Made by a program: the position numbers and the translations under genes. Below, in pieces: positions 1-64,000 of a stretch of 64,000 nt of DNA (the stretch's first letter is position 1; every line of letters starts with the position of its first letter). Source of the stretch: Halorubrum salsamenti. Lineage in GTDB: Archaea > Halobacteriota > Halobacteria > Halobacteriales > Haloferacaceae. Below the pieces are notes generated by a model. The model was not told where the DNA came from. It did no database searches and saw only the letters and a program-made list of their open reading frames with translations. The DNA lies in the NCBI RefSeq assembly GCF_007671685.1, contig NZ_VCNL01000001.1, forward strand, positions 372,001 through 436,000, written 5' to 3'.

Positions 1-415
1 ACGGGAGGTGGTGGAGGGTGGCGACGTAGACGGCGAGCCCGACCGCGTCGGTCGCGACCGGCAGGCTCGCGGCGTCGCCGTGGACGAACGACGCGGTTTT
101 GTCGTATCCGCGCTCTCGGGCCCGCTCGATCGCCTCGCGCAGGAGTTCGCGGCTGAGGTCCACGCCGACGACCGCCTCCCCGCGTCCGGCGAGCGACTCC
201 GTGTGTCGCCCGTTGCCACAGCCGACGTCGAGCGCACGCGCTGCGGTGCGTCCGTCGAGAAACGACTCGACCTCCGGCCACGCGTACTCCCTCGTCTTCG
301 AGAAGTGCGCGGCGATGCGGTCGTACGTCGACCGGGGATCGCCGGCGGACTGCGGGTCGGCGGTCCGCTCGGGCCCGCCGGTCGGGTCGGGATCACGAGT
401 CGACTCCGGGTCCAT
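1..415 (-). CDS. SAM-dependent methyltransferase, class I (3' end outside window)
   Basis: The reading frame starts at an ATG at 415 on the minus strand and runs off the left edge, so only the N-terminal ~138 residues are visible. After a disordered Asp/Pro/Gly-rich leader of ~25 residues comes YDRIAAHFSKTR, then the SAM-binding glycine-rich loop ALDVGCGNGRHTESLAG (motif I) and an acidic residue at the end of the second strand (GVDLS, motif II). The order resembles the Trm9/ABH8-like group of tRNA wobble-uridine methyltransferases, but the substrate cannot be read from this fragment. An ~85 bp gap separates it from the stop of the next gene on the same strand. The fold call is firm; the substrate is open. 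Confidence 0.8.
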   Translation of the reverse strand, partial: MDPESTRDPDPTGGPERTADPQSAGDPRSTYDRIAAHFSKTREYAWPEVESFLDGRTAARALDVGCGNGRHTESLAGRGEAVVGVDLSRELLREAIERARERGYDKTASFVHGDAASLPVATDAVGLAVYVATLHHLP

Positions 416-499
416 ATCGGCCGGTCGTTCCGGACCGATTTAGCTTCGGTGGCCGCGGCCGCCGAGCGACGGCGACGCCATCGGTCGCCCGGGAGTGGC

Positions 500-2740
500 T
501 CACAACAGGTCGATGACGAAGAACGCGGCGAGCGTCAGCAGAAGCAGGACGACGACGTGTTTCACCCCGTCCTTCACCGTTCCCTCACCGAGCTGACCGG
601 CGACGAGCCCGGAGCAGACCGCCTGTATCGCGGCGGCGTGGAAGAACAGCTGCTCGTAGGCGCTCGCGTCGATGTCTCCGAGGCCGTCCGTGATCCCCGA
701 GGGGCCGCCCGGCGCGCCGGGGAGGTCGCTTGCGCCGGTTCCGGCGCCGGAACCGGAGATCGCCGCCTCCTCGATCGCGGGGATGAACGACACCGACAGC
801 GAGGCGATGATCCCCAAGAACACGAGGAAGGAGATGTAGATGACGAGGAGATACGTCAGCATGACCTGTCGGCGCTCTCGGCGGAGCGACCACGTCGAGC
901 GCGACTCGTCGGCCGCGATTCGGAGCACGGGACCGATGTCGCCGCTGGCGCGCATCGCGTTCGTGATCAGCGCGACCGCCCGCGAGGTCATCGGCGACCG
1001 AACCCGTCGCTCCAGCCGCCGGAGCGCGGTGCCCACGTCGGCGCCCCAGTCGATGTCGCGCCGGGTGCGCCGCAGGTCGTCGCTCAGCGCCTCCAGGTTC
1101 GAGTCCGCGACGCGGCGGACGCTTCCGACCACGGAGGTGCCGGCCTCGTTGACGCTGGCGAGCCGGTCGAGGAAGTCGGGGACCGCCGACTCGATCCGGC
1201 GGACTCGGCGCTTGCGCGCCTCGTAGACGACGGCGTAGCTCGCGAGCACGAGCGCGGTCGCGGCGACGACCGGCGTCTCGACCTGCGCGACCATCTCGGT
1301 CGGCGGTCCGAGGGCGATCGGGAAGGCGGTCACGAGCAGGCCGACGACCGCGAGCGGAACGGAGAGGAGGAACGCCGTGCGCGGCTCCGCGAGCACGCTC
1401 TCGACGGGCGAGGCGACCCACCGACGGAGGGACCGGATCCCGTCGTACGCCCGGAGTCGCTCGCGGCTCGTCGTCCAGCGGTCGCCCACTGACGACCCGC
1501 GCGTCGCGCCCCCGTCGGTCTGTGCGCCCCCGTCGGTCTGCGCGCCCCCGTCGGTCTGCGCGCCCCCGTCGGTCTGCGCGCCCCCGTCGGTCTGCGCGCC
1601 CCCGTCGGTCTGCGTCGCGTCGCCCGCGGAGGCCGGGCCGCCGTTGCTCCTCGCCTTCGATCCGTCCTCGGTCGCCTCCGAGAGGTCGACGGTCTCGGTG
1701 CCGCCGATCCCCTGCGTGACGCTGTCGACGTAGACCACGAACCCGAACGTCGCCAGCGGCACGCCGAGGTAGACCACGACGCGCAACAGGGGGAGCGTGT
1801 CCTCCAACACGAGCCCGATCACGACGAGGATGGTGATGAAAAAGAGCGGGCCGGCGACCAAGGCGGTGACGTACGCCTCCGCGAACGTGGAGAGGAGTTC
1901 GAGGTACTGCTGCTGTTTCGACTCGGCCTCCTCCTGATACAGCTCGTACTGGTCGCTGAGGAACGTCGAAATGGGCTGGCCGGTGCCGAGCACGGACGCG
2001 AGGTTCTCCGCGAAGTCGGCCAGGTCGTCGCTGGGAGTGCGTCGGGAGATGCGCTGGAGCGCGGTGAGCGCGTCGGTGCCGAAGGCGTTCATGTCGCGGA
2101 CGGCGACCGACAGCTCCGTCGCCGCCTCGCCGTACACTGCCTCGTTCTCCGCGAGGGTGTCCATCACGCGGGGGAACGGCATCCCCGACCGAGAGAGCGC
2201 GTACATGAACGCGACGGTGCGCGGGAGGGTGGCGTCGATCTCCGCCCCCCGGGCGTGGGCGCGCTGGTCGAGCAGCTCCCATCGCCCGTAGTACATCCCG
2301 ATCGCGAGCGCGGCGCCGAGCGTCGCCGACGCCAGCGTCAACAGGAGGAACAGCTCGGGGAGCCCGAGCTCCGTGAGCCGGGTCACCCCCGCGACGAACG
2401 CGATCGACGCGGGGAGCGTCTCGCCCAGGGCCGCCTCGCTCACCTCGAGCGCCGAGAGGAGCCCGGCCGCGCCGTACACGCCGATGACGCTGCCGGCGAC
2501 GCCGAGCACGCCCGCGTACAGGAGCGTCTTGGCGGCGTACGTCCGATGGGTGCCCGCGACGTGGGCGGCGCGCATCAGGTCGCGCTGACGGCGGCGCCGC
2601 GGTCCGTCCTCGCCGACGTAGTCACCGAAGAGCGACAGCGCGACGCGGGTGACGACCAGGTCGGCCCCGTCGTCGACCGCGGGCAGCAGCAGCGCCAGAC
2701 AACACCCGAGCGCGGCGAGCAAGGGGAGGTACGCGATCAT
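500..2740 (-). CDS. Type II secretion/type IV pilus F-type membrane protein (TadC/PilC-like)
   Basis: Product of 746 aa that forms the membrane platform of an archaeal type IV pilus or secretion machine and works with the ATPase encoded just upstream. The ATG at 2740 overlaps the ATPase stop as ATGA, so an upstream in-frame extension is rejected. The protein has two T2SSF-type halves, each followed by hydrophobic helices (for example LVAGPLFFITILVVIGLVL in the first and LTYLLVIYISFLVFLGII in the second). A hydrophilic linker joins them and carries six in-frame copies of a DGGAQT hexapeptide (about residues 376-411), encoded by an 18-bp tandem repeat. The pilus type is not specified by the sequence; no pilin gene is in view. 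Confidence 0.88.
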   Translation of the reverse strand: MIAYLPLLAALGCCLALLLPAVDDGADLVVTRVALSLFGDYVGEDGPRRRRQRDLMRAAHVAGTHRTYAAKTLLYAGVLGVAGSVIGVYGAAGLLSALEVSEAALGETLPASIAFVAGVTRLTELGLPELFLLLTLASATLGAALAIGMYYGRWELLDQRAHARGAEIDATLPRTVAFMYALSRSGMPFPRVMDTLAENEAVYGEAATELSVAVRDMNAFGTDALTALQRISRRTPSDDLADFAENLASVLGTGQPISTFLSDQYELYQEEAESKQQQYLELLSTFAEAYVTALVAGPLFFITILVVIGLVLEDTLPLLRVVVYLGVPLATFGFVVYVDSVTQGIGGTETVDLSEATEDGSKARSNGGPASAGDATQTDGGAQTDGGAQTDGGAQTDGGAQTDGGAQTDGGATRGSSVGDRWTTSRERLRAYDGIRSLRRWVASPVESVLAEPRTAFLLSVPLAVVGLLVTAFPIALGPPTEMVAQVETPVVAATALVLASYAVVYEARKRRVRRIESAVPDFLDRLASVNEAGTSVVGSVRRVADSNLEALSDDLRRTRRDIDWGADVGTALRRLERRVRSPMTSRAVALITNAMRASGDIGPVLRIAADESRSTWSLRRERRQVMLTYLLVIYISFLVFLGIIASLSVSFIPAIEEAAISGSGAGTGASDLPGAPGGPSGITDGLGDIDASAYEQLFFHAAAIQAVCSGLVAGQLGEGTVKDGVKHVVVLLLLTLAAFFVIDLL
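1506..1613 (-). repeat. Six-copy 18-bp tandem repeat inside the pilus membrane protein gene
   Basis: Six near-identical copies of an 18-bp unit (plus strand gcgcccccgtcggtctgc, one copy with a T variant) encode a repeated DGGAQT hexapeptide in the linker between the two T2SSF halves. The unit length is a multiple of three, so copy number can change without a frameshift. Confidence 0.92.
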
Positions 2741-4407
2741 CCGTCGCCGGCGTCCGTCTCGGCGCGATCGTCTGTCTCGCTCGGACAGCCGTCGCCGTCG
2801 CTCCGTTCTTCGAGCCGGTCCATCACGCTCTCGGGGTCGGCGTAGTACTCGTTGACGAGGGCGGTGAACGCCCGGTAGTCGGTGACGCCGAGCCCGCGGA
2901 GCAGTTCGAGGAACCGCTCGCGCCGCCGGACCTCGCGGAGCAGCTCCGACCGTGACCAGCCGCGCTCGTCGGCGATCTCCTCCATCAGCGACGAGTCGTT
3001 CCGGCTGAACTCGTCGGTCTCCGCGTCCCACTCGAACGCCGAGGAGTAGTCGAGCTCTCCGGTGCGCTGGTCGATCCCGCCGATCTCGCCGACCGTCTTC
3101 GCGCGCCGGACGCGCTGGTCGCCCGAGCGGGTCAGCGTCTGGATCGACAGCATGTCGAGCGACTGGACCATCGCGCGCGGCACGTTGATCGGCTCGTTCT
3201 CCAACCGGTTGATCACCGTCTCGATCGAGTCCGCGTGCATCGTCGAGAAGGTGGTGTGGCCCGTGTTCATCGCCTGGAACAGGGTGATCGCCTCCTCCCC
3301 GCGGACCTCCCCGACCACGATGTACTCGGGGCGGTGGCGCAGCGCGGAGCGGAGCAGGTCGTACATGTCGATGTCGGCGCCCTCGTAGCGGCGCTCGCGA
3401 GTGACCGAGGAGAGCCAGTTGTCGTGGTATAAGGAGAGCTCGCGGGTGTCCTCGATGGTGAGGACCTTCGCGCGCGGCGGGACGAACATCGACACCGCGT
3501 TCATCGAGGTGGTCTTCCCGGAGGCGGTGCCGCCCGCGAAGATGAGGCTCTTGTTGTGCTCGATACAGAGCCAGAAGTACGCCATCTGCTCGACCGAGAA
3601 CGTGCCGTACTCGATCAGGTCGATCGGCGTGAACGGGTCCTCGGCGTACTGGCGGATCGTGAACGCGGAGCCGCGGGGGGTCACCTCCTCGCCGAGCGCG
3701 AGCTCCGCGCGCGACCCGTCCGGGAGCGTCGTCTCCACCATGGGATCCCCCACGGAGACGTGGCGCCCGGACTGCTGGGCGAGGCGGATCACGTAGTTGT
3801 CGAGCTCCGACTCCCCGAACGAGACGTCGGTCTCGATGTCGGTGTAGTCGTCGTGGTAGACGAAGATCGGGAGGTCGTAGCCGTCACACGAGATGTCTTC
3901 GATGTGACGGTCGTTGAGGAGGGGGTCGACCTTCCCGTAGCCGCGGAAGTCGCGGTAGAGGTAGTACGAGAGGGCGTGGAACGTGTCCATGCCGACGTCG
4001 ACGCCGTACCCCTCCAACAGTCCCTCAAGCTCCGTCCGAAGGGTCTCCTCGTCGGTCCGTCCGGTGCCCTCGCGGTATAGTAACGGGTCGCGGATGTCGT
4101 CGACCACGCGGTCGAGGAGGTCGCGCTCGAACCGGTCCAGCTCCGGCTCGACCGCGTAGTACCGGTGTTCGCTCTCCGTCTCGTCGTAGGTGATCACGAC
4201 GTACGCGTACGGGGCGTTCACCCAGTACCGGTCGATCTCGCGCTCCCCGTCGGGGACTGCGAAGGCGGCGAGCGGACCGTCCGCGCCCGGTCTGAAGGGT
4301 CGAACGTCGATGTCGGACCCCCGTAGCACTTCCCACGTCCGCGAGAGCCGCCGCCGGAGGGCCTCGATGCGGTCCCCGACGTCCTCCTCGCGCGCGTCAC
4401 TCGCCAT
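2737..4407 (-). CDS. Type II/IV secretion system ATPase (PilB/TadA/VirB11 family)
   Basis: Product of 556 aa that powers assembly of an archaeal pilus or secretion filament together with the overlapping membrane protein. Walker A is GGTASGKTTS (about 291-300), a Walker B/Asp box region is YIVVGEVRGEEA (about 362), and a His box is STMHAD (about 389). The N-terminal ~150 residues form the acidic domain typical of haloarchaeal members. ATG 4407 is preferred over an in-frame ATG at 4479 because a TATA-like tttaaaat at 4439-4446 lies 32-39 bp upstream, which fits a nearly leaderless transcript. The downstream gene overlaps by ATGA, so the two are co-translated. Confidence 0.9.
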   Translation of the reverse strand: MASDAREEDVGDRIEALRRRLSRTWEVLRGSDIDVRPFRPGADGPLAAFAVPDGEREIDRYWVNAPYAYVVITYDETESEHRYYAVEPELDRFERDLLDRVVDDIRDPLLYREGTGRTDEETLRTELEGLLEGYGVDVGMDTFHALSYYLYRDFRGYGKVDPLLNDRHIEDISCDGYDLPIFVYHDDYTDIETDVSFGESELDNYVIRLAQQSGRHVSVGDPMVETTLPDGSRAELALGEEVTPRGSAFTIRQYAEDPFTPIDLIEYGTFSVEQMAYFWLCIEHNKSLIFAGGTASGKTTSMNAVSMFVPPRAKVLTIEDTRELSLYHDNWLSSVTRERRYEGADIDMYDLLRSALRHRPEYIVVGEVRGEEAITLFQAMNTGHTTFSTMHADSIETVINRLENEPINVPRAMVQSLDMLSIQTLTRSGDQRVRRAKTVGEIGGIDQRTGELDYSSAFEWDAETDEFSRNDSSLMEEIADERGWSRSELLREVRRRERFLELLRGLGVTDYRAFTALVNEYYADPESVMDRLEERSDGDGCPSETDDRAETDAGDG

Positions 4408-4535
4408 CGTCGTTACGGAGCCGTATGCGTCGTGGCGGTTTAAAATCCCCCCGGCGATTATCAGCGGCGAGTCGCCCACAGCGGGGATCCGCCCGTTACG
4501 TTCATACGGGACGACCGCAAAGTACCGGACAGGAA

Positions 4536-4997
4536 ATGCGGCGTGACTATTTCGAGCTGACCGTCGAGGGCGTCGACGACGACGCCGACCAGCCGGCGAC
4601 GCCGCTGGTCCGCATCGATTTCCACGGACCGGACGGGCTCCTCCGAGACCGGCTCTCGGGGACCGACGGCGACCTCCTCGACGCTGGCGACGTCGACGTG
4701 GCGTTCCGGCTCCGTGAGCCCCTCTCGACCGAGGACGACCCGGAGGGCGTGGTCGGCGTGACGAACCGCTACACTGGAGACTTCGTCCTCGAGCTCAACG
4801 AGACGGCCACGGACGTACTCCCCTTCATTCACGCCGCTCGCGACTCGGCGGGAGACGAGGACGCCCACTATCGGGTCGAGATCGACGTCGACGGCGAGCG
4901 GCTCGTCAGCTACGACAAACACACCTTCCTCGTGTACGACCACGAGGGGAACCTCCTGCGCAACGAGAGCCTGATCCCGTCGGGAGTCGAGCTCTGA
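4536..4997 (+). CDS. Conserved haloarchaeal protein (DUF5793-like)
   Basis: Product of 153 aa starting MRRDYFELTV. It is soluble and acidic, with a predicted mixed beta-rich fold and no catalytic motif that I recognise. The family resemblance (haloarchaeal DUF5793) is from memory of its N-terminal DYFELTVEG and C-terminal YDHEGNLLRNESL patterns. It is divergent from the pilus ATPase gene with ~128 bp between starts, so the two share a promoter region. Function unknown. Confidence 0.75.
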   Translation: MRRDYFELTVEGVDDDADQPATPLVRIDFHGPDGLLRDRLSGTDGDLLDAGDVDVAFRLREPLSTEDDPEGVVGVTNRYTGDFVLELNETATDVLPFIHAARDSAGDEDAHYRVEIDVDGERLVSYDKHTFLVYDHEGNLLRNESLIPSGVEL

Positions 4998-5137
4998 CCG
5001 GGCGTCGGGCGTCGATTCCGCCCGTTCGGCGGTGTCGGGATCGCCGGGACCGTCACAACCCTTCAGAGATAGGGACGGAGCATAAGGCCACTTGCCCGCT
5101 CTGTTCTACCGGACAGCAGCCAAACCACAGTGATCTC

Positions 5138-5464
5138 ATGGCCCAACGCAACTACTCTCGACTGGAAGCTGAAGATCTGTGCTCCGATATCGCGCCAAAC
5201 GCGTACACGTCGAAGTTCGTCCGTGGACCCGATACGCCCACCTCGATCCGCGTCGTCGAGACGGTTGCGGACGCTCTCGGAACGGAGCCGAATGAGCTGG
5301 GGCCGCTCTACGAGACGGTCGACCCCGACGCGCTTGATCTGCTCTTCGAATCTCCACGCCGGTTCACGAGCGGCTGTGTAACGTTCACATTCGAGGGGTG
5401 TAACGTCACCGTCGACGCAGACGGGTGGATCGCCGTTTCGCCCGGAACGGACGACGAAGAGTGA
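5138..5464 (+). CDS. HalOD1 output-domain protein
   Basis: Product of 108 aa. It matches the haloarchaeal HalOD1 output domain: a segment SIRVVETVADALGTEPNELG, then LYETVDPDALDLLF, and a C-terminal beta pair around VTFTFEGCNVTVDADG. HalOD1 is an output module of haloarchaeal signal transduction proteins and also occurs alone, as here. It is convergent with the bat-like regulator gene, 24 bp apart. The ligand or partner is unknown. Confidence 0.85.
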   Translation: MAQRNYSRLEAEDLCSDIAPNAYTSKFVRGPDTPTSIRVVETVADALGTEPNELGPLYETVDPDALDLLFESPRRFTSGCVTFTFEGCNVTVDADGWIAVSPGTDDEE

Positions 5465-5488
5465 CGTTCGGCCGCTTCTCACACCCTG

Positions 5489-6217
5489 TCACGCGTCTCC
5501 GGCCGCGCGACCGTCGTCGGAATTTTCAAACAGGAACGTGAGGATCTTGCGCTCGGCTGCGAAGACGTGTTCCGAGAAGGTAGCCGACGTGATCCCGAGT
5601 TCGTCAGCGACGTCTTGTCCCGTACAGCCGCGCGGCCACTCGTAGTAACCCATCTCAAACGCGCTCTGCAGGACTTCCCGCTGTCTATCGGTCAGATCGT
5701 TGAGGACCGGTTGCTGGAGCGTCGAGGGAGTTAACATCGACGCGTGCGTATCTCTCGTCCGCTTCGCTATCAGTTCGAACTCCGGATGTTCCTCGAGGAA
5801 CTGCTCTGTAACTCCTGCCGGATCGTATCTCAATGGGATCTCGGCGACGATGCGCCCCTGGCCGTCGACGCCTTCGACGGTTTGCGGGAGGGCCCCGAGT
5901 TCGGCGAGCCGATACGCCGGACAGTTCCCCGATACGACGAATTCGAATAAGCCACCGTCGTCGTATTCGCTGAGAAGCGATGTTTCGACGGTCTCGTACG
6001 TGTCCGTGTGGCGCGTAATTCGGGCGGGAGGCGCACCTAACACGTTGAAGAACTCTGCGTATTGCGCTTCCGGACGTGGGATGATGTTTGCGAGTTCAAC
6101 CCGACAGTGCTCTTTCTCGGACACGCCGACGAACGGATACGCGGGGTCCTGAACGGTGAGTTCGATCTCGACCACCGAATCGGCCTGGTTGTTACTTTGG
6201 TCTTCTATTTCGCCCAT
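5489..6217 (-). CDS. Bat-type HTH transcriptional regulator
   Basis: Product of 242 aa with an N-terminal sensor-like region of ~170 residues and a C-terminal HTH_10 (bacterio-opsin activator) domain starting LTDRQREVLQSAFEMGYYEW, with the recognition-helix region VADELGITSATFSEHV. Haloarchaea encode many such one-component regulators. The promoter region upstream of 6217 is AT-rich, with the plus-strand string tagttatataatttatg near 6260. No obvious target gene is identified; the divergent neighbour is the flippase. Confidence 0.88.
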   Translation of the reverse strand: MGEIEDQSNNQADSVVEIELTVQDPAYPFVGVSEKEHCRVELANIIPRPEAQYAEFFNVLGAPPARITRHTDTYETVETSLLSEYDDGGLFEFVVSGNCPAYRLAELGALPQTVEGVDGQGRIVAEIPLRYDPAGVTEQFLEEHPEFELIAKRTRDTHASMLTPSTLQQPVLNDLTDRQREVLQSAFEMGYYEWPRGCTGQDVADELGITSATFSEHVFAAERKILTFLFENSDDGRAAGDA

Positions 6218-6512
6218 TATACATGATTTTTAGTGATTGTTCTAAGCTTTTATGGAAATAGTTATATAATTTATGTTTTGTGTTCGTCTGGCTCGTCTAT
6301 ACGAGACAGCGGTAAGTGGCGATGAGAGTCCCTCATCCCGGTCCGCGTTCTCGAGCAGTATCCCTCGAGTTGTGAAGTCGGTAACCGAGTTACACTGTGA
6401 TTACCTTTGTCCCGCTCTCGCGAACTCCGATCGTTCGAGTGAGACTACCGTATGAGCAGACCGTCCACGGACCACCTATGAGGTTCCACTCTGAGCGCAT
6501 CGAGAGACGACC
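6218..6512. other. Divergent intergenic region with AT-rich promoter and mini-ORF chain
   Basis: About 295 bp between the regulator and the flippase. The first ~60 bp are unusually AT-rich for this genome and should hold the regulator's promoter. Just before the flippase, two mini-ORFs of 9 codons (6452-6481) and 12 codons (6478-6516) overlap each other as ATGA, and the second overlaps the flippase GTG as GTGA. A 60-codon frame at 6273-6455 has no supporting features. No RNA gene is seen. Confidence 0.6.
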
Positions 6513-8012
6513 GTGAAGGACCGTCTCCGTGCCCTCTTGGAAAAGGTCATTCCAAGCGGATCGTTACTCGATCGCACTGTCCAGAGCGGGATGTGGGCCG
6601 GGGGGATCAAGCTCTCGAGTCGATTCCTGCAGGTCCTGATGTTGATCGTTCTCGCTCGACTGCTCGCGCCCCGGCAGTTCGGGCTCGTCGGGATCGCGCT
6701 GATATCGTTGAGCGCGACGCGGAACTTCTCGCAAATCGGCCTGAAAACGGCGCTCATCCAGCACAAGTCCGAAAACATCGATGACTATCTGGATACAGCG
6801 TGGTGTCTCGAGGCGGCTCGGGGTGCCGTGATATTCGGTGTGCTTTTCGCCTTCGCTCCCGTCATTGCGGGCGTTTTCGACGAGCCGTCCGCGACGCCGC
6901 TGATCCGGGTCATCGGGGTCGGTCCGCTCCTGTTCGGACTCCGAAACCCGGGAGTCGTCTACTTCCGCAAGGACCTCGAGTTCCACAAGGAGTTCATTTA
7001 TAAGGTCAGCGGCGGGTTCGTCCAGTTTTTCGTCGGCGTCGGCTACGCACTCGTCTCGCCGACCGTCTGGGCGCTCGTCTTCGCGTACGCGTCGGCGGAC
7101 GTCTTCCGGTTCGGACTCTCGTATTTCGTCCACGACTACCGACCGTGGCCGTCGTTCGACGTCTCGATCGCGAAAGAGCTGATCGACTACGGGAAGTGGA
7201 TCACGGCGTCGTCGGTCTTCTACTTTCTGTATAAGGAAGGCGACGACGCCTTCGTCGGCTGGTTCATCTCCGCGACCGCGCTCGGATTCTACCAGTACGC
7301 GTACCGGATCGCCGACACGCCGTCATCGGAGGTGTCGGAGGTCTTCGCCAGCGTCAGCTTCCCCGCGTACTCGAAACTCCAAGACGACCCGGCGGAGTTC
7401 CGTCAGGCGCTGCTCGCGACGACGCGCCTCACGGGATTCGTCACGATCCCGATGTCGCTCGGTATCGCGCTCGTCGCCCCGAGTTTCGTCCCGGTGGTCC
7501 TCGGGTCAGAGTGGACGCGGATAATCCTCCCGATGCAGTTACTGGCGCTGTACGGGCTGTTTCACTCCATCACGCGGAACTTCGGGTCCGTCTACAAGGC
7601 GCTTGACCGCCCGGATTTGATAGCGAAGCTTTCCGCGCTCCGGGTCGCTTGTATCGCGATACTGATCTGGCCGGCGGCCGAACGGTTCGGTATCGAGGGC
7701 GTCGCGCTCGTCGTCGTCGGGGTGTACGTGTTCCCGATGCTGCCCCTCGACGTGTACATCGTCTCACGGCTCACCGAAACCGACTCGATGGCGCTCGTCA
7801 GGGAGTGGTTCTACCCGGCTGTCGCTGCTGGCGGTATGTTCGGGGGCCTCTGGCAGGTGCGCAAGCTGATCGAGGTGAGTCCGCTCGTCGAACTCGTCGT
7901 CTTGATTCCGACCGGCGTCGTCGTCTACACGGCGATCTGCTTCCCCTTAGCCCGGTACTCGCCGTGGCAGATCGAGAGTGACATTCGGTCGATCGCCGGT
8001 AGCCTCGGGTAA
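6513..8012 (+). CDS. Lipopolysaccharide/oligosaccharide flippase (Wzx-like, MATE/MOP superfamily)
   Basis: Product of 499 aa, an integral membrane protein with about 12-14 hydrophobic segments. It starts on a GTG at 6513 (a later ATG at about codon 25, MWAGGIKLSS, is an alternative). The segments LARLLAPRQFGLVGIAL near the N terminus and the paired LxxPxxxGIALVAP region in the middle are typical of polysaccharide-export flippases that move lipid-linked glycans across the membrane for S-layer or exopolysaccharide glycosylation. Its TAA at 8010-8012 is only 11 bp from the stop of an opposing TnpB remnant, so the extreme C terminus may have been remodelled by the insertion. No glycosyltransferases adjoin it. 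Confidence 0.85.
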   Translation: MKDRLRALLEKVIPSGSLLDRTVQSGMWAGGIKLSSRFLQVLMLIVLARLLAPRQFGLVGIALISLSATRNFSQIGLKTALIQHKSENIDDYLDTAWCLEAARGAVIFGVLFAFAPVIAGVFDEPSATPLIRVIGVGPLLFGLRNPGVVYFRKDLEFHKEFIYKVSGGFVQFFVGVGYALVSPTVWALVFAYASADVFRFGLSYFVHDYRPWPSFDVSIAKELIDYGKWITASSVFYFLYKEGDDAFVGWFISATALGFYQYAYRIADTPSSEVSEVFASVSFPAYSKLQDDPAEFRQALLATTRLTGFVTIPMSLGIALVAPSFVPVVLGSEWTRIILPMQLLALYGLFHSITRNFGSVYKALDRPDLIAKLSALRVACIAILIWPAAERFGIEGVALVVVGVYVFPMLPLDVYIVSRLTETDSMALVREWFYPAVAAGGMFGGLWQVRKLIEVSPLVELVVLIPTGVVVYTAICFPLARYSPWQIESDIRSIAGSLG

Positions 8013-8023
8013 ACTACCCCGCC

Positions 8024-8521
8024 CTACTCGCTCACGGCTTCGCCGTTCGCTTCGTTGTGAGTGGGGCTTTCGCGTGGACTCCTGTTCTGGCCATCGCTGG
8101 CAGGCTCGTAATCGCCGTTCACATTCAACGTCCCGCGATTCAAGCGCACGTTTACGGGTGCGCCTCCGCCCGACGACGTTTGCGCCGAGCGGAGATGCTT
8201 CAGGCCGATATTCTTCGCCGCGTTGTAGTCGGCGTTCACTTCGTAACCGCACTTCTGGCAACAGAACCGTTCTTGCGTCTCGCGGTTCTCTCGGAGTGTC
8301 GTCCCGCACTTCGAACATCGCTGGGAGGTGTACGCGGGACTCACCTGCTCGACCGAGATGCCGATGACTTCGGCTTTGTACTCGACGTACTCGAATAAGC
8401 GTCGGAACGCCCACGCGTGGAACTTCTTGGCGTTCGCCATCCGTTCACGAATTCCGGTCAGGTTCTCGAACGCGATCACGTCACAGTCGTGTTCGATGGC
8501 TTCTGCGACGAGTTCCCTCCG
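8024..8521 (-). pseudogene. tnpB: TnpB RNA-guided nuclease, C-terminal fragment
   Basis: An open frame continues upstream of ATG 8479 to about 8521, reading [20 protein letters not shown] before the junction with the other element. It keeps RuvC-II (Glu in FENL), the Zn ribbon CSKC...CCQKC, and RuvC-III (Asp in [11 protein letters not shown]). The first half, including the RuvC-I Asp and the RNA-binding N-terminal region, is absent. The disordered tail ends near EANGEAVSE. It cannot be a working nuclease. Its stop is 11 bp from the flippase stop. Confidence 0.88.
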
Positions 8522-8522
8522 T

Positions 8523-9410
8523 GAAACGCGAGAAGCCTACCAGCACGCCCTTCAAGACGCATTCGACGCTGAATGTACCTCGCAGACCGAAGCGAACGAT
8601 GTGGCGGTCAACTACGATCTGAGTGGGTACGCGAAGAACGCGCTCAAACAATACGTTCCGCAACTCACGACGACATATAACGCGGACGAACTCCACGACG
8701 ACCATCCTGTCCGCTTCACCAATGAGGGACTACGGATCGACCACAAGCCCGAGAACGCTATCGAGTGGTACGTCAAAATTCCGCACCACGAGGACTACCA
8801 CCTCTGGATGCCAGCACAACCGAATCCCGACCAACGGGACTGGTTGGAAGCGTTGAACGCAGGAGACGCGGAGATGGGCGAGAGCCAGCTGTTTGAGCGG
8901 GACGGGACGTGGTATCTCCACGTCACCGCCACCCGCGAAATCGTGGAGTACGCCGAGTCCGCCGAGAATCCCGTTCTCGTTCTGGAGGATCTGACGTACA
9001 TACGGGAGTCGATGGACTACGGCGACTTCATGAACCGGCGTCTCCACGGATGGGGATTCGCCAAACTCCACGCGCAGATACGCTACAAAGCCGTCGAGAA
9101 GGGGATCCCCGTCGAGACGGTGAACCCACGCAACACGTCGAAGGAGTGCCACGCTTGCGGTGAGGTCGGGTATCGTCCGCGATAGGCGACGTTCAAGTGT
9201 ACGAACGACGCTTGCTGGATGGGCGAGTACCAAGCGGACGTGAACGGCGCGATAAATATCGCAGATCGCTACCTCAGTGGAGAGCGCCATTCAAGAGAAC
9301 ACACGGATGGCAATGACTCGGCTGAGGATGGGGGGCGTTTGACCGCCCCACAAGACACCCAAGCCGATGCTGAAACCCAGCAGGAGACGCTTGAGACGTA
9401 TGCGTCTTGA
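8523..9410 (+). pseudogene. tnpB: TnpB RNA-guided nuclease, deleted and interrupted copy
   Basis: Coding similarity begins at [14 protein letters not shown] without the N-terminal ~30 residues. At about 8935 the sequence jumps from HVTATR straight to EIVEYAESAENP. Full-length relatives have roughly 100 residues between these that include the RuvC-I motif (a GVDIGE-type segment), so catalytic Asp 1 is lost. RuvC-II (LEDL) and the first CxxC follow. A TAG at 9183-9185 then replaces what is a Gln codon in relatives, and the same frame continues with the second Zn-ribbon half and RuvC-III (YQADVNGAINIADRY) to 9410. The intact-family comparison is from memory. Confidence 0.87.
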
Positions 9411-9482
9411 AACCAGAGGGCTACACTCGGCCTGAAATCCCGTGGTGGGATTCCCGCGTCTTCAGGCGCGGGAGGAGGTCAA
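9411..9482 (+). ncRNA. TnpB-associated right end with omegaRNA-type tandem hairpins
   Basis: Just after the TnpB stop are two adjacent hairpins: aatccc/gggatt (9436-9441 with 9447-9452) and cccgcg/cgcggg (9453-9458 with 9467-9472, loop tcttcagg), then gaggaggtcaa. This matches the structured right end of haloarchaeal IS1341-type elements, which in active copies is transcribed as the guide RNA scaffold (sense-overlapping RNA). The guide would be the sequence right after ~9482. Whether it is still transcribed is unknown. Confidence 0.65.
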
Positions 9483-9747
9483 TACGGGGGAATGTACCTC
9501 CATCTAACGGGGCCGCTTTTGTCAGTGGAGTCGGTATCTCGGACGGTATACATGGGCGACCAGGCTCTCAGTGCCTCGGCCTCGCGTACGTCGAGGGCGT
9601 CGCCGACGCTCACGGCCGGGGAAAGCGCCACGGAGGCGCGCGGTTCGAAGTGTCCGACGCGGCCGTCCCGTAGCGGGTGAGGGCGTGTCGGTCGATGATG
9701 ACCACCGATTAATCGCGGGAATGAGTGTCGCTGTTTGGCGGCAGTGA

Positions 9748-10075
9748 TACGATATTTAAATAGTGGTAAGTAGTGACGACGATCGCTTATAAAAAAGCGG
9801 CGCGGTGGCGCGTCCCGGTGCGAGGTCGCCGGCGCGTAGCGCCGGCTGCCAGAGGGACCGGAGGTCCCTCGTTGGAGTCGGTCGCCCGGAGTGACGCGGA
9901 GGGCGACCGACGAGGCTGGGGAGGTGTGAGGCTGCGGTTGCGGTCCCGGTCCGGCGAGTGGAACGAGCGGGAGCGCGGAAGTCGCGGCCCGCGCAGCGAA
10001 GCGAGCAGGAACGTCTTCCAGTGGTACGGGGCGGAACTCAGAGGGACAGCCTGGAGGTCCGCCACGGGAGAGCCG
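9748..10075 (+). repeat. Dispersed intergenic repeat, copy A
   Basis: This part of the ~800 bp gene-free stretch 9411-10217 starts with atatttaaatagtgg and cgcttataaaaaagc. It shares modules with copies B and C: gcggtggcgcgt...gcgaggtcgccg (also in C), and gaggctggggaggtgtgagg and ggggcggaactcagaggg (also in B, reverse strand). It contains several perfect hairpins, for example gagggacc/ggtccctc at 9852-9870 and cggtcgcc/ggcgaccg at about 9879-9909. It sits between convergent 3' ends. Long open frames across it have no recognisable product. No gene was seen between 9483 and 9747 either. Confidence 0.7.
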
Positions 10076-10217
10076 TCGATCGCGTATAAACAGCTGCCAG
10101 CGACACCACTCGGTCACTCATACAGAACCACCGACCGATCCACGTCACCCGCTCCCGCTATCGATCGCCACTGTTCGCATACCGGCCGTACTCGGGACGG
10201 AGAGAAAGTCCCGCCGG

Positions 10218-11873
10218 TCAGAAGAACAGCCAGATGACGAGCAGCGCGTACAGCATCGCGAGCGCGATGATCGTCAGCCGGATCAGGATGTTGACGCTGA
10301 ACACGAGCCCGTTGTAGTCGTTTTTCAGGAGCTTGAGCGGGCGAGTCGTCCGACTCGTCAGGCCGACCGTCGCAGGAGCCACGTCGTCGGCGGCGCGCTC
10401 GACCGCCTCGCGCAGCGCGTCGGTGTCCGACCGCGTCGTGTTGGCGAGCTCGTGGATCGAGGCGTGGGTGTCCGTCGAGAAGACGAGGACCTCGTCGAAC
10501 TCCTCGCGGTAGTCGGCCGCCAGCTCCCGCACGTCCGGCGTGATCCCGTTGGTGTCGATCCCCATCAGCAGGACTTCTTGCCCGTCGACCGACTCGACGA
10601 GCGCCGCCACGTCCTGGTCCGCGCGGCGGACCGCGAAGCCCGCCGCGTAGTCGCGGAGGGGCGCGTCGGCGAGCCGGTCGCGGAAGTCGTCGAAGTGGCG
10701 CTTCAGCCGGTCCGCCTCCGAGGAGCCGTACAACACCTCCTTCTCCGGGCCGTTCTGGAGGTCGTGTTTGTGGAGGTCCACGAGCAGCACCTCCGACTCG
10801 TCCACGTCGCCCATGAACACGCCCGTGTCGTAGTCGTCGATCCCCTCGCCGTGGAGGTAGATCACCTGCTTGTCGCCGATCCGCCGGCCGTGAAACTCGA
10901 TCTCGCCGTAGTCGTGGTGCACCAGCCGCGACGCACGGGCGACGCAATCGGGGTCGGCGACGGCGTCGAGGATCGTCTCGGCGTCGTCCGGGTTCGAGAG
11001 GTCCTCCTTGTGCGTGCAGGGGACGTGGAGGAAGAACCCGCTTTCCCCCTCGGCGCCGTCGTTTAACGCGTCGATGACGTTCCCGCTCAGCTGGCCCCCG
11101 CCGAACCCGCCGAGCGGGCCGGGGTGGACCCACGGCGCGGCGAGGGTCAGCCGGTCGCCGTTGTCGATCGCGAGCGTCTCGACGGCGGGCTCGGCCTCGA
11201 CCCCCAGATCGAGCGAGGCGCGGTCGTTCCGCAGGATGCCGGAGGTGAGTTCGAACGCGGAGACGTCGGTGTTGCTCCGGATGAGGTAGTCCACGATCCC
11301 GAGCACCAGCACGAGGAACGCCGCCGCGATGAGGAGCGAGGCGAACGCGAACACGTGCCGGTACGTCGTGAACCCGAGGTCCCCCCCGGCGAACGCGTAG
11401 AACGCGGCGATCAGCGCCGCCGGCTCCGCGAGCCCGACGACGAGGATCCGCTTGTAGCGGTCGATCCCCGTCGAGAGGACGAGCGCGAGGATGTTGATCA
11501 GGTAGATGGTGATAAACAGGAGCCAGACGATGCTCCACGCGTTCCCCACGTCGTTGGCCCCGGAGAGGATCAACGCGTAGACGAACGTGACGAACTGGTT
11601 GATCAGCGCCAGGAAGAAGCTCCACGTCCGCGGATACCGCGGGAGGACGCGGTGGAACAGCTCTCCGGCGAACAGGAAGGGGAGCAAGAAGAGCAGGACG
11701 GCGATCGGAAGGAGGGTCGACGGTTCCGGAGACAGCGGCGTGAACGCCGAGAAGGCGGCGAACGCGACGACGCTGTAGGCCAGAGCGAGGACCGCTATCG
11801 CGGGGAGCTGCCGCGAGAGCGCCGGCACGCTGAACACCAGCCGCTGGAAGACGTCGACGTTGTCCGCGCCCAT
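10218..11873 (-). CDS. DUF2070 family membrane protein
   Basis: Product of 551 aa. The N-terminal ~200 residues hold about seven hydrophobic helices. A soluble domain of ~300 residues follows, with conserved stretches APWVHPGPLGGFGGGQLSG, FLHVPCTHKEDL and VFSTDTHASIHE, and a single helix closes the C terminus. This is the archaeal DUF2070 architecture. The His/Asp-rich soluble part suggests a metal-dependent hydrolase, but no activity is established. The ATG at 11873 directly abuts the glycosyltransferase stop (TAGATG), so the two form a tight operon. Confidence 0.9.
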   Translation of the reverse strand: MGADNVDVFQRLVFSVPALSRQLPAIAVLALAYSVVAFAAFSAFTPLSPEPSTLLPIAVLLFLLPFLFAGELFHRVLPRYPRTWSFFLALINQFVTFVYALILSGANDVGNAWSIVWLLFITIYLINILALVLSTGIDRYKRILVVGLAEPAALIAAFYAFAGGDLGFTTYRHVFAFASLLIAAAFLVLVLGIVDYLIRSNTDVSAFELTSGILRNDRASLDLGVEAEPAVETLAIDNGDRLTLAAPWVHPGPLGGFGGGQLSGNVIDALNDGAEGESGFFLHVPCTHKEDLSNPDDAETILDAVADPDCVARASRLVHHDYGEIEFHGRRIGDKQVIYLHGEGIDDYDTGVFMGDVDESEVLLVDLHKHDLQNGPEKEVLYGSSEADRLKRHFDDFRDRLADAPLRDYAAGFAVRRADQDVAALVESVDGQEVLLMGIDTNGITPDVRELAADYREEFDEVLVFSTDTHASIHELANTTRSDTDALREAVERAADDVAPATVGLTSRTTRPLKLLKNDYNGLVFSVNILIRLTIIALAMLYALLVIWLFF

Positions 11874-12905
11874 CTACGACACCCCGTATATCTCCTCTAG
11901 GTCGTCTATCGTTCGCTCGACGGAGAACCCCCCGACCGCCGCGCGGGTCGGCCTGTCGCCGTCGAGGCAGTCGGTGACGGCGCGCTCCATATCGTCGAGA
12001 TCGCCGTGTTCGAAGCGGGCCCCGTTGTCGTCGCCGATAGTGCGGTCGAACGGGGGCACGTCGGCGGCGGCGACCGGAGTCCCGCAGGCGTTCGCCTCCA
12101 GCGTCGAGAGCCCGAGCGTGTCGCAGGTCGACGCGGTGACGAAGACGTCGAGCGCGGAGTAGAACGCCGGGAGGTCCTCTCGCGGCAGGAAATCGCGGAA
12201 CTGCACGTTCGCCGGCGCGATCGCTTCGAGGTCGTCCCGGACCGGCCCCTCGCCCACCAGCTCGAACCGCAAATCGGGCCGCCGGTCGGCGAGTCGGAGG
12301 ATCTCGTCGACGTGCTTCTTCCGGGTCATCCGACCGCTGTACCCCACCGTCGGCTCGTCGCTCGCGAACTTCGAGCCTTCCACCGGCCGAAACGTGTCGG
12401 TCTCGATGCCGACGGGGAGCTTCCGCGGCGTCACGTCCCGCCGGATCCGCGAGGTGGACGCGGTGACGCAGTCGAACGACCGGAGGAACCGGTTCTCGTA
12501 GGCCACGTACGCCCGACCGGCGATCCCCGCTAGAAACTCGAGCTTGAGCCCCTGAACGAAGTAGTCTTCCACGGGCGTGTGGTGGGTGTACACGGAAGTC
12601 ACGTCGTGCTTCTTCGCGTATCGACGGCCCATCAGTCCGGTGGAGGCCGGGCCGTGACAGTGTACCACGTCGAGGTCCGGAAGCGTCGAGAGGCGTCGGT
12701 AGGTCGGGACTCGGTACTGGCTGTAAAAGGGATTCGGCAGCGACGGCACCGGTATCTCGCGCTCGTCGGGGTCGTGGCTGCTCGCCGGGTAGACGACGTA
12801 CACCTCGTGGCCGCGGTCCTCGAGCCGGTCCCGCCACGCGCGGATCGTATACGTCACGCCGTCGATGCCGGGGAAGTAGCTGTCGGTGAAGAATCCGATG
12901 TTCAT
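11874..12905 (-). CDS. GT4-family glycosyltransferase
   Basis: Product of 343 aa with a GT-B fold. The N-terminal FFTDSYFPGIDGVTY loop accepts the acceptor, and the C-terminal nucleotide-sugar site includes VGYSGRMTRKKHVDEIL and the EX7E-like region around GLSTLEANACGTPVAA. Such enzymes transfer sugars from nucleotide donors to lipids or glycans at the inner membrane face. ATG 12905 (MNIGFFTD) is chosen over an upstream in-frame ATG because the family starts at the first beta strand. It is followed without gap by the DUF2070 gene. The acceptor is unknown. Confidence 0.88.
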   Translation of the reverse strand: MNIGFFTDSYFPGIDGVTYTIRAWRDRLEDRGHEVYVVYPASSHDPDEREIPVPSLPNPFYSQYRVPTYRRLSTLPDLDVVHCHGPASTGLMGRRYAKKHDVTSVYTHHTPVEDYFVQGLKLEFLAGIAGRAYVAYENRFLRSFDCVTASTSRIRRDVTPRKLPVGIETDTFRPVEGSKFASDEPTVGYSGRMTRKKHVDEILRLADRRPDLRFELVGEGPVRDDLEAIAPANVQFRDFLPREDLPAFYSALDVFVTASTCDTLGLSTLEANACGTPVAAADVPPFDRTIGDDNGARFEHGDLDDMERAVTDCLDGDRPTRAAVGGFSVERTIDDLEEIYGVS

Positions 12906-13215
12906 GCGAGGGCTCGCCGTCGACGTGTCGTCTGTCGCGCACCACCGTCGGAACACTCACCGGGGGCAGGCGACTGCGCCGATCCACCGCTGACCGCGGC
13001 CGTCATCGCCTCATCGGCCGCCGTCGCGCCGTCGTCGCGCGCGGATCGTCCCGCAGCGCCGTTGTCGTATCCAGGCTGTGCCACGGTTGTTACGTCGCGG
13101 ATTTCCCTCGGACGTGCATCAACATTTTCATTTCCCGACCGACGCGATTCCGGTGGGAAGACGCCCGTCGCCCTGCAGCCCCACCATTAATCACTCGGAG
13201 CGCGAACGCCCGCCC
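12906..13215. other. Divergent promoter region between glycosyltransferase and nnr
   Basis: 310 bp with starts pointing both ways. The right half is relatively AT-rich (catcaacattttcatttccc near 13115) and ends with ccattaatcactcgg before nnr. A 60-codon GTG frame on the minus strand (12902-13084) ends in an ATGA overlap with the glycosyltransferase but is low-complexity and not called. Confidence 0.5.
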
Positions 13216-14688
13216 ATGATCACCAGCGATCGGATGGCGGCGGTCGACGCCAACGCCGCCGCCCTCGGCGTCCCTCGGAAGCAGCTGATGGAGTCGTCCG
13301 GCAACGCGGTCGCCCGCGAAGTCCGGGCGCTCGCCGACCCCGGTGCGAGCGTCGAACTGCTCTGCGGACGCGGGAACAACGGCGGGGACGCGTTCGTCGC
13401 GGCTCGCTTCCTCTCCGCGTACGACGTGGCCGTCCGCCTGCTCGGGCGCCCCGAGTCGATCCGGACCGAGATCGCCCGCGAGAACTGGGAGGCGCTCGAG
13501 AGCGCCGAGATTCCGACCGAGGCCGTCACCGACGCCGCCGATCTCGCGCTCGACGACCCGGACGTGATCGTCGACGCGATGCTCGGAACCGGGGTGGCGG
13601 GCGCGCTCCGAGAGCCGGAGCGCACCGCGGCGCGGCTGGTGAACGGGAGCGACGCCGCGGTCGTCGCCGTCGACGTTCCCTCCGGGATCGACGCCGACAC
13701 CGGCGAGCCGACCGGGAGCGGCGCCGGGTCGGGTGGACCCGCCGAGAGCGAGGCCGGCGAGCCGGTTCGTGTCGACGCCGACCGCGTCGTCACCTTCCAC
13801 GACGAGAAGCCCGGGCTGGCGGCGCTCGACGCCGACGTGACCGTCGCGGACATCGGCATCCCGGCGGCCGCGGAACGGTTCGCCGGTCCCGGCGACCTGC
13901 TCGGGCTCGCGCGCGATCCGAACTCCCACAAGGGGGAGAACGGCGAGGTGCTCGTGATCGGGGGCGGCCCGTACACCGGCGCGCCCTCGCTCTCGGCCCG
14001 GTCGGCCCTCCGGACGGGCGCCGACCTCGTCCGCGTCGCCTGCCCGGAGACGGTCGCGCGGACGGTACAGGGGTACTCCGCGGACCTGATCGTCCGCGGG
14101 CTTCCCGGCGACCGGATCGGTCCCGCCCACGTCGACCGCGCGCTGGAGCTCGCCGCCGGCAACGACGTCGTCGTCATCGGTCCGGGGCTCGGCGACGGCG
14201 CGAGCGAGTTCGTCCGGCGGTTCCTGTCGCGGTACGACGGGCGCGCGGTCGTCGACGCCGACGCGCTGCGCGTCGTCCCCGAGACCGACACGGACGCCGA
14301 GCTGGTCTGCACGCCGCATCAGGGCGAACTGGTGGGAATGGGCGGCGAGACCGCCGACGACCCCGACGAGCGCGCGGCGCTCGTCCGGTCGTTCGCCGAC
14401 GAGATCGGCCACACCCTGCTCGTGAAGGGCGCCTACGACGTGGTCACCGACGGCGACGCGGTCCGACTGAACCGCACTGGCAACCCGGGGATGACCGTCG
14501 GCGGGACCGGCGACGTGCTCGCGGGCGCGGTCGGCGCGCTCGCGGCCGTGACCGACCCGTTCCGCGCCGCCGCGGTCGGGGCGTACGTCAACGGGCTGGC
14601 CGGCGACGCGGCGGCCGACGAGATGGGGTACGGGCTCGTGGCGACGGACTTACCCGACCGGCTTCCCGAGGCGATGCGTGATGAGTGA
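13216..14688 (+). CDS. nnr: Bifunctional NAD(P)H-hydrate repair enzyme (epimerase/dehydratase)
   Basis: Product of 490 aa that repairs hydrated NADH/NADPH. The N-terminal YjeF_N epimerase domain (about 1-215) shows LCGRGNNGGDAFVAAR and VAVDVPSGIDADTGEP. The C-terminal ribokinase-like dehydratase domain shows NSHKGENGEVLVIGGG, VVVIGPGLGDG, CTPHQGEL and the ATP/ADP site GNPGMTVGGTGDVLAG. A Gly/Ser-rich insertion near residue 175 is probably a surface loop. ATG 13216 is the first Met matching the family start. It overlaps moaC by 8 bp, suggesting co-transcription. Confidence 0.93.
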   Translation: MITSDRMAAVDANAAALGVPRKQLMESSGNAVAREVRALADPGASVELLCGRGNNGGDAFVAARFLSAYDVAVRLLGRPESIRTEIARENWEALESAEIPTEAVTDAADLALDDPDVIVDAMLGTGVAGALREPERTAARLVNGSDAAVVAVDVPSGIDADTGEPTGSGAGSGGPAESEAGEPVRVDADRVVTFHDEKPGLAALDADVTVADIGIPAAAERFAGPGDLLGLARDPNSHKGENGEVLVIGGGPYTGAPSLSARSALRTGADLVRVACPETVARTVQGYSADLIVRGLPGDRIGPAHVDRALELAAGNDVVVIGPGLGDGASEFVRRFLSRYDGRAVVDADALRVVPETDTDAELVCTPHQGELVGMGGETADDPDERAALVRSFADEIGHTLLVKGAYDVVTDGDAVRLNRTGNPGMTVGGTGDVLAGAVGALAAVTDPFRAAAVGAYVNGLAGDAAADEMGYGLVATDLPDRLPEAMRDE

Positions 14689-15193
14689 CGATCCCGAAGA
14701 CGGCTCCGCCTCCGAGCTGACCCACACCGACGCGTCCGGCGAGGTCAGAATGGTCGACGTGGGCGACAAGCCCGACACGAGCCGTCGCGCGGTCGCGCGC
14801 GGCGAGATCCGGCTGACGCCATCGACGATCGCGGCCGTCGAGGGCGACGAGGTCGGGAAGGGCGACGTGCTGGCGACCGCCCGAGTGGGCGCAGTGCAGG
14901 CCGTCAAACACACCTGGGAGACGATCCCGATGTGCCATCAGATCCCGATCACGAACGTCGACACCGACTTCGCGGTCGGCGACGACCGGATCGAGCTGAC
15001 GGTCGCCGTGGAGACGACCGGGAAGACCGGCTGCGAGATGGAGGCGCTGGAGGGGGTGACAACCGGTCTCAACGTCGTTTGGGACATGGTGAAGGCCGCG
15101 GAGAAGGACGAGGACGGAGGGTACCCGGACACCGGAATCTCCGGCGTCGAGGTCGTCGAGAAGGAGAAACGGGCGATCGACGGCGGCGACTAA
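14681..15193 (+). CDS. moaC: Cyclic pyranopterin monophosphate synthase MoaC
   Basis: Product of 170 aa in molybdenum cofactor biosynthesis; it converts the MoaA product to cyclic pyranopterin monophosphate. Diagnostic segments are LTHTDASGEVRMVDVGDKP, the active-site PMCHQIPI and GKTGCEMEALEGVTTGLN. ATG 14681 is preferred over the adjacent in-frame GTG at 14678. It overlaps the end of nnr. A molybdopterin-dependent formate dehydrogenase lies 2 kb away, a plausible consumer of the cofactor. Confidence 0.95.
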   Translation: MSDDPEDGSASELTHTDASGEVRMVDVGDKPDTSRRAVARGEIRLTPSTIAAVEGDEVGKGDVLATARVGAVQAVKHTWETIPMCHQIPITNVDTDFAVGDDRIELTVAVETTGKTGCEMEALEGVTTGLNVVWDMVKAAEKDEDGGYPDTGISGVEVVEKEKRAIDGGD

Positions 15194-15235
15194 GGACGCC
15201 GGCGACGACCGGACGCCGAGATCGCGGACCGCGCC

Positions 15236-16960
15236 TCAGAACAGCCCGCTCACGTCGCCGTCGGCGTCGACGTCGATGTCCTCCGCGGCCGGCTCGGCGG
15301 GGAGCCCCGGCATCGTCATCACGTCCGCGGTCTTGACGACGACGAACCCGGCGCCCGCCGACGGCGACACCTCGCGGACGGTGAGCGTCCATCCCTCGGG
15401 GACGCCGGTCAGCGAGGGGTCGTCCGCGAAGGAGTACGGCGTCTTCGAGAGGCAGACGGGGAGGTCACCGTACCCCCACGCCTCGACGCGGTCGAGGTCC
15501 TCGTCGGCGCCGTCGACGTACTCGACGCCGTGGGCGCCGTACACCTCGCGAGCGACGGTCTCGATCTTCTGGCGGAGCGGGGCGTCGAGGTCGTACAGCG
15601 GCTCGAACGCCCCGGTTCCGGCGCGCTCGCGGACCAACTCCGCGAGGGTCATCGCCCCCTCGCCGCCGTCGCGGTAGGCGGTCGACCGCGCGACAGCGAT
15701 TCCCGCGTCGGAAAGCGTCGACTCCAGGGCGAGGAGTTCCGACTCCGCGTCGTCCGGGAAGACGTTGACCGCGACGACCGCGGGGATCCCGAACGACTCC
15801 ACGATCTCGACGTGGCGTTTCACGTTGTCGACGCCCGCCCGGACCGCCTCGGGGTCGGTCGCGTCCAACGTGTCGAAGTCGGCCGGCCACATCTCCAGCC
15901 CGTGCCGTTTCGCGCCGCGGACCGTCGCGACGACGACGGCCACGTCCGGGACGATCCCCTGGCGGGCGACGACGTGCGCGAACTTCTCGGCGCCGAGGTC
16001 CGCCCCGAAGCCGGCCTCGGTGACGAGGTAGTCGGCGAGCGACGCGCCGACGCGGTCGGCCACGAGCGTGTTGGTCCCGTGCGCGATGTTGGCGAACGGG
16101 CCGCCGTGGACGAACGCGGGGACGCCCTCGACGGTCTGGACGAGGTTCGGGCGGAACGCGTCGCGTAAGAGTGCTGTTGCGGCCCCCGTGACGTCGAGGT
16201 CGTCGGGCGTGACCGGGTTTCCGTCGGCGTCCTCGGCCAGCGCGATCCGACCGATCCGCTCTTTGAGGTCCGCGAGGTCCTCCGCGAGCCCGAGGACGGC
16301 CATCAGCTCCGAGGCGGCCGTGATGACGAACTCGTCCTCCCGCGGGACGCCGCGTGCGGGGCCGCCGAGTCCCACGACGGCCTCGCGGAGCGCGCGGTCG
16401 TTGACGTCGAGCGCGCGCGGCCAGTGGACGCGGCGCACGTCGATACCCGCGTCGTTTCCCTGATGGAGGTGGTTGTCGAGCGTCGCGGAGATCAGGTTGT
16501 GCGCGGCCGTGAGCGCGTGGATGTCACCGGTGAAGTGGAGGTTGATCGCCTCCATCGGAAGCACCTGCGAGTACCCGCCGCCGGCGGCGCCGCCCTTGAT
16601 CCCGAAGACGGGACCGAGGGAGGGCTCTCGGACCGCGACCGCCGCGGACTCACCCAGCCCCGAGAGCGCCTGTCCGAGCCCCACCGAGGTCACGGTCTTC
16701 CCCTCTCCCTTCGGCGTCGGGGTCATCCCCGTGACGAGTACGGTCGTTCCGTCGTGCTCGCCCGCGACCGCGGAGCGGACGGCCGACTGCGTGAGCTTCG
16801 CGATCCCGTCGCCGCGGGGTTCGATCTCGTCGCGGGTCAGCCCGAGGTCGGCCGCGACCTCCTCGATGGGCCGCGGGGTCGCTGCGCGCGCGACGGCGAG
16901 GTCGGACTCCGGTCCGTCGGCTACGTCGGCTCCGTCGACCGTCGGATCTGCGTGCACCAT
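15236..16960 (-). CDS. fhs: Formate-tetrahydrofolate ligase
   Basis: Product of 574 aa that makes 10-formyl-THF from formate, ATP and THF. The ATP site TPTPKGEGKTVTSVGLGQAL (about 82-101), EPSLGPVFGIKGGAAGGGYS and FVHGGPFANIAHGTN are typical of the family, and the length is normal. It lies 81 bp downstream of the formate dehydrogenase gene on the same strand, so formate oxidation and assimilation could be co-regulated. Convergent with moaC. PurU (29.7 kb) catalyses the hydrolysis of 10-formyl-THF back to formate. Confidence 0.96.
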   Translation of the reverse strand: MVHADPTVDGADVADGPESDLAVARAATPRPIEEVAADLGLTRDEIEPRGDGIAKLTQSAVRSAVAGEHDGTTVLVTGMTPTPKGEGKTVTSVGLGQALSGLGESAAVAVREPSLGPVFGIKGGAAGGGYSQVLPMEAINLHFTGDIHALTAAHNLISATLDNHLHQGNDAGIDVRRVHWPRALDVNDRALREAVVGLGGPARGVPREDEFVITAASELMAVLGLAEDLADLKERIGRIALAEDADGNPVTPDDLDVTGAATALLRDAFRPNLVQTVEGVPAFVHGGPFANIAHGTNTLVADRVGASLADYLVTEAGFGADLGAEKFAHVVARQGIVPDVAVVVATVRGAKRHGLEMWPADFDTLDATDPEAVRAGVDNVKRHVEIVESFGIPAVVAVNVFPDDAESELLALESTLSDAGIAVARSTAYRDGGEGAMTLAELVRERAGTGAFEPLYDLDAPLRQKIETVAREVYGAHGVEYVDGADEDLDRVEAWGYGDLPVCLSKTPYSFADDPSLTGVPEGWTLTVREVSPSAGAGFVVVKTADVMTMPGLPAEPAAEDIDVDADGDVSGLF

Positions 16961-17041
16961 ACCGAAGCCTTCTCTCGGGACGGTTATGAGTCTTGGAAGC
17001 GTTCTCGGCCGATAAAAAACCGGTCGCGGGACGGCGAGCGT

Positions 17042-19210
17042 TCAGTCGTCGGCCGGCTCCGCGCCGTCCTGGGACTCGCCGCCGTCGTTCGCTCTCTCTC
17101 CGCCGTCGGTGACGGTGACCGCGATGTCCGCCGCAGCGGCCTTGTACTCGGGGATCTTCGCCCGCTCGTCGAGTACGTCGTTCGTGAGTCGGTTCGCGGA
17201 GGCGGCCGCGAAGTGCGGCGTCGTCCAGACGACGCCCTCCTTGATGTCCTCGGTCACCTGCGCTTTCACCTCGATCTCGCCGCGTCGGGACCGGAGCGTC
17301 ACCATGTCACCCTCCTCGATGCCGTACTCTTCGGCGTCGTTCGGGTGCACGTCGACGAAGTTCTCCGGGTGCTGGCGCGAGAGCGTCGGCGACCGCCGAC
17401 TCATCGTCCCCGTGTTGTAGTGCTCTTCGAGCCGAGCGGTGGTGAGGATCAGCGGATACTCCTCGTCGGGCACCTCCGCCGGCGGCTGGTGGCGGACGCC
17501 CTCGATCTGCCCGAGCCCGCTCTCGGTGTCGAACGAGTCCTCGTAGAGGTACTGATCGCCCTCGTCGCCCTCCTCGTAGCAGGGCCACTGGAGCCCAGTC
17601 TCGCCGAGCGCGTCGTAGGTCATCCCGTGGTAGATCGGACACACCTCGCGCAGCTCCTCGAAGACGGCCTCCACGTCGTCGAACCGGAACTCGTCCTCGC
17701 TGAAGAGGCGGCTCCCGACCTCCATCAGGATGTCGAGGTCGTGTTTCGTGTTCTCGTGGACCTTCTCGGCGCCGCGCATGCGCTGGACCCGGCGGTCGGT
17801 GTTGGTGACGGTGCCGCCGCGCTCCGCCCACGTCGTCGCCGGGAGGACCACGTCCGCGAGCTCCGCGGTCTCGGTCATGAAGATGTCCTGTGCGACCATG
17901 AAGTCCAGCGACTTCAGGCGCTTCTCGACCTCGTTACCGTCGGGCTCGCTCATGATCGGGTTCTCGCCCATCACGTACAGCCCCTTCACCGAGCGGCCCG
18001 CCTCGTGGGAGATCTCCACGTTGGTGAGGCCGGGCTCGTCGGGGACTTCGAACCCCCACACGTCCTCGACGCTCTCCCGTGCCTCGTCGTCGTCGACGAG
18101 CTGGTAGCCCGGGAGGACGTTCGGCATCGCGCCCACGTCGCTCGTCCCCTGAACGTTGTTCTGCCCGCGGAGGGGATTGACGCCGGTGCCGGGCTTGCCG
18201 AGGTTCCCCGTGATCAGCGCGAGGTTGATCTCGTTCTGGACGTTGTCGACGCCGCAGGTGTGCTGGCTCATCCCCATCCCGGTGAAGATGGCGGCGTTGT
18301 TCGCCATCGCGTACTTCTCGGCGGCGAGCTCGATATCTTCGAGCGGGACGCCGGCCTCCTCGGCGGCCGCCTCCTTGTCGAAGTCTTCGAGCGTCTCCTT
18401 CAGGTCCTCGAACCCCTCGGTGCGCTCCTCGATGAACCCCTCGTCGATCCAGCCCGCGTCCGGCTCCTCTTCGTGGCGTTCGAGGATCGTCTTCAGGACG
18501 ACGTTGAGAAGCGGGATGTCGGCTCCGGGGTTGAGCTGGAGGTGCATGTGCCGCTCGGTCTCGTCGATCTCGAACGACCGGGTGGTCTTGTTGGCGTGCG
18601 GGTCGACCTGGATGACGGTCGCGCCCTCCAGCACGGCCTGCCGGAAGTACTGGCTGTTGGCGATCGGGTGTTGCTCGCCGGGGTTCGCGCCCTGGATCCA
18701 GAGCACGTCGGCGGACTCCTCTAAGTCGGCCATACTGTTCGTCATCGCGCCCGCGCCGAGGCTGGTCCGGAGCGCCCACACGGTCGAGGCGTGGCACATC
18801 CGCGTGCAGTTGTCGACGTTGTTCGTGCCGTACCGGCGCGCGATCTTCTGGAGGAGGTAGTTCTCCTCGTTCATCGTCTTCGAGGATCCGAAAAAGCCCA
18901 TCGCGTCGGGACCGTGATCGTCGCGGATACCCTCCATCTCCGAGACGATTCGCGAATAGGCCTCCTCCCACGACGCCTCGCGGAACTCGCCGTCCTCCTT
19001 TATCAGAGGCTCTGTGAGCCGGTCCTCGTGGTCGACGACCTGCGTCGCCGCGCCGCCTTTGATGCAGACGCGTCCCTCGTTGACCGGCGCCTCCCCCCAC
19101 GGCATGAAGTTCACGTCGCCGGGGTCGTCGCCCTGGTTCACCTTGATCCCGCAGCCGACGCCGCAGTACGGGCAGATGGTCTTCACCGGCTCGTCACCCT
19201 CAGTCGACAT
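17042..19210 (-). CDS. fdhA: Formate dehydrogenase alpha subunit (molybdopterin oxidoreductase)
   Basis: Product of 722 aa. The N-terminal [4Fe-4S] motif is CPYCGVGCG (C13, C16, C20) with the fourth Cys in GRVCIKG (about 49). The catalytic position is Cys139-His140 in CTRMCHAST, corresponding to the Sec-His pair of E. coli FdhF. Molybdopterin-binding segments follow (WIQGANPGEQHP, GMGMSQHTCGVDN), with a C-terminal dinucleotide-binding domain. There is no Tat leader, so it is cytosolic. ATG 19210 (MSTEGDEPV) is chosen over 19219. No beta subunit or electron-transfer partner is adjacent. It precedes fhs by 81 bp. Confidence 0.9.
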   Translation of the reverse strand: MSTEGDEPVKTICPYCGVGCGIKVNQGDDPGDVNFMPWGEAPVNEGRVCIKGGAATQVVDHEDRLTEPLIKEDGEFREASWEEAYSRIVSEMEGIRDDHGPDAMGFFGSSKTMNEENYLLQKIARRYGTNNVDNCTRMCHASTVWALRTSLGAGAMTNSMADLEESADVLWIQGANPGEQHPIANSQYFRQAVLEGATVIQVDPHANKTTRSFEIDETERHMHLQLNPGADIPLLNVVLKTILERHEEEPDAGWIDEGFIEERTEGFEDLKETLEDFDKEAAAEEAGVPLEDIELAAEKYAMANNAAIFTGMGMSQHTCGVDNVQNEINLALITGNLGKPGTGVNPLRGQNNVQGTSDVGAMPNVLPGYQLVDDDEARESVEDVWGFEVPDEPGLTNVEISHEAGRSVKGLYVMGENPIMSEPDGNEVEKRLKSLDFMVAQDIFMTETAELADVVLPATTWAERGGTVTNTDRRVQRMRGAEKVHENTKHDLDILMEVGSRLFSEDEFRFDDVEAVFEELREVCPIYHGMTYDALGETGLQWPCYEEGDEGDQYLYEDSFDTESGLGQIEGVRHQPPAEVPDEEYPLILTTARLEEHYNTGTMSRRSPTLSRQHPENFVDVHPNDAEEYGIEEGDMVTLRSRRGEIEVKAQVTEDIKEGVVWTTPHFAAASANRLTNDVLDERAKIPEYKAAAADIAVTVTDGGERANDGGESQDGAEPADD

Positions 19211-19386
19211 GGTTCTCACCTTGACGTACGATCATACGTAACGATCTGTGATGCCTCCTGCATGAGTGTGTCGGTGATTTCCGGTCTCGGACTGGTCCGA
19301 TCCTCCGCGGCGGGCCGCGTGGTCACCGCCCGCCGACTTCGTCGACCCCGCCGAACCGTTTTGTCGACCGGGACCGTTCGACCGGC

Positions 19387-20016
19387 ATGGACATCTCGCT
19401 CGCCGACGTCGAGAATCACGTCGCCGACCACGTCGAGGCGTACCGAGAATCGGCCCCCTTTCACCCGGTTGAGGCGGAAGCGATCGGGTCGCTCTCAGAG
19501 GCGTTCCGGGCCGGCGAGTACGGCAAGCGGGACGTGGAGTGGATCGTCCGCTGGTACTTCCGACGGGCCGTGACGGACATCGATCACGAGGAGCGGCGCG
19601 CGGTCGAGGACGCCGTCTCCGACGTGGAGCCCCGAGAGCTACGCGGCGCGATGTGGGACGCGATCGACGCGCTGGACGACGAGATCGGGGACCCCCCTCA
19701 CCACCGCGCGCTCGACGCGCTCACCCGAATTCCGGGAATCGACGTGGCGGTCGCCTCCGCGCTGCTGTGGTTCCTCGATCCCGACGCGTACTTCGTCGTC
19801 GGCGAGCGCGAGTGGGTGACCGTCGCCGCGCTGACCGACGACGCTCGCGCCGGCGCCGACCTCGACGGTCCGTATCCGGAGCCCATGACCGTCGACGCGT
19901 ACGATCGGTTCCTCGACGCGGTGCGAGACCTCGCCGACCGACTCGGCGTCGACCACTGGCGCCTGTACATGGTGATCCGGAGCGTTCACGCGGAGGCGGT
20001 CGAGGGGGAGCTATAA
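19387..20016 (+). CDS. Uncharacterised protein with helix-hairpin-helix-like core
   Basis: Product of 209 aa that I do not recognise. It appears all-helical and soluble. The segment LDALTRIPGIDVAVASALLW followed by FLDPDAYFVVGEREW resembles the HhH region of the HhH-GPD DNA glycosylase superfamily, where a PG(I/V)G-type hairpin contacts DNA. No catalytic Lys/Asp pair stands out. It is divergent from fdhA (176 bp) and convergent with gcvT (5 bp between stops). A nucleic-acid role is only a guess. Confidence 0.7.
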   Translation: MDISLADVENHVADHVEAYRESAPFHPVEAEAIGSLSEAFRAGEYGKRDVEWIVRWYFRRAVTDIDHEERRAVEDAVSDVEPRELRGAMWDAIDALDDEIGDPPHHRALDALTRIPGIDVAVASALLWFLDPDAYFVVGEREWVTVAALTDDARAGADLDGPYPEPMTVDAYDRFLDAVRDLADRLGVDHWRLYMVIRSVHAEAVEGEL

Positions 20017-20021
20017 ACGCG

Positions 20022-21194
20022 TTACCGGTCTAAAAACGGGGGAACGACGACCTCGGCGCGCTTCTCATCGCCGCGCACGACGACGCTCACCTCGGTGCCC
20101 GGCTCGACGTACTGCTCGTGGAGGTACCCCAACCCGATCGGCTCGTCGAGCGTGGGGCTCATCGTCCCGGAGGTCAGCTGGCCGATCCGCGTGAGGTCGC
20201 CGTCGGTGACGGCGTAGCCGTTTCGGGGGACGCCGCGCTCGAGCAGGCGGACCCCGACGAACTTCTCGTCGACGCCCTCCTCCTTCTGGGCCTCGAGGGC
20301 GTCGCGACCGACGAACTCCGTGTCGAGCTTCACGACGAACCCGATCCGGGCCTCGTAGGGACTCCGCGGCTCGGTCTCGGGATCGAAGTCCTGCCCGGAG
20401 AGGAGGAACCCCATCTCGACCCGGAGGGTGTCGCGCGCGCCGAGCCCGCAGGGCTGCGCGTCGCTCGGCGCGTCGGCGAACGTCCGCCAGACGGCCTCGG
20501 CGTCGCCGGCCGGGCACATCACCTCGAAGCCGTCTTCACCGGTGTAACCGGTTCGAGCGACCCAGCTGTCCGCCTCGTCGACCGCCGCCACCGTCGCCTC
20601 GAACTTCGAGAGATCGACGACCCGGTCAGTGGGCGTCGCGTCGTCGAGCGCGTCGGCCGCGTCCGGCCCCTGCACCGCGAGCATGGCCCAGTCGTCGGTG
20701 GCGTTCGTGACCGCGGCGTCGAGCCCCTCGCTGTCCCGGTAGTCGACCCACCGGTCGTACATCTGCTCGTCGTGACCGGCGTTGGGGACGAAGAGGTACG
20801 CGGGGTCGCCGGTGCCGGCGTCGAGGTCCCGGTCGAGTCCCGCGAGCGCGGCGGCGCTGTCGCCCGCCTCGATCCCGTCCGGGAGGCGGTAGACGACCGT
20901 GTCGTCGAGCATGACGCCGTCCTCGTTCGTGATCGCGGCGTACTGGGAGTCGCCCGGGTCGAGCGCGGTCACGTCGTTGGTCGTGAGCCGGTTCATCAGG
21001 GTGGCCGCGTCCGGCCCCGACACCTCGATCTCACCCATGTGTGACACGTCGAAGATCCCGAGCGAATCGCGGACCGCCGCGTGCTCCTCGCTGATGGAGT
21101 CGAACTCGACCGGCATCTGCCATCCGCCGAAGTCGGTGAACTTCGCGCCGCGATCCGCGTGGACCCCGTGGAGAGGGGTGCGTCGGTCTGACAT
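20022..21194 (-). CDS. gcvT: Glycine cleavage system T protein (aminomethyltransferase)
   Basis: Product of 390 aa that transfers the aminomethyl carbon from GcvH to THF, giving 5,10-methylene-THF and ammonia. Family landmarks: TPLHGVHADRGAKFTDFGGW at the N terminus, FDVSHMGEIEVSGPDA, TGYTGEDGFEVMCPA and LGARDTLRVEMGFLLSGQD. ATG 21194 is chosen over 21218 because the family starts here. gcvH and gcvP are not in the following sequence on this strand. It adds to the C1/THF genes in this region. Confidence 0.94.
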   Translation of the reverse strand: MSDRRTPLHGVHADRGAKFTDFGGWQMPVEFDSISEEHAAVRDSLGIFDVSHMGEIEVSGPDAATLMNRLTTNDVTALDPGDSQYAAITNEDGVMLDDTVVYRLPDGIEAGDSAAALAGLDRDLDAGTGDPAYLFVPNAGHDEQMYDRWVDYRDSEGLDAAVTNATDDWAMLAVQGPDAADALDDATPTDRVVDLSKFEATVAAVDEADSWVARTGYTGEDGFEVMCPAGDAEAVWRTFADAPSDAQPCGLGARDTLRVEMGFLLSGQDFDPETEPRSPYEARIGFVVKLDTEFVGRDALEAQKEEGVDEKFVGVRLLERGVPRNGYAVTDGDLTRIGQLTSGTMSPTLDEPIGLGYLHEQYVEPGTEVSVVVRGDEKRAEVVVPPFLDR

Positions 21195-21318
21195 GGCTGA
21201 ACGGTTGTTCGGCCCCACCTAAGGTCTTACCATCGCGCACCTCTCGGGGATATCACGACGCTCCCGAAAGAGTTCCACTGCCGACAGCCTCAAGCCGTTT
21301 CCTCCCCCGGTATCGTAC

Positions 21319-21990
21319 GTGACGCGGAACCTCTCCGGCCTGCTCGCGCCCGCCGCTGCGGTCCTGTTGGTCGCGGTCGTCGTCGCCGCGGTCGCGGGCG
21401 CGTGGCCCCCGTTCGTCGCGGTCGAGAGCGGAAGCATGGCCCCGGAGGTCGAGCGCGGCGACCTCGTCGTCGTCACGGCGACGGACCGGTTCCCGTGGGG
21501 CGGGCTCGTCGGCGCGGCGGAACCCGGCGCGCCGGCCACGTTCGGAAGCGCCGGCGACGTGGTCGTGTTCCATCCGCCGAGCGACGGCCAGCGGCCGATA
21601 ATGCACCGGATCGCCTTTCCGGTGACCGCCGGCGAGGACTGGACGGAGCGGGCCGACCCCATGCTGCTCGACGGCGACTGCTCGACGATCGCGGCCTGTC
21701 CCGCTCCCTACGACGGGTACGTCACCTACGGCGACGCCAACGGCGAGTACGACCAGAGCGCCGGGATCGCCCCGATCGTCCGCGAGGAGTGGATCTCCGC
21801 CAAGGCGCTGTTCGTCGTCCCGAACCTCGGCTGGTTCCGAGTGGGCGTCGACGCCGCGATAGCGCGGGTGGGCGTTCTCCCGACCGCGATCGGATTCGGC
21901 GGCCTCGCCGCCGCCACCGGCGGGTTCGGCGCGCTCCTTCTCGGGCGGATAACGGCGCGGCGGAAGGTCAGAGACGAGCGCGATCGCTAG
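21319..21990 (+). CDS. Signal peptidase I (S26, archaeal Ser/His type)
   Basis: Product of 223 aa beginning with GTG. An N-terminal membrane helix (about 8-28) is followed by the nucleophile region AVESGSMAP (Ser39) and the general-base His96 in PIMHRIAF. Archaeal and ER enzymes use His where bacterial ones use Lys. A second hydrophobic helix near the C terminus precedes a basic tail. A loop with one Cys pair (DGDCSTIAACPAP) is unusual. It cleaves Sec-exported preproteins outside the membrane. Divergent from gcvT. Confidence 0.88.
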   Translation: MTRNLSGLLAPAAAVLLVAVVVAAVAGAWPPFVAVESGSMAPEVERGDLVVVTATDRFPWGGLVGAAEPGAPATFGSAGDVVVFHPPSDGQRPIMHRIAFPVTAGEDWTERADPMLLDGDCSTIAACPAPYDGYVTYGDANGEYDQSAGIAPIVREEWISAKALFVVPNLGWFRVGVDAAIARVGVLPTAIGFGGLAAATGGFGALLLGRITARRKVRDERDR

Positions 21991-22028
21991 GGGACGGAGG
22001 CGCCGCTCCATCGACGGTCCGTCGCCGG

Positions 22029-22502
22029 TTACGACTCGTCGTCGGCTTCCCCGTCGTCCTCGCTGCCGTCGAGCGTCACCGAGTCGGTCGTGGCGTTTCG
22101 GAGGGCGTCGGACCGGCCGAACTCGCCGGGCGCGATCGCGAGCGTCCGGATCCCGTATCCGTTCGCGGTCTCGACGACCGGCTTGAAGTCGGTGTCCCGC
22201 GAGGCGATCGCGAGCGTCGACATCCGGCTCTCGGCCGCGAAGCGCGCGGCGTCGACCGCGAGCTTCACGTCGACGTCGCCGCTCGTGACGACGACCTCGA
22301 AGCCGCGGGCCTCCGCCGCCTGAATCAGTCCCGGAGTCGCGTGCTCGTCGAGGTAGAGCCGCGTCGTCACGAGCTGCCCCTCCGCCTCCGCCGCGACCCG
22401 CACGTCGTCGAGGTCGACGTCGAACTCCTCCCGCAACACGTTCGGCCCGTCGACGAACAGCGCCACGCCGACGGGGTCGTCGTCCGACCGGCTGGATTCC
22501 AT
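22029..22502 (-). CDS. NYN/PIN-like domain protein (putative RNase)
   Basis: Product of 157 aa. It begins with the NYN core GVALFVDGPNVLREEFDVD and has TSGDVDVKLAVDAARFA and IASRDTDFKPVVETA, together supplying the acidic residues of a PIN-like metal-dependent nuclease site (Asp in VDGPN, DVDVK, SRDTDF). The C terminus is acidic and disordered. ATG 22502 is chosen; the open frame to 23000 lies over the promoter and the divergent UspA gene. The RNA substrate is unknown. Confidence 0.88.
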   Translation of the reverse strand: MESSRSDDDPVGVALFVDGPNVLREEFDVDLDDVRVAAEAEGQLVTTRLYLDEHATPGLIQAAEARGFEVVVTSGDVDVKLAVDAARFAAESRMSTLAIASRDTDFKPVVETANGYGIRTLAIAPGEFGRSDALRNATTDSVTLDGSEDDGEADDES

Positions 22503-22670
22503 GCCTCTTGGTGCGGTATCCGCGGAGATATGCGTGCTGGTCTGTCCCGGCGGCACCTGCGACCGTTTCGGGCAACGGGATGTCGAGATGGGACGCCACT
22601 GGTCCCGAGACGGAACGGGATTGATCCGTGAGAACATATCACTTATCCGTGCGTCCGTCGTAGTCCGGAT

Positions 22671-23090
22671 ATGATATCCCGCGTGCTGGTGCCGATGGAC
22701 GAGTCGGAGATGGCGGAGCGCGCGCTGCGGTTCGCGCTGGAGGCGCACCCGGACGCGGAGATCGTCGTGCTCCACGTGGTGGGCCAGCCCTCCTCGATGA
22801 TGGGCGGGGCGGCGGGCCTCGCGCTCGCCGACGACACCGAAGAGGCGGCGCGGGAACAGGCGAGCGATCTGCTCGAACACGCCCGCGATATCGCCGCCGA
22901 GAGCGGGATCGAGATCGACACGGAGGTGATGGCCGGCCATCCGGCGCGGTCGGTCGTCGACGCGAGCGAGGAATTCGACGTCGTCATTATCGGCAGCCAC
23001 AGCGGGAGTCTCGCGGACCGACTGCTCGTCGGCAACATCGCCGAGAAGATCGTCCGGGGCTCCGCGTCGCCCGTGACCGTCGTTCGGTGA
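22671..23090 (+). CDS. Universal stress protein (UspA family)
   Basis: Product of 139 aa. The N-terminal strand RVLVPMDESEMAERAL carries the conserved Asp, and the C-terminal ATP-binding stretch reads IIGSHSGSLADRLLVGN followed by SASPVTVV. A Met/Gly patch (SSMMGGAAG) in the middle is common in haloarchaeal paralogues. A single-domain, presumably ATP-binding stress protein. Divergent from the NYN gene with 168 bp between starts. Confidence 0.93.
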   Translation: MISRVLVPMDESEMAERALRFALEAHPDAEIVVLHVVGQPSSMMGGAAGLALADDTEEAAREQASDLLEHARDIAAESGIEIDTEVMAGHPARSVVDASEEFDVVIIGSHSGSLADRLLVGNIAEKIVRGSASPVTVVR

Positions 23091-23239
23091 ATCGCCCGCG
23101 TCGGCGAGCGGATTCGCGGACGTGACGCGTCGCCGTCGTTTCGGCTTCCAAACACCTTATATTCGTATTACCACCTGATCGACGACCGTAGTGAATATAC
23201 GCAGTATTGAAGTAGTATGTTCAAGAATAACGGCATAAG

Positions 23240-23494
23240 ATGTCTGAACCCGACGCATATACCGTCATTTCCGAACAGAACGATCACGATTGCACCACGG
23301 TACGTGCACATCCGCGCAACGAGACGTACCACGTCGTCGAGTACGCCGACGAGGACGCGCGGGAGCGCGTCGCAGACCTCCCGGTGGGCTCGGTGGTTAA
23401 GATGGAACTGTCGCGCGCCGGTCGCCGGAGCAACGTCTGGCGCGCCGAATCCGTCCGGACGGCGCACACCGACGGTGGAGCGACGGGAGAGTAG
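23240..23494 (+). CDS. Small conserved haloarchaeal protein
   Basis: Product of 84 aa, MSEPDAYTVISEQNDHDCTT at the N terminus, then VRAHPRNETYHVVEYADED and VGSVVKMELSRAGRRSNVWR. Probably a small beta-barrel-like soluble domain that occurs widely in haloarchaea; function unknown. A TATA-like ccttatattcg at about 23155 lies ~85 bp upstream, so a leader is possible. Just downstream is a purine-only tract with three GAGAGTTGG units. Confidence 0.7.
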   Translation: MSEPDAYTVISEQNDHDCTTVRAHPRNETYHVVEYADEDARERVADLPVGSVVKMELSRAGRRSNVWRAESVRTAHTDGGATGE

Positions 23495-23496
23495 GA

Positions 23497-23526
23497 GAGA
23501 GTTGGGTGAGAGTTGGAGAGAGTTGG
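23497..23526 (+). repeat. Three GAGAGTTGG units in a purine-rich tract
   Basis: GAGAGTTGG occurs at 23497-23505, 23508-23516 and 23518-23526, that is at 10-11 bp steps (one helical turn), immediately after the stop of the small protein gene. Except for the TT pairs the strand is purine-only from ~23485 to ~23545. It may act as a terminator or a phased binding site. Confidence 0.6.
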
Positions 23527-23600
23527 GGGGAGAGCAGGAAAGAACTGCGAAGGACGGCTCGGAATCGCTTATAAACGCTCGGAGACGGCCGTTCGCTTCC

Positions 23601-25388
23601 TTATAAGTCGCGGGTCAGGCGCGGGTTCGTCACGGCGCCGTCGGACGCGCCGGCGAAGTCGCGGGCGTACTTCGCGAGGATACCGCCCTCGTACTGCGGT
23701 TCCGGCGCCTTCCACTCCTCGCGTCGCTCGGCGAGCTCCTCCTCGCTGAGACCGACCGAGAGGTCGCGCTCCGGAATGTCGACGGTGACGTGGTCACCGT
23801 CCTCGATGAGCCCGATCGGGCCGCCGTCGGCCGCCTCGGGCGCGACGTGACCGATCATCGGGCCGCGGGTCGCGCCGGAGAAGCGGCCGTCGGTGAGCAG
23901 CGCCACGTCGTCCTCGTGGCCCGCGCCGACGACGGCGGCGGTGACGCCGAGCATCTCGCGCATCCCCGGGCCGCCGGTCGGCCCCTCGTTGCGGATCACG
24001 ATCACGTCGCCGGAGTCGACCGCGCCCGACTGGACGTACTCCATCGCGTCCTCCTCGTTCTCGAACACGCGGGCCGGTCCCTCGTGGTAGAACTCGTCGT
24101 CGCCGGTCACCTTCAGGACCGAGCCGTTGGGCGCGAGGTTGCCGTCGAGGACCTTGATGGCGCCCTCGTCCTCCTTGGGGTCGTCGACGGTGTAGAGGAA
24201 GTCGGCCTCGATCTCGTCGTCGTCCGGAAGCGCGCCGCGCTCCTCCAGCTCGTCGAGCTCCTCGGCGAGAGTGCGTCCGGTGACGGTCATCGCGTCGCCG
24301 TGGAGGAGGTCGGCCTCCAGCAGGCGACGGAGCACGACCGGCACGCCGCCGATCTCGTGGAGGTCGTTCATCACGCGGCTCCCGCCGGGCTGGAGGTCCG
24401 CGATCTTCGGGGTGCGCCGCGAGATCTCGTCGAAGTCCTCGATCGAGAGGTCCACGTCGGCCTCGGCCGCCAGCGCGAGCAGGTGGAGCACGCCGTTCGT
24501 GGAGCCGCCGATGGCGGTCTGGAGCGCGATCGCGTTCTCGAACGACTCCCGCGAGAGGATGTCCGAGGGGCGGCGGTCCTCCTCGATACACTCCAGGGCG
24601 AGCTCGCCCGCGCGCTCGGCGACCTCGTAGCGCTCCGGGTCCTCGGCGGGCGCGGAGGCGGAGCCGAGCGGCGCCATCCCGAGCGCCTCGGAGATGGAGG
24701 CCATCGTGTTCGCCGTGAACATCCCGCCGCAGGAGCCCGCTCCGGGGCAGGCGTGGCGCTCCAGGTCGTCGAGCTCCTCGCCGCTCATGTCGCCTTCGGC
24801 GTAGGCGCCGACGCCCTCGAACACCTGCACGATGGTCACGTCGCGGCCGTCGTGTTGGCCGGGCATGATCGAGCCGCCGTAGAGGAACACGGAGGGCAGA
24901 TCGGTGCGGATCGACGCCATCAGCATCCCGGGGAGGTTCTTGTCACAGCCGGCGACGGTCACCAGCGCGTCCATGCGCTCGCCGAAGGAGACCAGCTCGA
25001 CGGAGTCGGCGATCACCTCGCGGGAGATGAGGCTCGCCTTCATCCCCTCGGTCCCCATCGAGATGGCGTCGGAGATGGTGATCGTCCCGAACTCGATCGG
25101 CATCCCGCCCGCCGCGTCGATCCCGTCGATCGCGGCGTCCGCCACGTCGTCGAGGTGGACGTTACACGGCGTGATGTCGGCCGCCGGGTTCGGCACGCCG
25201 ATGATGGGCGAGGAGAGGTCCTCGTCGTCGAACCCCATCGCTCGGAACATCGCGCGGTGCGGGGCCTTGTCCGCCCCCTCCGTCACGTCTCTGCTCCGCA
25301 AGTCCTCGTCCTTCTCGCCTGCGAACCGGTCCGCATCGTTGCGACCTCGGGAGTCCTCTCCCTCTGACCGCGGCTGCTGTTCGCTCAT
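23601..25388 (-). CDS. ilvD: Dihydroxy-acid dehydratase
   Basis: Product of 595 aa in valine/isoleucine synthesis; it dehydrates 2,3-dihydroxy acids with an Fe-S cluster and Mg. Cluster cysteines are in [18 protein letters not shown] and [15 protein letters not shown]-terminal motifs are [14 protein letters not shown] and [18 protein letters not shown] 25388 (MSEQQPRSE) is chosen; the first ~35 residues are a highly charged extension typical of haloarchaea. A TATA-like tcttaaacgg at about 25410 is ~25 bp upstream, giving a leaderless transcript. Stands alone. Confidence 0.96.
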
Positions 25389-25471
25389 ACTCCATCCTGT
25401 CACTCGGGGGTCTTAAACGGACGCAACGGGGCGAGGGTTGCTCCGTGAGGCGAACCGATTCGGGGTGGAGG

Positions 25472-26554
25472 CTACCACTCGCCGTCGAAGGAGATCTCGA
25501 CGCCGCAAGCGTCGGCGAACCGCCGGAGTTGTCGCTTTTTTGCGTCTTTCGAGAGGTTCGCGTTCAGGTAATACCCATCGCCGACTTCCTCGTAGAACCG
25601 CATTTCCTCCCCTGTTGGATTCACCGGCTGATCGTGTAACATCGCGTTCTTTTCACCCGGGACAAAGGGAAGCGGCGAGAGCTCGTCGATCAGATCGTGA
25701 TCGCTTATGAGAAAATTGACGACGGCCGCCATCGCTTCAGTTTGCGTATCACCCGAGAATCCCGTCGTCTTGCCAGAGGCACCGATCTGGATTCCGTACT
25801 TTCCAGCACTATCTGACTCGGTGGTCGACGATGAGTTCGGGCTCTCGGCGCCGGTCTGGGTGGTCGGTCGAGTACCGTCTTCGCGATCCCGTTCCAGTTC
25901 CGCGATCAAGTCGTCGACGAGGGTCTTCGAGAGCGACTCCGCCGGCTGTGAGACGACCTCTCCGACCTGATCCACGACCGTCTCGCGGATGGATTCCGCG
26001 ATTTCGTCCTTCTGTTCGGACAGCGCCGCGATCGCGTTCTGTCGGCGTTCCACCCGCTGATAGATCTCCGTCGAGGTTCCCGATTGGATCGACTCTTCGG
26101 ACAGTGCGGCGAGCATCCAGTCGTTCGCCGTGAGGTCCGCTAGCTCAGCCTCTCCGAGACGTTCTACATCGGGGTGGCCACCATCTTTTCGAAGTCGAAA
26201 CACGACGAACGACTTCCCGTTCGTGAGAAGTCCCCAATCGACCCACTCCTGTCGCATGTAGCTCCGTAGTTGGTCGGCGTGCGTATCGCTGATCGTCGTG
26301 TCACAGCCTTTCGCCTCGACGAACACCGCCGGTGAACCGTCGGCGAACAGCGCGTAGTCGACCTTCTTCTTCGACGACCCCATCTGGACCGAGTACTCCA
26401 TCTCGATCCCGGTCGAGTAGAAGTCCCAGCCGAGAACGTCCCGTATAAACGGGTCTATAAGCCGCGCCCGAGTGTTCTGCTCGTCCATCTGCGGGGACGA
26501 CTCGACGAGTGACCGGGAGCGTTCGACGTAGTCCGACACCGTCTCCTCGTCCAT
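25472..26554 (-). CDS. HsdR N-terminal-type PD-(D/E)XK nuclease
   Basis: Product of 360 aa. The N-terminal ~170 residues match the type I restriction HsdR_N nuclease domain: ENTRARLIDPFIRDVLGWD, KKKVDYALFADGSPAVFVEA with the catalytic D...E-x-K core (VDYAL, VEAKG). A coiled, charged middle and a separate C-terminal domain (about 270-360) with a GIQIGASGKTTGFSG start follow. There is no helicase domain and no HsdM/HsdS nearby, so it is a stand-alone nuclease. ATG 26554 is chosen because cttaaaag at 26582-26589 sits 28-35 bp upstream. It follows the toxin-antitoxin pair on the same strand. Confidence 0.82.
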   Translation of the reverse strand: MDEETVSDYVERSRSLVESSPQMDEQNTRARLIDPFIRDVLGWDFYSTGIEMEYSVQMGSSKKKVDYALFADGSPAVFVEAKGCDTTISDTHADQLRSYMRQEWVDWGLLTNGKSFVVFRLRKDGGHPDVERLGEAELADLTANDWMLAALSEESIQSGTSTEIYQRVERRQNAIAALSEQKDEIAESIRETVVDQVGEVVSQPAESLSKTLVDDLIAELERDREDGTRPTTQTGAESPNSSSTTESDSAGKYGIQIGASGKTTGFSGDTQTEAMAAVVNFLISDHDLIDELSPLPFVPGEKNAMLHDQPVNPTGEEMRFYEEVGDGYYLNANLSKDAKKRQLRRFADACGVEISFDGEW

Positions 26555-26673
26555 CTTTCCGAAATTTCGGTCGCGCATCCTCTTAAAAGTGAAACGTTGA
26601 TGACTCTGACACACCAGTACGAGTGCCATCGTATCTTGGCCGGCGGAAACACACCCTGGTCCCCATCAGCCAC

Positions 26674-27015
26674 TCAGGAAGCGATGTAGCCGCCAGTCCG
26701 TGCCGCGACATCTTCGATCCGTTCGTCGACAAGGCAGGTCATGCGAAGTTCTACCTCAGTGGCGCTGTTGAGAGTCGCGATCGACCAAGGGAGGGCGTGA
26801 CTTCGCTTCCCGAGAGGGTCTCCCTCGTAGTCGTCGTCTCGAAGCGTGATCGACTCTTCATGGTAGGTTTTCGTGGAGAGTAGGACAGTGATGAGTTGGA
26901 CGCCGTGGTTAGAGAGCCGCGGCGCTCCCAGAACGAGCATCGGACGGCCCTTGTCCGAAAGCGGATCGGTTCCCCAGACGATGTCACCGCGTTCTAACTC
27001 CTCGAACGCAGTCAC
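26674..27015 (-). CDS. PemK/MazF-family toxin
   Basis: Product of 113 aa. The N-terminal LERGDIVWGTDPLSDKGRPM and MLVLGAPRLSN match the MazF/PemK ribonuclease fold (R-G-D-I-V-W start, then K-G-R-P). The centre has LSTKTYHEESITL. It starts on a GTG whose GTGA overlaps the stop of the upstream gene, the usual antitoxin-first arrangement. Predicted to cleave mRNA when released from its antitoxin. The specificity is unknown. Confidence 0.8.
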   Translation of the reverse strand: MTAFEELERGDIVWGTDPLSDKGRPMLVLGAPRLSNHGVQLITVLLSTKTYHEESITLRDDDYEGDPLGKRSHALPWSIATLNSATEVELRMTCLVDERIEDVAARTGGYIAS

Positions 27016-27371
27016 TGGACCTCCTCCATCTCGTCGGTCCGTAGCTCTTCGAGGCGTTCCTCACCGTACTGTTCGTCTGCACCCTCGTGGTGTCGGTGGA
27101 GCCGGTACGCAGCTCGGAGCCGGTCCGTATCGTCCGTGATCGCCCAGTACGGGCTCTTGTGACGCACGAGATCTCGTTCCTTCAGTCGGGAGAGGATCGC
27201 GCTGACGGCGTCCGTCTCCAGCCCGAGTCGCTCGGCGATCGTCGCCGCCTTCCACGCGCGGTCGTCGTTCCGATCGAGGAACAACACGATCCGTTCGGTG
27301 TCGTTCTGCGTTTCGAACTCGCCGTCGTCGGCGCTCTCGAACTCGTCGATATCGATAGTGCCGCTCGACAT
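27012..27371 (-). CDS. Winged-helix antitoxin-like protein
   Basis: Product of 119 aa. An acidic N-terminal segment precedes a winged HTH: RIVLFLDRNDDRAWKAATIA, ERLGLETDAVSAILSRLKER and DLVRHKSPYWAI. A charged C-terminal tail (RLEELRTDEMEEVQ) could bind the toxin. Its stop overlaps the toxin start (GTGA), supporting a type II toxin-antitoxin pair in which this protein neutralises the toxin and represses the operon. That role is inferred from context. Confidence 0.75.
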   Translation of the reverse strand: MSSGTIDIDEFESADDGEFETQNDTERIVLFLDRNDDRAWKAATIAERLGLETDAVSAILSRLKERDLVRHKSPYWAITDDTDRLRAAYRLHRHHEGADEQYGEERLEELRTDEMEEVQ

Positions 27372-27468
27372 ACGCGACTGTTGGTACTGTCGGCCAATAG
27401 CTGTTTGGTGTGTTGGTGCGTTTGGTGTGATTCCTGAGAAACTCTCGTCTCACGAGGGCGGAGCAGAC

Positions 27469-27861
27469 TCACACCCGCGCTTTCAACTCCACACGGTACC
27501 CGAACGGGTCCCGGACGTACACGGCGGGGGACTCGCCGGCCGCGCCGAGCGGCTCGTCGAGCGACTTCTCGATCTCGACGCCCGCCGCGTCCAGTTCGCC
27601 CTCGATCTCGTCGGCCGACTCCTCGACGACGACGGCGACGTGGTCGTAGTTCGTCGCCGTCGGCGGCTCGAACTCCTCGGTCGGCCAGCAGTGGATCACA
27701 GCAGTCGCCGACAGCCGTACGTCGAAGAAGGGCTTCTCGCCGGCCGCGTACGGCCCGTCCTCGATCCCGAAGCCGAGCCGCTCGCCGTAGAACTCCCGGG
27801 CGTCGCCGACGCCGTCGGCGGGGATCCGGAGGTTGACGTGGTCGATGTGGCGTGCCTGCAT
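27469..27861 (-). CDS. VOC (glyoxalase/dioxygenase superfamily) protein
   Basis: Product of 130 aa with two beta-alpha-beta-beta-beta modules. Metal-site candidates are His in RHIDHVNLRIP, His in TNYDHVAVVV and Glu in YRVELKARV; the ending YVRDPFGYRVEL is diagnostic for the superfamily. The substrate is unknown. Divergent from the SHOCT gene across a tandem repeat. Confidence 0.88.
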   Translation of the reverse strand: MQARHIDHVNLRIPADGVGDAREFYGERLGFGIEDGPYAAGEKPFFDVRLSATAVIHCWPTEEFEPPTATNYDHVAVVVEESADEIEGELDAAGVEIEKSLDEPLGAAGESPAVYVRDPFGYRVELKARV

Positions 27862-27896
27862 GGGGCCGAGTTCGGTCGCAAACGTGAAAAAGTGAG

Positions 27897-27956
27897 ACGG
27901 TCGGAACCCGAATCAGATCGTCGGACTCCGAATCGGACGGTCGGACTCCGAGCCGG
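27897..27956. repeat. Three 20-bp tandem repeats in a divergent promoter region
   Basis: Units at 27897-27916, 27917-27936 and 27937-27956 follow the pattern A-C/T-C-G-TCGGA-A/C-Y-CCGA-n-Y-CG-R. Units 2 and 3 differ at three positions and unit 1 differs a little more. They lie between the VOC start (27861, minus) and the TATA box of the SHOCT gene (27973), so they are placed as an operator array. Confidence 0.85.
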
Positions 27957-27972
27957 TGAGACCGAGCGCGCC

Positions 27973-27980
27973 CTATATAT
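27973..27980 (+). promoter_or_regulatory. TATA box of the SHOCT-protein gene
   Basis: ctatatat lies 24-31 bp before the ATG at 28004, the spacing for leaderless archaeal transcription. It supports the choice of that start over the upstream in-frame ATG. Confidence 0.75.
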
Positions 27981-28003
27981 GTGTAGCCGTGGAACGATCA
28001 CGC

Positions 28004-28480
28004 ATGACTACGATCGGCCACGACGGACGGATCGCGGCGGCCGTCGGTCTCACCGCGCTCGGCGGGGTCGCGCTCGCCGTGCTCCTCGCCGGGGTTCCCA
28101 CCGCGGGGACCGCGGGCGCGACGACCGGGGCGGGGTCGATGGGAATGATGGGCGGAATGGGCGGCGCGGCCGGACCGGGAATCGCCCCGTTCCTGTTCAT
28201 GCTACTGTTCCTCGTGGCGCTCCTCGCCCTCGCATACGTCGGAGTTCGGGCGCTGTCCGCCGACGGAGCGGCCGAGACGGAAGATCGGGACGCCCGTCAG
28301 GACGCCGTCGACGAGGGCCCGATAGAGCGGGTCAAGCGGAAGTATACGGAGGGAGAGCTCAGCGAGACGGAGTTCGAACGGGCGCTGGAACGAGAGCTCG
28401 CGGACGAGGAGGCGGACGACGGGGCCGCCGCTGTCGATGGGGAATCGCGAGATCGCGCGGATCCGGCGTACGATCGGTAG
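28004..28480 (+). CDS. Small membrane protein with C-terminal SHOCT domain
   Basis: Product of 158 aa. Two hydrophobic helices (about 11-32 and 63-85) flank a Gly/Met-rich loop (GSMGMMGGMGGAAG). The C-terminal SHOCT motif PIERVKRKYTEGELSETEFE is a short domain found at the ends of many archaeal and bacterial membrane proteins, thought to mediate oligomerisation. ATG 28004 fits the TATA box at 27973. Function unknown; the Met-rich loop could bind metal but this is not established. Confidence 0.85.
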   Translation: MTTIGHDGRIAAAVGLTALGGVALAVLLAGVPTAGTAGATTGAGSMGMMGGMGGAAGPGIAPFLFMLLFLVALLALAYVGVRALSADGAAETEDRDARQDAVDEGPIERVKRKYTEGELSETEFERALERELADEEADDGAAAVDGESRDRADPAYDR

Positions 28481-28519
28481 TCGGCGAGGGCGGGAACGGA
28501 CGGCGAACTGTCGAGCCGG

Positions 28520-29197
28520 TCAGGCGAACGCTTCGAGGATCCCCGCGCCGTCCGTGCTCCGGCCGAGATCGGGGAGCGTGGCGCGCTCCGGGTGGGGCAT
28601 CAGCACGGCGACCGTCTCGCGCTCGCCCAGCACGCCGGCGACGTTGTCGGTGGAGCCGTTGGGGTTGGCCGCGTCGGTGACGTTTCCGTCGGCGTCGCAG
28701 TAGCGGAAGAGGACGCGGTCGTCGGCGACGAGGTCGGCGTGGGCCGCCTCGCTTATCTCGAAGCGCCCCTCGCCGTGCGCGATGGGGACCTCGATCACGT
28801 CGCCCTCGTCGTAGGCGGCGGTCCACGGCGTGTCCGCGCGCTCGACGCGCAGGTGGACGGGTTCGCACTGGAAGCGCGCGGAGGCGTTGGTGGTGAACGC
28901 GCCGGGAGTGAGCCCGGACTCCGAACCGATCTGCGCGCCGTTGCAGACGCCGATCACGGGGACGCCGTCGGCGGCCGCGGCGCGGACCTCCTCCATGATC
29001 GGGGACCGAGCCGCCATCGCGCCGGCGCGGAGGTAGTCGCCGTAGGAGAACCCGCCGGGGAGCACGATCCCCTCGGCGTCGGTCGGAAGGCCGTCCTCGT
29101 GCCAGACGCGCTCGGCGTCGACGCCGACGTGTTCGAGCGCGCGGACCGCGTCGCGGTCGCAGTTCGAACCGCCGAACTGGACGACGGCGACCGTCAC
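28520..29197 (-). CDS. purQ: Phosphoribosylformylglycinamidine synthase, glutaminase subunit PurQ
   Basis: Product of 225 aa, a class I glutamine amidotransferase that supplies ammonia to PurL. The catalytic Cys lies in VIGVCNGAQIG (about 83) and the His-Glu pair in LMPHPERA. GTG 29197 gives MTVAVVQFGGSNCDRDA, the family start; a GTG three codons upstream is less likely. It is preceded by purS with a tiny coupled frame between. PurS and PurQ act with PurL, which is not in view. Confidence 0.95.
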   Translation of the reverse strand: MTVAVVQFGGSNCDRDAVRALEHVGVDAERVWHEDGLPTDAEGIVLPGGFSYGDYLRAGAMAARSPIMEEVRAAAADGVPVIGVCNGAQIGSESGLTPGAFTTNASARFQCEPVHLRVERADTPWTAAYDEGDVIEVPIAHGEGRFEISEAAHADLVADDRVLFRYCDADGNVTDAANPNGSTDNVAGVLGERETVAVLMPHPERATLPDLGRSTDGAGILEAFA

Positions 29198-29271
29198 GCC
29201 GACCACCTCGGGTGGGCGGCCGCGAGACCCGCGCCGGTGACGATCGTCGTCGTCGAGACGGCGACCGTCAT
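29194..29271 (-). CDS. Possible 25-aa coupled peptide between purS and purQ
   Basis: Reads MTVAVSTTTIVTGAGLAAAH plus five residues. Its ATG overlaps the purS stop as ATGA and its TGA overlaps the purQ GTG as GTGA, so ribosomes could pass purS to peptide to purQ without release. The peptide is hydrophobic and could be a membrane segment. It may equally serve only as a translational bridge. No homology evidence is available. Confidence 0.35.
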   Translation of the reverse strand: MTVAVSTTTIVTGAGLAAAHPRWSA

Positions 29272-29519
29272 CGCTCCGCGACCGCGACCTCGTAGTCGTG
29301 GATCGTCGGGTTCGCGAGCAGCCGCTCGGCCATCTCGTCGGCGCGCTCGGCGGCCTCGTCGGCGTCGGCGGCGTCGAGGTCGACTTCGAACCGGTCCGCC
29401 GACCGGAGGTCCGACAGCTCGAACCCGAGGCGTTCGAGGGCCTGCTGGGTCGTCTCGGCCTCCGGATCGAGGACGCCCCGCTTCAGGCGGACCGTCACCG
29501 TCGCGGTGTATGCCGTCAT
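29268..29519 (-). CDS. purS: Phosphoribosylformylglycinamidine synthase subunit PurS
   Basis: Product of 83 aa, normal for the family. It shows YTATVTVRLKRGVLDPEAET and the ALERLGF signature, and ends with NPTIHDYEVAVAE. PurS bridges PurL and PurQ in the archaeal/Gram-positive FGAM synthase complex. ATG 29519. It is the first gene of the purS-purQ unit and diverges from purU. Confidence 0.95.
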   Translation of the reverse strand: MTAYTATVTVRLKRGVLDPEAETTQQALERLGFELSDLRSADRFEVDLDAADADEAAERADEMAERLLANPTIHDYEVAVAER

Positions 29520-29564
29520 GTTCGGTAGTGCGGGGTCGTGTGTAAAAACCGTTTTGGAATGTCA

Positions 29565-29572
29565 TTTATATA
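29565..29572 (+). promoter_or_regulatory. TATA box upstream of purU
   Basis: tttatata at 29565-29572 is the strongest TATA-like box near purU. The expected start of transcription (~25 bp downstream, near 29595) leaves a leader of ~105 nt before ATG 29700, unusual for haloarchaea. Confidence 0.65.
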
Positions 29573-29594
29573 CACATTCGTGGATATGCTCCGG

Positions 29595-29699
29595 TCGATC
29601 GTGCGGGCGGCAGGGCCGGCGCGGAGCGAAAGGGGCAAACCCCTCCGTGTTCTCCATCGGCTGTATGCAGCCGCTCGAACCATCGGAGGTGATCGTCGC
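29595..29699 (+). promoter_or_regulatory. Structured purU leader with sequestered Shine-Dalgarno (riboswitch-like)
   Basis: GGAGGTGA at 29685-29692, the full anti-16S complement, lies 7 nt before ATG 29700. Its cggagg (29684-29689) pairs with cctccg (29642-29647), enclosing a perfect hairpin cggctg/cagccg (29658-29663 with 29668-29673, loop tatg). A separate hairpin agggg/cccct (29631-29635 with 29640-29644) uses part of the same cctccg strand, so the two structures exclude each other: one hides the ribosome site, the other frees it. The layout is what a translational riboswitch or thermosensor would have. The ligand is unknown. Confidence 0.55.
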
Positions 29700-30683
29700 A
29701 TGACCCGCGAACTGACCGAAATCACGGTCGTCGGAGGAGACAAGACCGGACTCATCGCGCGGGTCACCTCCCTGCTGTTCGAGCGGGGGATCAACATCGA
29801 GGACCTCGATCAGGCGGTCCGCGAGGGCGTCTTCCGGATGACGACCCGCGTGGACGCCTCCGAGCTGGAGACCTCTCGGGGCGAGCTCCGGCGCGCGCTC
29901 GCCGAGCTCGGCCGCGAGCTCGACGTCGACATCCAAGTCCGGTTCCCGAGCGACCGCGACGCCCGTCGGATCGCGCTCCTGGTCACGAAGGAGACCCACG
30001 CGCCCGAGGCGTTGCTGGAGGCCGAGGCCAACGGCGATCTGGCCGACGACGGCGAGGAGGCCGAGATCCCGGTCGTGATCGGCAACCGCGGCGACCTCCG
30101 GTCGCTCGCGGAGCGCTACGACAAGCCCTTCTACGACGTGGGCGACGGCAACGGCAACACGGACGAGGAGCGCCTCCTCGACCTGCTGGCCGAGTACGAC
30201 GTGGACCTGATCGCCCTGGCCCGCTACATGCGCATCCTCTCGCCGGAGGTCGTCTTCCGCTACGAGGGCCGGATCATCAACGTCCACCCCTCCCTCCTGC
30301 CGGCGTTTCCCGGCGCGGAGGCGTACCGCCAGGCGAAGGACGCGGGCGTTCGCATCGCGGGCGTCACCGCCCACTACGTGACCACCGACCTCGATCAGGG
30401 ACCGGTGATCGCCCAGCGCGCCTTCGACGTGCCCCCGGGCGCCGACGTCGCCGAGATCAAGCGCCGCGGGCAGCCCCTCGAGGCCGACGTGCTGCTCGAC
30501 GCGGTCCGGCTCCACCTCGCGGACGGGATCGCGATCCACCGCGGCACGGTCCACGTCCGCGAGGACGCCGACGTCGACGCCCAACTGGGGCTGAGCGAGG
30601 CCGCGGTCGACGCGAACCCGGACGAGCCGGTCGACGGCGAGCCGCTGTCGCGGTCGCAGGTACCGACCGCCGAGAGCGACTGA
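29700..30683 (+). CDS. purU: Formyltetrahydrofolate deformylase
   Basis: Product of 327 aa with an N-terminal ACT domain (EITVVGGDKTGLIARVTSLL) and a formyl-transferase/hydrolase domain (VVIGNRGDLRSLAERY, YEGRIINVHPSLLPAFPG, GVTAHYVTTDLDQGPVI). It hydrolyses 10-formyl-THF to formate and THF. The HPSLLPAF and THYV-like segments carry the His and Asp of the active site. ATG 29700 follows an ideal SD. The C-terminal ~30 residues are an acidic extension. Adjacent divergent purS-purQ suggests a link to purine synthesis; fhs makes the same folate from formate. Confidence 0.92.
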   Translation: MTRELTEITVVGGDKTGLIARVTSLLFERGINIEDLDQAVREGVFRMTTRVDASELETSRGELRRALAELGRELDVDIQVRFPSDRDARRIALLVTKETHAPEALLEAEANGDLADDGEEAEIPVVIGNRGDLRSLAERYDKPFYDVGDGNGNTDEERLLDLLAEYDVDLIALARYMRILSPEVVFRYEGRIINVHPSLLPAFPGAEAYRQAKDAGVRIAGVTAHYVTTDLDQGPVIAQRAFDVPPGADVAEIKRRGQPLEADVLLDAVRLHLADGIAIHRGTVHVREDADVDAQLGLSEAAVDANPDEPVDGEPLSRSQVPTAESD

Positions 30684-30767
30684 GCCGGTTTCGTTTTGGC
30701 GCACCCGCGGGAAGCGCCCGCGAGAAGCGCCTGCCTCTTTAAGCGCTCGCGAGACGTATCGCCGCCT

Positions 30768-31001
30768 ATGCGATCGCAGCGAGCCCTCCGCCGGTTCGTC
30801 GCCGACGCCAGCGCGGTCGTGCGCAGCGACGAGCGCATGATCCTGCTCTTCTTAGTGCTCCTGTCGGTCGCCGCGCTCGCCGTGTTCCTCCACTACACCG
30901 TCTCCCTCCTCGACTGGCTCCCGGACGTGCTCCCGCCGGGGCTGCCGCGGCCGGGGAGCTCCAACCTGTTGAGCCGTATTTTCCGACAGGGGGTTAACTG
31001 A
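30768..31001 (+). CDS. Small single-pass membrane protein
   Basis: Product of 77 aa. A basic N terminus (MRSQRALRRFVADAS) leads to a hydrophobic helix at about 24-44 (MILLFLVLLSVAALAVFLHY) and a Pro-rich C terminus. ATG 30768 is ~25-30 bp downstream of ctctttaag at about 30735, fitting leaderless transcription. Function unknown. Confidence 0.65.
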   Translation: MRSQRALRRFVADASAVVRSDERMILLFLVLLSVAALAVFLHYTVSLLDWLPDVLPPGLPRPGSSNLLSRIFRQGVN

Positions 31002-31151
31002 AACGACCGGTTGCTGAAGAGTTCGTATTGATCGCCAAGGACTCTCCCGGCTCAGAGAGACGTCTCAGTAGTCGTGCGAGATACGGGGCGCGTATTTTGC
31101 AGAGCAAGTCTCGTTGCTCCTCAGCTCGGTACAACTGCGAGTGGATCGGAG

Positions 31152-31307
31152 TTATTCGAGTGATTTCGCGCGATTCTGGAAATCGCCGCCACAGTCACAT
31201 GTGCCGGGATGGGCGTCCGATTCGACAATGGCGCCACATTCCAAGCACTCGTAGGTGGAGGCGCTTGTCGGGTCATTCTCGTTCTCGACGTCTTGTCCGT
31301 GAGGCAT
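31152..31307 (-). CDS. Rubrerythrin-like zinc-ribbon small protein
   Basis: Product of 51 aa beginning MPHGQDVENENDP. Two Cys pairs, YECLECG and GTCDCGG (Cys at about 20, 23, 36, 38), are followed by DFQNRAKSLE, the ending typical of haloarchaeal rubrerythrin-like domain proteins (DUF7129-like). It is probably a zinc or iron ribbon of unknown role. An AT-rich ttaatatttc near 31335 could be its promoter. Confidence 0.75.
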   Translation of the reverse strand: MPHGQDVENENDPTSASTYECLECGAIVESDAHPGTCDCGGDFQNRAKSLE

Positions 31308-31550
31308 ACGACACGGTATTCGGGTGCCCGCCTTGAAATATTAATGGTAAGAGGTATATAAGGGGATAAAATCACCTCCGCTCCCGCTCGTAGATGCCAT
31401 GCTGTCGAACTCACGTTCTGTATCTCGCACGCAGTTTCTGGCGGAGTGTGGATAGATCGGAGACACCCGTCGGTATGTGGATCACCTGCATCGATCGCAA
31501 CCATCGCGGAATCTGTCGCGTGATAAGGGATTCAACGGCGGCAAGAGCCT
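31308..31550. other. Intergenic stretch with TATA-like box, no supported gene
   Basis: About 240 bp between the zinc-ribbon gene start and the helicase stop. It has gaggtatataagggg at about 31350 and an 18-codon frame at about 31399 (MLSNSRSVSRTQFLAECG) that may be a truncated leader. No RNA gene or longer coding frame is convincing. Confidence 0.45.
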
Positions 31551-34376
31551 CTACGAATCGTCTATCGCCGTCCGCACCCGGTCGTGGAACTCTCGAAGGG
31601 CCGCCGACTCGTCGCCCGCGAGCACCGCGTCCGAATCGACGAGCGTCGCGAGCCCGAACGCGAGCGGGGTCGGCGAGTCGACGGCCTGATCGACGACGGA
31701 GAGGTCGCCCTCGTCGATCCGCTCGGCGACCGCGCGGATCCGAGAGGCGTCGAGCCGGTCGTCTAACAGCTCGCGGTACGTCTCCTCGATCACCGCGAAG
31801 TCGTCGAGCCCCTCCGCGAGCGAGAGCAGCGTCTCCGCGGACACCTGCTGTTCGGCCGCCGACTTCTCATGTCCCTTGTACCGCTTGAGGATCATGAGCG
31901 AGCGCGTCGCGTTGATCCGGAAGTAGCGCTGGAGGAGGTCGGTCCCCCGCAGCGCCGCCCGGAGGTCCCCGCGGACCGCCTCGGGGTCCAAATCGCGGAG
32001 GATTCCGGCCACGTCGACCTTGCGATTCAGCGGGAGCGCGAGGCTGAACCCGCGGTCGGCGACCGCCACCGTCGGCTCGGCGTCGGTGCGGGCCCGGCAC
32101 TCGGCGGCGACCAGCCGCGAGAGGCCCTCGTTGAACCGCCGGCCGTACGTCGCGTGGACGTGGAACCGGCGCTTGTACGCGTCGCGGTCGAGCACCTCCT
32201 CGACGGCGAGTCGCGACGGGGTCGACACGCTCTCAGCGCCCGCGTACGCGACCTGCTCGTCGTACATGCGGGTGATCGCTCGCACCGAGTTCCCGTCGAT
32301 CGGGAGCTCCCGCAGCCACGCGCGGACCGCGGGGGGACCGCCGCGCTCCAGCCGGTCGAGCAGGTCGGCCTGAAACGCGAGCACCTCGGACGCGAGGTCG
32401 GCCGACAGCGGGAGCCGCTCGGCGTACCACGTGGGGACCGTCGGGCGCTCGTCGGTCCGGTCGGCGTACACCTTCGAGCCGCGGCGATAGCGAAACGCGA
32501 ACCGCTCGCCGCCGAGCGCGAACACGTCGCCCGGGGCGAGCGTGTCGAGGTAGTTCTCGTCGAGCGTCCCGACCGGCTCGCCGTCGCGGGTGACCACGTC
32601 GCAACCGAACGAGTCGGGGATCGTCCCGACGTTCGTCATGTAGATGACCCGCGCGAGCCGTCCGCGCTTGCCGACGAGCGTCTCGCCGACCGGGTACTCC
32701 TCGCGGTGATGCTCGCCGTCCGGCGGGTCGTTCGCGTCGCGCCACACCTTCGGGTAGACGTTCCGGTCCGCCAGCCCCTCGTGGTCGCCGGTGAGGTACC
32801 GCATGAGCCGCTCGTACTCGTCGGTCCCGAACGCGCGGTACGGATGCGCGCGTCGGAGGACCTCGCGGATCTCCCGGTCGGGGCGGACCCGGTTGATCGC
32901 CATCCCGTAGACGTGTTGGGCGGCCACGTCGGCGGCGCCCTCGGGGAGCGACACGCCGTCGACGAACCCCGCCTCGGCGCGGGCGAGCATCGCCGCGCAC
33001 TCGACCAGCTCGTCGCGGTCGAGCGCGAACACCCGCCCCTCGACGGTCTCGCCGGGGCTGTGGCCCGCGCGGCCGACGCGCTGGAGCAGCGCCGCGACCG
33101 ACTTCGGCGACCCCACCTGCACGACCAGATCGAGGTGGGGCATGTCGATGCCGAGTTCGAGGCTCGTCGAGGTGGTCACCACGTCCAGCGTGCCCGCCTT
33201 CAACCCCTCCTCGATCCGGGTGCGCTGGCCCTCGCCGAGGCTCCCGTGGTGACAGCCCGAGTCCGACTCGTCGTAGTCGAACCGCTCGCGGAGCTCCCGG
33301 AGGGTGCGCTCGGCGCCCGACCGCGAGTTCGCGAACACCAGCGTGTTCTCGTGGTTCTCGATCAGCTCGTGGAGCGCGTCGTAGAACCGGTCGGTGACGA
33401 CGGAGTCGGAAGTGTAGACGAGATCGGCCGCCGGCGTCCGGAGTTGCAGATCGAACTCGCGGCCGAACCGGGCGTCCACGACCTCGCAGTCGCGAGGGCC
33501 GAACCCGCCCGTCTCGCCGACCTCGCCGGCGACGCGCTCGCGCCCGACGAGGAAGTCGGCGACCTCGTCGAGCGGCTCGACCGTCGCGGAACAGCCGATC
33601 CGGGTCGGCGAGCCGTCGGCCAGCTCCGTCAGCCGCTCCAGCGACACCGAGAGGTGGGTGCCGCGCTTGTTCCCCGCCAGCGCGTGGATCTCGTCGACGA
33701 CGACGTACTCGACGGTGCGGAGCTTCTCTCTGAACCGCGGCGCGTTGAGCAGGATCGCCAGCGTCTCCGGCGTGGTGTTGAGCACGTGCGGCGTCTCCTC
33801 CAGCATCGCTCGTCGATCGCCCTCGCTCGTGTCGCCGTGGCGGATCGCCTGGCGAACGCCGGGGCCGGGAGCGCCTTCCTCGTCCTCGCCCTCGGCCGAT
33901 AGCTCTCTCGCGATCCCGTCGAGCGGCGCTTCGAGGTTGCGCTCGATGTCGTTCGCGAGCGACTTCAGCGGGGAGACGTACAGGCAGTAGACGGAGTTCT
34001 CCAGCTCGTCGGCCCGATCGCGCGCGAAGAGGTCGTCGAGGACCGCGGTGAAGGCGGCGAGCGTCTTCCCGCTCCCAGTCGGCGCGGCGACGAGGCAGTT
34101 CTCTCCGGCGTCGACGTGAGGGATCGCTCCGCGCTGCGGCGGCGTGAACAGGCCGCCGTTCTCGTCGACGTGCGGGGCGAACTGCGAGACCCACCACCGG
34201 CGGACCGGCGGCGAGAGCCGACCGAGCACGTCGGTGTCGGGGATCGGAACCGTCTCCGGGTCGAACTCGACGGCTGGCGCGTCATCGCCCGAGAGGGTCT
34301 CGCGGAGGAGCGCTCGCGCCGACGGCTCGGAGCGCTCCCCGCCTCCGTCCGAGTCGCTGTCCGTGAGTTCGCTCAC
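31551..34376 (-). CDS. Lhr-type ATP-dependent superfamily 2 helicase
   Basis: Product of 941 aa. Motif I is AAPTGSGKT (about 97-105), motif II is DEIH (in VVVDEIHALAG, about 221), motif III GCSATVEPL, and motif VI QRVGRAGHS. The second RecA domain has TSTSLELGIDMPHLDLV. A winged-helix and beta-sheet bundle and an Lhr-core C-terminal domain follow. Lhr helicases unwind DNA or DNA-RNA hybrids in repair. Normal length. The gene is transcribed away from the cytidylate kinase gene. Whether it is Lhr1 or Lhr2 type cannot be settled here. Confidence 0.93.
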   Translation of the reverse strand: MSELTDSDSDGGGERSEPSARALLRETLSGDDAPAVEFDPETVPIPDTDVLGRLSPPVRRWWVSQFAPHVDENGGLFTPPQRGAIPHVDAGENCLVAAPTGSGKTLAAFTAVLDDLFARDRADELENSVYCLYVSPLKSLANDIERNLEAPLDGIARELSAEGEDEEGAPGPGVRQAIRHGDTSEGDRRAMLEETPHVLNTTPETLAILLNAPRFREKLRTVEYVVVDEIHALAGNKRGTHLSVSLERLTELADGSPTRIGCSATVEPLDEVADFLVGRERVAGEVGETGGFGPRDCEVVDARFGREFDLQLRTPAADLVYTSDSVVTDRFYDALHELIENHENTLVFANSRSGAERTLRELRERFDYDESDSGCHHGSLGEGQRTRIEEGLKAGTLDVVTTSTSLELGIDMPHLDLVVQVGSPKSVAALLQRVGRAGHSPGETVEGRVFALDRDELVECAAMLARAEAGFVDGVSLPEGAADVAAQHVYGMAINRVRPDREIREVLRRAHPYRAFGTDEYERLMRYLTGDHEGLADRNVYPKVWRDANDPPDGEHHREEYPVGETLVGKRGRLARVIYMTNVGTIPDSFGCDVVTRDGEPVGTLDENYLDTLAPGDVFALGGERFAFRYRRGSKVYADRTDERPTVPTWYAERLPLSADLASEVLAFQADLLDRLERGGPPAVRAWLRELPIDGNSVRAITRMYDEQVAYAGAESVSTPSRLAVEEVLDRDAYKRRFHVHATYGRRFNEGLSRLVAAECRARTDAEPTVAVADRGFSLALPLNRKVDVAGILRDLDPEAVRGDLRAALRGTDLLQRYFRINATRSLMILKRYKGHEKSAAEQQVSAETLLSLAEGLDDFAVIEETYRELLDDRLDASRIRAVAERIDEGDLSVVDQAVDSPTPLAFGLATLVDSDAVLAGDESAALREFHDRVRTAIDDS

Positions 34377-34509
34377 TGTCGGTCACTGGGCGCGCCGCGG
34401 GAAAGCGGTTACGTCGGATGCGACGCGGAGCGGTCCGTGAGCCCGCGATCCGCCCCGTTTTCACGCGAACCGCCCCGTTTATCCGGGGTCCGCCCGTGGC
34501 GCCGCACGT

Positions 34510-35124
34510 ATGAGTGGAACCTCGGCGACGCCGGAACGGGAGATCGACCGGAACCTCTTCGTCACCGTCTCGGGGCCGCCGGGCTGCGGCGCGACGACGC
34601 TGGTGAAGGGGATCGCGGCCGCGCTCGACTGCGGCTACGTCTCCGGCGGCGAGCTGTTCCGCGAGATCGCGGCCGAGCGCGACATGAGCCTCTCGCAGCT
34701 GATCGCGAAGGCCGGCGAGTCGGAGGAGATCGACCGCGCGCTCGACAGGCGGCTCCGCCGGATCGCCGAGAAGTGGGGGACCGCGAACAAGGCGTTCGTC
34801 CTCGAGTCGCGGCTCGCCGGCTGGATCGCCGGGAACCGCGCCGACATGCGGATCTGGCTCGACGCGCCCGACGAGGTGCGCGCCGACCGAACCCTCGACC
34901 GCGAGGAGATGACATCGGAGATGCAGGTCCGCGAGGTGATCGAAGAGCAGCGCTACCAGTCGTACTACGGGATCGACCTGTCCGACCGGTCCATCTACGA
35001 CCTCGCGATCAACACCGGGCGCTGGGACGCCGAGGCGACGCTGGACCTGGCGCTCACCGCGATCGAGGGATACGACGTGGAGTCCGACGAGGGCGCGTTC
35101 GACACGCCGGACTTCGATATCTAA
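34510..35124 (+). CDS. Cytidylate kinase-like P-loop protein with altered Walker A
   Basis: Product of 204 aa. Its family traits are SGPPGCGATTLVKGIAAAL, a strand GYVSGGELFREIA that matches the archaeal (d)CMP kinase substrate loop, and IWLDAPDEVRADRTL with RYQSYYGIDLSDRSIYDL. The P-loop reads GPPGCGATT, so the usual Lys before Thr/Ser is Ala. A disordered N-terminal 15 residues precede the P-loop. Two CCGCCCCGTTT repeats lie ~30-55 bp upstream, the second overlapping a TATA-like cgtttatccg. It may be a kinase with changed chemistry or a regulator. Confidence 0.8.
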   Translation: MSGTSATPEREIDRNLFVTVSGPPGCGATTLVKGIAAALDCGYVSGGELFREIAAERDMSLSQLIAKAGESEEIDRALDRRLRRIAEKWGTANKAFVLESRLAGWIAGNRADMRIWLDAPDEVRADRTLDREEMTSEMQVREVIEEQRYQSYYGIDLSDRSIYDLAINTGRWDAEATLDLALTAIEGYDVESDEGAFDTPDFDI

Positions 35125-35166
35125 CTACCCGGTCACCGCGTTTCACCCTCGCCATCGCTGCAGCGG

Positions 35167-36192
35167 TCAGACCACGACCGACCCGAACGGGTACGCCGGC
35201 GAGTCCGCCGACCAGACGGTCCCGGACTCGACGTCGACGAGGGACACGCGGTCGTCGTCGTGGTGCGAGACGGCGAGTCGCCCGTCGTCCACCGGCGTCG
35301 CGACCAGTCCGGGCGCCGGCGTCTCGACGACCGCGCCGTCGAGCGACCGGAGTCGGGCGGCGCCCGCGTCGAGCACCCACCGCTCGCCGGCGGCTTCGAA
35401 GACGTCGACGGGGCGGGAGAACCCCTCGTGGACCGCGATCGGCTCCAGATCCCGGTCGAACTCGTGGACGATACCGTCGCCGCGGCCGGGGACGAACACG
35501 CGGTCCCCGGTCGCGACGAGGTCGTACGGGTCGGCGCCGACCGCGGCCTCGACGCGGACCGGTCCGGCGGAGGCGGCGTCCCCCTCGGCGTCACCGCCGG
35601 TCTCGAAGGCGACCACGCGCGCCCCGCGCTGGTCGACCGCGTATCCTCGGTCCCCGTTCGGCGAGATCGCGACGCCCTGCACGCGTGCGTCCGGCCCGGC
35701 GTCGATCGCGCCGATCCGCTCGTGACTCTCGGTGTCGACGACGTCGACGACGCCCTCGCGGCGGCTCCCGGAGTAGAGCCGGCCGCCGCCCGGGGCGACA
35801 GCGATCTCGTGCGGCTCCGCGCCGACGGCGACGCGGTCGACGAGCGTCAGGGCCTCGGGATCGACGACGGCGAGGGCGTCGCCGGCGGAACAGGAGACGT
35901 ACAGCTCGCCGTTCGCGGCCGCGAAGTGCGACGGCCCCAACACGCCGGTCTCGATCCGGGTCACCCCGCCGCTCGGGTCGACTGCGGTGACGGCGCGCTC
36001 GCCCATGGTCGCGACGACGGTCCGCCCGCGACACGTCGTCGCGTGGACCGGGTGGCTCCCGACCGGGACCTCGCCGAGCCGGTCCCCGGTGTCGAGCGCG
36101 AACAGCGCCAGGAGGTCGTCCCCCTCGCAGGGGACCGCGAGGACGCGGTCGGCGGGGGAGGAGGCGTCGCCCTGCCCGTCGCTCCCGGTCAT
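35167..36192 (-). CDS. YVTN-type beta-propeller protein (no signal peptide)
   Basis: Product of 341 aa made of repeated ~40-residue blades such as VLAVPCEGDDLLALFALDTG, LYVSCSAGDALAVVDPEALT and LYSGSRREGVVDVVDTES. No secretion signal or enzyme motif is apparent. ATG 36192 overlaps the stop of the upstream rhodanese as ATGA; the long upstream frame is a shadow of that gene. It is the third gene of an operon with two Tat lipoproteins. Being apparently cytosolic while its partners are exported is odd; a missed upstream start cannot be excluded. Confidence 0.8.
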   Translation of the reverse strand: MTGSDGQGDASSPADRVLAVPCEGDDLLALFALDTGDRLGEVPVGSHPVHATTCRGRTVVATMGERAVTAVDPSGGVTRIETGVLGPSHFAAANGELYVSCSAGDALAVVDPEALTLVDRVAVGAEPHEIAVAPGGGRLYSGSRREGVVDVVDTESHERIGAIDAGPDARVQGVAISPNGDRGYAVDQRGARVVAFETGGDAEGDAASAGPVRVEAAVGADPYDLVATGDRVFVPGRGDGIVHEFDRDLEPIAVHEGFSRPVDVFEAAGERWVLDAGAARLRSLDGAVVETPAPGLVATPVDDGRLAVSHHDDDRVSLVDVESGTVWSADSPAYPFGSVVV

Positions 36193-37271
36193 CCCGTACA
36201 GGAGAAGTCGCCGCCGCCGTCGTCGCCGCCGACGCTCCCCTCCGTCGGGACCACGGCGTTCGTCGCCGTCTCGACGGGGTACCGCCCGCGGTCGCCCTCG
36301 ACGTTCGCCCACTCGCCGAAGCCGCCGTCGTACAGCCGCACGTCCTCGAACCCGATCGCCTTCAGCGTCACCCACGTCGAGGTCGGGTCCACGTTGTCGT
36401 CGCCGTAGACGACGACGGTCCCGCTCCGGTCCAGTTCGGCCTCGACCTCGTACAGCCGGACCAGTCGGCCGGGGTCGGTCATCCGGCGACCCGCGACGTT
36501 GCCGACCCAGTGCACGTCGACCGCGCCGGGGAGGTGGCCGTGGCGGTCGTGGTCGTCGTTCAGGGCGTCGGAGCCCGCGGCGGCGAGGTACGCCTCGGGC
36601 ACGCGCACGTCGACGAGCCCCGGACCGTCGCCGTTGAACGTCCCGACCCGGTCGGCGAGCCACTCGCGGGTGACCCACGCCGAAGACGCGGGGTCGGGCT
36701 CGTAGTCGGTCGGGGAGATCCGGTCCCGCGATCCCGTTCCGAGGCGACCGTTCCAGGCGGAGAGCCCGCCGTTGAGGACGCGGATCGACCCCTCGTGGCC
36801 GACCGCGGCGAGCGCGAACGCGACGCGGGTGACCCGGGAGCCGACGCTCGCGCCGTAGACGAGCACGTCGTCGTCCGGGGACACGCCGATCTCGCCGAAC
36901 GCGTCCGCGATCGCGTCGGTGTCGGGTACGTCGCCGTCGTCCGTCGACTCGCGGCTCGTGATCGCGTCGAACGGCACGCGCCGGGCGCGGTAGACGCGCT
37001 CCTCGCGGAAGCGCTCCGCGTCGCGCGCGTCGAGCACGACCGCGTCCTCGCGGTTGTCGGCGAGCCAGCTCGGCCCGACGAAGTGACCCACGTTCCCCGA
37101 CACCTCGTTCTGCGCCGCCACGTCGGCGGGGGTCGTCACGCCGAGACAGCCGGCCGTACTCGCCGCGCCCGCGACGGTCGCACCCGCAGCCGCGCGCAGC
37201 AGTCCGCGTCGCGTGGCGTTCTCAGCGTCTCGGGTAGCGCTCTCGTCGTCGTTCGGTGGTTCTCGTGTCAT
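36189..37271 (-). CDS. Tat lipoprotein with tandem rhodanese domains lacking catalytic Cys
   Basis: Product of 360 aa. A twin-Arg leader (ATRRGLLRAAAGATVAG) and lipobox STAGC predict export and lipid anchoring. Two rhodanese domains follow (about 65-190 and 200-345). The active-site loops read VYGASVGSR and VYGDDNVDPTS where active enzymes have a Cys, so neither can form the normal persulfide. The extreme C terminus GGGDFSCTG offers one Cys instead. The start abuts the preceding stop, and the stop overlaps the next start. It may bind or relay sulfur through the tail. Confidence 0.87.
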   Translation of the reverse strand: MTREPPNDDESATRDAENATRRGLLRAAAGATVAGAASTAGCLGVTTPADVAAQNEVSGNVGHFVGPSWLADNREDAVVLDARDAERFREERVYRARRVPFDAITSRESTDDGDVPDTDAIADAFGEIGVSPDDDVLVYGASVGSRVTRVAFALAAVGHEGSIRVLNGGLSAWNGRLGTGSRDRISPTDYEPDPASSAWVTREWLADRVGTFNGDGPGLVDVRVPEAYLAAAGSDALNDDHDRHGHLPGAVDVHWVGNVAGRRMTDPGRLVRLYEVEAELDRSGTVVVYGDDNVDPTSTWVTLKAIGFEDVRLYDGGFGEWANVEGDRGRYPVETATNAVVPTEGSVGGDDGGGDFSCTG

Positions 37272-38630
37272 CTATCCGCAGTAGCAGTGGTCGTCCATAC
37301 ACCACGACGCCTCCATCTCGCCGAACGCGATCCCGAGCGAGGCGAGCGACGCCTGCACCTGCGCCACGGCGTCGCCCTCCGGGCGGACGGTGCCGGCGGC
37401 GGCTCCGGTGGGCGCCTCGCCGACCCCGATCGTCTCGATCACCTCGCGGCTCGCGTGCTCGATCACGGCGACCTGGTTGGCGTCCTGCACGGGGACGTAC
37501 AGCTTCTCGCGGTTCGGTCCCCACGACGCCGAGATGCTGCTCCCGCCGACGTCGAGGGTCGCCTCGTACTCGAAGCTCTCTAAGTCGATCACGCCGACGC
37601 CCTCGCCGGGAATGAGGAGGTACGCGGCCTCGCTGTCCGGGGACACCTCGCTCGTGATCGGCGCGCCGGGGAGCCCGTCGTCGCGGGTGATCTTCCCGAC
37701 CTCCTCGGGGTTCTCGGGGTCGGCGATGTCCCAGAGGCTCTCGGAGCCCTCGCGGGCCACCTCGGGCTCGCCGCCGAGGGTTCCCTCCCCGTTCTCGACG
37801 AGGAGGTACTCCCCGTCGAACGCGGCGGTACACATGAACGGGAGGACGTTCCCCTCGGTGACCGGCTCGCCGGCGTCGACGCGCGCGACCGTCTCGAACG
37901 GGTCGACGCTCAGCACGCGGATCGCCTCGTCGGCGACGTCGACGACGAACGCGTAGTCGCCGTCGGGCCCGAGCGTCATGTCGCAGGGGCCGACGTAGCC
38001 GGTCTCGATCTCCGCGGTCACCTCGCCGAAGGCGTCGCTGTCGCGGTCGGCGTCGACGCGGAAGATCGCGTGGTTCTCGTCGCCCTCGGGCGCCATCCCG
38101 GTGGTCCCGCCCGAGGCGATGAGCAGGTGGTTCCCGTCGGGGGTCACGTTCGGGTAGTTCGGGCCGTAGCCGGTCTCGACGTAGGCGACCTCCTCTAACG
38201 TCCGCTGGTCGACCCCCCGAACGCCGCCGGAGACGTTGAGCCAGAGCACGTCGTGGTCGGCGTCGATCCCGGTGGAGTACTGGTTGGCCGGGAACGAGGC
38301 GGTGGTCCCGAGGAACGCCGAGGTGAGCAGCTCGTCCGACTCGGTGTCGATCACGCTGACGGTTCGGTCCCCGTTGTTGAACACGAACATCGTCGGCTCG
38401 GGGTCGTCCCCGTCCCCGCCGCCTCCCCCGTCGGAACAGCCAGCGAGGGCCGCGGTCGCGCCGACCGCACCGGAACTCTTGAGCAGGCGCCGCCGGGCGA
38501 CCCCCTCCGCGAAGGGGTTCCGGCGGTCGTCGTTCGCCAGATCGCTTCCCTTCGCGGGGCGCGGGTCCGCGCTCCCCTCCGAGGAGCGCGAGTCCGCGTC
38601 GGCCGTCCCGCAGCCGCAGTCGTCGCTCAT
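37272..38630 (-). CDS. Tat lipoprotein beta-propeller (YncE-like) with Cys-rich tail
   Basis: Product of 452 aa. A long polar N-terminal region containing DDCGCG precedes the Tat motif RRRLLKSSGAVG and lipobox ALAGC. The mature part is a YVTN-type propeller (FVFNNGDRTVSVIDTES, YAFVVDVADEAIRVLSVDP, KLYVPVQDANQVAVIEH). The protein ends in SWCMDDHCYCG, with three Cys and one His, a candidate metal- or sulfur-binding tail. ATG 38630 is chosen over 38705. It is the first gene of a zero-gap operon, divergent from the YeeE transporter. Confidence 0.87.
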   Translation of the reverse strand: MSDDCGCGTADADSRSSEGSADPRPAKGSDLANDDRRNPFAEGVARRRLLKSSGAVGATAALAGCSDGGGGGDGDDPEPTMFVFNNGDRTVSVIDTESDELLTSAFLGTTASFPANQYSTGIDADHDVLWLNVSGGVRGVDQRTLEEVAYVETGYGPNYPNVTPDGNHLLIASGGTTGMAPEGDENHAIFRVDADRDSDAFGEVTAEIETGYVGPCDMTLGPDGDYAFVVDVADEAIRVLSVDPFETVARVDAGEPVTEGNVLPFMCTAAFDGEYLLVENGEGTLGGEPEVAREGSESLWDIADPENPEEVGKITRDDGLPGAPITSEVSPDSEAAYLLIPGEGVGVIDLESFEYEATLDVGGSSISASWGPNREKLYVPVQDANQVAVIEHASREVIETIGVGEAPTGAAAGTVRPEGDAVAQVQASLASLGIAFGEMEASWCMDDHCYCG

Positions 38631-38702
38631 ACCCACGCAACGCGTCTCACGGCTAAAGGCCCGCCGGACGCCCCGTTCGTTGCCCCGTGTGTCACGTTCA
38701 GG

Positions 38703-38713
38703 CAATTATTGCA
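38703..38713. promoter_or_regulatory. Palindrome gcaat-t-attgc in lipoprotein/yeeE promoter region
   Basis: An 11-bp palindrome with odd centre, AT-rich against a GC-rich background, located about 73 bp upstream of both divergent start codons (38630 and 38786). It may be an operator shared by the two sulfur-related units, or merely a TATA element. Confidence 0.4.
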
Positions 38714-38785
38714 CCTTTCTCCGACCCGAGGGAGCCGTTACCGTCTCCAGCGACGCTTTAGGTGCGGGCGTAGTGTGTCCCGGTA

Positions 38786-39994
38786 ATGTTGCTGTCGCCC
38801 GTCGCCTACGTCGGCGTCTCTATCGCGGTCGGGTTGTCGTTCGGGGTCCTGCTACAGAAGGCGCGGTTCTGCTTCGTCAGCGCCTTCCGCGATTTCGTCG
38901 CGTTCAAAGACACCCGCGTGCTGAAGGGGCTGCTCGCGGGGATCGCCGTGATGACCGTGTTCTGGAGCGTGCAGGCCACGTTCGGCTACTTCCGCGGCTT
39001 CTGGACGCCCGCCTGGGGGCTCGGATCGCTGTTCGGCGGGTTCGTCTTCGGGCTCGGGATGACCCTGGCCGGCGGCTGCGCGTCCGGCACCCTCTACCGC
39101 GCCGGACAGGGGTACCTCCAGTTCTGGCTCGTGCTCCTCTTCATGTTCGTCGGCTACGTCCTGTTCGCGTTCGCGTTCCCCGTCGCGGAGACGTACTACT
39201 TCGCGACGCTGAACCCGTTCGAGGGGCGGACGCTGTACCTCTCCCTCCCGTTTTCGCCGGCGGTTATCGGAGCCGGGGCCGTCGCGCTCGGCACCCTCGC
39301 GTACGCGTTCGTGAAGGGGAGAAGTCAGCTCCCCGACGACCCCTCCGGCGGGACCGGCGTGGGCGCCGACACCCGCGCGCAGGCGGCGGTCGGTGCCTCC
39401 CGGACGCTCTCGGCCGTCTCGGTCGGCCTGCGAGGTATCGCTGACGGGACCGTCGAATACGTCCGCGGGCTTCGCGACGACGACCGGCCGCTGACGGTCC
39501 GGCTCCGCGACTCGTGGGACGCCCGGACCGCGGGCGTGGCGATGGCGCTCGTCGCGAGCCTCTGGTTCTACGTGCACGGCCACTGGGCGATCACCGGCAG
39601 CGAGGCGCGCTGGGCCGGCTACCTGCTTGCGGGCGCCGGGTTCGACGTGGCGAGCGTCGAGTACTGGGGATCGATCCTGTTCCGCGACGGGAACATCTCG
39701 CTGACCATCGACATGGTGATGATCGCGTCGCTCATCGTCGGCTCCTTCGTCGCCGCGTACGCCTCCGGCGACTTCCGGATCCGAAAGCCGAAGCTGAACC
39801 GGGTCCCGAACTACGCGGTCGGCGGGCTCCTGATGGGCGTCGGCTCGCGGCTCGCGGCGGGCTGTAACATCGCGAACCTCTTCTCGGGGATCGCGCTGCT
39901 GTCGGTCCACTCCTTCCTCGCCGGCGCGGGGATCATCCTCGGCGTCTACGTGATGACCCACTACATGTACCGCGAGGTCGGCTGCGCGATTTAA
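38786..39994 (+). CDS. YeeE/YedE family transporter (sulfur compound uptake)
   Basis: Product of 402 aa with about 11-12 hydrophobic segments in two similar halves. The signature GGCASGTLYRAGQG (about 99-112) in the first half and AAGCNIANLFSG in the second, each with one Cys, are the conserved Cys motifs of YeeE/YedE (TsuA-type) proteins that conduct thiosulfate. A charged loop of ~70 residues joins the halves. Divergent from the lipoprotein operon and followed by a rhodanese and a TusA-like carrier on the opposite strand. Thiosulfate uptake is the best guess. Confidence 0.9.
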   Translation: MLLSPVAYVGVSIAVGLSFGVLLQKARFCFVSAFRDFVAFKDTRVLKGLLAGIAVMTVFWSVQATFGYFRGFWTPAWGLGSLFGGFVFGLGMTLAGGCASGTLYRAGQGYLQFWLVLLFMFVGYVLFAFAFPVAETYYFATLNPFEGRTLYLSLPFSPAVIGAGAVALGTLAYAFVKGRSQLPDDPSGGTGVGADTRAQAAVGASRTLSAVSVGLRGIADGTVEYVRGLRDDDRPLTVRLRDSWDARTAGVAMALVASLWFYVHGHWAITGSEARWAGYLLAGAGFDVASVEYWGSILFRDGNISLTIDMVMIASLIVGSFVAAYASGDFRIRKPKLNRVPNYAVGGLLMGVGSRLAAGCNIANLFSGIALLSVHSFLAGAGIILGVYVMTHYMYREVGCAI

Positions 39995-40380
39995 ATAGTA
40001 CTAGGTAATGCGCGATTTTTCAGGGCTGCGAGGTTCTTCGAAGCTCTAACCGCTTACTTATAAACCGCTGCTACGGTGAAGACCTCCAAAGCCCCAGCCG
40101 AGAAGCCGACGTACGCTCGCTGCGCTCCTCACTCGCTCGCTATCGCTCCCTCGTTGGTGCTTGCGTCGCTTACGTCGGCTTCTCGGCTGCCCCTTTGAGT
40201 CCCGCCCTGCACAGCACTGCAGCCTCACGCCTCCCCAGCCTCGCGGCTCTCTCCGGTCGCCGCGTCCCTCGCACGCGCTGACTCGCGGCCGCCGAAGGCG
40301 GCCGCTCTCAGGCACGCGCCCACGCACCAGCGTACCACTTCTGAATCAGCGTCGATGTCGCACGGCTGCAAAGATACTTA
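39988..40380 (-). repeat. Dispersed intergenic repeat, copy B with long hairpin
   Basis: Fills the ~420 bp gene-free gap between the yeeE stop and the rhodanese stop (convergent). It contains gaggctggggaggcgtgagg, gggcgggactcaaagggg, ggctggggctttggaggtc and cagcggtttataagtaa (reverse strand), the modules shared with copies A and C. The left end has atttaaatagtac, like the left end of copy A. No coding frame in it is convincing. Confidence 0.72.
40095..40189. repeat. 19-bp perfect inverted repeat (hairpin) inside copy B
   Basis: Arms at 40095-40113 (cagccgagaagccgacgta) and 40171-40189 are exact reverse complements, with a 57-nt loop. The loop is rich in short direct repeats (tcgctcgct-like). 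It could form a stable RNA or DNA stem. Confidence 0.85.
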
Positions 40381-40415
40381 AAGGCGAGAAAACCGCGAAA
40401 AAGCCGACCGCCCGC

Positions 40416-40751
40416 TCAGGCGTCCGCCGCCGCGCCGGCCTCCAGATCGAAGTCCCACTCCTCGTAGCCGCCGGCCATGCTGGCGACGAGCACGTCGTCC
40501 TCGACGCCCTCATAGCTCTGGATCAGCATCGCGGCCTGCTTCGACGACTGGCCGACCGGGCACGCACAGACCACGTCGGTGTCGTCCCAGTCGATGTCGG
40601 GGACCTGCGAGGGGAGGTCGCCCAGCGGCACGTTGATCGCGCCGGGGATGTGCCCCTGCTCGTACTGTTCGGGCGGTCGCGTGTCGATGACGCGGATGTC
40701 GCCCTGCTGAACGCGCTCGTTGACTTCCTCGGGGGTGAGTTCTTCGACCAT
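40416..40751 (-). CDS. Single-domain rhodanese sulfurtransferase
   Basis: Product of 111 aa. Features: VIDTRPPEQYEQGHIPGAIN (the CH2A-type motif) and the active-site loop CACPVGQSSKQAA, with Cys64 as the likely persulfide site and Cys62 two residues before it. No signal peptide, so cytosolic. ATG 40751 lies 2 bp after the stop of the TusA-like gene, so the two are one unit: a carrier with its sulfur donor or acceptor. Confidence 0.92.
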   Translation of the reverse strand: MVEELTPEEVNERVQQGDIRVIDTRPPEQYEQGHIPGAINVPLGDLPSQVPDIDWDDTDVVCACPVGQSSKQAAMLIQSYEGVEDDVLVASMAGGYEEWDFDLEAGAAADA

Positions 40752-40753
40752 GA

Positions 40754-41053
40754 TTACTCCTTCCGCATGAAGATGCGGTAGCGACCGTCGCCCGACTTCC
40801 ACACCTTGGCGGTCGCGTCGTCGCCGACCGCCTTCGGGACGTTCTCGGTGCTCGGGACGTGGTCGGTCTTCTGGACCAGCACGTCGCCCGCGTCGAGCCC
40901 GGAGATCGCCTTCTTCGCCTCGACCTGCGGGTACGGACAGACCTCGCCGGTCATGTCCTGTACCTCGGTCGCGTCTGCCAAGAGCGCTTCGGCGGTCTCG
41001 TCGTCGAGCTCGTCGGGCATCTCGACGACGTCGTCCCACGATGGTTGGCTCAT
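40754..41053 (-). CDS. TusA/SirA-like sulfur carrier protein
   Basis: Product of 99 aa. An acidic N-terminal 30 residues lead to the family motif CPYPQVEAKKAI with Cys39, then GLDAGDVLVQKTDHVP and a final beta strand RYRIFMRKE. TusA proteins hold a persulfide on this Cys and pass it to tRNA thiolation or cofactor pathways. ATG 41053 is chosen over 41137. It is upstream of the rhodanese and divergent from the cysteine synthase. Confidence 0.9.
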   Translation of the reverse strand: MSQPSWDDVVEMPDELDDETAEALLADATEVQDMTGEVCPYPQVEAKKAISGLDAGDVLVQKTDHVPSTENVPKAVGDDATAKVWKSGDGRYRIFMRKE

Positions 41054-41203
41054 ACGGGCCGTTACGCGTCTGTCCCGGTAACCCCTTTCGTGACCGGCAG
41101 TCTTCTCCCGTATCTCGGACGGACGATCGCGGCGCACGACCGCGATAGGCGTCGAGACAACCGTTTCCGTCGGACTCTTATCGGGCTGCGATCTACGGAA
41201 CCC

Positions 41204-42223
41204 ATGAGCGAGTACGTCGTCGACGAGTCGACGATCTTCGAGACGCCGCTTCTAGAGCTCGATCTCGACATCGAGTCGGACGCGGACGTGTACGCGAAAG
41301 CCGAGTGGTTCAACCTCTACGACGCCCCGCACGGCGGCGGCTCGGTCAAGTCCCGGATCGCGAAGGGGATGCTGGACGGCGCCGAGGAGCGCGGGGACCT
41401 CGACCCCGGCGTCACCGTCATCGAGCCGACCTCGGGCAACACGGGCAGCGAGGTGGCGCGGCTCGCGAACGCCCGCGGCTACGACGTGGAGATCGTCATG
41501 CCCGACAACGCCGCCGGCGGGAAGGTCGACGCCGTCCGCGACGCCGGCGCGGAGATCCACTTCGTCGACGCCAATCTCGGCTACGACGCCGTCATCGAGC
41601 GCTGCGAGGAGATCGTCGCCGCGGACCCCGGCGCTTACTACCGACCGAACCAGTACGAGAACCCCGACAACCCCGGCACCCACGAGCGGACGACCGCCCG
41701 GGAGATCTACGAGGCGACCGACGGCGAGGTGACCCACTTCGTCGCCGGCGTCGGTACCGGGGGGACGATCACCGGGACGGGGCGCGGGCTGACCGACCTG
41801 ACCGACGGCGCGGCGGAGATCGTCGGCTTCGAGCCCGACGAACAGCTCCACGCCATCGACGGCCTGAAGTACCTCAAGTCGGGCGACCACTACCACCCCG
41901 ACACGTACGACGAGTCCGTCCTCGACCGGACGGAGTACGTCACGACGTCGGACGCCTACGACCGGGCGCGGGCGCTCCGCGAGCGCTACCTGGACGACCC
42001 GGTGCCGATCGCTGACCTCGGCCGACACGACGAGGCGACGGTCCGCGAACACCTCCGGGTCGGCGACCAGTTCGTCGTGGGCACGTCCTCGGGCGGGGGC
42101 GCGGCGGCGGTCGCCGGGCTCGACGCGGCCGGCGACATCGCGGACGACGACGTGGTCGTGTTCATGCTGTGCGACCGCGGCGACAAGTACGCCGACATCC
42201 CGCTGTGGGAGGACTATTTATAA
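41204..42223 (+). CDS. PLP-dependent cysteine synthase family protein
   Basis: Product of 339 aa, beta family of PLP enzymes. The PLP lysine is in GGGSVKSRIAKGM, the substrate loop is PTSGNTGSEVARLA, and the phosphate-binding glycine loop is GVGTGGTITGTGR. These fit O-acetylserine or O-phosphoserine sulfhydrylases. The substrate cannot be told. It lies between the TusA-like gene and the ubiquitin-like gene, so sulfide or persulfide assimilation is a likely role. Confidence 0.9.
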   Translation: MSEYVVDESTIFETPLLELDLDIESDADVYAKAEWFNLYDAPHGGGSVKSRIAKGMLDGAEERGDLDPGVTVIEPTSGNTGSEVARLANARGYDVEIVMPDNAAGGKVDAVRDAGAEIHFVDANLGYDAVIERCEEIVAADPGAYYRPNQYENPDNPGTHERTTAREIYEATDGEVTHFVAGVGTGGTITGTGRGLTDLTDGAAEIVGFEPDEQLHAIDGLKYLKSGDHYHPDTYDESVLDRTEYVTTSDAYDRARALRERYLDDPVPIADLGRHDEATVREHLRVGDQFVVGTSSGGGAAAVAGLDAAGDIADDDVVVFMLCDRGDKYADIPLWEDYL

Positions 42224-42270
42224 AGAGAGTCGACCGCGTCGGCGTCGGTGACGTATCCGCTGCCGACGGT

Positions 42271-42534
42271 CTACCGTCCGCCGCTGGCCGCCGGGATGAC
42301 CCGGACCTGCGCGTCGTCAGGGACTTCCGCGTCGAGGCCGTCGACGGGCGTGCCCTCGACGTACACGTTGATGAACTCCTTGATCTCGCCGTCTTCGATC
42401 ACGCTGTCTCTGAGTTCCGAGCCGTGCTCGTCCGCGTGGTTCTCGAACAGTTCGCGGACCGTCTCGCCGGCGACCTCGACTTCCGAGGTCGACGACCCCC
42501 CGACGAGCACGGCCGGCAGTTTGATCGTGGCCAT
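42271..42534 (-). CDS. Ubiquitin-like MoaD/SAMP-type protein ending in Gly-Gly-Arg
   Basis: Product of 87 aa with a beta-grasp fold: VEVAGETVRELFENHADEHG and EFINVYVEGTPVDGLD. Such proteins are adenylated at a C-terminal Gly-Gly by UbaA/MoeB-type enzymes and used as sulfur carriers or protein modifiers (SAMPs). Here the ending is PAASGGR: the diglycine (85-86) is followed by an extra Arg. The presence of the E1-like gene 205 bp away and a JAMM gene beyond supports a modifier/carrier role, but the Arg would have to be removed or tolerated. Confidence 0.88.
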   Translation of the reverse strand: MATIKLPAVLVGGSSTSEVEVAGETVRELFENHADEHGSELRDSVIEDGEIKEFINVYVEGTPVDGLDAEVPDDAQVRVIPAASGGR

Positions 42535-42739
42535 ACGTCCCGTTCGGTGCCCACTTCAAAAAGGGACGCGCCGGCGGCAACCTCCCTCCCTCGTCTGAGA
42601 CGAAGACGACCGGCAGGGCGCAACGGCTGACTCCCGGTCAGAACGCGATCGATCGTGGGCCGCGATCGCACCTCCGAGAAGCCGGCAGTACCTCCGGTGG
42701 GCGGCCTGCTTATGCGTTTCCGGTGCGAAGTGGTACCGA

Positions 42740-43603
42740 ATGAGCGATCTCGACCTCGACCCCACCCAGCTCGACCGGTACTCCAGACACATCATCATGG
42801 ACGACGTGGGTCCCGAGGGCCAGAAGGCCCTGCTCGACGCCGAGGTGCTCGTTCTCGGCGCCGGCGGGCTCGGCGCGCCGATCATCCAGTACCTCGCAGC
42901 GGCCGGCGTCGGCACTCTCGGGATCGCCGACGACGACGAGGTTGAGCTGTCGAACCTCCAGCGCCAGGTGATCCACGGGAACGACGACGTGGGCCGCAAG
43001 AAGGTCGACTCCGCCGCCGACTTCGTCGAACAGCTCAACCCGGACGTGGACGTGCGGAAACACGAGCTCCGCGTCCGCCCCGACAACATCGAGGACCTCA
43101 TCGACGGCTACGACTTCGTCGTCGACGGGACGGACAACTTCGCGACGCGGTACCTCGTCAACGACGCCTGCACGCTCGCCGGGATCCCCTTCTCGCACGG
43201 CTCCATCTTCAAGTTCGAGGGGCAGGTGACGACGTTCGCGGGCGGCGACGACTCCCCGTGTTACCGCTGTCTGTTCCCCGAGGCGCCGCCGGCCGGGATG
43301 GTCCCGAACTGCGCGACCGCGGGCGTCCTCGGCGTCCTGCCGGGCACCGTCGGCTGTCTGCAGGCGACCGAGACGGTCAAACACATCATCGGCGAGGGCG
43401 AGACGCTCGACGGCTCGATGCTGTTCTTCGACGCGCTCGACATGGAGTTCGACAAGGTCGAGATCCCCAAGCGCGACGACTGCCCCGTCTGCGGCGACGA
43501 CCCCGCCATCGAGTCGGTCCACGACGTGGAGTACACCGCCTCCTGCGCGATCGATGTCGGCGGCGACGACGAGGCGGAGCCGGAGATCGAAGCGAGCGAC
43601 TGA
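42740..43603 (+). CDS. ubaA: Ubiquitin-like activating enzyme E1 (UbaA/ThiF/MoeB type)
   Basis: Product of 287 aa. The nucleotide site is VLVLGAGGLGAPIIQYLAAA (37-56) with the acidic DDDEVELSNLQRQ; the catalytic Cys is likely Cys191 in PNCATAGVLG; Zn ligands are C174, C177, C248, C251 (CYRC, CPVC). This is the E1 that adenylates SAMP/MoaD C termini in haloarchaea for protein conjugation, tRNA thiolation and molybdopterin. ATG 42740. It is divergent from the MoaD-like gene and convergent with the JAMM gene. Confidence 0.92.
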   Translation: MSDLDLDPTQLDRYSRHIIMDDVGPEGQKALLDAEVLVLGAGGLGAPIIQYLAAAGVGTLGIADDDEVELSNLQRQVIHGNDDVGRKKVDSAADFVEQLNPDVDVRKHELRVRPDNIEDLIDGYDFVVDGTDNFATRYLVNDACTLAGIPFSHGSIFKFEGQVTTFAGGDDSPCYRCLFPEAPPAGMVPNCATAGVLGVLPGTVGCLQATETVKHIIGEGETLDGSMLFFDALDMEFDKVEIPKRDDCPVCGDDPAIESVHDVEYTASCAIDVGGDDEAEPEIEASD

Positions 43604-43654
43604 GGCCGGACGCTCGGGGAGTTCCGCTTTTCCGCGCGATCGCTGATGGCGATG

Positions 43655-43775
43655 TCGTCATTAAAACCCGAGAGCGTTAGCGGCAGCGGTTTATAAGTAA
43701 ACGATGCGGTGGCGCGTGCGAGGTCGCCGCCGGCGACTGGGCTTTGGAGGTGTCCGCCGCCGATCCGGTGTCAGT
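43655..43775 (+). repeat. Dispersed intergenic repeat, copy C (short)
   Basis: In the 205-bp gap between convergent ubaA and JAMM genes. Contains cagcggtttataagtaaac (shared with B), gcggtggcgcgtgcgaggtcg (shared with A) and gactgggctttggaggtg (shared with B). It looks like a deletion derivative retaining both outer modules. Confidence 0.72.
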
Positions 43776-43808
43776 TACTTGTAAACAACTGAACGATCCT
43801 TAGCCGTC

Positions 43809-44237
43809 CTACCGCTCGCTCTGCACGGAAACGGTCTCCTGCTCGAACCCGTCGTCGTCGCCGCGCCAACGCCACGAGCCGACGAACGGGTAGCCGTCGA
43901 GCGCGCAGATGACGTACGAGTGGCCGGGCCACGTCGCCCGCGCGGCGTCCGTCTCGCTCGGGTGCGTCGGTCCGGTCGGGTGCGAGTGGTAGAACCCGAC
44001 CACGTCGAGCCCGTCCTCTTCGATCGTCTCGATGAGTTCGAACTGCTCCTCGGGGTCGATCAGGTACCTGATCTGAGGCGTCTCCGCGACGTTCTCGGCC
44101 TGGTACGTGTCGGTGACGACGCTCGGCTCCCCGTCGTCGCCGTGGGTGCCCGCGAGGACGCCGCAGACCTCCGCCTCGCCGCCGCCGTACGCGTGGTACA
44201 CGATGTCGTCGTACACGGCCCGTGAGAGTTCGATCAT
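43809..44237 (-). CDS. JAMM/MPN+ metalloprotease (desampylase-like)
   Basis: Product of 142 aa with the full JAMM motif: Glu23 in EAEVCGVLAG, then H84-S-H86-P with Asp97 (YHSHPTGPTHPSETD). This zinc isopeptidase family includes HvJAMM1, which removes SAMPs from target proteins. The neighbourhood (MoaD/SAMP-like gene and E1) argues for the same role. It lacks extra domains. Normal size for the archaeal form. Convergent with ubaA. Confidence 0.92.
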   Translation of the reverse strand: MIELSRAVYDDIVYHAYGGGEAEVCGVLAGTHGDDGEPSVVTDTYQAENVAETPQIRYLIDPEEQFELIETIEEDGLDVVGFYHSHPTGPTHPSETDAARATWPGHSYVICALDGYPFVGSWRWRGDDDGFEQETVSVQSER

Positions 44238-44331
44238 GGGTGGTGTGAGGCGGCTCCGCCCGATAAGTCCGTCCCGTCCGGCAAGCGACGCGCTCCGTCC
44301 GAGGTAGCGGCAGGGGTTGGTCGGCGCGGAG

Positions 44332-44341
44332 ACTTTTTACA
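44332..44341 (+). promoter_or_regulatory. TATA box of the DUF302 gene
   Basis: actttttaca lies 22-31 bp upstream of ATG 44363, the usual leaderless spacing. Confidence 0.55.
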
Positions 44342-44362
44342 GCCGCCTCCGGAAGCGCCCGT

Positions 44363-44827
44363 ATGAGCGACACTGCGGCCGAATCGCCCGCGCCGACCGC
44401 CGACGAGGCGCTCCACACGACCCTCGACGTGCCGTTCGACGACGCGGTCCCGTTCGTGCAGATCGAACACGAGCTCGCCGACTTCGAGACGGTCCGCGTC
44501 ACCCGACTCGACGAGATGGTCGAGGGAATGTTAGGCCACGACGACGTGGAGCGCACCGCGCTGATCGTCGTCTGTCACCCGGAGATCGCGTACGACGCGC
44601 TCTCGATCGACCCGACGCTCGCGGGGATGTTACCGTGTACCACGCTCGTGTACGAGCGCGAGGGCGACGACCTCGTCCACGTCCACCACGTGTCGGCGAC
44701 GAAGGCGATCCGGGACCTCGGCTGCGCGCCGGGCGACTGCGGCGACGCCGTCGACGACCTCGTCGAGAAGACGGGCGAGCTGATGGCCGTCGTCTGGGAG
44801 AACATCGAGGAGCACGGGCGGGAGTAG
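44363..44827 (+). CDS. DUF302 domain protein
   Basis: Product of 154 aa with a DUF302-type two-layer alpha/beta fold. Landmarks: LHTTLDVPFDDAVPFVQIEH, then ALIVVCHPEIAYDALSIDPT and GMLPCTTLVYERE. Two Cys pairs sit in CHPE/LPCTT and GCAPGDCGDAV. DUF302 proteins are of unknown function but often occur beside sulfur or redox genes. It is divergent from the JAMM gene. Confidence 0.85.
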   Translation: MSDTAAESPAPTADEALHTTLDVPFDDAVPFVQIEHELADFETVRVTRLDEMVEGMLGHDDVERTALIVVCHPEIAYDALSIDPTLAGMLPCTTLVYEREGDDLVHVHHVSATKAIRDLGCAPGDCGDAVDDLVEKTGELMAVVWENIEEHGRE

Positions 44828-44874
44828 CGGGTCGCCCGCGTCTCACGTCGCTACAGCGCTACAGGTCCACGGAG

Positions 44875-45339
44875 CTACAGCCCTTCGACGCGCCGCAGTT
44901 TCTCGCGCACGTCGCCCGGCGTGGCGTACGGCCCGCCCTGCACGCGGTGGTCCGGGAAGAGGATCGGAATCGGGTTCTCTCGGAGCGCGCCGGTGACTAA
45001 CTCCAGATCCTCCGGGTCGTCGGCATCGAGCGCGGCCAGCCGCGTCAGGCGACTGACCGAGACCTCCTCGCCGTAGGGAATCGTTTCGAGCGCTTCGAGG
45101 ACCGCCCGGCGGTCGGTGGGCACCGTGAGTCCGGTCGCGACGTCGTCGAACGCGTCGCGCTCGCCGCCGAGGTACGTCTCGATCCGGTCGAGCAGGTCGT
45201 GGTCGCCCGCGGCGTCCGCCGGCGCCGTCTCCGGGAACGACACCGAGATGACGCGGCCGCCGGCGAACCCGACCTCGACCGCCCGTCCGATCTCGTCGAC
45301 CTCGCGGGCGAAGACGCCCGACGTTCCCGTCGTGTCCAT
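44875..45339 (-). CDS. MGMT-family protein lacking the acceptor cysteine
   Basis: Product of 154 aa. The C-terminal DNA-binding/active-site region aligns with O6-alkylguanine transferases: LEALETIPYGEEVSVSRLTR and NPIPILFPDHRVQGG. The active-site PCHRV of true transferases is here PDHRV, with Asp130 replacing the alkyl-accepting Cys, so it cannot repair by self-alkylation. It may be an alkyltransferase-like protein that flags lesions (bacterial ATLs have Trp there). 158 bp separate it from divergent trpC. Confidence 0.88.
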   Translation of the reverse strand: MDTTGTSGVFAREVDEIGRAVEVGFAGGRVISVSFPETAPADAAGDHDLLDRIETYLGGERDAFDDVATGLTVPTDRRAVLEALETIPYGEEVSVSRLTRLAALDADDPEDLELVTGALRENPIPILFPDHRVQGGPYATPGDVREKLRRVEGL

Positions 45340-45464
45340 ACCCGCGATCCGTGACCGCGACGGTTAAATCGACGGGAGACGCCCGAGCCGAAACCCGCGA
45401 TCGCGAGTGTCACCGCGAGACACGGGGAACGGTCCGCCGCGAAGAACCGACCGCGCCCGCAAGC

Positions 45465-45472
45465 CTTATGAA
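45465..45472 (+). promoter_or_regulatory. TATA box of trpCBA
   Basis: cttatgaa lies 26-33 bp before the trpC ATG at 45498, so transcription should start at or next to the start codon. Confidence 0.6.
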
Positions 45473-45482
45473 CAGATACGTT

Positions 45483-45500
45483 CATTAGTGTACACTAATG
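45483..45500. promoter_or_regulatory. 18-bp perfect palindrome over trpC start, core TGTACA
   Basis: cattagtgtacactaatg is identical to its reverse complement, and its last three bases are the trpC ATG. The core TGTACA (45489-45494) equals the TRP-box consensus of the methanogen repressor TrpY. Binding here would cover the transcription start predicted from the TATA box. No trpY homologue is in view. Confidence 0.75.
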
Positions 45501-46283
45501 GAGGATCAAACCGAGCTGGCCCCGGCGGTCAGATCGATTCTGTCGGCCGTCCGCGATCGGGCGGTCGAGGGCCGATCCGGCGAGGTCGCCGTCGATCCGC
45601 GCGACCTGCGGGCGGCGTTCGACCGCGCAGAGACGGACGGACGCGTCCCCGTGATCGCCGAGGTGAAGCCCACCAGTCCGACCACCGAGGGCACCCGCGA
45701 GGACGACCCTGTCTCGCTCGCGGAGGGAATGGTCGCCGGCGGCGCGGCCGCGCTGAGCGTGCTCACCGAGCCGGCGCACTTCGGCGGGAGCACCGACACG
45801 CTCGAACGCGTGCGCGAGGCGGTCGACGTGCCCGTCCTCCGAAAGGACTTCGTCGTCGCGGAGTCGCAGCTCGACGCCGTCGAGAGCGACGTGGTCCTGC
45901 TGATCGCCCGGTTCGTCGGCGACGACCTCCCCGACCTGCTCGACGCCGCGCGCGACCGCGGCTTTCAGGTCCTCGTCGAGGTCCACGACCGCGAGGAGTT
46001 GGAGCGCGCGCTCGACGCGGGCGCGACGATCGTCGGCGTGAACAACCGCGACCTCGCCGAGCTGGTCGTCGATCTCGGAACCTTCGAGTCGGTGGCGCCC
46101 CACGTTCCCGACGACGTGACTCTGATCGCCGAAAGCGGAATCGGCTCGCCCGACGACGTTCGGCGGATGCGCGCGGCGGGCGCCGACGCCCTCCTCGTCG
46201 GGAGCGCGATCATGGACGGCGACGTGGAGGCGAACACGCGCGAGTTGGTGCGTGCGGAGCGCACTACGGAACACCAGACGTGA
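45498..46283 (+). CDS. trpC: Indole-3-glycerol phosphate synthase
   Basis: Product of 261 aa, TIM barrel. [15 protein letters not shown] (with the catalytic Lys), [17 protein letters not shown] and [14 protein letters not shown] are typical. It converts CdRP to indole-3-glycerol phosphate. ATG 45498 lies within an 18-bp palindrome. It is followed by trpB 16 bp downstream and trpA, forming the trpCBA operon known in haloarchaea. Confidence 0.96.
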
Positions 46284-46299
46284 CTACGGAGCACACGAC

Positions 46300-47604
46300 A
46301 TGAGCGAGACCGACACGCGGACGACGGACGAGACGGAGAGAGCGCGACGGCCCGGCCGCGAGCGCGGCCGCGACGACGGGAAGTTCGGCCGCTACGGCGG
46401 CCAGTACGTCCCGGAGGCGCTGATGCCCGCGATCGGGGAGCTGACCGACGCCTACGAGCGCTACGTCCTCGACAACGAGGACGGGTTCATGGACGAGTTC
46501 CGCGAGCGGCTCGCGGACTTCGGCGGCCGGCCGACGCCCCTCCAGCGCGCCGACCGGCTCTCCGAGCGCTACGACACGGACGTGTTCCTCAAACGCGAGG
46601 ACCTCGTCCACGGCGGCGCCCACAAGCTGAACAACGCGCTCGGGCAGGTGCTCCTGGCGAAGTACATGGGCAAAGAGCGGATCATCGCGGAGACGGGCGC
46701 CGGTCAGCACGGTACCGCGACAGCGATGGCCGCCGCACACCTCGACATGCCCTGCGAGATCTACATGGGCGAGCGCGACATCAACCGCCAGCGCCCCAAC
46801 GTCTTCCGGATGAAGCTCAACGGCGCCGAGGTGAACCCCGTCACCGCGGGCCGGGGCACGCTGAAGGAGGCCATCTCCGAGACGATGCGCGACTGGGCGA
46901 CCACCGTCGAGAACACGCACTACGTCATCGGCTCGATCGTCGGGCCGCACCCCTTCCCGGTGATGGTCCGCGACTTCCAGGCGGTCATCTCCGAGGAGGC
47001 GCGCGAGCAGGCGATCGAGAAGACCGGCGACCTCCCGACCGACGTGGTCTCCTGCGCGGGCGGCGGCTCGAACACGATGGGCGCGTTCGCCCATTTCGTC
47101 GACGACGAGGCGGTCGCCCTGCACGCGGTCGAGGCCGGCGGCTCGACGCTGGAGGTCGACGAGGAGGCGGGCGTCGCGCCGAACTCCGCGTCGCTGTACG
47201 CGGGCGACGAGGGCGTGCTCCACGGGGCCCGCACGAAGCTCCTGCAGGACTCCGACGGGCAGATCATGGAGAGCCACTCGATCTCCTCCGGGCTCGACTA
47301 CGCCGGCGTCGGCCCCGAGCTCGCGTACCTCGTCGACGAGGGGCGCGTGAGCCCGGTCGCCGTCGACGACGACGCGGCCTTGGAGGGGTTCCACCGGCTC
47401 TCGCGCACGGAGGGGATCATCCCCGCCTTAGAGACGGCGCACGCGTTCGGCTTCTTAGAGGAGCACCACGAGGATCTGGGCGACCGCGTGGTCGTGAACG
47501 TCTCCGGGCGCGGCGACAAGGACCTCGACGCCGCCATCGAGGAGACGGACAAGCGCGACATCGACGAGGCGCCCGACATGTCGATGTTCACGGGGGGGAT
47601 CTGA
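46300..47604 (+). CDS. trpB: Tryptophan synthase beta chain
   Basis: Product of 434 aa. The PLP lysine is in [13 protein letters not shown], the active-site Glu in [12 protein letters not shown], and the phosphate-binding loop in [12 protein letters not shown]. It condenses indole with serine. ATG 46300 follows the trpC stop closely; the N-terminal ~25 residues are an acidic/basic extension. Its stop is immediately followed by the trpA ATG. Confidence 0.97.
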
Positions 47605-48480
47605 ATGGCGGACCCGAGCGCGGAGTCGGCAGAGACCGGCAACTCGGAGGCCATCGCGGCCGCCTTCGCCGACGGTCCCGCTTACATCCCGTACCTCGCG
47701 GTCGGCGACCCGGACTACGAGTCCTCGAAGGCGTACGTCGAGGCGCTCGACCGCGGCGGCGCGGACGTGATCGAGCTCGGGCTCCCCTTCTCGGAACCGA
47801 TCGCGGAGGGGTCGACCATTCAGGGGGCGCTGGTCCGCGCGCTCGACGCCGGGATGACGCCCGACCGGTTCTTCGCGTTCGCGGAGGAGCTGGACGTGGA
47901 GGCGCCGCTCGTCTGTATGACGTACTACAACTTGATCTACCAGTATGGTGAGGGGGACGGCCCCCGCCCGTTCGTCGAGCGCGCCGCCGCGGCGGGCATC
48001 GAGGGGCTCGTCGTCCCCGACCTCCCGGCCGAGGAGGCCGACCCGCTGCGGGAGGCCTGCGACGAGTTCGGGCTGGACCTCGTCTTCATCGTCGCGCCCA
48101 CCACGGTCGGCGACCGGCTCGACCGGATCATGAGTCAGGTGTCCGGCTACGTCTACGTGCAGGCGCGGCTCGGGACCACCGGCGCGCGCAGCGACGTGTC
48201 CGACCAGACCACCCAGAGCCTCGACCGGCTCCGCGAGTACGACGTGCCGAAGGCCGTCGGGTTCGGCATCTCGACGGGCGAGCACGCCGAGCGGATCGTC
48301 GCCGGCGGCGCCGACGGGATCATCGTTGGTTCGGCGCTCGTCGACATCGTCGCCGAAGGGGTCGAAAACGATCTCTCGACCGCCGAGGTCGCCGACCGAC
48401 TGGAGGCGCTCTCGCGGGAACTGAAGGAGGGCGCCGAACGGGGGTTCGCCGCGCGCGCAGGGGCGGCGGAGTCACGGTGA
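47605..48480 (+). CDS. trpA: Tryptophan synthase alpha chain
   Basis: Product of 291 aa, TIM barrel. [20 protein letters not shown] contains the catalytic Glu, [17 protein letters not shown] the Asp, and [11 protein letters not shown] the phosphate loop. It releases indole from indole-glycerol phosphate. The start directly abuts the trpB stop (TGAATG). The usual second-loop Asp-Pro pattern PFSDP reads PFSEP here, a conservative change. Confidence 0.96.
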
Positions 48481-48562
48481 TGGCCGTTTCGAGCCAATAC
48501 GTCCCCGAACGAAACCGATTTACCTCCGATTGCCACACTCTCACACAACGACCGACACCATC

Positions 48563-49354
48563 ATGACAGCAGGACTCTCGGCACGACTCGACCGCATCTC
48601 CACGAACGACCGATACCTTATCGTCCCGATGGACCACGGGCTCACGATGGGCGCCGTCGACGGCCTCGTCGATATCGAGTCGACGATCGACGGCGTGACG
48701 CGCGGCGGCGCGGACGCGGTGCTCACCCAGAAGGGGATCGCGCCGCGCGTCCACGAGAACAAAAACGACGCGGGCTACATCGTCCACCTCAACGGATCGA
48801 CGACGATCGGTCCCGACGAGAGCGACAAGCGCGTCACCGGCACCGCAGAGGACGCGATCCGTGCGGGCGCCGACGCCGTCTCCTTCCACATCAACGTGGG
48901 CTCCGACCACGAGCCGGACCAGATCGAGGAGCTCGCGGAGCTGACCGCCGACGCCGACCGCCTCGGTCTCCCCGTGCTCGCGATGGCGTACGCGCGCGGC
49001 ACGGGCGTCGACGAGACCGATCCCGAGTCGCTCGGACACGCGGTTCGGCTCGCCGAGGAGCTCGGCGCCGACGTAGTAAAAACGGGGTACTCCGGCGACG
49101 GCGACTCCTTCGAGCGCGTCACGGAGTCGACCCGGCTCCCGGTCGTCATCGCCGGCGGCTCGAAGGGGACCGACCGCGACACCGTGGAGATGGTCCGCGG
49201 CGCGATGGACGGCGACGCGGCCGGCGTGTCGATGGGGCGGTCGATCTTCCAGCACGAGGACCCCGAGGGGATCGCCCGCGCCGTGTCGGCGGTCGTCCAC
49301 GACGACGCGAGCGTCGAGGAGGCGCTCGCCGCGGGCGGGTTCGTCGAGGCGTAA
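48563..49354 (+). CDS. 2-amino-3,7-dideoxy-D-threo-hept-6-ulosonate synthase
   Basis: Product of 263 aa in the first step of the archaeal route to 3-dehydroquinate (ADH synthase, MJ0400-type, DhnA/FbaB family). YLIVPMDHGLTMGAVDGL supplies the catalytic Asp, DVVKTGYSGD the Schiff-base Lys. It lies 83 bp after trpA, and the next enzyme of the pathway is 1.7 kb downstream, so aromatic synthesis genes are clustered. ATG 48563 is chosen over 48530. Confidence 0.93.
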   Translation: MTAGLSARLDRISTNDRYLIVPMDHGLTMGAVDGLVDIESTIDGVTRGGADAVLTQKGIAPRVHENKNDAGYIVHLNGSTTIGPDESDKRVTGTAEDAIRAGADAVSFHINVGSDHEPDQIEELAELTADADRLGLPVLAMAYARGTGVDETDPESLGHAVRLAEELGADVVKTGYSGDGDSFERVTESTRLPVVIAGGSKGTDRDTVEMVRGAMDGDAAGVSMGRSIFQHEDPEGIARAVSAVVHDDASVEEALAAGGFVEA

Positions 49355-49379
49355 CGGCTCGCTCTGCTCGCGTTCCGGC

Positions 49380-50966
49380 TCAGCAGGCGGCGCTGATCCG
49401 TTCCTGTGCTTCCGGCTCCCCCACCGGCCCGTTCGGGTCGACCGCCTGCTCGACGTGGAAGACGGTCACGGATTCCACGTTGCGGTCCGATCGCTCACAG
49501 ACGTACGCCGCGACCGGTCGGTACCGCGGCTCTCCGGCGTTCTTCATCCTGAACCCGAACTGATGCCAGAGGGTCGTCGGATACGTCTCCGCCGCGTCCG
49601 GCGGTCGGTCGTACGTGACCGGCTGCCCGTCTCGCAGGTCGATCGAGTCGCCGGATTCGAGCGTTCCTCGGACGACGTACCAGCCGGAGGCGTCCGGCGG
49701 GTTCGGCGCGAAGAACGACCAGCTCACCTCCGACAGCTCGCCGCTGGATTCCGACGCTGGGAGGTCAACGATCCCGACCCCTGCGGCCTGCCACCACACG
49801 AGCGCGAGGAAGAAGCCCAGGAGCAGCAGGGTGGCTCCCGCCCGGCTTCCACGGCGAACTCCCGACGGAATCGGAGACGCGGTTTCGGTCGCGCTCCCGC
49901 CGTCATTCCGGTCGGTCTCGGTCGCGCTCCCGCCGTCACTCCGGTACGTGCGTTCCGCCTCCACGGGCCGGGAGCCCCCGTGGATCTTCGACGTGACGGC
50001 CTCAACAACGTTCCAGACCCCGGTCGGGAGAAACAGGAGAAGGACCGCGACCATGACGAACGGGAACACGGCGAGCCGCATCGTCGCGGCCATGCCGAGG
50101 TGTGCGGAGACGAACGCGAGGGCGACCCCGACCCTGAGCCACCCGGTCGCGGCGATCAGCAGAACGGACGCCGAAAGGAGCGCGATCCAGAGCCAGTTTA
50201 CCGTCGCGAGCACCGCGGTGTGTTCCGAGACGACCGGTCCCAGCCCCACGGTGAACTCCTCCAACTGGAAGATACGAGGGACTGCAGTGCCCGACATCCA
50301 CGCGTCGCTCCGGTACTTGGAGACCGCGTTCGCCGCGTAGATCGACACGAGCGTCAGGAGCGTCACGGCCGTTCCGACCGAACAGACTCTCCGGTCGACG
50401 CCGCCCTCTCGCTCGTCAGTTCCCCGTCCGTCGGCGTCGTCCCGATCGTCGCCCCCGCTCCGGCGGCCCGCACTGAGCGACCAGCGGGCGTCGAGCGGGA
50501 GGAAGAGACTCAAAAAGAGGAAGACGGCCAGAATCGTGTTCCCGCCGTTGATCACGTACGGGTTTCGGGCGTACAGCGACGCGAGCAGGACGAGCGAGAG
50601 ACCCGTCGCCGCCCGCGTTCGATAGCCGACGAGCAGGCAGACGGCGACGCAAGCCGCGACCGCAAGCAGTCCCGTTTGCACCCACGCCGAACCGGATATC
50701 GCGTGAACCGAGACGGCCTCTAACAGCGGGTATAGCTCAGCGAACGTCGAGCGAGGGAGGACGCCGCCGTCCGTGTAGAACGCCCTCAGCCCCGGCAGCC
50801 GATAGACCAGCAGGTCCCCGAGGAGGAGGAGCGCCACCGCGATTCGGAACGCGCCGAGCGCTCGCGGATCGGTTCCGAGATACGGTGCGGCACGCTCGCG
50901 GAAGGACTCGCGTGCTGCCGCATATCTGGAACCCGCGTTGGAGAGCCGCTGGCGTGGTGGCGTCAT
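49380..50966 (-). CDS. HTTM-domain membrane protein
   Basis: Product of 528 aa with ~8-10 hydrophobic segments. The N-terminal half shows the HTTM (vitamin K-dependent gamma-carboxylase-related) pattern: RALGAFRIAVALLLLGDLLV, VQTGLLAVAACVAVCLLVGY and YAANAVSKYRSDAWMSGTAV. A linker carries a duplicated DGGSATET motif. A C-terminal soluble domain (about 430-528) includes WSFFAPNPPDASGWYVV. HTTM proteins in archaea have no known substrate. ATG 50966. It sits, opposite in strand, between the two shikimate-entry genes. Confidence 0.85.
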   Translation of the reverse strand: MTPPRQRLSNAGSRYAAARESFRERAAPYLGTDPRALGAFRIAVALLLLGDLLVYRLPGLRAFYTDGGVLPRSTFAELYPLLEAVSVHAISGSAWVQTGLLAVAACVAVCLLVGYRTRAATGLSLVLLASLYARNPYVINGGNTILAVFLFLSLFLPLDARWSLSAGRRSGGDDRDDADGRGTDEREGGVDRRVCSVGTAVTLLTLVSIYAANAVSKYRSDAWMSGTAVPRIFQLEEFTVGLGPVVSEHTAVLATVNWLWIALLSASVLLIAATGWLRVGVALAFVSAHLGMAATMRLAVFPFVMVAVLLLFLPTGVWNVVEAVTSKIHGGSRPVEAERTYRSDGGSATETDRNDGGSATETASPIPSGVRRGSRAGATLLLLGFFLALVWWQAAGVGIVDLPASESSGELSEVSWSFFAPNPPDASGWYVVRGTLESGDSIDLRDGQPVTYDRPPDAAETYPTTLWHQFGFRMKNAGEPRYRPVAAYVCERSDRNVESVTVFHVEQAVDPNGPVGEPEAQERISAAC

Positions 50967-51087
50967 CCGGGAGTCTGATTCAGACGATGAAATCTCACTG
51001 GTAAGTGCTTTGTCGTCTCCCGCGTCGTCACCCGCAACGCCCGACCCTTTCGCAGTTTTCAAGCCCACCCGCCGTGAGGTTCCGACA

Positions 51088-52260
51088 ATGACACGCACGG
51101 TCTGGGTGAAGGCCGACGGCGACGTCGGCGACTGGGAGGCGCGCAAGCGACGGATCACGGCCGCCATCGAGGCCGGCGCGGACTGGGTGCTCGTCGACGA
51201 GGGCGACGTGGGCCGCGTCCGCGACCTCGGCGACATCTCGGTCGCCGCGTTCCGCTCGGAGGCGGACGTGATCGACGACGCCGAGAACGGCTCCGAGGCC
51301 GACGCCTACTTCGTCGGGAAGGGCGGCGAGGGCGACGGCACGATCGACATGCCCGAGGACCTGTCCGGCTCCGCGGACCTCACGACGGTCCGGCGGCGCG
51401 ACGACCGCGCCCAGGGCGTGTACGTCCGGGTGCTCGGCACCGAGTACGAGCGCTTCGCCGAGGAGGCCGCCGACGACGCCGAGTTCACGGTGATCGTCGG
51501 CGAGGACTGGTCGATCATCCCGCTGGAGAACCTGATCGCGCGGGTCGGCGAGGAGACGCACCTCGTCGCGGGCGCGACCACCGCCGCCGAGGCGCGGACC
51601 GCCTTCGAGACGCTGGAGATCGGCGCCGACGGCGTCCTCCTCGACGCCGATTCCCCCGACGAGATCCGCGGCGCGGTCGACGCCCGCGACGCCGCCGACC
51701 GCGAGACGCTGGACCTCCGGCACGCCGAGGTGACCGCGGTCGAGCGCACCGGCATGGCCGACCGCGTCTGCATCGACACCGGTTCGCTGATGGACGACGA
51801 CGAGGGGATGCTCGTGGGGTCGATGTCGCGCGGGCTGTTCTTCGTCCACGCCGAGACGGCGGAGTCGCCCTACGTCGAGTCGCGCCCGTTCCGCGTGAAC
51901 GCCGGCGCCGTCCACGCGTACGTCCGCAACGCCGAGGGCGGCACGAACTACCTCGCGGAGCTGACGAGCGGCGACGAGGTGCAGGTCGTCGACACCGCCG
52001 GCCACACTCGCGAGGCGATCATCGGCCGCGTGAAGATCGAGAAGCGCCCGATGTTCCGGATTCAGGCGGAGGTCGAGACGGAGGAGGGGACCGACCGCGT
52101 GGAGACGCTCATCCAGAACGCCGAGACCGTGAAGGTCGCGACCGCGGACGGGAAGAAGGCGGTCACCGACCTGGAGGAGGGCGACGAGGCGCTCGTCTAC
52201 TACGAGGACGTGGCGCGCCACTTCGGCGAGGAGGTCGAGGAGAGCATCATCGAGAAGTAG
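51088..52260 (+). CDS. 3-dehydroquinate synthase II (archaeal type)
   Basis: Product of 390 aa, the archaeal enzyme that closes the ring of the ADH product to 3-dehydroquinate (MJ1249-type). It begins TRTVWVKADGDVGDWEARK and has VGSMSRGLFFVHAETAESPY, RPFRVNAGAVHAYV and TNYLAELTSGDEVQVVD. ATG 51088 is chosen over 50938. The partner ADH synthase gene ends at 49354; the HTTM gene intervenes on the other strand. Confidence 0.94.
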   Translation: MTRTVWVKADGDVGDWEARKRRITAAIEAGADWVLVDEGDVGRVRDLGDISVAAFRSEADVIDDAENGSEADAYFVGKGGEGDGTIDMPEDLSGSADLTTVRRRDDRAQGVYVRVLGTEYERFAEEAADDAEFTVIVGEDWSIIPLENLIARVGEETHLVAGATTAAEARTAFETLEIGADGVLLDADSPDEIRGAVDARDAADRETLDLRHAEVTAVERTGMADRVCIDTGSLMDDDEGMLVGSMSRGLFFVHAETAESPYVESRPFRVNAGAVHAYVRNAEGGTNYLAELTSGDEVQVVDTAGHTREAIIGRVKIEKRPMFRIQAEVETEEGTDRVETLIQNAETVKVATADGKKAVTDLEEGDEALVYYEDVARHFGEEVEESIIEK

Positions 52261-52345
52261 CGGGGCCGAGCGGCACAGGGCCACTGAGACCCGATCGATT
52301 GCGGAGACCCCAATTTTTATCAGAAAATTCATCGATCGCCCTTCC

Positions 52346-52960
52346 ATGGCTGTCAGCCACGAGACCAGTCGCGTCGCGGACGGGAACGTCGTAGAGCGCG
52401 TTCAACACCTCGCAGAGGCGGCGAACCCGGCGTTCGCGGCCGGGAGCCTCCTCGTCCCGTTGGTCTTTCTCGGCGCGAGCCTCCTGCTTTCGAGCACGGA
52501 ACTGCTCTTCTACACGCACGTCGCCGCGGGCGCGGTGTGGTTCGGCTTCGCGCTGATCTTCCCGGCGATCATCGGCCCGACGCTCGGGGGGCTCGGCGAC
52601 GAGGCCGCGGCCGCGGTGAACGCCGCGCTCATCCCGAAGGTGGTCTTCTTCCTCGTCGGCTTCTCGCTGACGACGGTGCTTTCGGGAACGGTGCTGCTGA
52701 CGCCCGATCTGGGGCTCGGCTACGGGTTCGCGGGGCGGTGGTCGTCGATCGCGCTCGGCGTCGGCTGGGGGCTGTTCGCGTTCGGGCTCGCGGTCCCGCA
52801 CCGCCTGCAGTTGAGCGCGTACTACGAGACGCGCTCGCCGAACCCGGACGCCTCGCGGCTCGAAGCGATCGAGAAGAAGAATTTGGTGGTCGGGCTGTTC
52901 GAGGCCGCCGCGATGCTCGGACTCATCGTCCTGATGACCGGCTTCCGGCTGGGAGTGTGA
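52346..52960 (+). CDS. Four-helix integral membrane protein of unknown function
   Basis: Product of 204 aa with hydrophobic segments at about 32-50, 55-75, 95-118 and 130-150 plus one near the C terminus. The pattern ELLFYTHVAAGAVWFGFALI resembles the CopD/DUF2269 type of small membrane proteins with one His in helix 2, but I cannot assign it. A TATA-like aatttttatc at about 52311 is ~30 bp upstream. Convergent with the MscS gene. Confidence 0.72.
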   Translation: MAVSHETSRVADGNVVERVQHLAEAANPAFAAGSLLVPLVFLGASLLLSSTELLFYTHVAAGAVWFGFALIFPAIIGPTLGGLGDEAAAAVNAALIPKVVFFLVGFSLTTVLSGTVLLTPDLGLGYGFAGRWSSIALGVGWGLFAFGLAVPHRLQLSAYYETRSPNPDASRLEAIEKKNLVVGLFEAAAMLGLIVLMTGFRLGV

Positions 52961-53051
52961 GAATGCGTCGTCGCTTTCGCGTAAGAACCGACCCGCGATA
53001 CGTTCCGTCGTAGGGGCGCGCGTCCGTCCGCCGGACCCGCCGCGTTCACGT

Positions 53052-53951
53052 TCACTCGCTGCTCGAGGCGGCCGACCCGGTCGGACGCTCCGTCACGGTC
53101 ACTTCCCCCGAGAGTAACTGTGCAGACGGGGGAGCGAGCGTGATCCCCTCCTCGTCGAAGCGCCGTTTCACCGCTCGGCGGAAGTCAGAGCGGATCGTCG
53201 GCATACTCCGATTTCTCGGATCGTCGATCCAGAACTCCGCCTGTATCGTAATCGCGTTCTCGCCGAGTTCGACGAGGCGCGTGTTCGGCGCCGGGTCACC
53301 GAGAACCGGCTCGAGAGTCGCGGCGATCTGCTGTAACGTCAGCAGGGCCCGCTCGGCGTCCCCGTCATAGGCGACGTACACCTGTTCCGTAATTCGATAC
53401 GTGTTCCGACCGTAGGGCCGGGTGATGGCGTTGGTCGTGAGTTCGGTGTTAGGGATCGAGACAGTCTCGTTGTCCGGCGTCCGGACCCGGGTGACGCGGA
53501 AGTCGACCGCTTCGACCGTGCCGCTCCCGCCCGGCCACTCGATCCAGTCGTCGACGTTGAAATCCGGGTCGGCGACCAGAAACATCCCGCTGATGAGCGA
53601 CCCGAACACCTGCTGACCGGCGATCCCGAGCGCGAACGTGAGCGCCGCGATAATGACCGCCGACTCTGAGAGCACCCGTCCGTAGCCGGCGGCGACGATG
53701 CCCGTGAGGGTCGCGAATCCGATCAGGAGTACCCGGAGATACGTCTTCGTCGCGGTCTCGATCGTGGGGTTGTTGCGGTTACGCATTCTGACGACGCGGG
53801 TGAGAACGGGGATGAGAAACGTCTGGCCGACGAGATAGACGACTCCGAATCCCACGAGAAACCAGAACAGCTCCGAAAACACCTGATCGTACGCCGAGAA
53901 GACGTCTGTCGCCCATTTCGGCGGGGACACCTGGCCGACCATGCGCTGCAC
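53052..53951 (-). CDS. MscS-family mechanosensitive channel
   Basis: Product of 299 aa (or 296 if it begins at the next ATG, 53942). Two to three N-terminal hydrophobic helices are followed by the pore-lining TM3 region IIAALTFALGIAGQQVFGSL, then the beta domain VADPDFNVDDWIEWPGGSGT and VRTPDNETVSIPNTELTTN. A gated ion channel that releases solutes on hypo-osmotic shock. An AT-rich aaaaacccc at about 53970 may be its promoter. Confidence 0.92.
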   Translation of the reverse strand: MQRMVGQVSPPKWATDVFSAYDQVFSELFWFLVGFGVVYLVGQTFLIPVLTRVVRMRNRNNPTIETATKTYLRVLLIGFATLTGIVAAGYGRVLSESAVIIAALTFALGIAGQQVFGSLISGMFLVADPDFNVDDWIEWPGGSGTVEAVDFRVTRVRTPDNETVSIPNTELTTNAITRPYGRNTYRITEQVYVAYDGDAERALLTLQQIAATLEPVLGDPAPNTRLVELGENAITIQAEFWIDDPRNRSMPTIRSDFRRAVKRRFDEEGITLAPPSAQLLSGEVTVTERPTGSAASSSE

Positions 53952-53994
53952 ATAGCGGCGTATCGGTAAAAACCCCGGCTGCGAGGTGTGCGAG

Positions 53995-55539
53995 CTAGAT
54001 CCCGTACAGCTCGCCGTACTTCTCCTCGACGTAGTCGGTGAAGGCGTCCGCCGAGAACTCCTCGCCGGTAGCGCGCTCGACGAGTTCGTTCGTCTCGTAG
54101 CGGGAGCCGTGCCGGTGGACGTTCTCGCCGAGCCACTCGCGGAGGTCGTCGAACTCGCCCGCGGCGATCTTGTCGTCGAGGTCGTCGAGCTCGCTTTCTG
54201 CGGCCTCGAACAGTTGGGCGGCCATGACGGAGCCGAGCGAGTAGGTCGGGAAGTAGCCGAAGTTGCCGTGGCTCCAGTGGATGTCCTGCAGACAGCCCTC
54301 GGCGTCGGTGTCGGGGCGGATCCCGAGGTACTCCTCGTACTTGTCGTTCCAGACCTCGGGCACGTCCTCGACCGCGAGGTCGCCGCGGACCAGGTCGCGC
54401 TCGATCTCGAACCGGACGACGATGTGGAGGTGGTAGGTGAGCTCGTCGGCCTCGACGCGGATGAGGTTGTCCTCGTGGACCTGGTTGAACGCCTGATACG
54501 CGTCCTCGACGGTGGCGTCGTCGGTCTCCGGGAAGTGCTCTTGGAAGGTCGGTAAGAACAGCTCCCAGAACGCGCGGCTGCGACCGACGTGGTTCTCCCA
54601 GAGCCGCGACTGCGACTCGTGGACCGACAGGTCTCGCGACTCGCCGAGCGGGGTTCCGAACTGCTCTTGCGGGAGCCCGAGGTTGTACTGCGCGTGGCCG
54701 AACTCGTGGACCGTCGAGCCGATCGCGCCGAGCGGGTCGGACTCGTCGAACCGGGTGGTCACGCGGCAGTCGAACTGGTTGCCCGCGGTGAACGGGTGCG
54801 AGGAGACGTCGAGCCGGCCGCGGTCGAAGTCGTAGCCGACCAGTTCGAGGGTCTCGCGCGCGAGCGCCTCCTGCTCGTCCTCGGGAAACGTCCCCTCGAA
54901 GGTGTCGACGGCGAGGTCGGCGTCGGACTCGCGGATCGCGTCGATCATGGGGACGAGCGTCTCGCGCAGTTCCGTCAGGATCGCCTCCGCGCGCTCCATC
55001 GAGAGGCACGGCTCGAACTCCTCGAACAGCACCTCGTAGGAGTCGCGGTCGGGGTCGATGTGCTCCGCGTACTCGCGTTTCAGCTCGACGTGTTTCTCCA
55101 GGTAGGGCGCGAACGTCTCGAAGTCGTCCTCGGCTTTCGCCTCCTCCCACGCCTGCAGCGCCTCCGTGCCCGTCTCGGAGATCTCCTCGACGAGCTCGAC
55201 CGGGACGGCGTCTGCGCGCTCGTACTCGCGGCGGACCTCGCGGACGACCGCCGCCTGTTCGTCGGTGAGGTCGGCGTCGGCGAGCGCGTCGAGCAGCTCG
55301 CCCGTCTCCTCGTCGGTGACCATGTCGTGGCGGATCGACGAGAGCGTCGAGAGCTGCTTCGATCGGGCGGGGGTGCCGCCCTCGGGCATCATCACCTGCT
55401 GGTCCCAGCCGAGCACGCCGGCGGCGCTCCCGACCGTGTTCCAGCGTCGGACGCGGTCCAAGAGGGCGTCGTACGCGTCGGGGGCGTCGGCTGCGTCGGC
55501 TGCGCCGGCTTCGTCGTCAGTCGCGGCTTCCGTTGCCAT
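53995..55539 (-). CDS. M32-family metallocarboxypeptidase
   Basis: Product of 514 aa, all-helical. The zinc site HEFGH (in GSTVHEFGHAQYNL) and the downstream Glu in SVHESQSRLWENHVGRS match carboxypeptidase Taq/M32 enzymes, which remove C-terminal residues from peptides in the cytosol. N-terminal residues 1-22 are an Ala/Asp-rich extension. Length is normal for the family (~500). ATG 55539. Confidence 0.95.
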   Translation of the reverse strand: MATEAATDDEAGAADAADAPDAYDALLDRVRRWNTVGSAAGVLGWDQQVMMPEGGTPARSKQLSTLSSIRHDMVTDEETGELLDALADADLTDEQAAVVREVRREYERADAVPVELVEEISETGTEALQAWEEAKAEDDFETFAPYLEKHVELKREYAEHIDPDRDSYEVLFEEFEPCLSMERAEAILTELRETLVPMIDAIRESDADLAVDTFEGTFPEDEQEALARETLELVGYDFDRGRLDVSSHPFTAGNQFDCRVTTRFDESDPLGAIGSTVHEFGHAQYNLGLPQEQFGTPLGESRDLSVHESQSRLWENHVGRSRAFWELFLPTFQEHFPETDDATVEDAYQAFNQVHEDNLIRVEADELTYHLHIVVRFEIERDLVRGDLAVEDVPEVWNDKYEEYLGIRPDTDAEGCLQDIHWSHGNFGYFPTYSLGSVMAAQLFEAAESELDDLDDKIAAGEFDDLREWLGENVHRHGSRYETNELVERATGEEFSADAFTDYVEEKYGELYGI

Positions 55540-55667
55540 ACCGCGCAGATCGGCCGCGTCGGTTAAGAAGGGACCGGACGCGGACCCGCTCTCCCGCCGC
55601 TACGCGGCGGTCGAGCCCGCCCGGAACGCGACCTATTTCCGCTCGGCCGACGAATCGCCGCCAACGA

Positions 55668-56714
55668 ATGCCCGAAGCCGACGAGTTCATCGACCTGCGA
55701 TCCGACACCGTCACGACGCCCTCCGAGGCGATGCGAGAGGCCGCCCGCGACGCCGAGGTCGGCGACGACGTGTACCGCGACGACCCCACCGTCAACGAGC
55801 TCGAGCGCCGCGCCGCCGACGCGGTCGGCACCGAGGCCGCGCTGTACGTCCCCTCGGGGACGATGGCCAACCAGATCGCGGTCCACGTCCACACCGAACC
55901 GGGACAGGAGCTCCTCTTGGAGCGCGAGTCCCACGTCTACCGGTGGGAGCTGGCGGGCGCCGCGAAGCTCTCGGGCACCCAGACCCGGACGATCGACGCG
56001 GGCGACCGCTGCGTCCCGACGCCCGAGGCGGTTCGCGAGGGCCTCGTCGAGGAGGACCTCCACCGTCCCGGCACCGGGCTCCTGTCGCTGGAGAACACTC
56101 ACAACTACCGCGGCGGGACGGCCATCCCCGTCGAGCGGATCGCGGCGGCCGCCGAGGCCGCCCGCGACGCCGACGTGCCGGTCCACCTCGACGGCGCGCG
56201 CGTCTTCAACGCCGCGGTCGCGCTCGGCGTCGACGCGAGCGAGATCGTCGCACCCGTCGACACGGTCACGTTCTGCCTCTCGAAGGGGCTCGGTGCGCCC
56301 GTCGGCTCGATCGTCGCGGGCGACGAGGCGTTCGTCGAGGAGGCCCGACGCGTCCGCAAGCTATTCGGCGGCGGGATGCGGCAGGCGGGAATGATCGCCG
56401 CGCCGGGGCTTCTCGCCTTGGAGAACGTCGACCGGCTCGCTGACGACCACGCCAACGCGGAGCGGCTCGCGACCGGCCTCGACGCCCTCGACGGGGTCCG
56501 CGCGCCCGAGCCCGACACGAACATCGTCGTCGCGCACACCGAGGCGGCGGGGATCCCGGCGTCCGACCTCGCGGCGGCCTGCGAGGACGCCGGCGTCGGC
56601 TGCGTGGAGTTCGACGAGCACGCGACGCGATTCACCACCCACCTCGACGTCGACGGCGACGACGTCGACGCCGCGGTCGACCGGATCGGCGACGTGATCG
56701 CGGAGCTCGCGTAA
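55668..56714 (+). CDS. Low-specificity threonine aldolase (beta-eliminating lyase family)
   Basis: Product of 348 aa, PLP fold type I. DLRSDTVTTPSEAMREA at the N terminus, THNYRGGTAIPV and the PLP-Lys in TFCLSKGLGAPVGS identify it. It cleaves threonine or allo-threonine to glycine and acetaldehyde. ATG 55668 is chosen over 55533. Glycine from it could feed the GcvT branch. Confidence 0.93.
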   Translation: MPEADEFIDLRSDTVTTPSEAMREAARDAEVGDDVYRDDPTVNELERRAADAVGTEAALYVPSGTMANQIAVHVHTEPGQELLLERESHVYRWELAGAAKLSGTQTRTIDAGDRCVPTPEAVREGLVEEDLHRPGTGLLSLENTHNYRGGTAIPVERIAAAAEAARDADVPVHLDGARVFNAAVALGVDASEIVAPVDTVTFCLSKGLGAPVGSIVAGDEAFVEEARRVRKLFGGGMRQAGMIAAPGLLALENVDRLADDHANAERLATGLDALDGVRAPEPDTNIVVAHTEAAGIPASDLAAACEDAGVGCVEFDEHATRFTTHLDVDGDDVDAAVDRIGDVIAELA

Positions 56715-57038
56715 TCGCGGGAGCGAAGGCGTCGCCGCGGTCGGCTATCGGTTATTTCGAAGAATCGACCGACGAGCCGTCGGCTCAGCGTTATAGGGCG
56801 ACCGCCGCTACGGTGCGGACGTTGAAAGGTGGCCGCCTCACGCGAACGCGAGACGACCAGTGGTGTCGCACACCGGCGGCCGGTCGAGTAAGGGTCGGCC
56901 GCTCCGGTACTTAAACCCTCGTTCGTGCGGCTCGCGGTGCTGGCCTGGCCGGTGTTCGCGCTCCACCGGTACTTAAACCCTCGTTCGTGCGGCTCCGGTC
57001 GCGTCGTCGGGGGCGGCGGAGTCAGTCCGGCAGACCGA
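56715..57038. other. Convergent gene-free stretch with direct repeats
   Basis: 324 bp between the threonine aldolase and the next stop. It carries a 30-bp direct repeat pair and a gccgctacggtgcgg string that resembles part of repeat B. No coding frame or RNA is convincing. Confidence 0.6.
56904..56995 (-). repeat. Two exact 30-bp direct repeats with TATA-like core
   Basis: Copies at 56904-56933 and 56966-56995, 62 bp apart, share ccggtacttaaaccctcg followed by ttcgtgcggctc. On the minus strand each contains tttaagta, a good haloarchaeal TATA-like box. Transcription from them would run antisense into the threonine aldolase gene. Confidence 0.85.
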
Positions 57039-57899
57039 TCAGTCCGGGCGGTGGACCTCGCCCTCGCGCTCGTCGGCGTCCTTCCGACGGAGCGCGGCGG
57101 CGGCGTTGCTGGCGTCGTAGCCGAAGAACACGTCCTTCGCGTACCGCTCCGCGACCTCCGTCGCGTGGATCAGGTCGTCGACCTCGACCTCGACCGCGTA
57201 CAGCTCCAGCGAGAACGGCGTCTCCGGCGGCGCGCCGTGCACGTCGTAGTCGCCGCCGAGCCGCGAGCGAAACCCGCGGGCGATGGTCTCCAGCCAGTAG
57301 GTCGTGGCGTACTCGGTGTCGTACAGCGGGACCACGAACTCGTCGACGTGCTCGGCGAGCCGGTCGAGGTCGAGGCCGGCCCGCGCCCGCAGGTGGTCGG
57401 GGTAGGGGTCGGGGTACAGCGTGAGCAACACCCGACCGGGGATCCGGTCGGCGGCGTCGGCGACGAACTCGGTGATTACGTCCGCGCGCCAGTCGTCCCA
57501 GTCCTCGCGGTCGCTCTCGGCGAACAGTCGCTCACAGCGGTCACAGTGACAGAACCCCTCTCGCGGAAACCCCACGTCGTCGAGGCGCACGTCCTCGTTC
57601 TCGGCGGCGCAGTCCTCGATGATCTCCAGCAGTCCCTCGCGGTACTCCGAGTGGGTCGGGCAGATGTACGCCCAGTCGAAGTAGTCGCGGTCGCGGGTCG
57701 CCGGCTCGCCGTGCTCGTCGACCGGGACGAGGTCGGGATTCTCGCTCGCCGCGGCGTTGTCGCCGAAGCACGACACCATGTTCACGGCGTTCGGCAGGGG
57801 CGCGGCCGCCCGCCCCGTGACGTCTTTCACCTCGTAGAAGCCGAGGTCGAACGGCTCCATCTCGACCTCGTCGGCGTTGCGCGTGACGACCCCGTACAT
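57039..57899 (-). CDS. Uncharacterised TIM-barrel-like protein with CxCxxC motif
   Basis: Product of 286 aa, cytosolic, likely an alpha/beta barrel. Notable are GFCHCDRCERLFAES (CxCxxC), DWAYICPTHSEYREGL, LTLYPDPYPDHLRA and EFVVPLYDTEYATTYWLET. The pattern of acidic residues at strand ends resembles putative glycoside-hydrolase-like families, but I do not recognise it and no catalytic pair is certain. ATG 57899. Confidence 0.7.
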   Translation of the reverse strand: MYGVVTRNADEVEMEPFDLGFYEVKDVTGRAAAPLPNAVNMVSCFGDNAAASENPDLVPVDEHGEPATRDRDYFDWAYICPTHSEYREGLLEIIEDCAAENEDVRLDDVGFPREGFCHCDRCERLFAESDREDWDDWRADVITEFVADAADRIPGRVLLTLYPDPYPDHLRARAGLDLDRLAEHVDEFVVPLYDTEYATTYWLETIARGFRSRLGGDYDVHGAPPETPFSLELYAVEVEVDDLIHATEVAERYAKDVFFGYDASNAAAALRRKDADEREGEVHRPD

Positions 57900-57995
57900 G
57901 CGCGCCGCTACGAGACTGACGGGTAAAAACGGCGGGCATCCGCCCGCGGAGGTGGTCGGCGAACGATCCGGCGGAGGGATCGCGTGACGATCCGG

Positions 57996-58091
57996 TTATT
58001 CGACTTCGACCGGCTCCTTGTCGCCGGCGAACAGGAAGTACGCGAGGGCAACTAACGACAGGACCAGGACGAGCTTCAGTTTCTTGCTCAT
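57996..58091 (-). CDS. 31-aa single-helix membrane peptide
   Basis: Reads MSKKLKLVLVLSLVALAYF then LFAGDKEPVEVE. A basic N terminus, one hydrophobic helix (about 6-22) and an acidic C terminus form a typical small membrane protein. Function unknown; the composition and clean start are the only evidence. Confidence 0.6.
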   Translation of the reverse strand: MSKKLKLVLVLSLVALAYFLFAGDKEPVEVE

Positions 58092-58162
58092 ACCTGACGT
58101 GTCGAGCGGCGGGCGCTAAAATCTACCGGAGCCCTCGTCGATCGCGGGCGGGCCTCGCCCCG

Positions 58163-58621
58163 TCACACGTCGATGTGGTCGGCGATGTCGGCCCGGAGGA
58201 TCGTCGAGCAGTAGTCGCAGCGGACGCCGTCGGCGACCACGTCGAACCGGGTGTCGACCGGCTCGTCGGCGTTCGTGATGCAGTTGCGGTTCGGGCACGA
58301 GAGCACGCCCGTCACGCTGTCGGGGCGGGTGACGCGGTTCTTCTCGACGACCTCGAAGTCGCGGACGATGTTGATCGTCGCCTCGGGCGCGATGAGCGAG
58401 AGCACGTCGACCTCGGACTGCGAGAGCTCCCGTTCCTCCACTTTCACGATGTCCTTGCGACCGAGCCGGTCCGAGGGGACGTTCATCCCGACGGAGACGC
58501 CGAACCCCTCGGAGCCGTCGATGCCCAAAATCGCGAGCACGTTGAGCGCCTGCCCGCCCTCGACGTGGTCGATCACGGTGCCGTCCCGGATCTTCGAGAC
58601 GCGAAGCTCGTGCTCGCTCAT
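58163..58621 (-). CDS. pyrI: Aspartate carbamoyltransferase regulatory chain
   Basis: Product of 152 aa. The N-terminal allosteric domain ([20 protein letters not shown]) and the C-terminal zinc domain with CPNRNC and RCDYC identify PyrI, which binds CTP/ATP and controls PyrB. Its ATG overlaps the pyrB stop as ATGA. Normal length. Confidence 0.96.
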
Positions 58622-59559
58622 CGGTCCACCTCCATCCCCTCGGCGGCCTCGGCGTTCTCCAGCAGGGTGTCGAGCAGCGCCATCCGCACCGGGACCCCGT
58701 TGTGCGCCTGCTCGAAGTACGTCGCGTGGTCGGTCTCGTCCACGTCGGGCGCGATCTCGTCGACGCGCGGGAGCGGGTGCATCACGGTGAGGTCGTCGGC
58801 GGCGTCGTCGAGCGTCTCGGCGTCGATCTGGTACTCGCCCGCGACGCGGTGGTACTCGTTCTCGTCGGGGAACCGCTCCTTCTGGATCCGGGTGACGTAC
58901 AGCACGTCGAGCTCGTCGATCACGTCTTCCAGATCGGTGTGTTCACGCACCTGCGCGCCGGTCTCGTGGAGGTCGAACCGGACCGATCGGGGAAGCCGGA
59001 GCGACTCCGGGCTGATGAAGTGCTGGTTGGCGTCGAACTCCGTGAGCGCCGCCGCGAGCGAGTGGACGGTGCGCCCGTACTTCAGATCGCCCATGATCCC
59101 GACGGTGAGGTCGTCGAGTCCGTGGTTCTCGCGGATCGTGTGGAGATCGAGGAGGGTCTGTGAGGGGTGTTGGCCCGCGCCGTCGCCCGCGTTGACGACG
59201 GGGACGGAGACGTGCTCGGCGGCCAGCGTCGCGGCGCCCTCGCTCGGGTGGCGGAGCACCAACGCGTCCGCGTAGCCCTCGATGACGCGGACGGTATCGG
59301 AGAGCGACTCGCCCTTCGAGACCGACGAGGAGCCGACGTCGCCCATGTCGATGGTGTCGATCCCGAGGCGTTTGGCCGCGCTGTCGAAGCTCATCCGGGT
59401 GCGCGTGCTCGGCTCGAAGAAGCAGAGCGCGAGCACGCGCCCGGCGTGCCGGTCCGCGTAGGCGGCGGGGTCGTCGGCGACCTCGCGGGCCCGGTCGAGC
59501 ACCGCCTCGATGTCATCCCGCGAGAGCTGTGTCGCGGTGATGAGGTGGTCCTGACGCAT
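58618..59559 (-). CDS. pyrB: Aspartate carbamoyltransferase catalytic chain
   Basis: Product of 313 aa; it makes carbamoyl-aspartate in pyrimidine synthesis. The carbamoyl-phosphate site [20 protein letters not shown] (about 49-68), the second loop [19 protein letters not shown] and the aspartate loop HPLPRVDEI are conserved. ATG 59559 ([12 protein letters not shown]). Translationally coupled to pyrI. Confidence 0.97.
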
Positions 59560-59713
59560 TGTCGAATCAGGGGGTCGGCAGTATCTTGAATCCCTCGGCT
59601 CGGCCGCCGATAAGGGTGTTCACGTCCGTGGGTACGGCGCTGTCCGTGGTTTCGAGATTCGCAGAACACGGGGGGCGTCAGCACGGTTCGTGTCCCTGTG
59701 GGCCGGCGGCCGC

Positions 59714-59723
59714 GCTTATAAGC
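59714..59723 (+). promoter_or_regulatory. TATA box of the ASCH gene
   Basis: gcttataagc lies 24-33 bp before ATG 59747. It is also a perfect palindrome. Confidence 0.65.
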
Positions 59724-59746
59724 GGATCCGCTCCTAACGGACGAAT

Positions 59747-60064
59747 ATGTCCGAGAACGATCCGGCCGACCTGCTTCCGAACGACCGCGTGAAACAGAGC
59801 GCGCTCGACGGCGACGTGACCCAGCTCCACCGCGGGAACCGGTACGGCGAGGAGGGCGACACCTTCGAGGTCGACGGCGTGACGTTCGAGCTCACCGAGG
59901 TGACCGAGCGCACCCTCGGCGACGTGACCGACGAGGACGCGAAGCGGGAGGGGTCGCCGTCGCTGGAGGCGTACAAGGAACGGATGGTGCGCGCGCACGG
60001 CGGGAGCTTCGACTGGGACGACGACGCCGACGTGGTGCGACACCGGTTCCGGCGGGCGGAGTGA
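59747..60064 (+). CDS. ASCH-domain protein
   Basis: Product of 105 aa. It matches the ASCH (PUA-like) fold: QLHRGNRYGEEGDTFEVDG, VTFELTEVTERTLGDVTDED and a C-terminal RHRFRRAE. ASCH domains bind RNA or modified nucleosides. A charged conserved EAYKERM helix lies in the middle. It is transcribed from a clear TATA box. The target is unknown. Confidence 0.82.
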   Translation: MSENDPADLLPNDRVKQSALDGDVTQLHRGNRYGEEGDTFEVDGVTFELTEVTERTLGDVTDEDAKREGSPSLEAYKERMVRAHGGSFDWDDDADVVRHRFRRAE

Positions 60065-60086
60065 GGAGTGGTCCGGGGTTTTGGGC

Positions 60087-60839
60087 TCACCCGCCGAACG
60101 CGCCCAGACTCGACTGCAGCTCGCGATCGGGCACCTCTTCGGTGAGCTCGTAGCCGACGAGATCGCGAGCGTCGACCGCGTACGTCGATCCGCCGCGGTC
60201 GAGCACGAGGACGCGCCCCTTCCAGCCGCGGACCGTCCCGGCCGCCATCGTCTCCGCGACGGGGCGCTCGCCGAGGTCGAGGCCGTCGTCGAACGCGAAC
60301 CGCTCGATCGGGTCGAACCCCTCTAAAAGCGTCTCCCACGTCGCCTCGTCCACGTCGCGGCCGAACCCCGACACCTTCGTCGGGACGCGCACCCGGTCGA
60401 CGAGGTCGTCGCGCTCCGCCAGCTCGGCCTCGACCTCGCGCGCGATCCGGCCGTCCGGGTACGTCCGAATGTGGGCCGCACGGTCGGCGCCCTGCTCGCG
60501 GAGCCGGGTCTCCAGCCGCCAGAGACGCGTGACGCCGACCTTCAACACGTCGGGCGCGAACGCCGCGAGGTACACCGCGTGCTCCTCGTGGCAGTCCATC
60601 TCGTCTTTTAAACACGTCCCCGTACAGCGGGCGCACACCCAGACGCGGCGGTGGGCGTCGCAGTAGGGGGCGTCGTCGGCGTCGCAGGCGACGTGTTCGC
60701 CGTCGTGGACGGTCCCCGCGCAGCGGCGGTCGCCGAGCCCGAAGGCGAGCTCCGTGCCGGGGGTCGCCTCGACGAACTCGACCGCGCCGCCGCTGGCGAC
60801 GGTGAACCCCTCGCCCGACTCGTAGCCGACGACCTGCAC
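60087..60839 (-). CDS. DUF2797 protein
   Basis: Product of 250 aa starting with GTG at 60839 (MQVVGYESGEGF). A Cys/His-rich segment CARCTGTCLKDEMDCHEEHA and two CDA-type Cys residues form a likely Zn site. A following alpha/beta part contains VYLAAFAPDVLKVGVTRLWR. The family is archaeal with unknown function; a nuclease-like GIY-YIG-type start (VYLAAF...KVGVT) has been noted by me but not established. The longer frame from 60932 would begin before the likely transcription start. Confidence 0.82.
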   Translation of the reverse strand: MQVVGYESGEGFTVASGGAVEFVEATPGTELAFGLGDRRCAGTVHDGEHVACDADDAPYCDAHRRVWVCARCTGTCLKDEMDCHEEHAVYLAAFAPDVLKVGVTRLWRLETRLREQGADRAAHIRTYPDGRIAREVEAELAERDDLVDRVRVPTKVSGFGRDVDEATWETLLEGFDPIERFAFDDGLDLGERPVAETMAAGTVRGWKGRVLVLDRGGSTYAVDARDLVGYELTEEVPDRELQSSLGAFGG

Positions 60840-60937
60840 GCGACACCGTAGGGGAAGCCGCGACTTAGGCGCGTCGTCGGCGGGAGGAGAGGGGCCGAAC
60901 GCACCGCCGCCGCACGCCGTGCCCACCGCCACGTGTG

Positions 60938-60943
60938 TTTAAG
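60938..60943. promoter_or_regulatory. Shared TATA-like TTTAAG between DUF2797 and BsuPI genes
   Basis: tttaag (cttaaa on the other strand) lies 25-30 bp before the BsuPI ATG at 60968 and is the only good TATA candidate for the minus-strand DUF2797 gene as well, whose leader would be ~75 nt. Confidence 0.45.
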
Positions 60944-60967
60944 CTGGTCCGCGCGCGATAGCGTCTC

Positions 60968-61360
60968 ATGCTCGACGCCGCGCTCGCGATCGACACCGAG
61001 GGCACCGCCGACGGAGACGATGACGGCGGGATCGACCTCGCCTTGACGGTCCGAAACGCGGGGGACGCGCCCGAGACGCTGCGGTTCAGGACCGGTCAGC
61101 GCGCCGACTTCGCGGCCTACCGGACCGGCGAGGAAGGCGAGGAGGACGGCGGAGAGTCTCCCCTCGACGATCCCGTCTGGCGATACGGTACCGGCCGGAT
61201 GTTCACGCAGGTGCTCGGTAGCGAGACGCTGGAGCCGGGCGAGTCGACCACCTACGAGGCGACGTGGGGAGATCCGCCGCCGGGACCGTACCGGACCGTC
61301 GGCGAGGTGACCGCGGAGGAGCACGACCTGACCGCGACAACGATAGTCGAGATCGGCTGA
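60968..61360 (+). CDS. BsuPI-type proteinase inhibitor domain protein
   Basis: Product of 130 aa. It resembles the intracellular proteinase inhibitor BsuPI fold (Ig-like): DLALTVRNAGDAPETLRFRT, WRYGTGRMFTQVLGSETLEP and GESTTYEATWGDPPPGPY. No signal peptide, so cytosolic. The protease target is unknown. ATG 60968. Convergent with menD (11 bp). Confidence 0.87.
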   Translation: MLDAALAIDTEGTADGDDDGGIDLALTVRNAGDAPETLRFRTGQRADFAAYRTGEEGEEDGGESPLDDPVWRYGTGRMFTQVLGSETLEPGESTTYEATWGDPPPGPYRTVGEVTAEEHDLTATTIVEIG

Positions 61361-61371
61361 GCGGCGCCCAG

Positions 61372-63258
61372 TTACTGCGCTTCGTCGCCGTGGACCGCGC
61401 GCTCGACCGCCGCTTCGAGGCGCTCGCGGGTGCGGTGGCTCGACTCGGCGTCGGCCCGCACCTCGATCAGGTGCGAGCCGTCCGCGTCGCGGGCTTTCGC
61501 GTACGCCTCGGCGAGGTCGTCGGCGACGCTCGCGGCGTGCGCGTCGCCGGGTTCGACGTTCCCGCCGTCCGGTCGCGCGTCGATCCGAGCGTACGCCAGC
61601 CCGTGGAGGTCGGCCAGCGGTTCGAACTCGATACCGTGCGGGGTTTTAAAGGACTCCGTGAACTCCGGCTCGAACGACTCGATCGGGAGCGCGTGGAAGA
61701 TCCCGCCGCCGTCGTTGTTGATCAGCACGACCGTCGCGTCGACGTCGCAGCGGTCGAGCGCGAGCAGGCCGTTGCTGTCGTGGTACAGCGCCAGATCGCC
61801 GACGACGAGCGTGAGGTCGTCGGTCGTCGCCGAGCCGGCGCCGAGCGCGCTGGAGACGATCCCGTCGATCCCGGAGACGCCGCGGTTGCCGAGGGCGGTG
61901 ACGCTCGTCGTCGTCGGGGCGACGAAGCGGTCGAGGTCGCGGACGGGCATCGAGTTGGAGACGAACAGGGTCGCGGGGTCGGGGAGCGCGTCGGCGACGA
62001 CGCGGAGCGCGTCGCCCTCGTGGAAGGGGAGGGGATCGTCGGCGTCGTCGGCCGAGACCTCCGCGTCTCCCTCTCGGTCGTGAATCTCTCGGGCGGCCCG
62101 GTCGGCTTCCTCCCACTGCGCGCGCCAGTCGGCGTCGCCGTCACCCCCGACGACGAGCCGGGAGAGGCGGGCACAGAGGCGGCTCGGCTCGGCGACGACG
62201 AGGTCGGTCGCCGCGAACTCCGCCTCGCGCCAGCGGCCGGCGGGATCGACCTGATACTGGTCGGCGCCGGTAGCGGCGAGGTACTTCCGGAGGCGCTTGG
62301 AGGTGGGCGACGCCCCGAGGCGGAGGACGATTTCGGGATCGTTCCAGCCGGCGGCGTCGTCTGCGGCGTCGGCGTCCCCCTCCCCGGCGACCGCCGCCGA
62401 GAGGTACGCGTCGTACGCGCCGATCACGGGCGCGACCCGGGTGTGACCGCCGAACCGGACGCCGGAGAGCGGGTCGGCGAGGATCGGGAATCCGGTCGCG
62501 TGCGACAGCGCCGTCACGGCCTCGGCGTCGAGCCCGGGCGGGTCCGCCGGCCCGGCGACGATCAGCCCGCGGTCGGTCGTCGCCAGCTCGTTGGCGAGCC
62601 GCTGGAGCTCCTCGTCTCCCGGCTCAGGGGATCCGGGCGTCACGCCGACGTAGGGCCCGTCTCGACCGCTCTCGGCGGTCGGATCGAGGTCGACGGGTAC
62701 GTCGTCGGGGACCCGGGTCGGCTCCAACGGCTTTTTAAAGGGAACGTTGAGGTGGACCGGCCCGGGGTCGGAGCCCTCGGCGGTCCCGACGGCGCGAGCG
62801 ACGGTGGTCCGGAGCGAGCGGAGCGCGCGGTCGTTCGACGCGGGCTCCGGCAGGTCTTTATAAAACCGAACGGCGTCGCCGTACAGTTTCTCCTGGTCGG
62901 CGGTCTGGTTCGCGCCCGAGTCGCGGAGCTCCGGGGGACGGTCGGCCGTGAGCGCGAGCAGGGGGACGCGGGCCTCGCTCGCCTCCATCACGGCGGGGTG
63001 GTAGTTGGCGGCGGCGGTGCCGGAGGTGCAGATCAGCGGCGTCACCTCCCCGGTCCGACGCGCGCGGCCCAGCGCGAAGTAGGCGGCCGAGCGCTCGTCC
63101 AACTGGGAGAAGACGCGCAGCTCGTCGTTTCGCGCGGCGGCCATCGTCAGCGGCGTCGAGCGGCTCCCGGGCGAGGCCACGACGGCGTCGACGCCCGCGG
63201 CGACGAGCTCGCCGACGAGGGCGCGCGCCCACAGCGTGTTCCGGTTCGGCGCGGTCAT
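61372..63258 (-). CDS. menD: SEPHCHC synthase MenD
   Basis: Product of 628 aa, a ThDP-dependent enzyme that adds succinic semialdehyde to isochorismate in menaquinone synthesis. The N-terminal ThDP-pyrimidine domain has ASPGSRSTPLTMAA and TSGTAAANYHPAVMEA; the C-terminal pyrophosphate domain has GNRGVSGIDGIVSSALG, VGDLALYHDSNGLL and INNDGGGIFHALP. ATG 63258 is supported by atttaaata at 63280-63288. Longer than bacterial MenD mainly through acidic insertions. Confidence 0.95.
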   Translation of the reverse strand: MTAPNRNTLWARALVGELVAAGVDAVVASPGSRSTPLTMAAARNDELRVFSQLDERSAAYFALGRARRTGEVTPLICTSGTAAANYHPAVMEASEARVPLLALTADRPPELRDSGANQTADQEKLYGDAVRFYKDLPEPASNDRALRSLRTTVARAVGTAEGSDPGPVHLNVPFKKPLEPTRVPDDVPVDLDPTAESGRDGPYVGVTPGSPEPGDEELQRLANELATTDRGLIVAGPADPPGLDAEAVTALSHATGFPILADPLSGVRFGGHTRVAPVIGAYDAYLSAAVAGEGDADAADDAAGWNDPEIVLRLGASPTSKRLRKYLAATGADQYQVDPAGRWREAEFAATDLVVAEPSRLCARLSRLVVGGDGDADWRAQWEEADRAAREIHDREGDAEVSADDADDPLPFHEGDALRVVADALPDPATLFVSNSMPVRDLDRFVAPTTTSVTALGNRGVSGIDGIVSSALGAGSATTDDLTLVVGDLALYHDSNGLLALDRCDVDATVVLINNDGGGIFHALPIESFEPEFTESFKTPHGIEFEPLADLHGLAYARIDARPDGGNVEPGDAHAASVADDLAEAYAKARDADGSHLIEVRADAESSHRTRERLEAAVERAVHGDEAQ

Positions 63259-63279
63259 TACGACCGTTTGGGAGTCGCG

Positions 63280-63288
63280 ATTTAAATA
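63280..63288 (-). promoter_or_regulatory. TATA box of menD
   Basis: atttaaata lies 22-30 bp upstream of ATG 63258, consistent with a leaderless mRNA and with choosing that start over 63324. Confidence 0.7.
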
Positions 63289-63456
63289 CTCCCGCGAGTC
63301 GGGCGCGGCGGAGTTCTGCGACACTCGGTCGGGCCGCGAGAGCCCGTGTCACACCGCGTCGACGAGGCGGTCCTCCCCCTCGCCCTCGGCGTCTCCCCAC
63401 CCGCTCGCTCGTCGCGTTCTGCAACGCTTATGCACGCTGACCGACTTCGATCGGAC

Positions 63457-64000
63457 ATGAGCGACGACGACGCCGTCGACGTCGAGGTCGAGTCCCCCGA
63501 CGACGCCGCGGCCGACGCGGCGAGGACGAACGGCACCGCGGACGCGACCGCCCGAGCAACGAGCGGCGAGTCGGCCGACGCGAACGGTGACGCCCGAGCC
63601 GACGCCGAGGCGCTCGCCGCCGCCGTCGCCGAGCACGACGAGGCGCTCGCCCGGGAGGTCGCGGCGCTGGAGGCGGAGCTCGACGAGACGCGCGGCGAGC
63701 TCCTCGAGGCCGAGGAGGAGGTCGAGGAGCTGACGAGCAAGCTCGCCCGCGTCAAGGCCGACTTCAGCAACTACAAGCAGCGCGCCAAGCGCAAGCAGGA
63801 CGAGATCCGCGAGCGGGCCTCCGAGGACCTCGTCGAGCGCATCACGCCGGTCCGCAACGACCTCCTGCGCGCGCTCGATCAGGAGGACGGGAGCGACCTC
63901 CGGCCCGGCGTCGAGTCGACGCTGGAGAAGTTCGACGAGGTGCTCGCCGACGAGGGCGTCGAGCCCATCGATCCCGATCCCGGCGAGGAAGTCGATCCCG
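63457..64000 (+). CDS. grpE: GrpE nucleotide exchange factor (3' end outside window)
   Basis: N-terminal ~181 aa of the Hsp70 exchange factor. A long acidic disordered region of ~65 residues leads to a coiled coil (LDETRGELLEAEEEVEELTS) and the family core FSNYKQRAKRKQDEIRERA and RNDLLRALDQ. ATG 63457 follows a weak TATA-like gcttatgc at 63426. dnaK and dnaJ would be expected downstream. Runs off the right edge. Confidence 0.93.
   Translation, partial: MSDDDAVDVEVESPDDAAADAARTNGTADATARATSGESADANGDARADAEALAAAVAEHDEALAREVAALEAELDETRGELLEAEEEVEELTSKLARVKADFSNYKQRAKRKQDEIRERASEDLVERITPVRNDLLRALDQEDGSDLRPGVESTLEKFDEVLADEGVEPIDPDPGEEVDP

Follow-up and report, generated by a model that had tools for sequence, protein, structure and literature searches.

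The window, the whole stretch of 64 000 nucleotides of Halorubrum salsamenti DNA analyzed here, contains a conserved gene island in which an exported rhodanese that has exchanged its catalytic Cys for a Cys on the C-terminal tail (hereafter RHOD) is encoded together with a YeeE-type importer, two propeller proteins (P1 and P3) and a cytoplasmic wing of genes. Judging from its gene content, the island quite possibly serves to take up thiosulfate or sulfane sulfur for assimilation; the sulfur would be routed via a SAMP thiocarboxylate to cysteine. The import of sulfane sulfur for cysteine is suggested by the pairing of YeeE with a CPxP protein, the analogy to external carriers and the presence of a ThiS-E1-JAB-cysteine synthase set. 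The co-occurrence of RHOD, YeeE and P3, the retention of SAMP and cysteine synthase in 17 of the 17 island genomes, the relay Cys of the importer and the extra E1 speak for assimilation, whereas the divergence of the cysteine synthase, which scores below the cut-offs, the existence of a genome (G063) without SAMP and cysteine synthase, and the occurrence of P1 mostly without the island YeeE speak against it. The strongest alternatives are that the sulfur has a different destination, that the Cys tails bind metal, or that the system serves in sensing or detoxification.

RHOD (36189-37271, minus strand) contains TRRGLL...TAGC, ends with GGGDFSCTG and consists of two rhodanese domains (PF00581, E=4e-29). 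The RHOD profile matches thiosulfate sulfurtransferases in the PDB. The alignment pairs YGDDNVDPTSTW of RHOD with the catalytic loop of these true enzymes and places their YC opposite YG, so that the catalytic Cys of RHOD has been lost. The degenerate active-site loop, GDDNVDPTSTW (36372-36404, minus strand), has Gly or Glu at the catalytic position in every orthologue except one, G063/L107; with this single exception, the Cys of the C-terminal domain loop that marks an active thiosulfate or mercaptopyruvate sulfurtransferase is absent. The proposal that the rhodanese domains are Cys-less thus holds, given that neither active-site loop contains Cys and the sole Cys of the mature protein is located in the tail, DFSCTG (36192-36209, minus strand). 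This tail Cys is retained in 20 of the 20 aligned orthologues, and no other Cys of the mature protein is invariant. In the more distant orthologue G063/L107, the catalytic Cys coexists with a tail that ends in DAFSC, which suggests that the tail predates the loss of the catalytic residue. The AlphaFold2 model of RHOD is of moderate quality (pLDDT 68, 20 rows), and the tail, with a pLDDT of about 30-40, is probably flexible. The replacement of an active-site Cys by a tail Cys makes RHOD a clear, testable case of a relocated catalytic residue.

Directly upstream, P1 (37272-38630, minus strand) contains RRRLLK...LAGC, ends with SWCMDDHCYCG and is a predicted Tat lipoprotein with a seven-bladed, YVTN-type propeller. 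The propeller repeat TIGR02276 is detected by profile search, the AlphaFold2 model (pLDDT 88) is a confident seven-bladed propeller throughout, with low confidence for the last residues only, and the best match in both sequence and fold is 1l0q. P1 does not reach the curated cut-off of any of the named whole-protein families, and searches of Pfam and NCBIfam yielded no informative family for either P1 or P3 apart from propeller repeats. In the tail, CMDDHCYCG (37275-37301, minus strand), C449 and C451 are invariant and C444 is conserved in >90% of the 55 aligned rows; in the same alignment, C216 of the propeller is invariant, as is M266, and H187 is nearly so. The pattern C-x(3,4)-C-x-C is found near the end of 101 of the 102 distinct P1 C-termini, with a spacer of four residues in 52 and of three in 49. 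Among 923 other ORFs predicted in the same loci with a simple script, and hence a rough background, only two have at least three Cys in the last 15 residues, so the tail motif is commoner than expected by chance. The C-terminal Cys tails, which the earlier note expected to be conserved, are therefore not missing from the orthologues of either exported protein.

The tails would carry sulfane sulfur or metal. If they bound a metal, such as Cu or Hg, P1 and RHOD would be traps or chaperones, and sulfur imported by YeeE would serve only the response. The three-Cys tail of P1 together with its invariant C216 and M266 and nearly invariant H187 would suit such a role, and P1 genes outside the island are sometimes found near genes for a flavoprotein similar to MerA or mycothione reductase and for an ArsR-like HTH protein. 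This explanation is nevertheless unlikely because RHOD, which has lost its sulfur-carrying catalytic Cys, has just one Cys in its tail, and because the genes that co-occur with RHOD are sulfur-transfer genes.

P1, RHOD and P3 are tightly packed. The stop codon of P1 is followed on the very next base by the start of RHOD (a gap of 0 bp), the RHOD stop and the P3 start overlap by 4 bp (ATGA), and YeeE lies 155 bp from P1 on the opposite strand; the gene coordinates and domain matches accordingly bear out the arrangement of three joined genes facing an importer. The divergent intergenic region (38631-38785, assigned to neither strand) contains the palindrome GCAATTATTGC at 38702-38712, and its length is 154-156 in nearly all Halorubrum copies. 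The element GCAA-N3-TTGC is present in the P1/YeeE region of Halobellus clavatus as well, and a role of this palindrome in the regulation of the divergent genes appears plausible. The label 'extracytoplasmic' given to this operon fits P1 and RHOD, for which the Tat and lipobox assignments are motif-based and the twin-arginine motif and lipobox Cys are kept in most relatives, but does not extend to P3.

P3 (35167-36192, minus strand; alignment A5) has no signal peptide: its N-terminus is directly the first propeller strand, and a signal is absent in all aligned orthologues, so that the protein is probably cytoplasmic. C22, C101, H50, H89, H128 and H310 are invariant in alignment A5, with H50, H89 and H128 spaced exactly 39 residues apart, and these four His and two Cys look like a metal-binding or active site. 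P3 is found only in genomes that have RHOD and YeeE.

The importer (38786-39994, plus strand) is a clear member of the YeeE/YedE (Sulf_transp) family (PF04143, E=1e-54; 186.6 bits against a cut-off of 27), and its Cys align with all three channel Cys (C22, C91 and C293) of Spirochaeta thermophila YeeE. The curated TsuA equivalog model gives 144 bits against a cut-off of 400, so the protein is assigned to the YeeE family only. A gene for a CPxP TusA-like protein adjoins YeeE here, and the same neighborhood recurs in the majority of the further haloarchaeal YeeE loci that were inspected. Characterized YeeE channels pass thiosulfate along three Cys and deliver it to a CPxP protein (PMC11073785). 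The sequence does not fix the substrate of the island importer, and thiosulfate transport is putative. Transport of selenium instead of sulfur, as in YedE-type selenium transporters, is highly unlikely: a selenium YedE/FdhT model is the top NCBIfam match by E-value, albeit under its cut-off, but every seleno model scores far below the cut-off, and the TusA-YeeE pairing agrees with thiosulfate import.

Across 392 haloarchaeal genomes of the order, with thresholds of at least 57% identity for RHOD and at least 70% for the YeeE clade, RHOD and the YeeE clade are found in an identical set of 17 genomes. P3 is present in the same 17 genomes and in G063, where YeeE adjoins RHOD homologues, and P1 is present in 16 of the 17; in the remaining one, G385, only an ORF of eight codons is left of it. 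Because 13 of the 17 genomes belong to the genus of the window, the number of independent events is smaller than the number of genomes. Outside this genus, the island is found in G115 (same family), G106, the genus of G013 and G028, and the named record of Halobellus clavatus; within Halorubrum, its carriers include Halorubrum saccharovorum and H. lipolyticum. Between Halorubrum, Halobellus clavatus and the lineages from other families, the gene order is shuffled but the contents are retained. In alignment A2, the out-of-frame row L121 was disregarded.

P1 behaves differently. In about 50 of the 392 genomes, P1 occurs with neither RHOD, P3 nor an island-type YeeE nearby, and in the collection of named records the same is true of 54 of the 76 P1 loci. 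A specific association of P1 with YeeE was tested and rejected, since the majority of P1 genes lie away from YeeE. The co-occurrence with YeeE that the earlier note anticipated is thus observed, genome by genome and as direct adjacency, for RHOD and P3, and does not hold for P1; of its broader interpretation, the association of RHOD and P3 with YeeE, the RHOD tail and the relay Cys of YeeE stand, whereas the tie of P1 to YeeE and the location of P3 do not. Given the ~50 orthologues away from YeeE, P1 cannot be defined by a hand-over of sulfur to this importer. Rather, P1 is a broader family that was recruited into the island, and its general role lies elsewhere. In a quickly built tree, in which the position of the long branch L163 is unsure, P1 splits into two deep subfamilies; the island P1s are drawn from both, so the slot beside RHOD has been filled more than once. 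A particular DsrE-like gene is present in 38 genomes and, in 7 of them, lies within ~16 kb of a stand-alone P1, compared with 0.3 expected; the general role of P1 may therefore involve thiol or sulfane, or metal. P1 may mark a further, wide family of exported Cys-tailed propellers.

The same enrichment of DsrE-like genes near stand-alone P1 would fit a sensing or detoxifying system, in which the external proteins quench or report polysulfide, and P3 and the DsrE genes act in the response. DsrE-like and SaoD/DsrE genes also adjoin P3 in many copies of the island (the SaoD/DsrE-family gene, NF040913, 190 against a cut-off of 152, is a neighbor of P3 in many relatives and not in the window), and SoxT1B is a known YeeE-like importer involved in signaling (PMC11582611). 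An importer combined with SAMP, E1, JAMM and cysteine synthase is, however, better suited to assimilation, which makes such a system quite unlikely.

The genes at 40416-44237, the cytoplasmic wing, were overlooked in the initial reading of the window and are the best clue to the purpose of the island. Next to YeeE, where it is kept in relatives, lies a gene for a cytoplasmic single-domain rhodanese with the active site CACPVGQSS (40416-40751, minus strand; PF00581), followed by the gene for the TusA/YeeD-like protein (40754-41053, minus strand), which belongs to this family by both its PF01206 match (44.8 bits, cut-off 28.6) and the CPxP motif, here CPYP. The cysteine synthase-like PLP enzyme (41204-42223, plus strand; PF00291) is divergent, with 235 bits against a cut-off of 344 for the cysKM model and a score below the cut-off for cysM as well, and the source genome has further members of this family. 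The SAMP/ThiS-like protein ending in SGGR (42271-42534, minus strand) matches the general ThiS model PF02597 and falls below the cut-off of the SAMP1 model NF041918 (43.7 against 60). Its orthologues end in GG followed by one to three residues (R, Q or two to three residues), from which it appears that the protein needs trimming to a C-terminal GG to serve as a beta-grasp sulfur carrier, for which the JAMM protease is the obvious candidate. The UbaA-type E1 (42740-43603, plus strand; NF047750, 478 bits, cut-off 450) is an extra, second genomic copy: the housekeeping UbaA, encoded on contig 15, is 65% identical to it. The JAMM metalloprotease (43809-44237, minus strand) contains the motif HSHPTGPTHPSETD, which conforms to HxHx(10)D, and is of the desampylase (HvJAMM1-like) type (NF041370, 155 bits, cut-off 130).

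Most island copies with sufficient flanking sequence have these wing genes together with YeeE, P1, RHOD and P3, though not always in the same order; Halobellus clavatus (L161) has parts of the wing on either side of its YeeE-RHOD group. Among 80 genomes picked to span those with the island, with other YeeE and without YeeE, SAMP is present in 17 of the 17 island genomes compared with 6 of the 63 others (Fisher P=1e-12, uncorrected for kinship), and cysteine synthase co-occurs with it in all 17. In G364, both genes are retained on another contig. Conversely, G063 has YeeE, RHOD, P3 and TusA without SAMP and cysteine synthase.

tRNA thiolation or molybdopterin could just as well be what SAMP, E1 and rhodanese work for. 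An alternative with the same importer and carriers would send the sulfur to tRNA thiolation, molybdopterin or protein sampylation and leave the cysteine synthase-like enzyme, divergent as it is, with another task; in Haloferax, UbaA and SAMPs are tied to tRNA thiolation and molybdopterin synthase (PMC4048286, PMC4443979). Such a destination is rather unlikely, considering that a housekeeping UbaA is already available elsewhere in the genome and that cysteine synthase persists with SAMP in all island genomes, even when unlinked from YeeE.

For the preferred assimilatory function, the observations are gene content, conservation, co-occurrence and motif exchange, from which we infer what is transferred, in which direction and by what chemistry at each step. 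The lipid-anchored RHOD and P1 would hold sulfane sulfur on flexible Cys tails outside the membrane, as a persulfide or thiosulfonate derived from thiosulfate or polysulfide, and present it to the three-Cys channel of YeeE. RHOD would act as a carrier and not as a normal rhodanese, with the tail Cys substituting for the lost catalytic Cys as the sulfur-bearing group. Inside the cell, TusA and the small rhodanese would bring the imported sulfur to the dedicated UbaA/SAMP pair; JAMM would trim the GG-X tail of SAMP, UbaA would then activate it, the sulfur would pass from the SAMP thiocarboxylate to cysteine through the cysteine synthase-like enzyme, and JAMM would free the product. P3 probably acts in the same pathway, as an enzyme or sensor in the cytoplasm. 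An externally fed archaeal cysteine pathway, with a tail-Cys rhodanese supplying YeeE and a SAMP thiocarboxylate supplying cysteine synthase, is possible, if somewhat doubtful. Haloarchaeal SAMPs have so far been studied as protein modifiers and in the thiolation of tRNA and cofactors; if the proposal is true, a second E1/SAMP/JAMM set coupled to an importer and a cysteine synthase gives them a testable role in assimilation. Searches of the open-licence literature, covering this gene composition, haloarchaeal thiosulfate use together with cysteine biosynthesis, and archaeal CysO/JAMM systems, yielded no account of the island.

Individual components of the island have recognizable counterparts. 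P1 has the same fold as the archaeal YVTN surface-layer propeller 1l0q and YncE-like propellers and adds to it the Cys tail and the invariant C216. RHOD shares the tandem rhodanese fold with thiosulfate sulfurtransferase and SseA but is an exported lipoprotein in which the catalytic Cys is replaced and a Cys is found on the tail. All four genes of operon class 4c are present together in the window and in other island copies, and CysO-CysM-Mec of Mycobacterium is the biochemical example of this type, which combines ThiS/MoaD, E1, JAB and cysteine synthase. The ThiS-E1-JAB-cysteine synthase operon class, with a suspected link to cysteine production, was listed by Iyer et al. (2006) from bacteria only (PMC1779556). 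The island likewise combines a SAMP/ThiS-like protein, E1, JAMM and cysteine synthase and differs in being archaeal, in having an E1 without a rhodanese fusion and in its tie to YeeE and external carriers. The YeeE-YeeD (TsuA-TsuB) systems of E. coli and Spirochaeta thermophila have the same channel with three relay Cys and a neighboring CPxP TusA-family protein (PMC11073785), to which the island adds a pair of Cys-tailed lipoproteins outside the membrane, a propeller and, in the cytoplasm, a rhodanese of its own.

The route of sulfane sulfur to YeeE-type channels is an open question in bacteria as well (PMC11582611), and RHOD is a simple candidate for the external carrier. In Hyphomicrobium denitrificans, SoxT1A is proposed to be supplied by an external carrier with the help of a protein that has a C-terminal Cys motif, and rhodanese, DsrE and TusA are the partners in the cytoplasm (PMC11582611). 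The SoxT1A module and the island would thus share the logic of a proposed external persulfide carrier, a YeeE-like importer and cytoplasmic rhodanese and TusA; by this analogy, RHOD and P1 would be counterparts of the SoxT1A carrier side by function, not by descent. The SoxT1A module, however, uses SoxYZ as carrier, together with a DsbA-like thioredoxin, and oxidizes the sulfur, whereas the island has an assimilation module, and no Sox or sHdr sulfur-oxidation genes were seen in the rough lists of neighbors, which were compiled from the same script-called ORFs. Although the single pieces resemble known systems, the rhodanese with a tail-borne Cys and the combination of genes around it form a new variation on them.

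Alignment of orthologues shows that H50, H89, H128 and H310, together with C22 and C101, are invariant in P3, the propeller without a signal peptide (35167-36192, minus strand). H50, H89 and H128 are spaced by 39 residues, that is, they occupy the equivalent position in consecutive blades, and, judging from the sequences, the invariant histidines and cysteines look like a metal or catalytic site of a propeller that is probably cytoplasmic. The gene that comes after P3 encodes a (d)CMP kinase in the window and, in relatives, a DsrE-like protein, an Lpd/mycothione-reductase-like flavoprotein or SaoD/DsrE (L071:3896-5900, L073:5349 and L080:4799 in the gene-order table, coordinates local to each locus).

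One haloarchaeal genome (G063) carries four exported rhodaneses in tandem, flanked by the importer gene YeeE on one side and P3 on the other (L107:8196-13036); three of the four contain the catalytic cysteine but lack the tail cysteine, and the last one has both. In another genome (G385), P1, the Tat lipoprotein propeller, is represented by a remnant ORF of 8 codons, MSDHCYCG (L106:8497-8523, minus strand), with the rhodanese gene RHOD and YeeE intact on either side. This short P1 is either a natural internal deletion that retained the start and the tail or an assembly artefact. At loci L046, L041, L044 and L087, stand-alone P1 has a Tat DUF3179 protein nearby; some of these loci also encode a small membrane protein that carries a CCGP motif.

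A perfect palindrome, GCAATTATTGC (38702-38712), lies within the divergent promoter region, which is conserved, and Halobellus clavatus likewise has a GCAA-N3-TTGC element. The SAMP-like protein (42271-42534, minus strand) ends in SGGR rather than GG, and every SAMP orthologue examined has residues beyond the GG.
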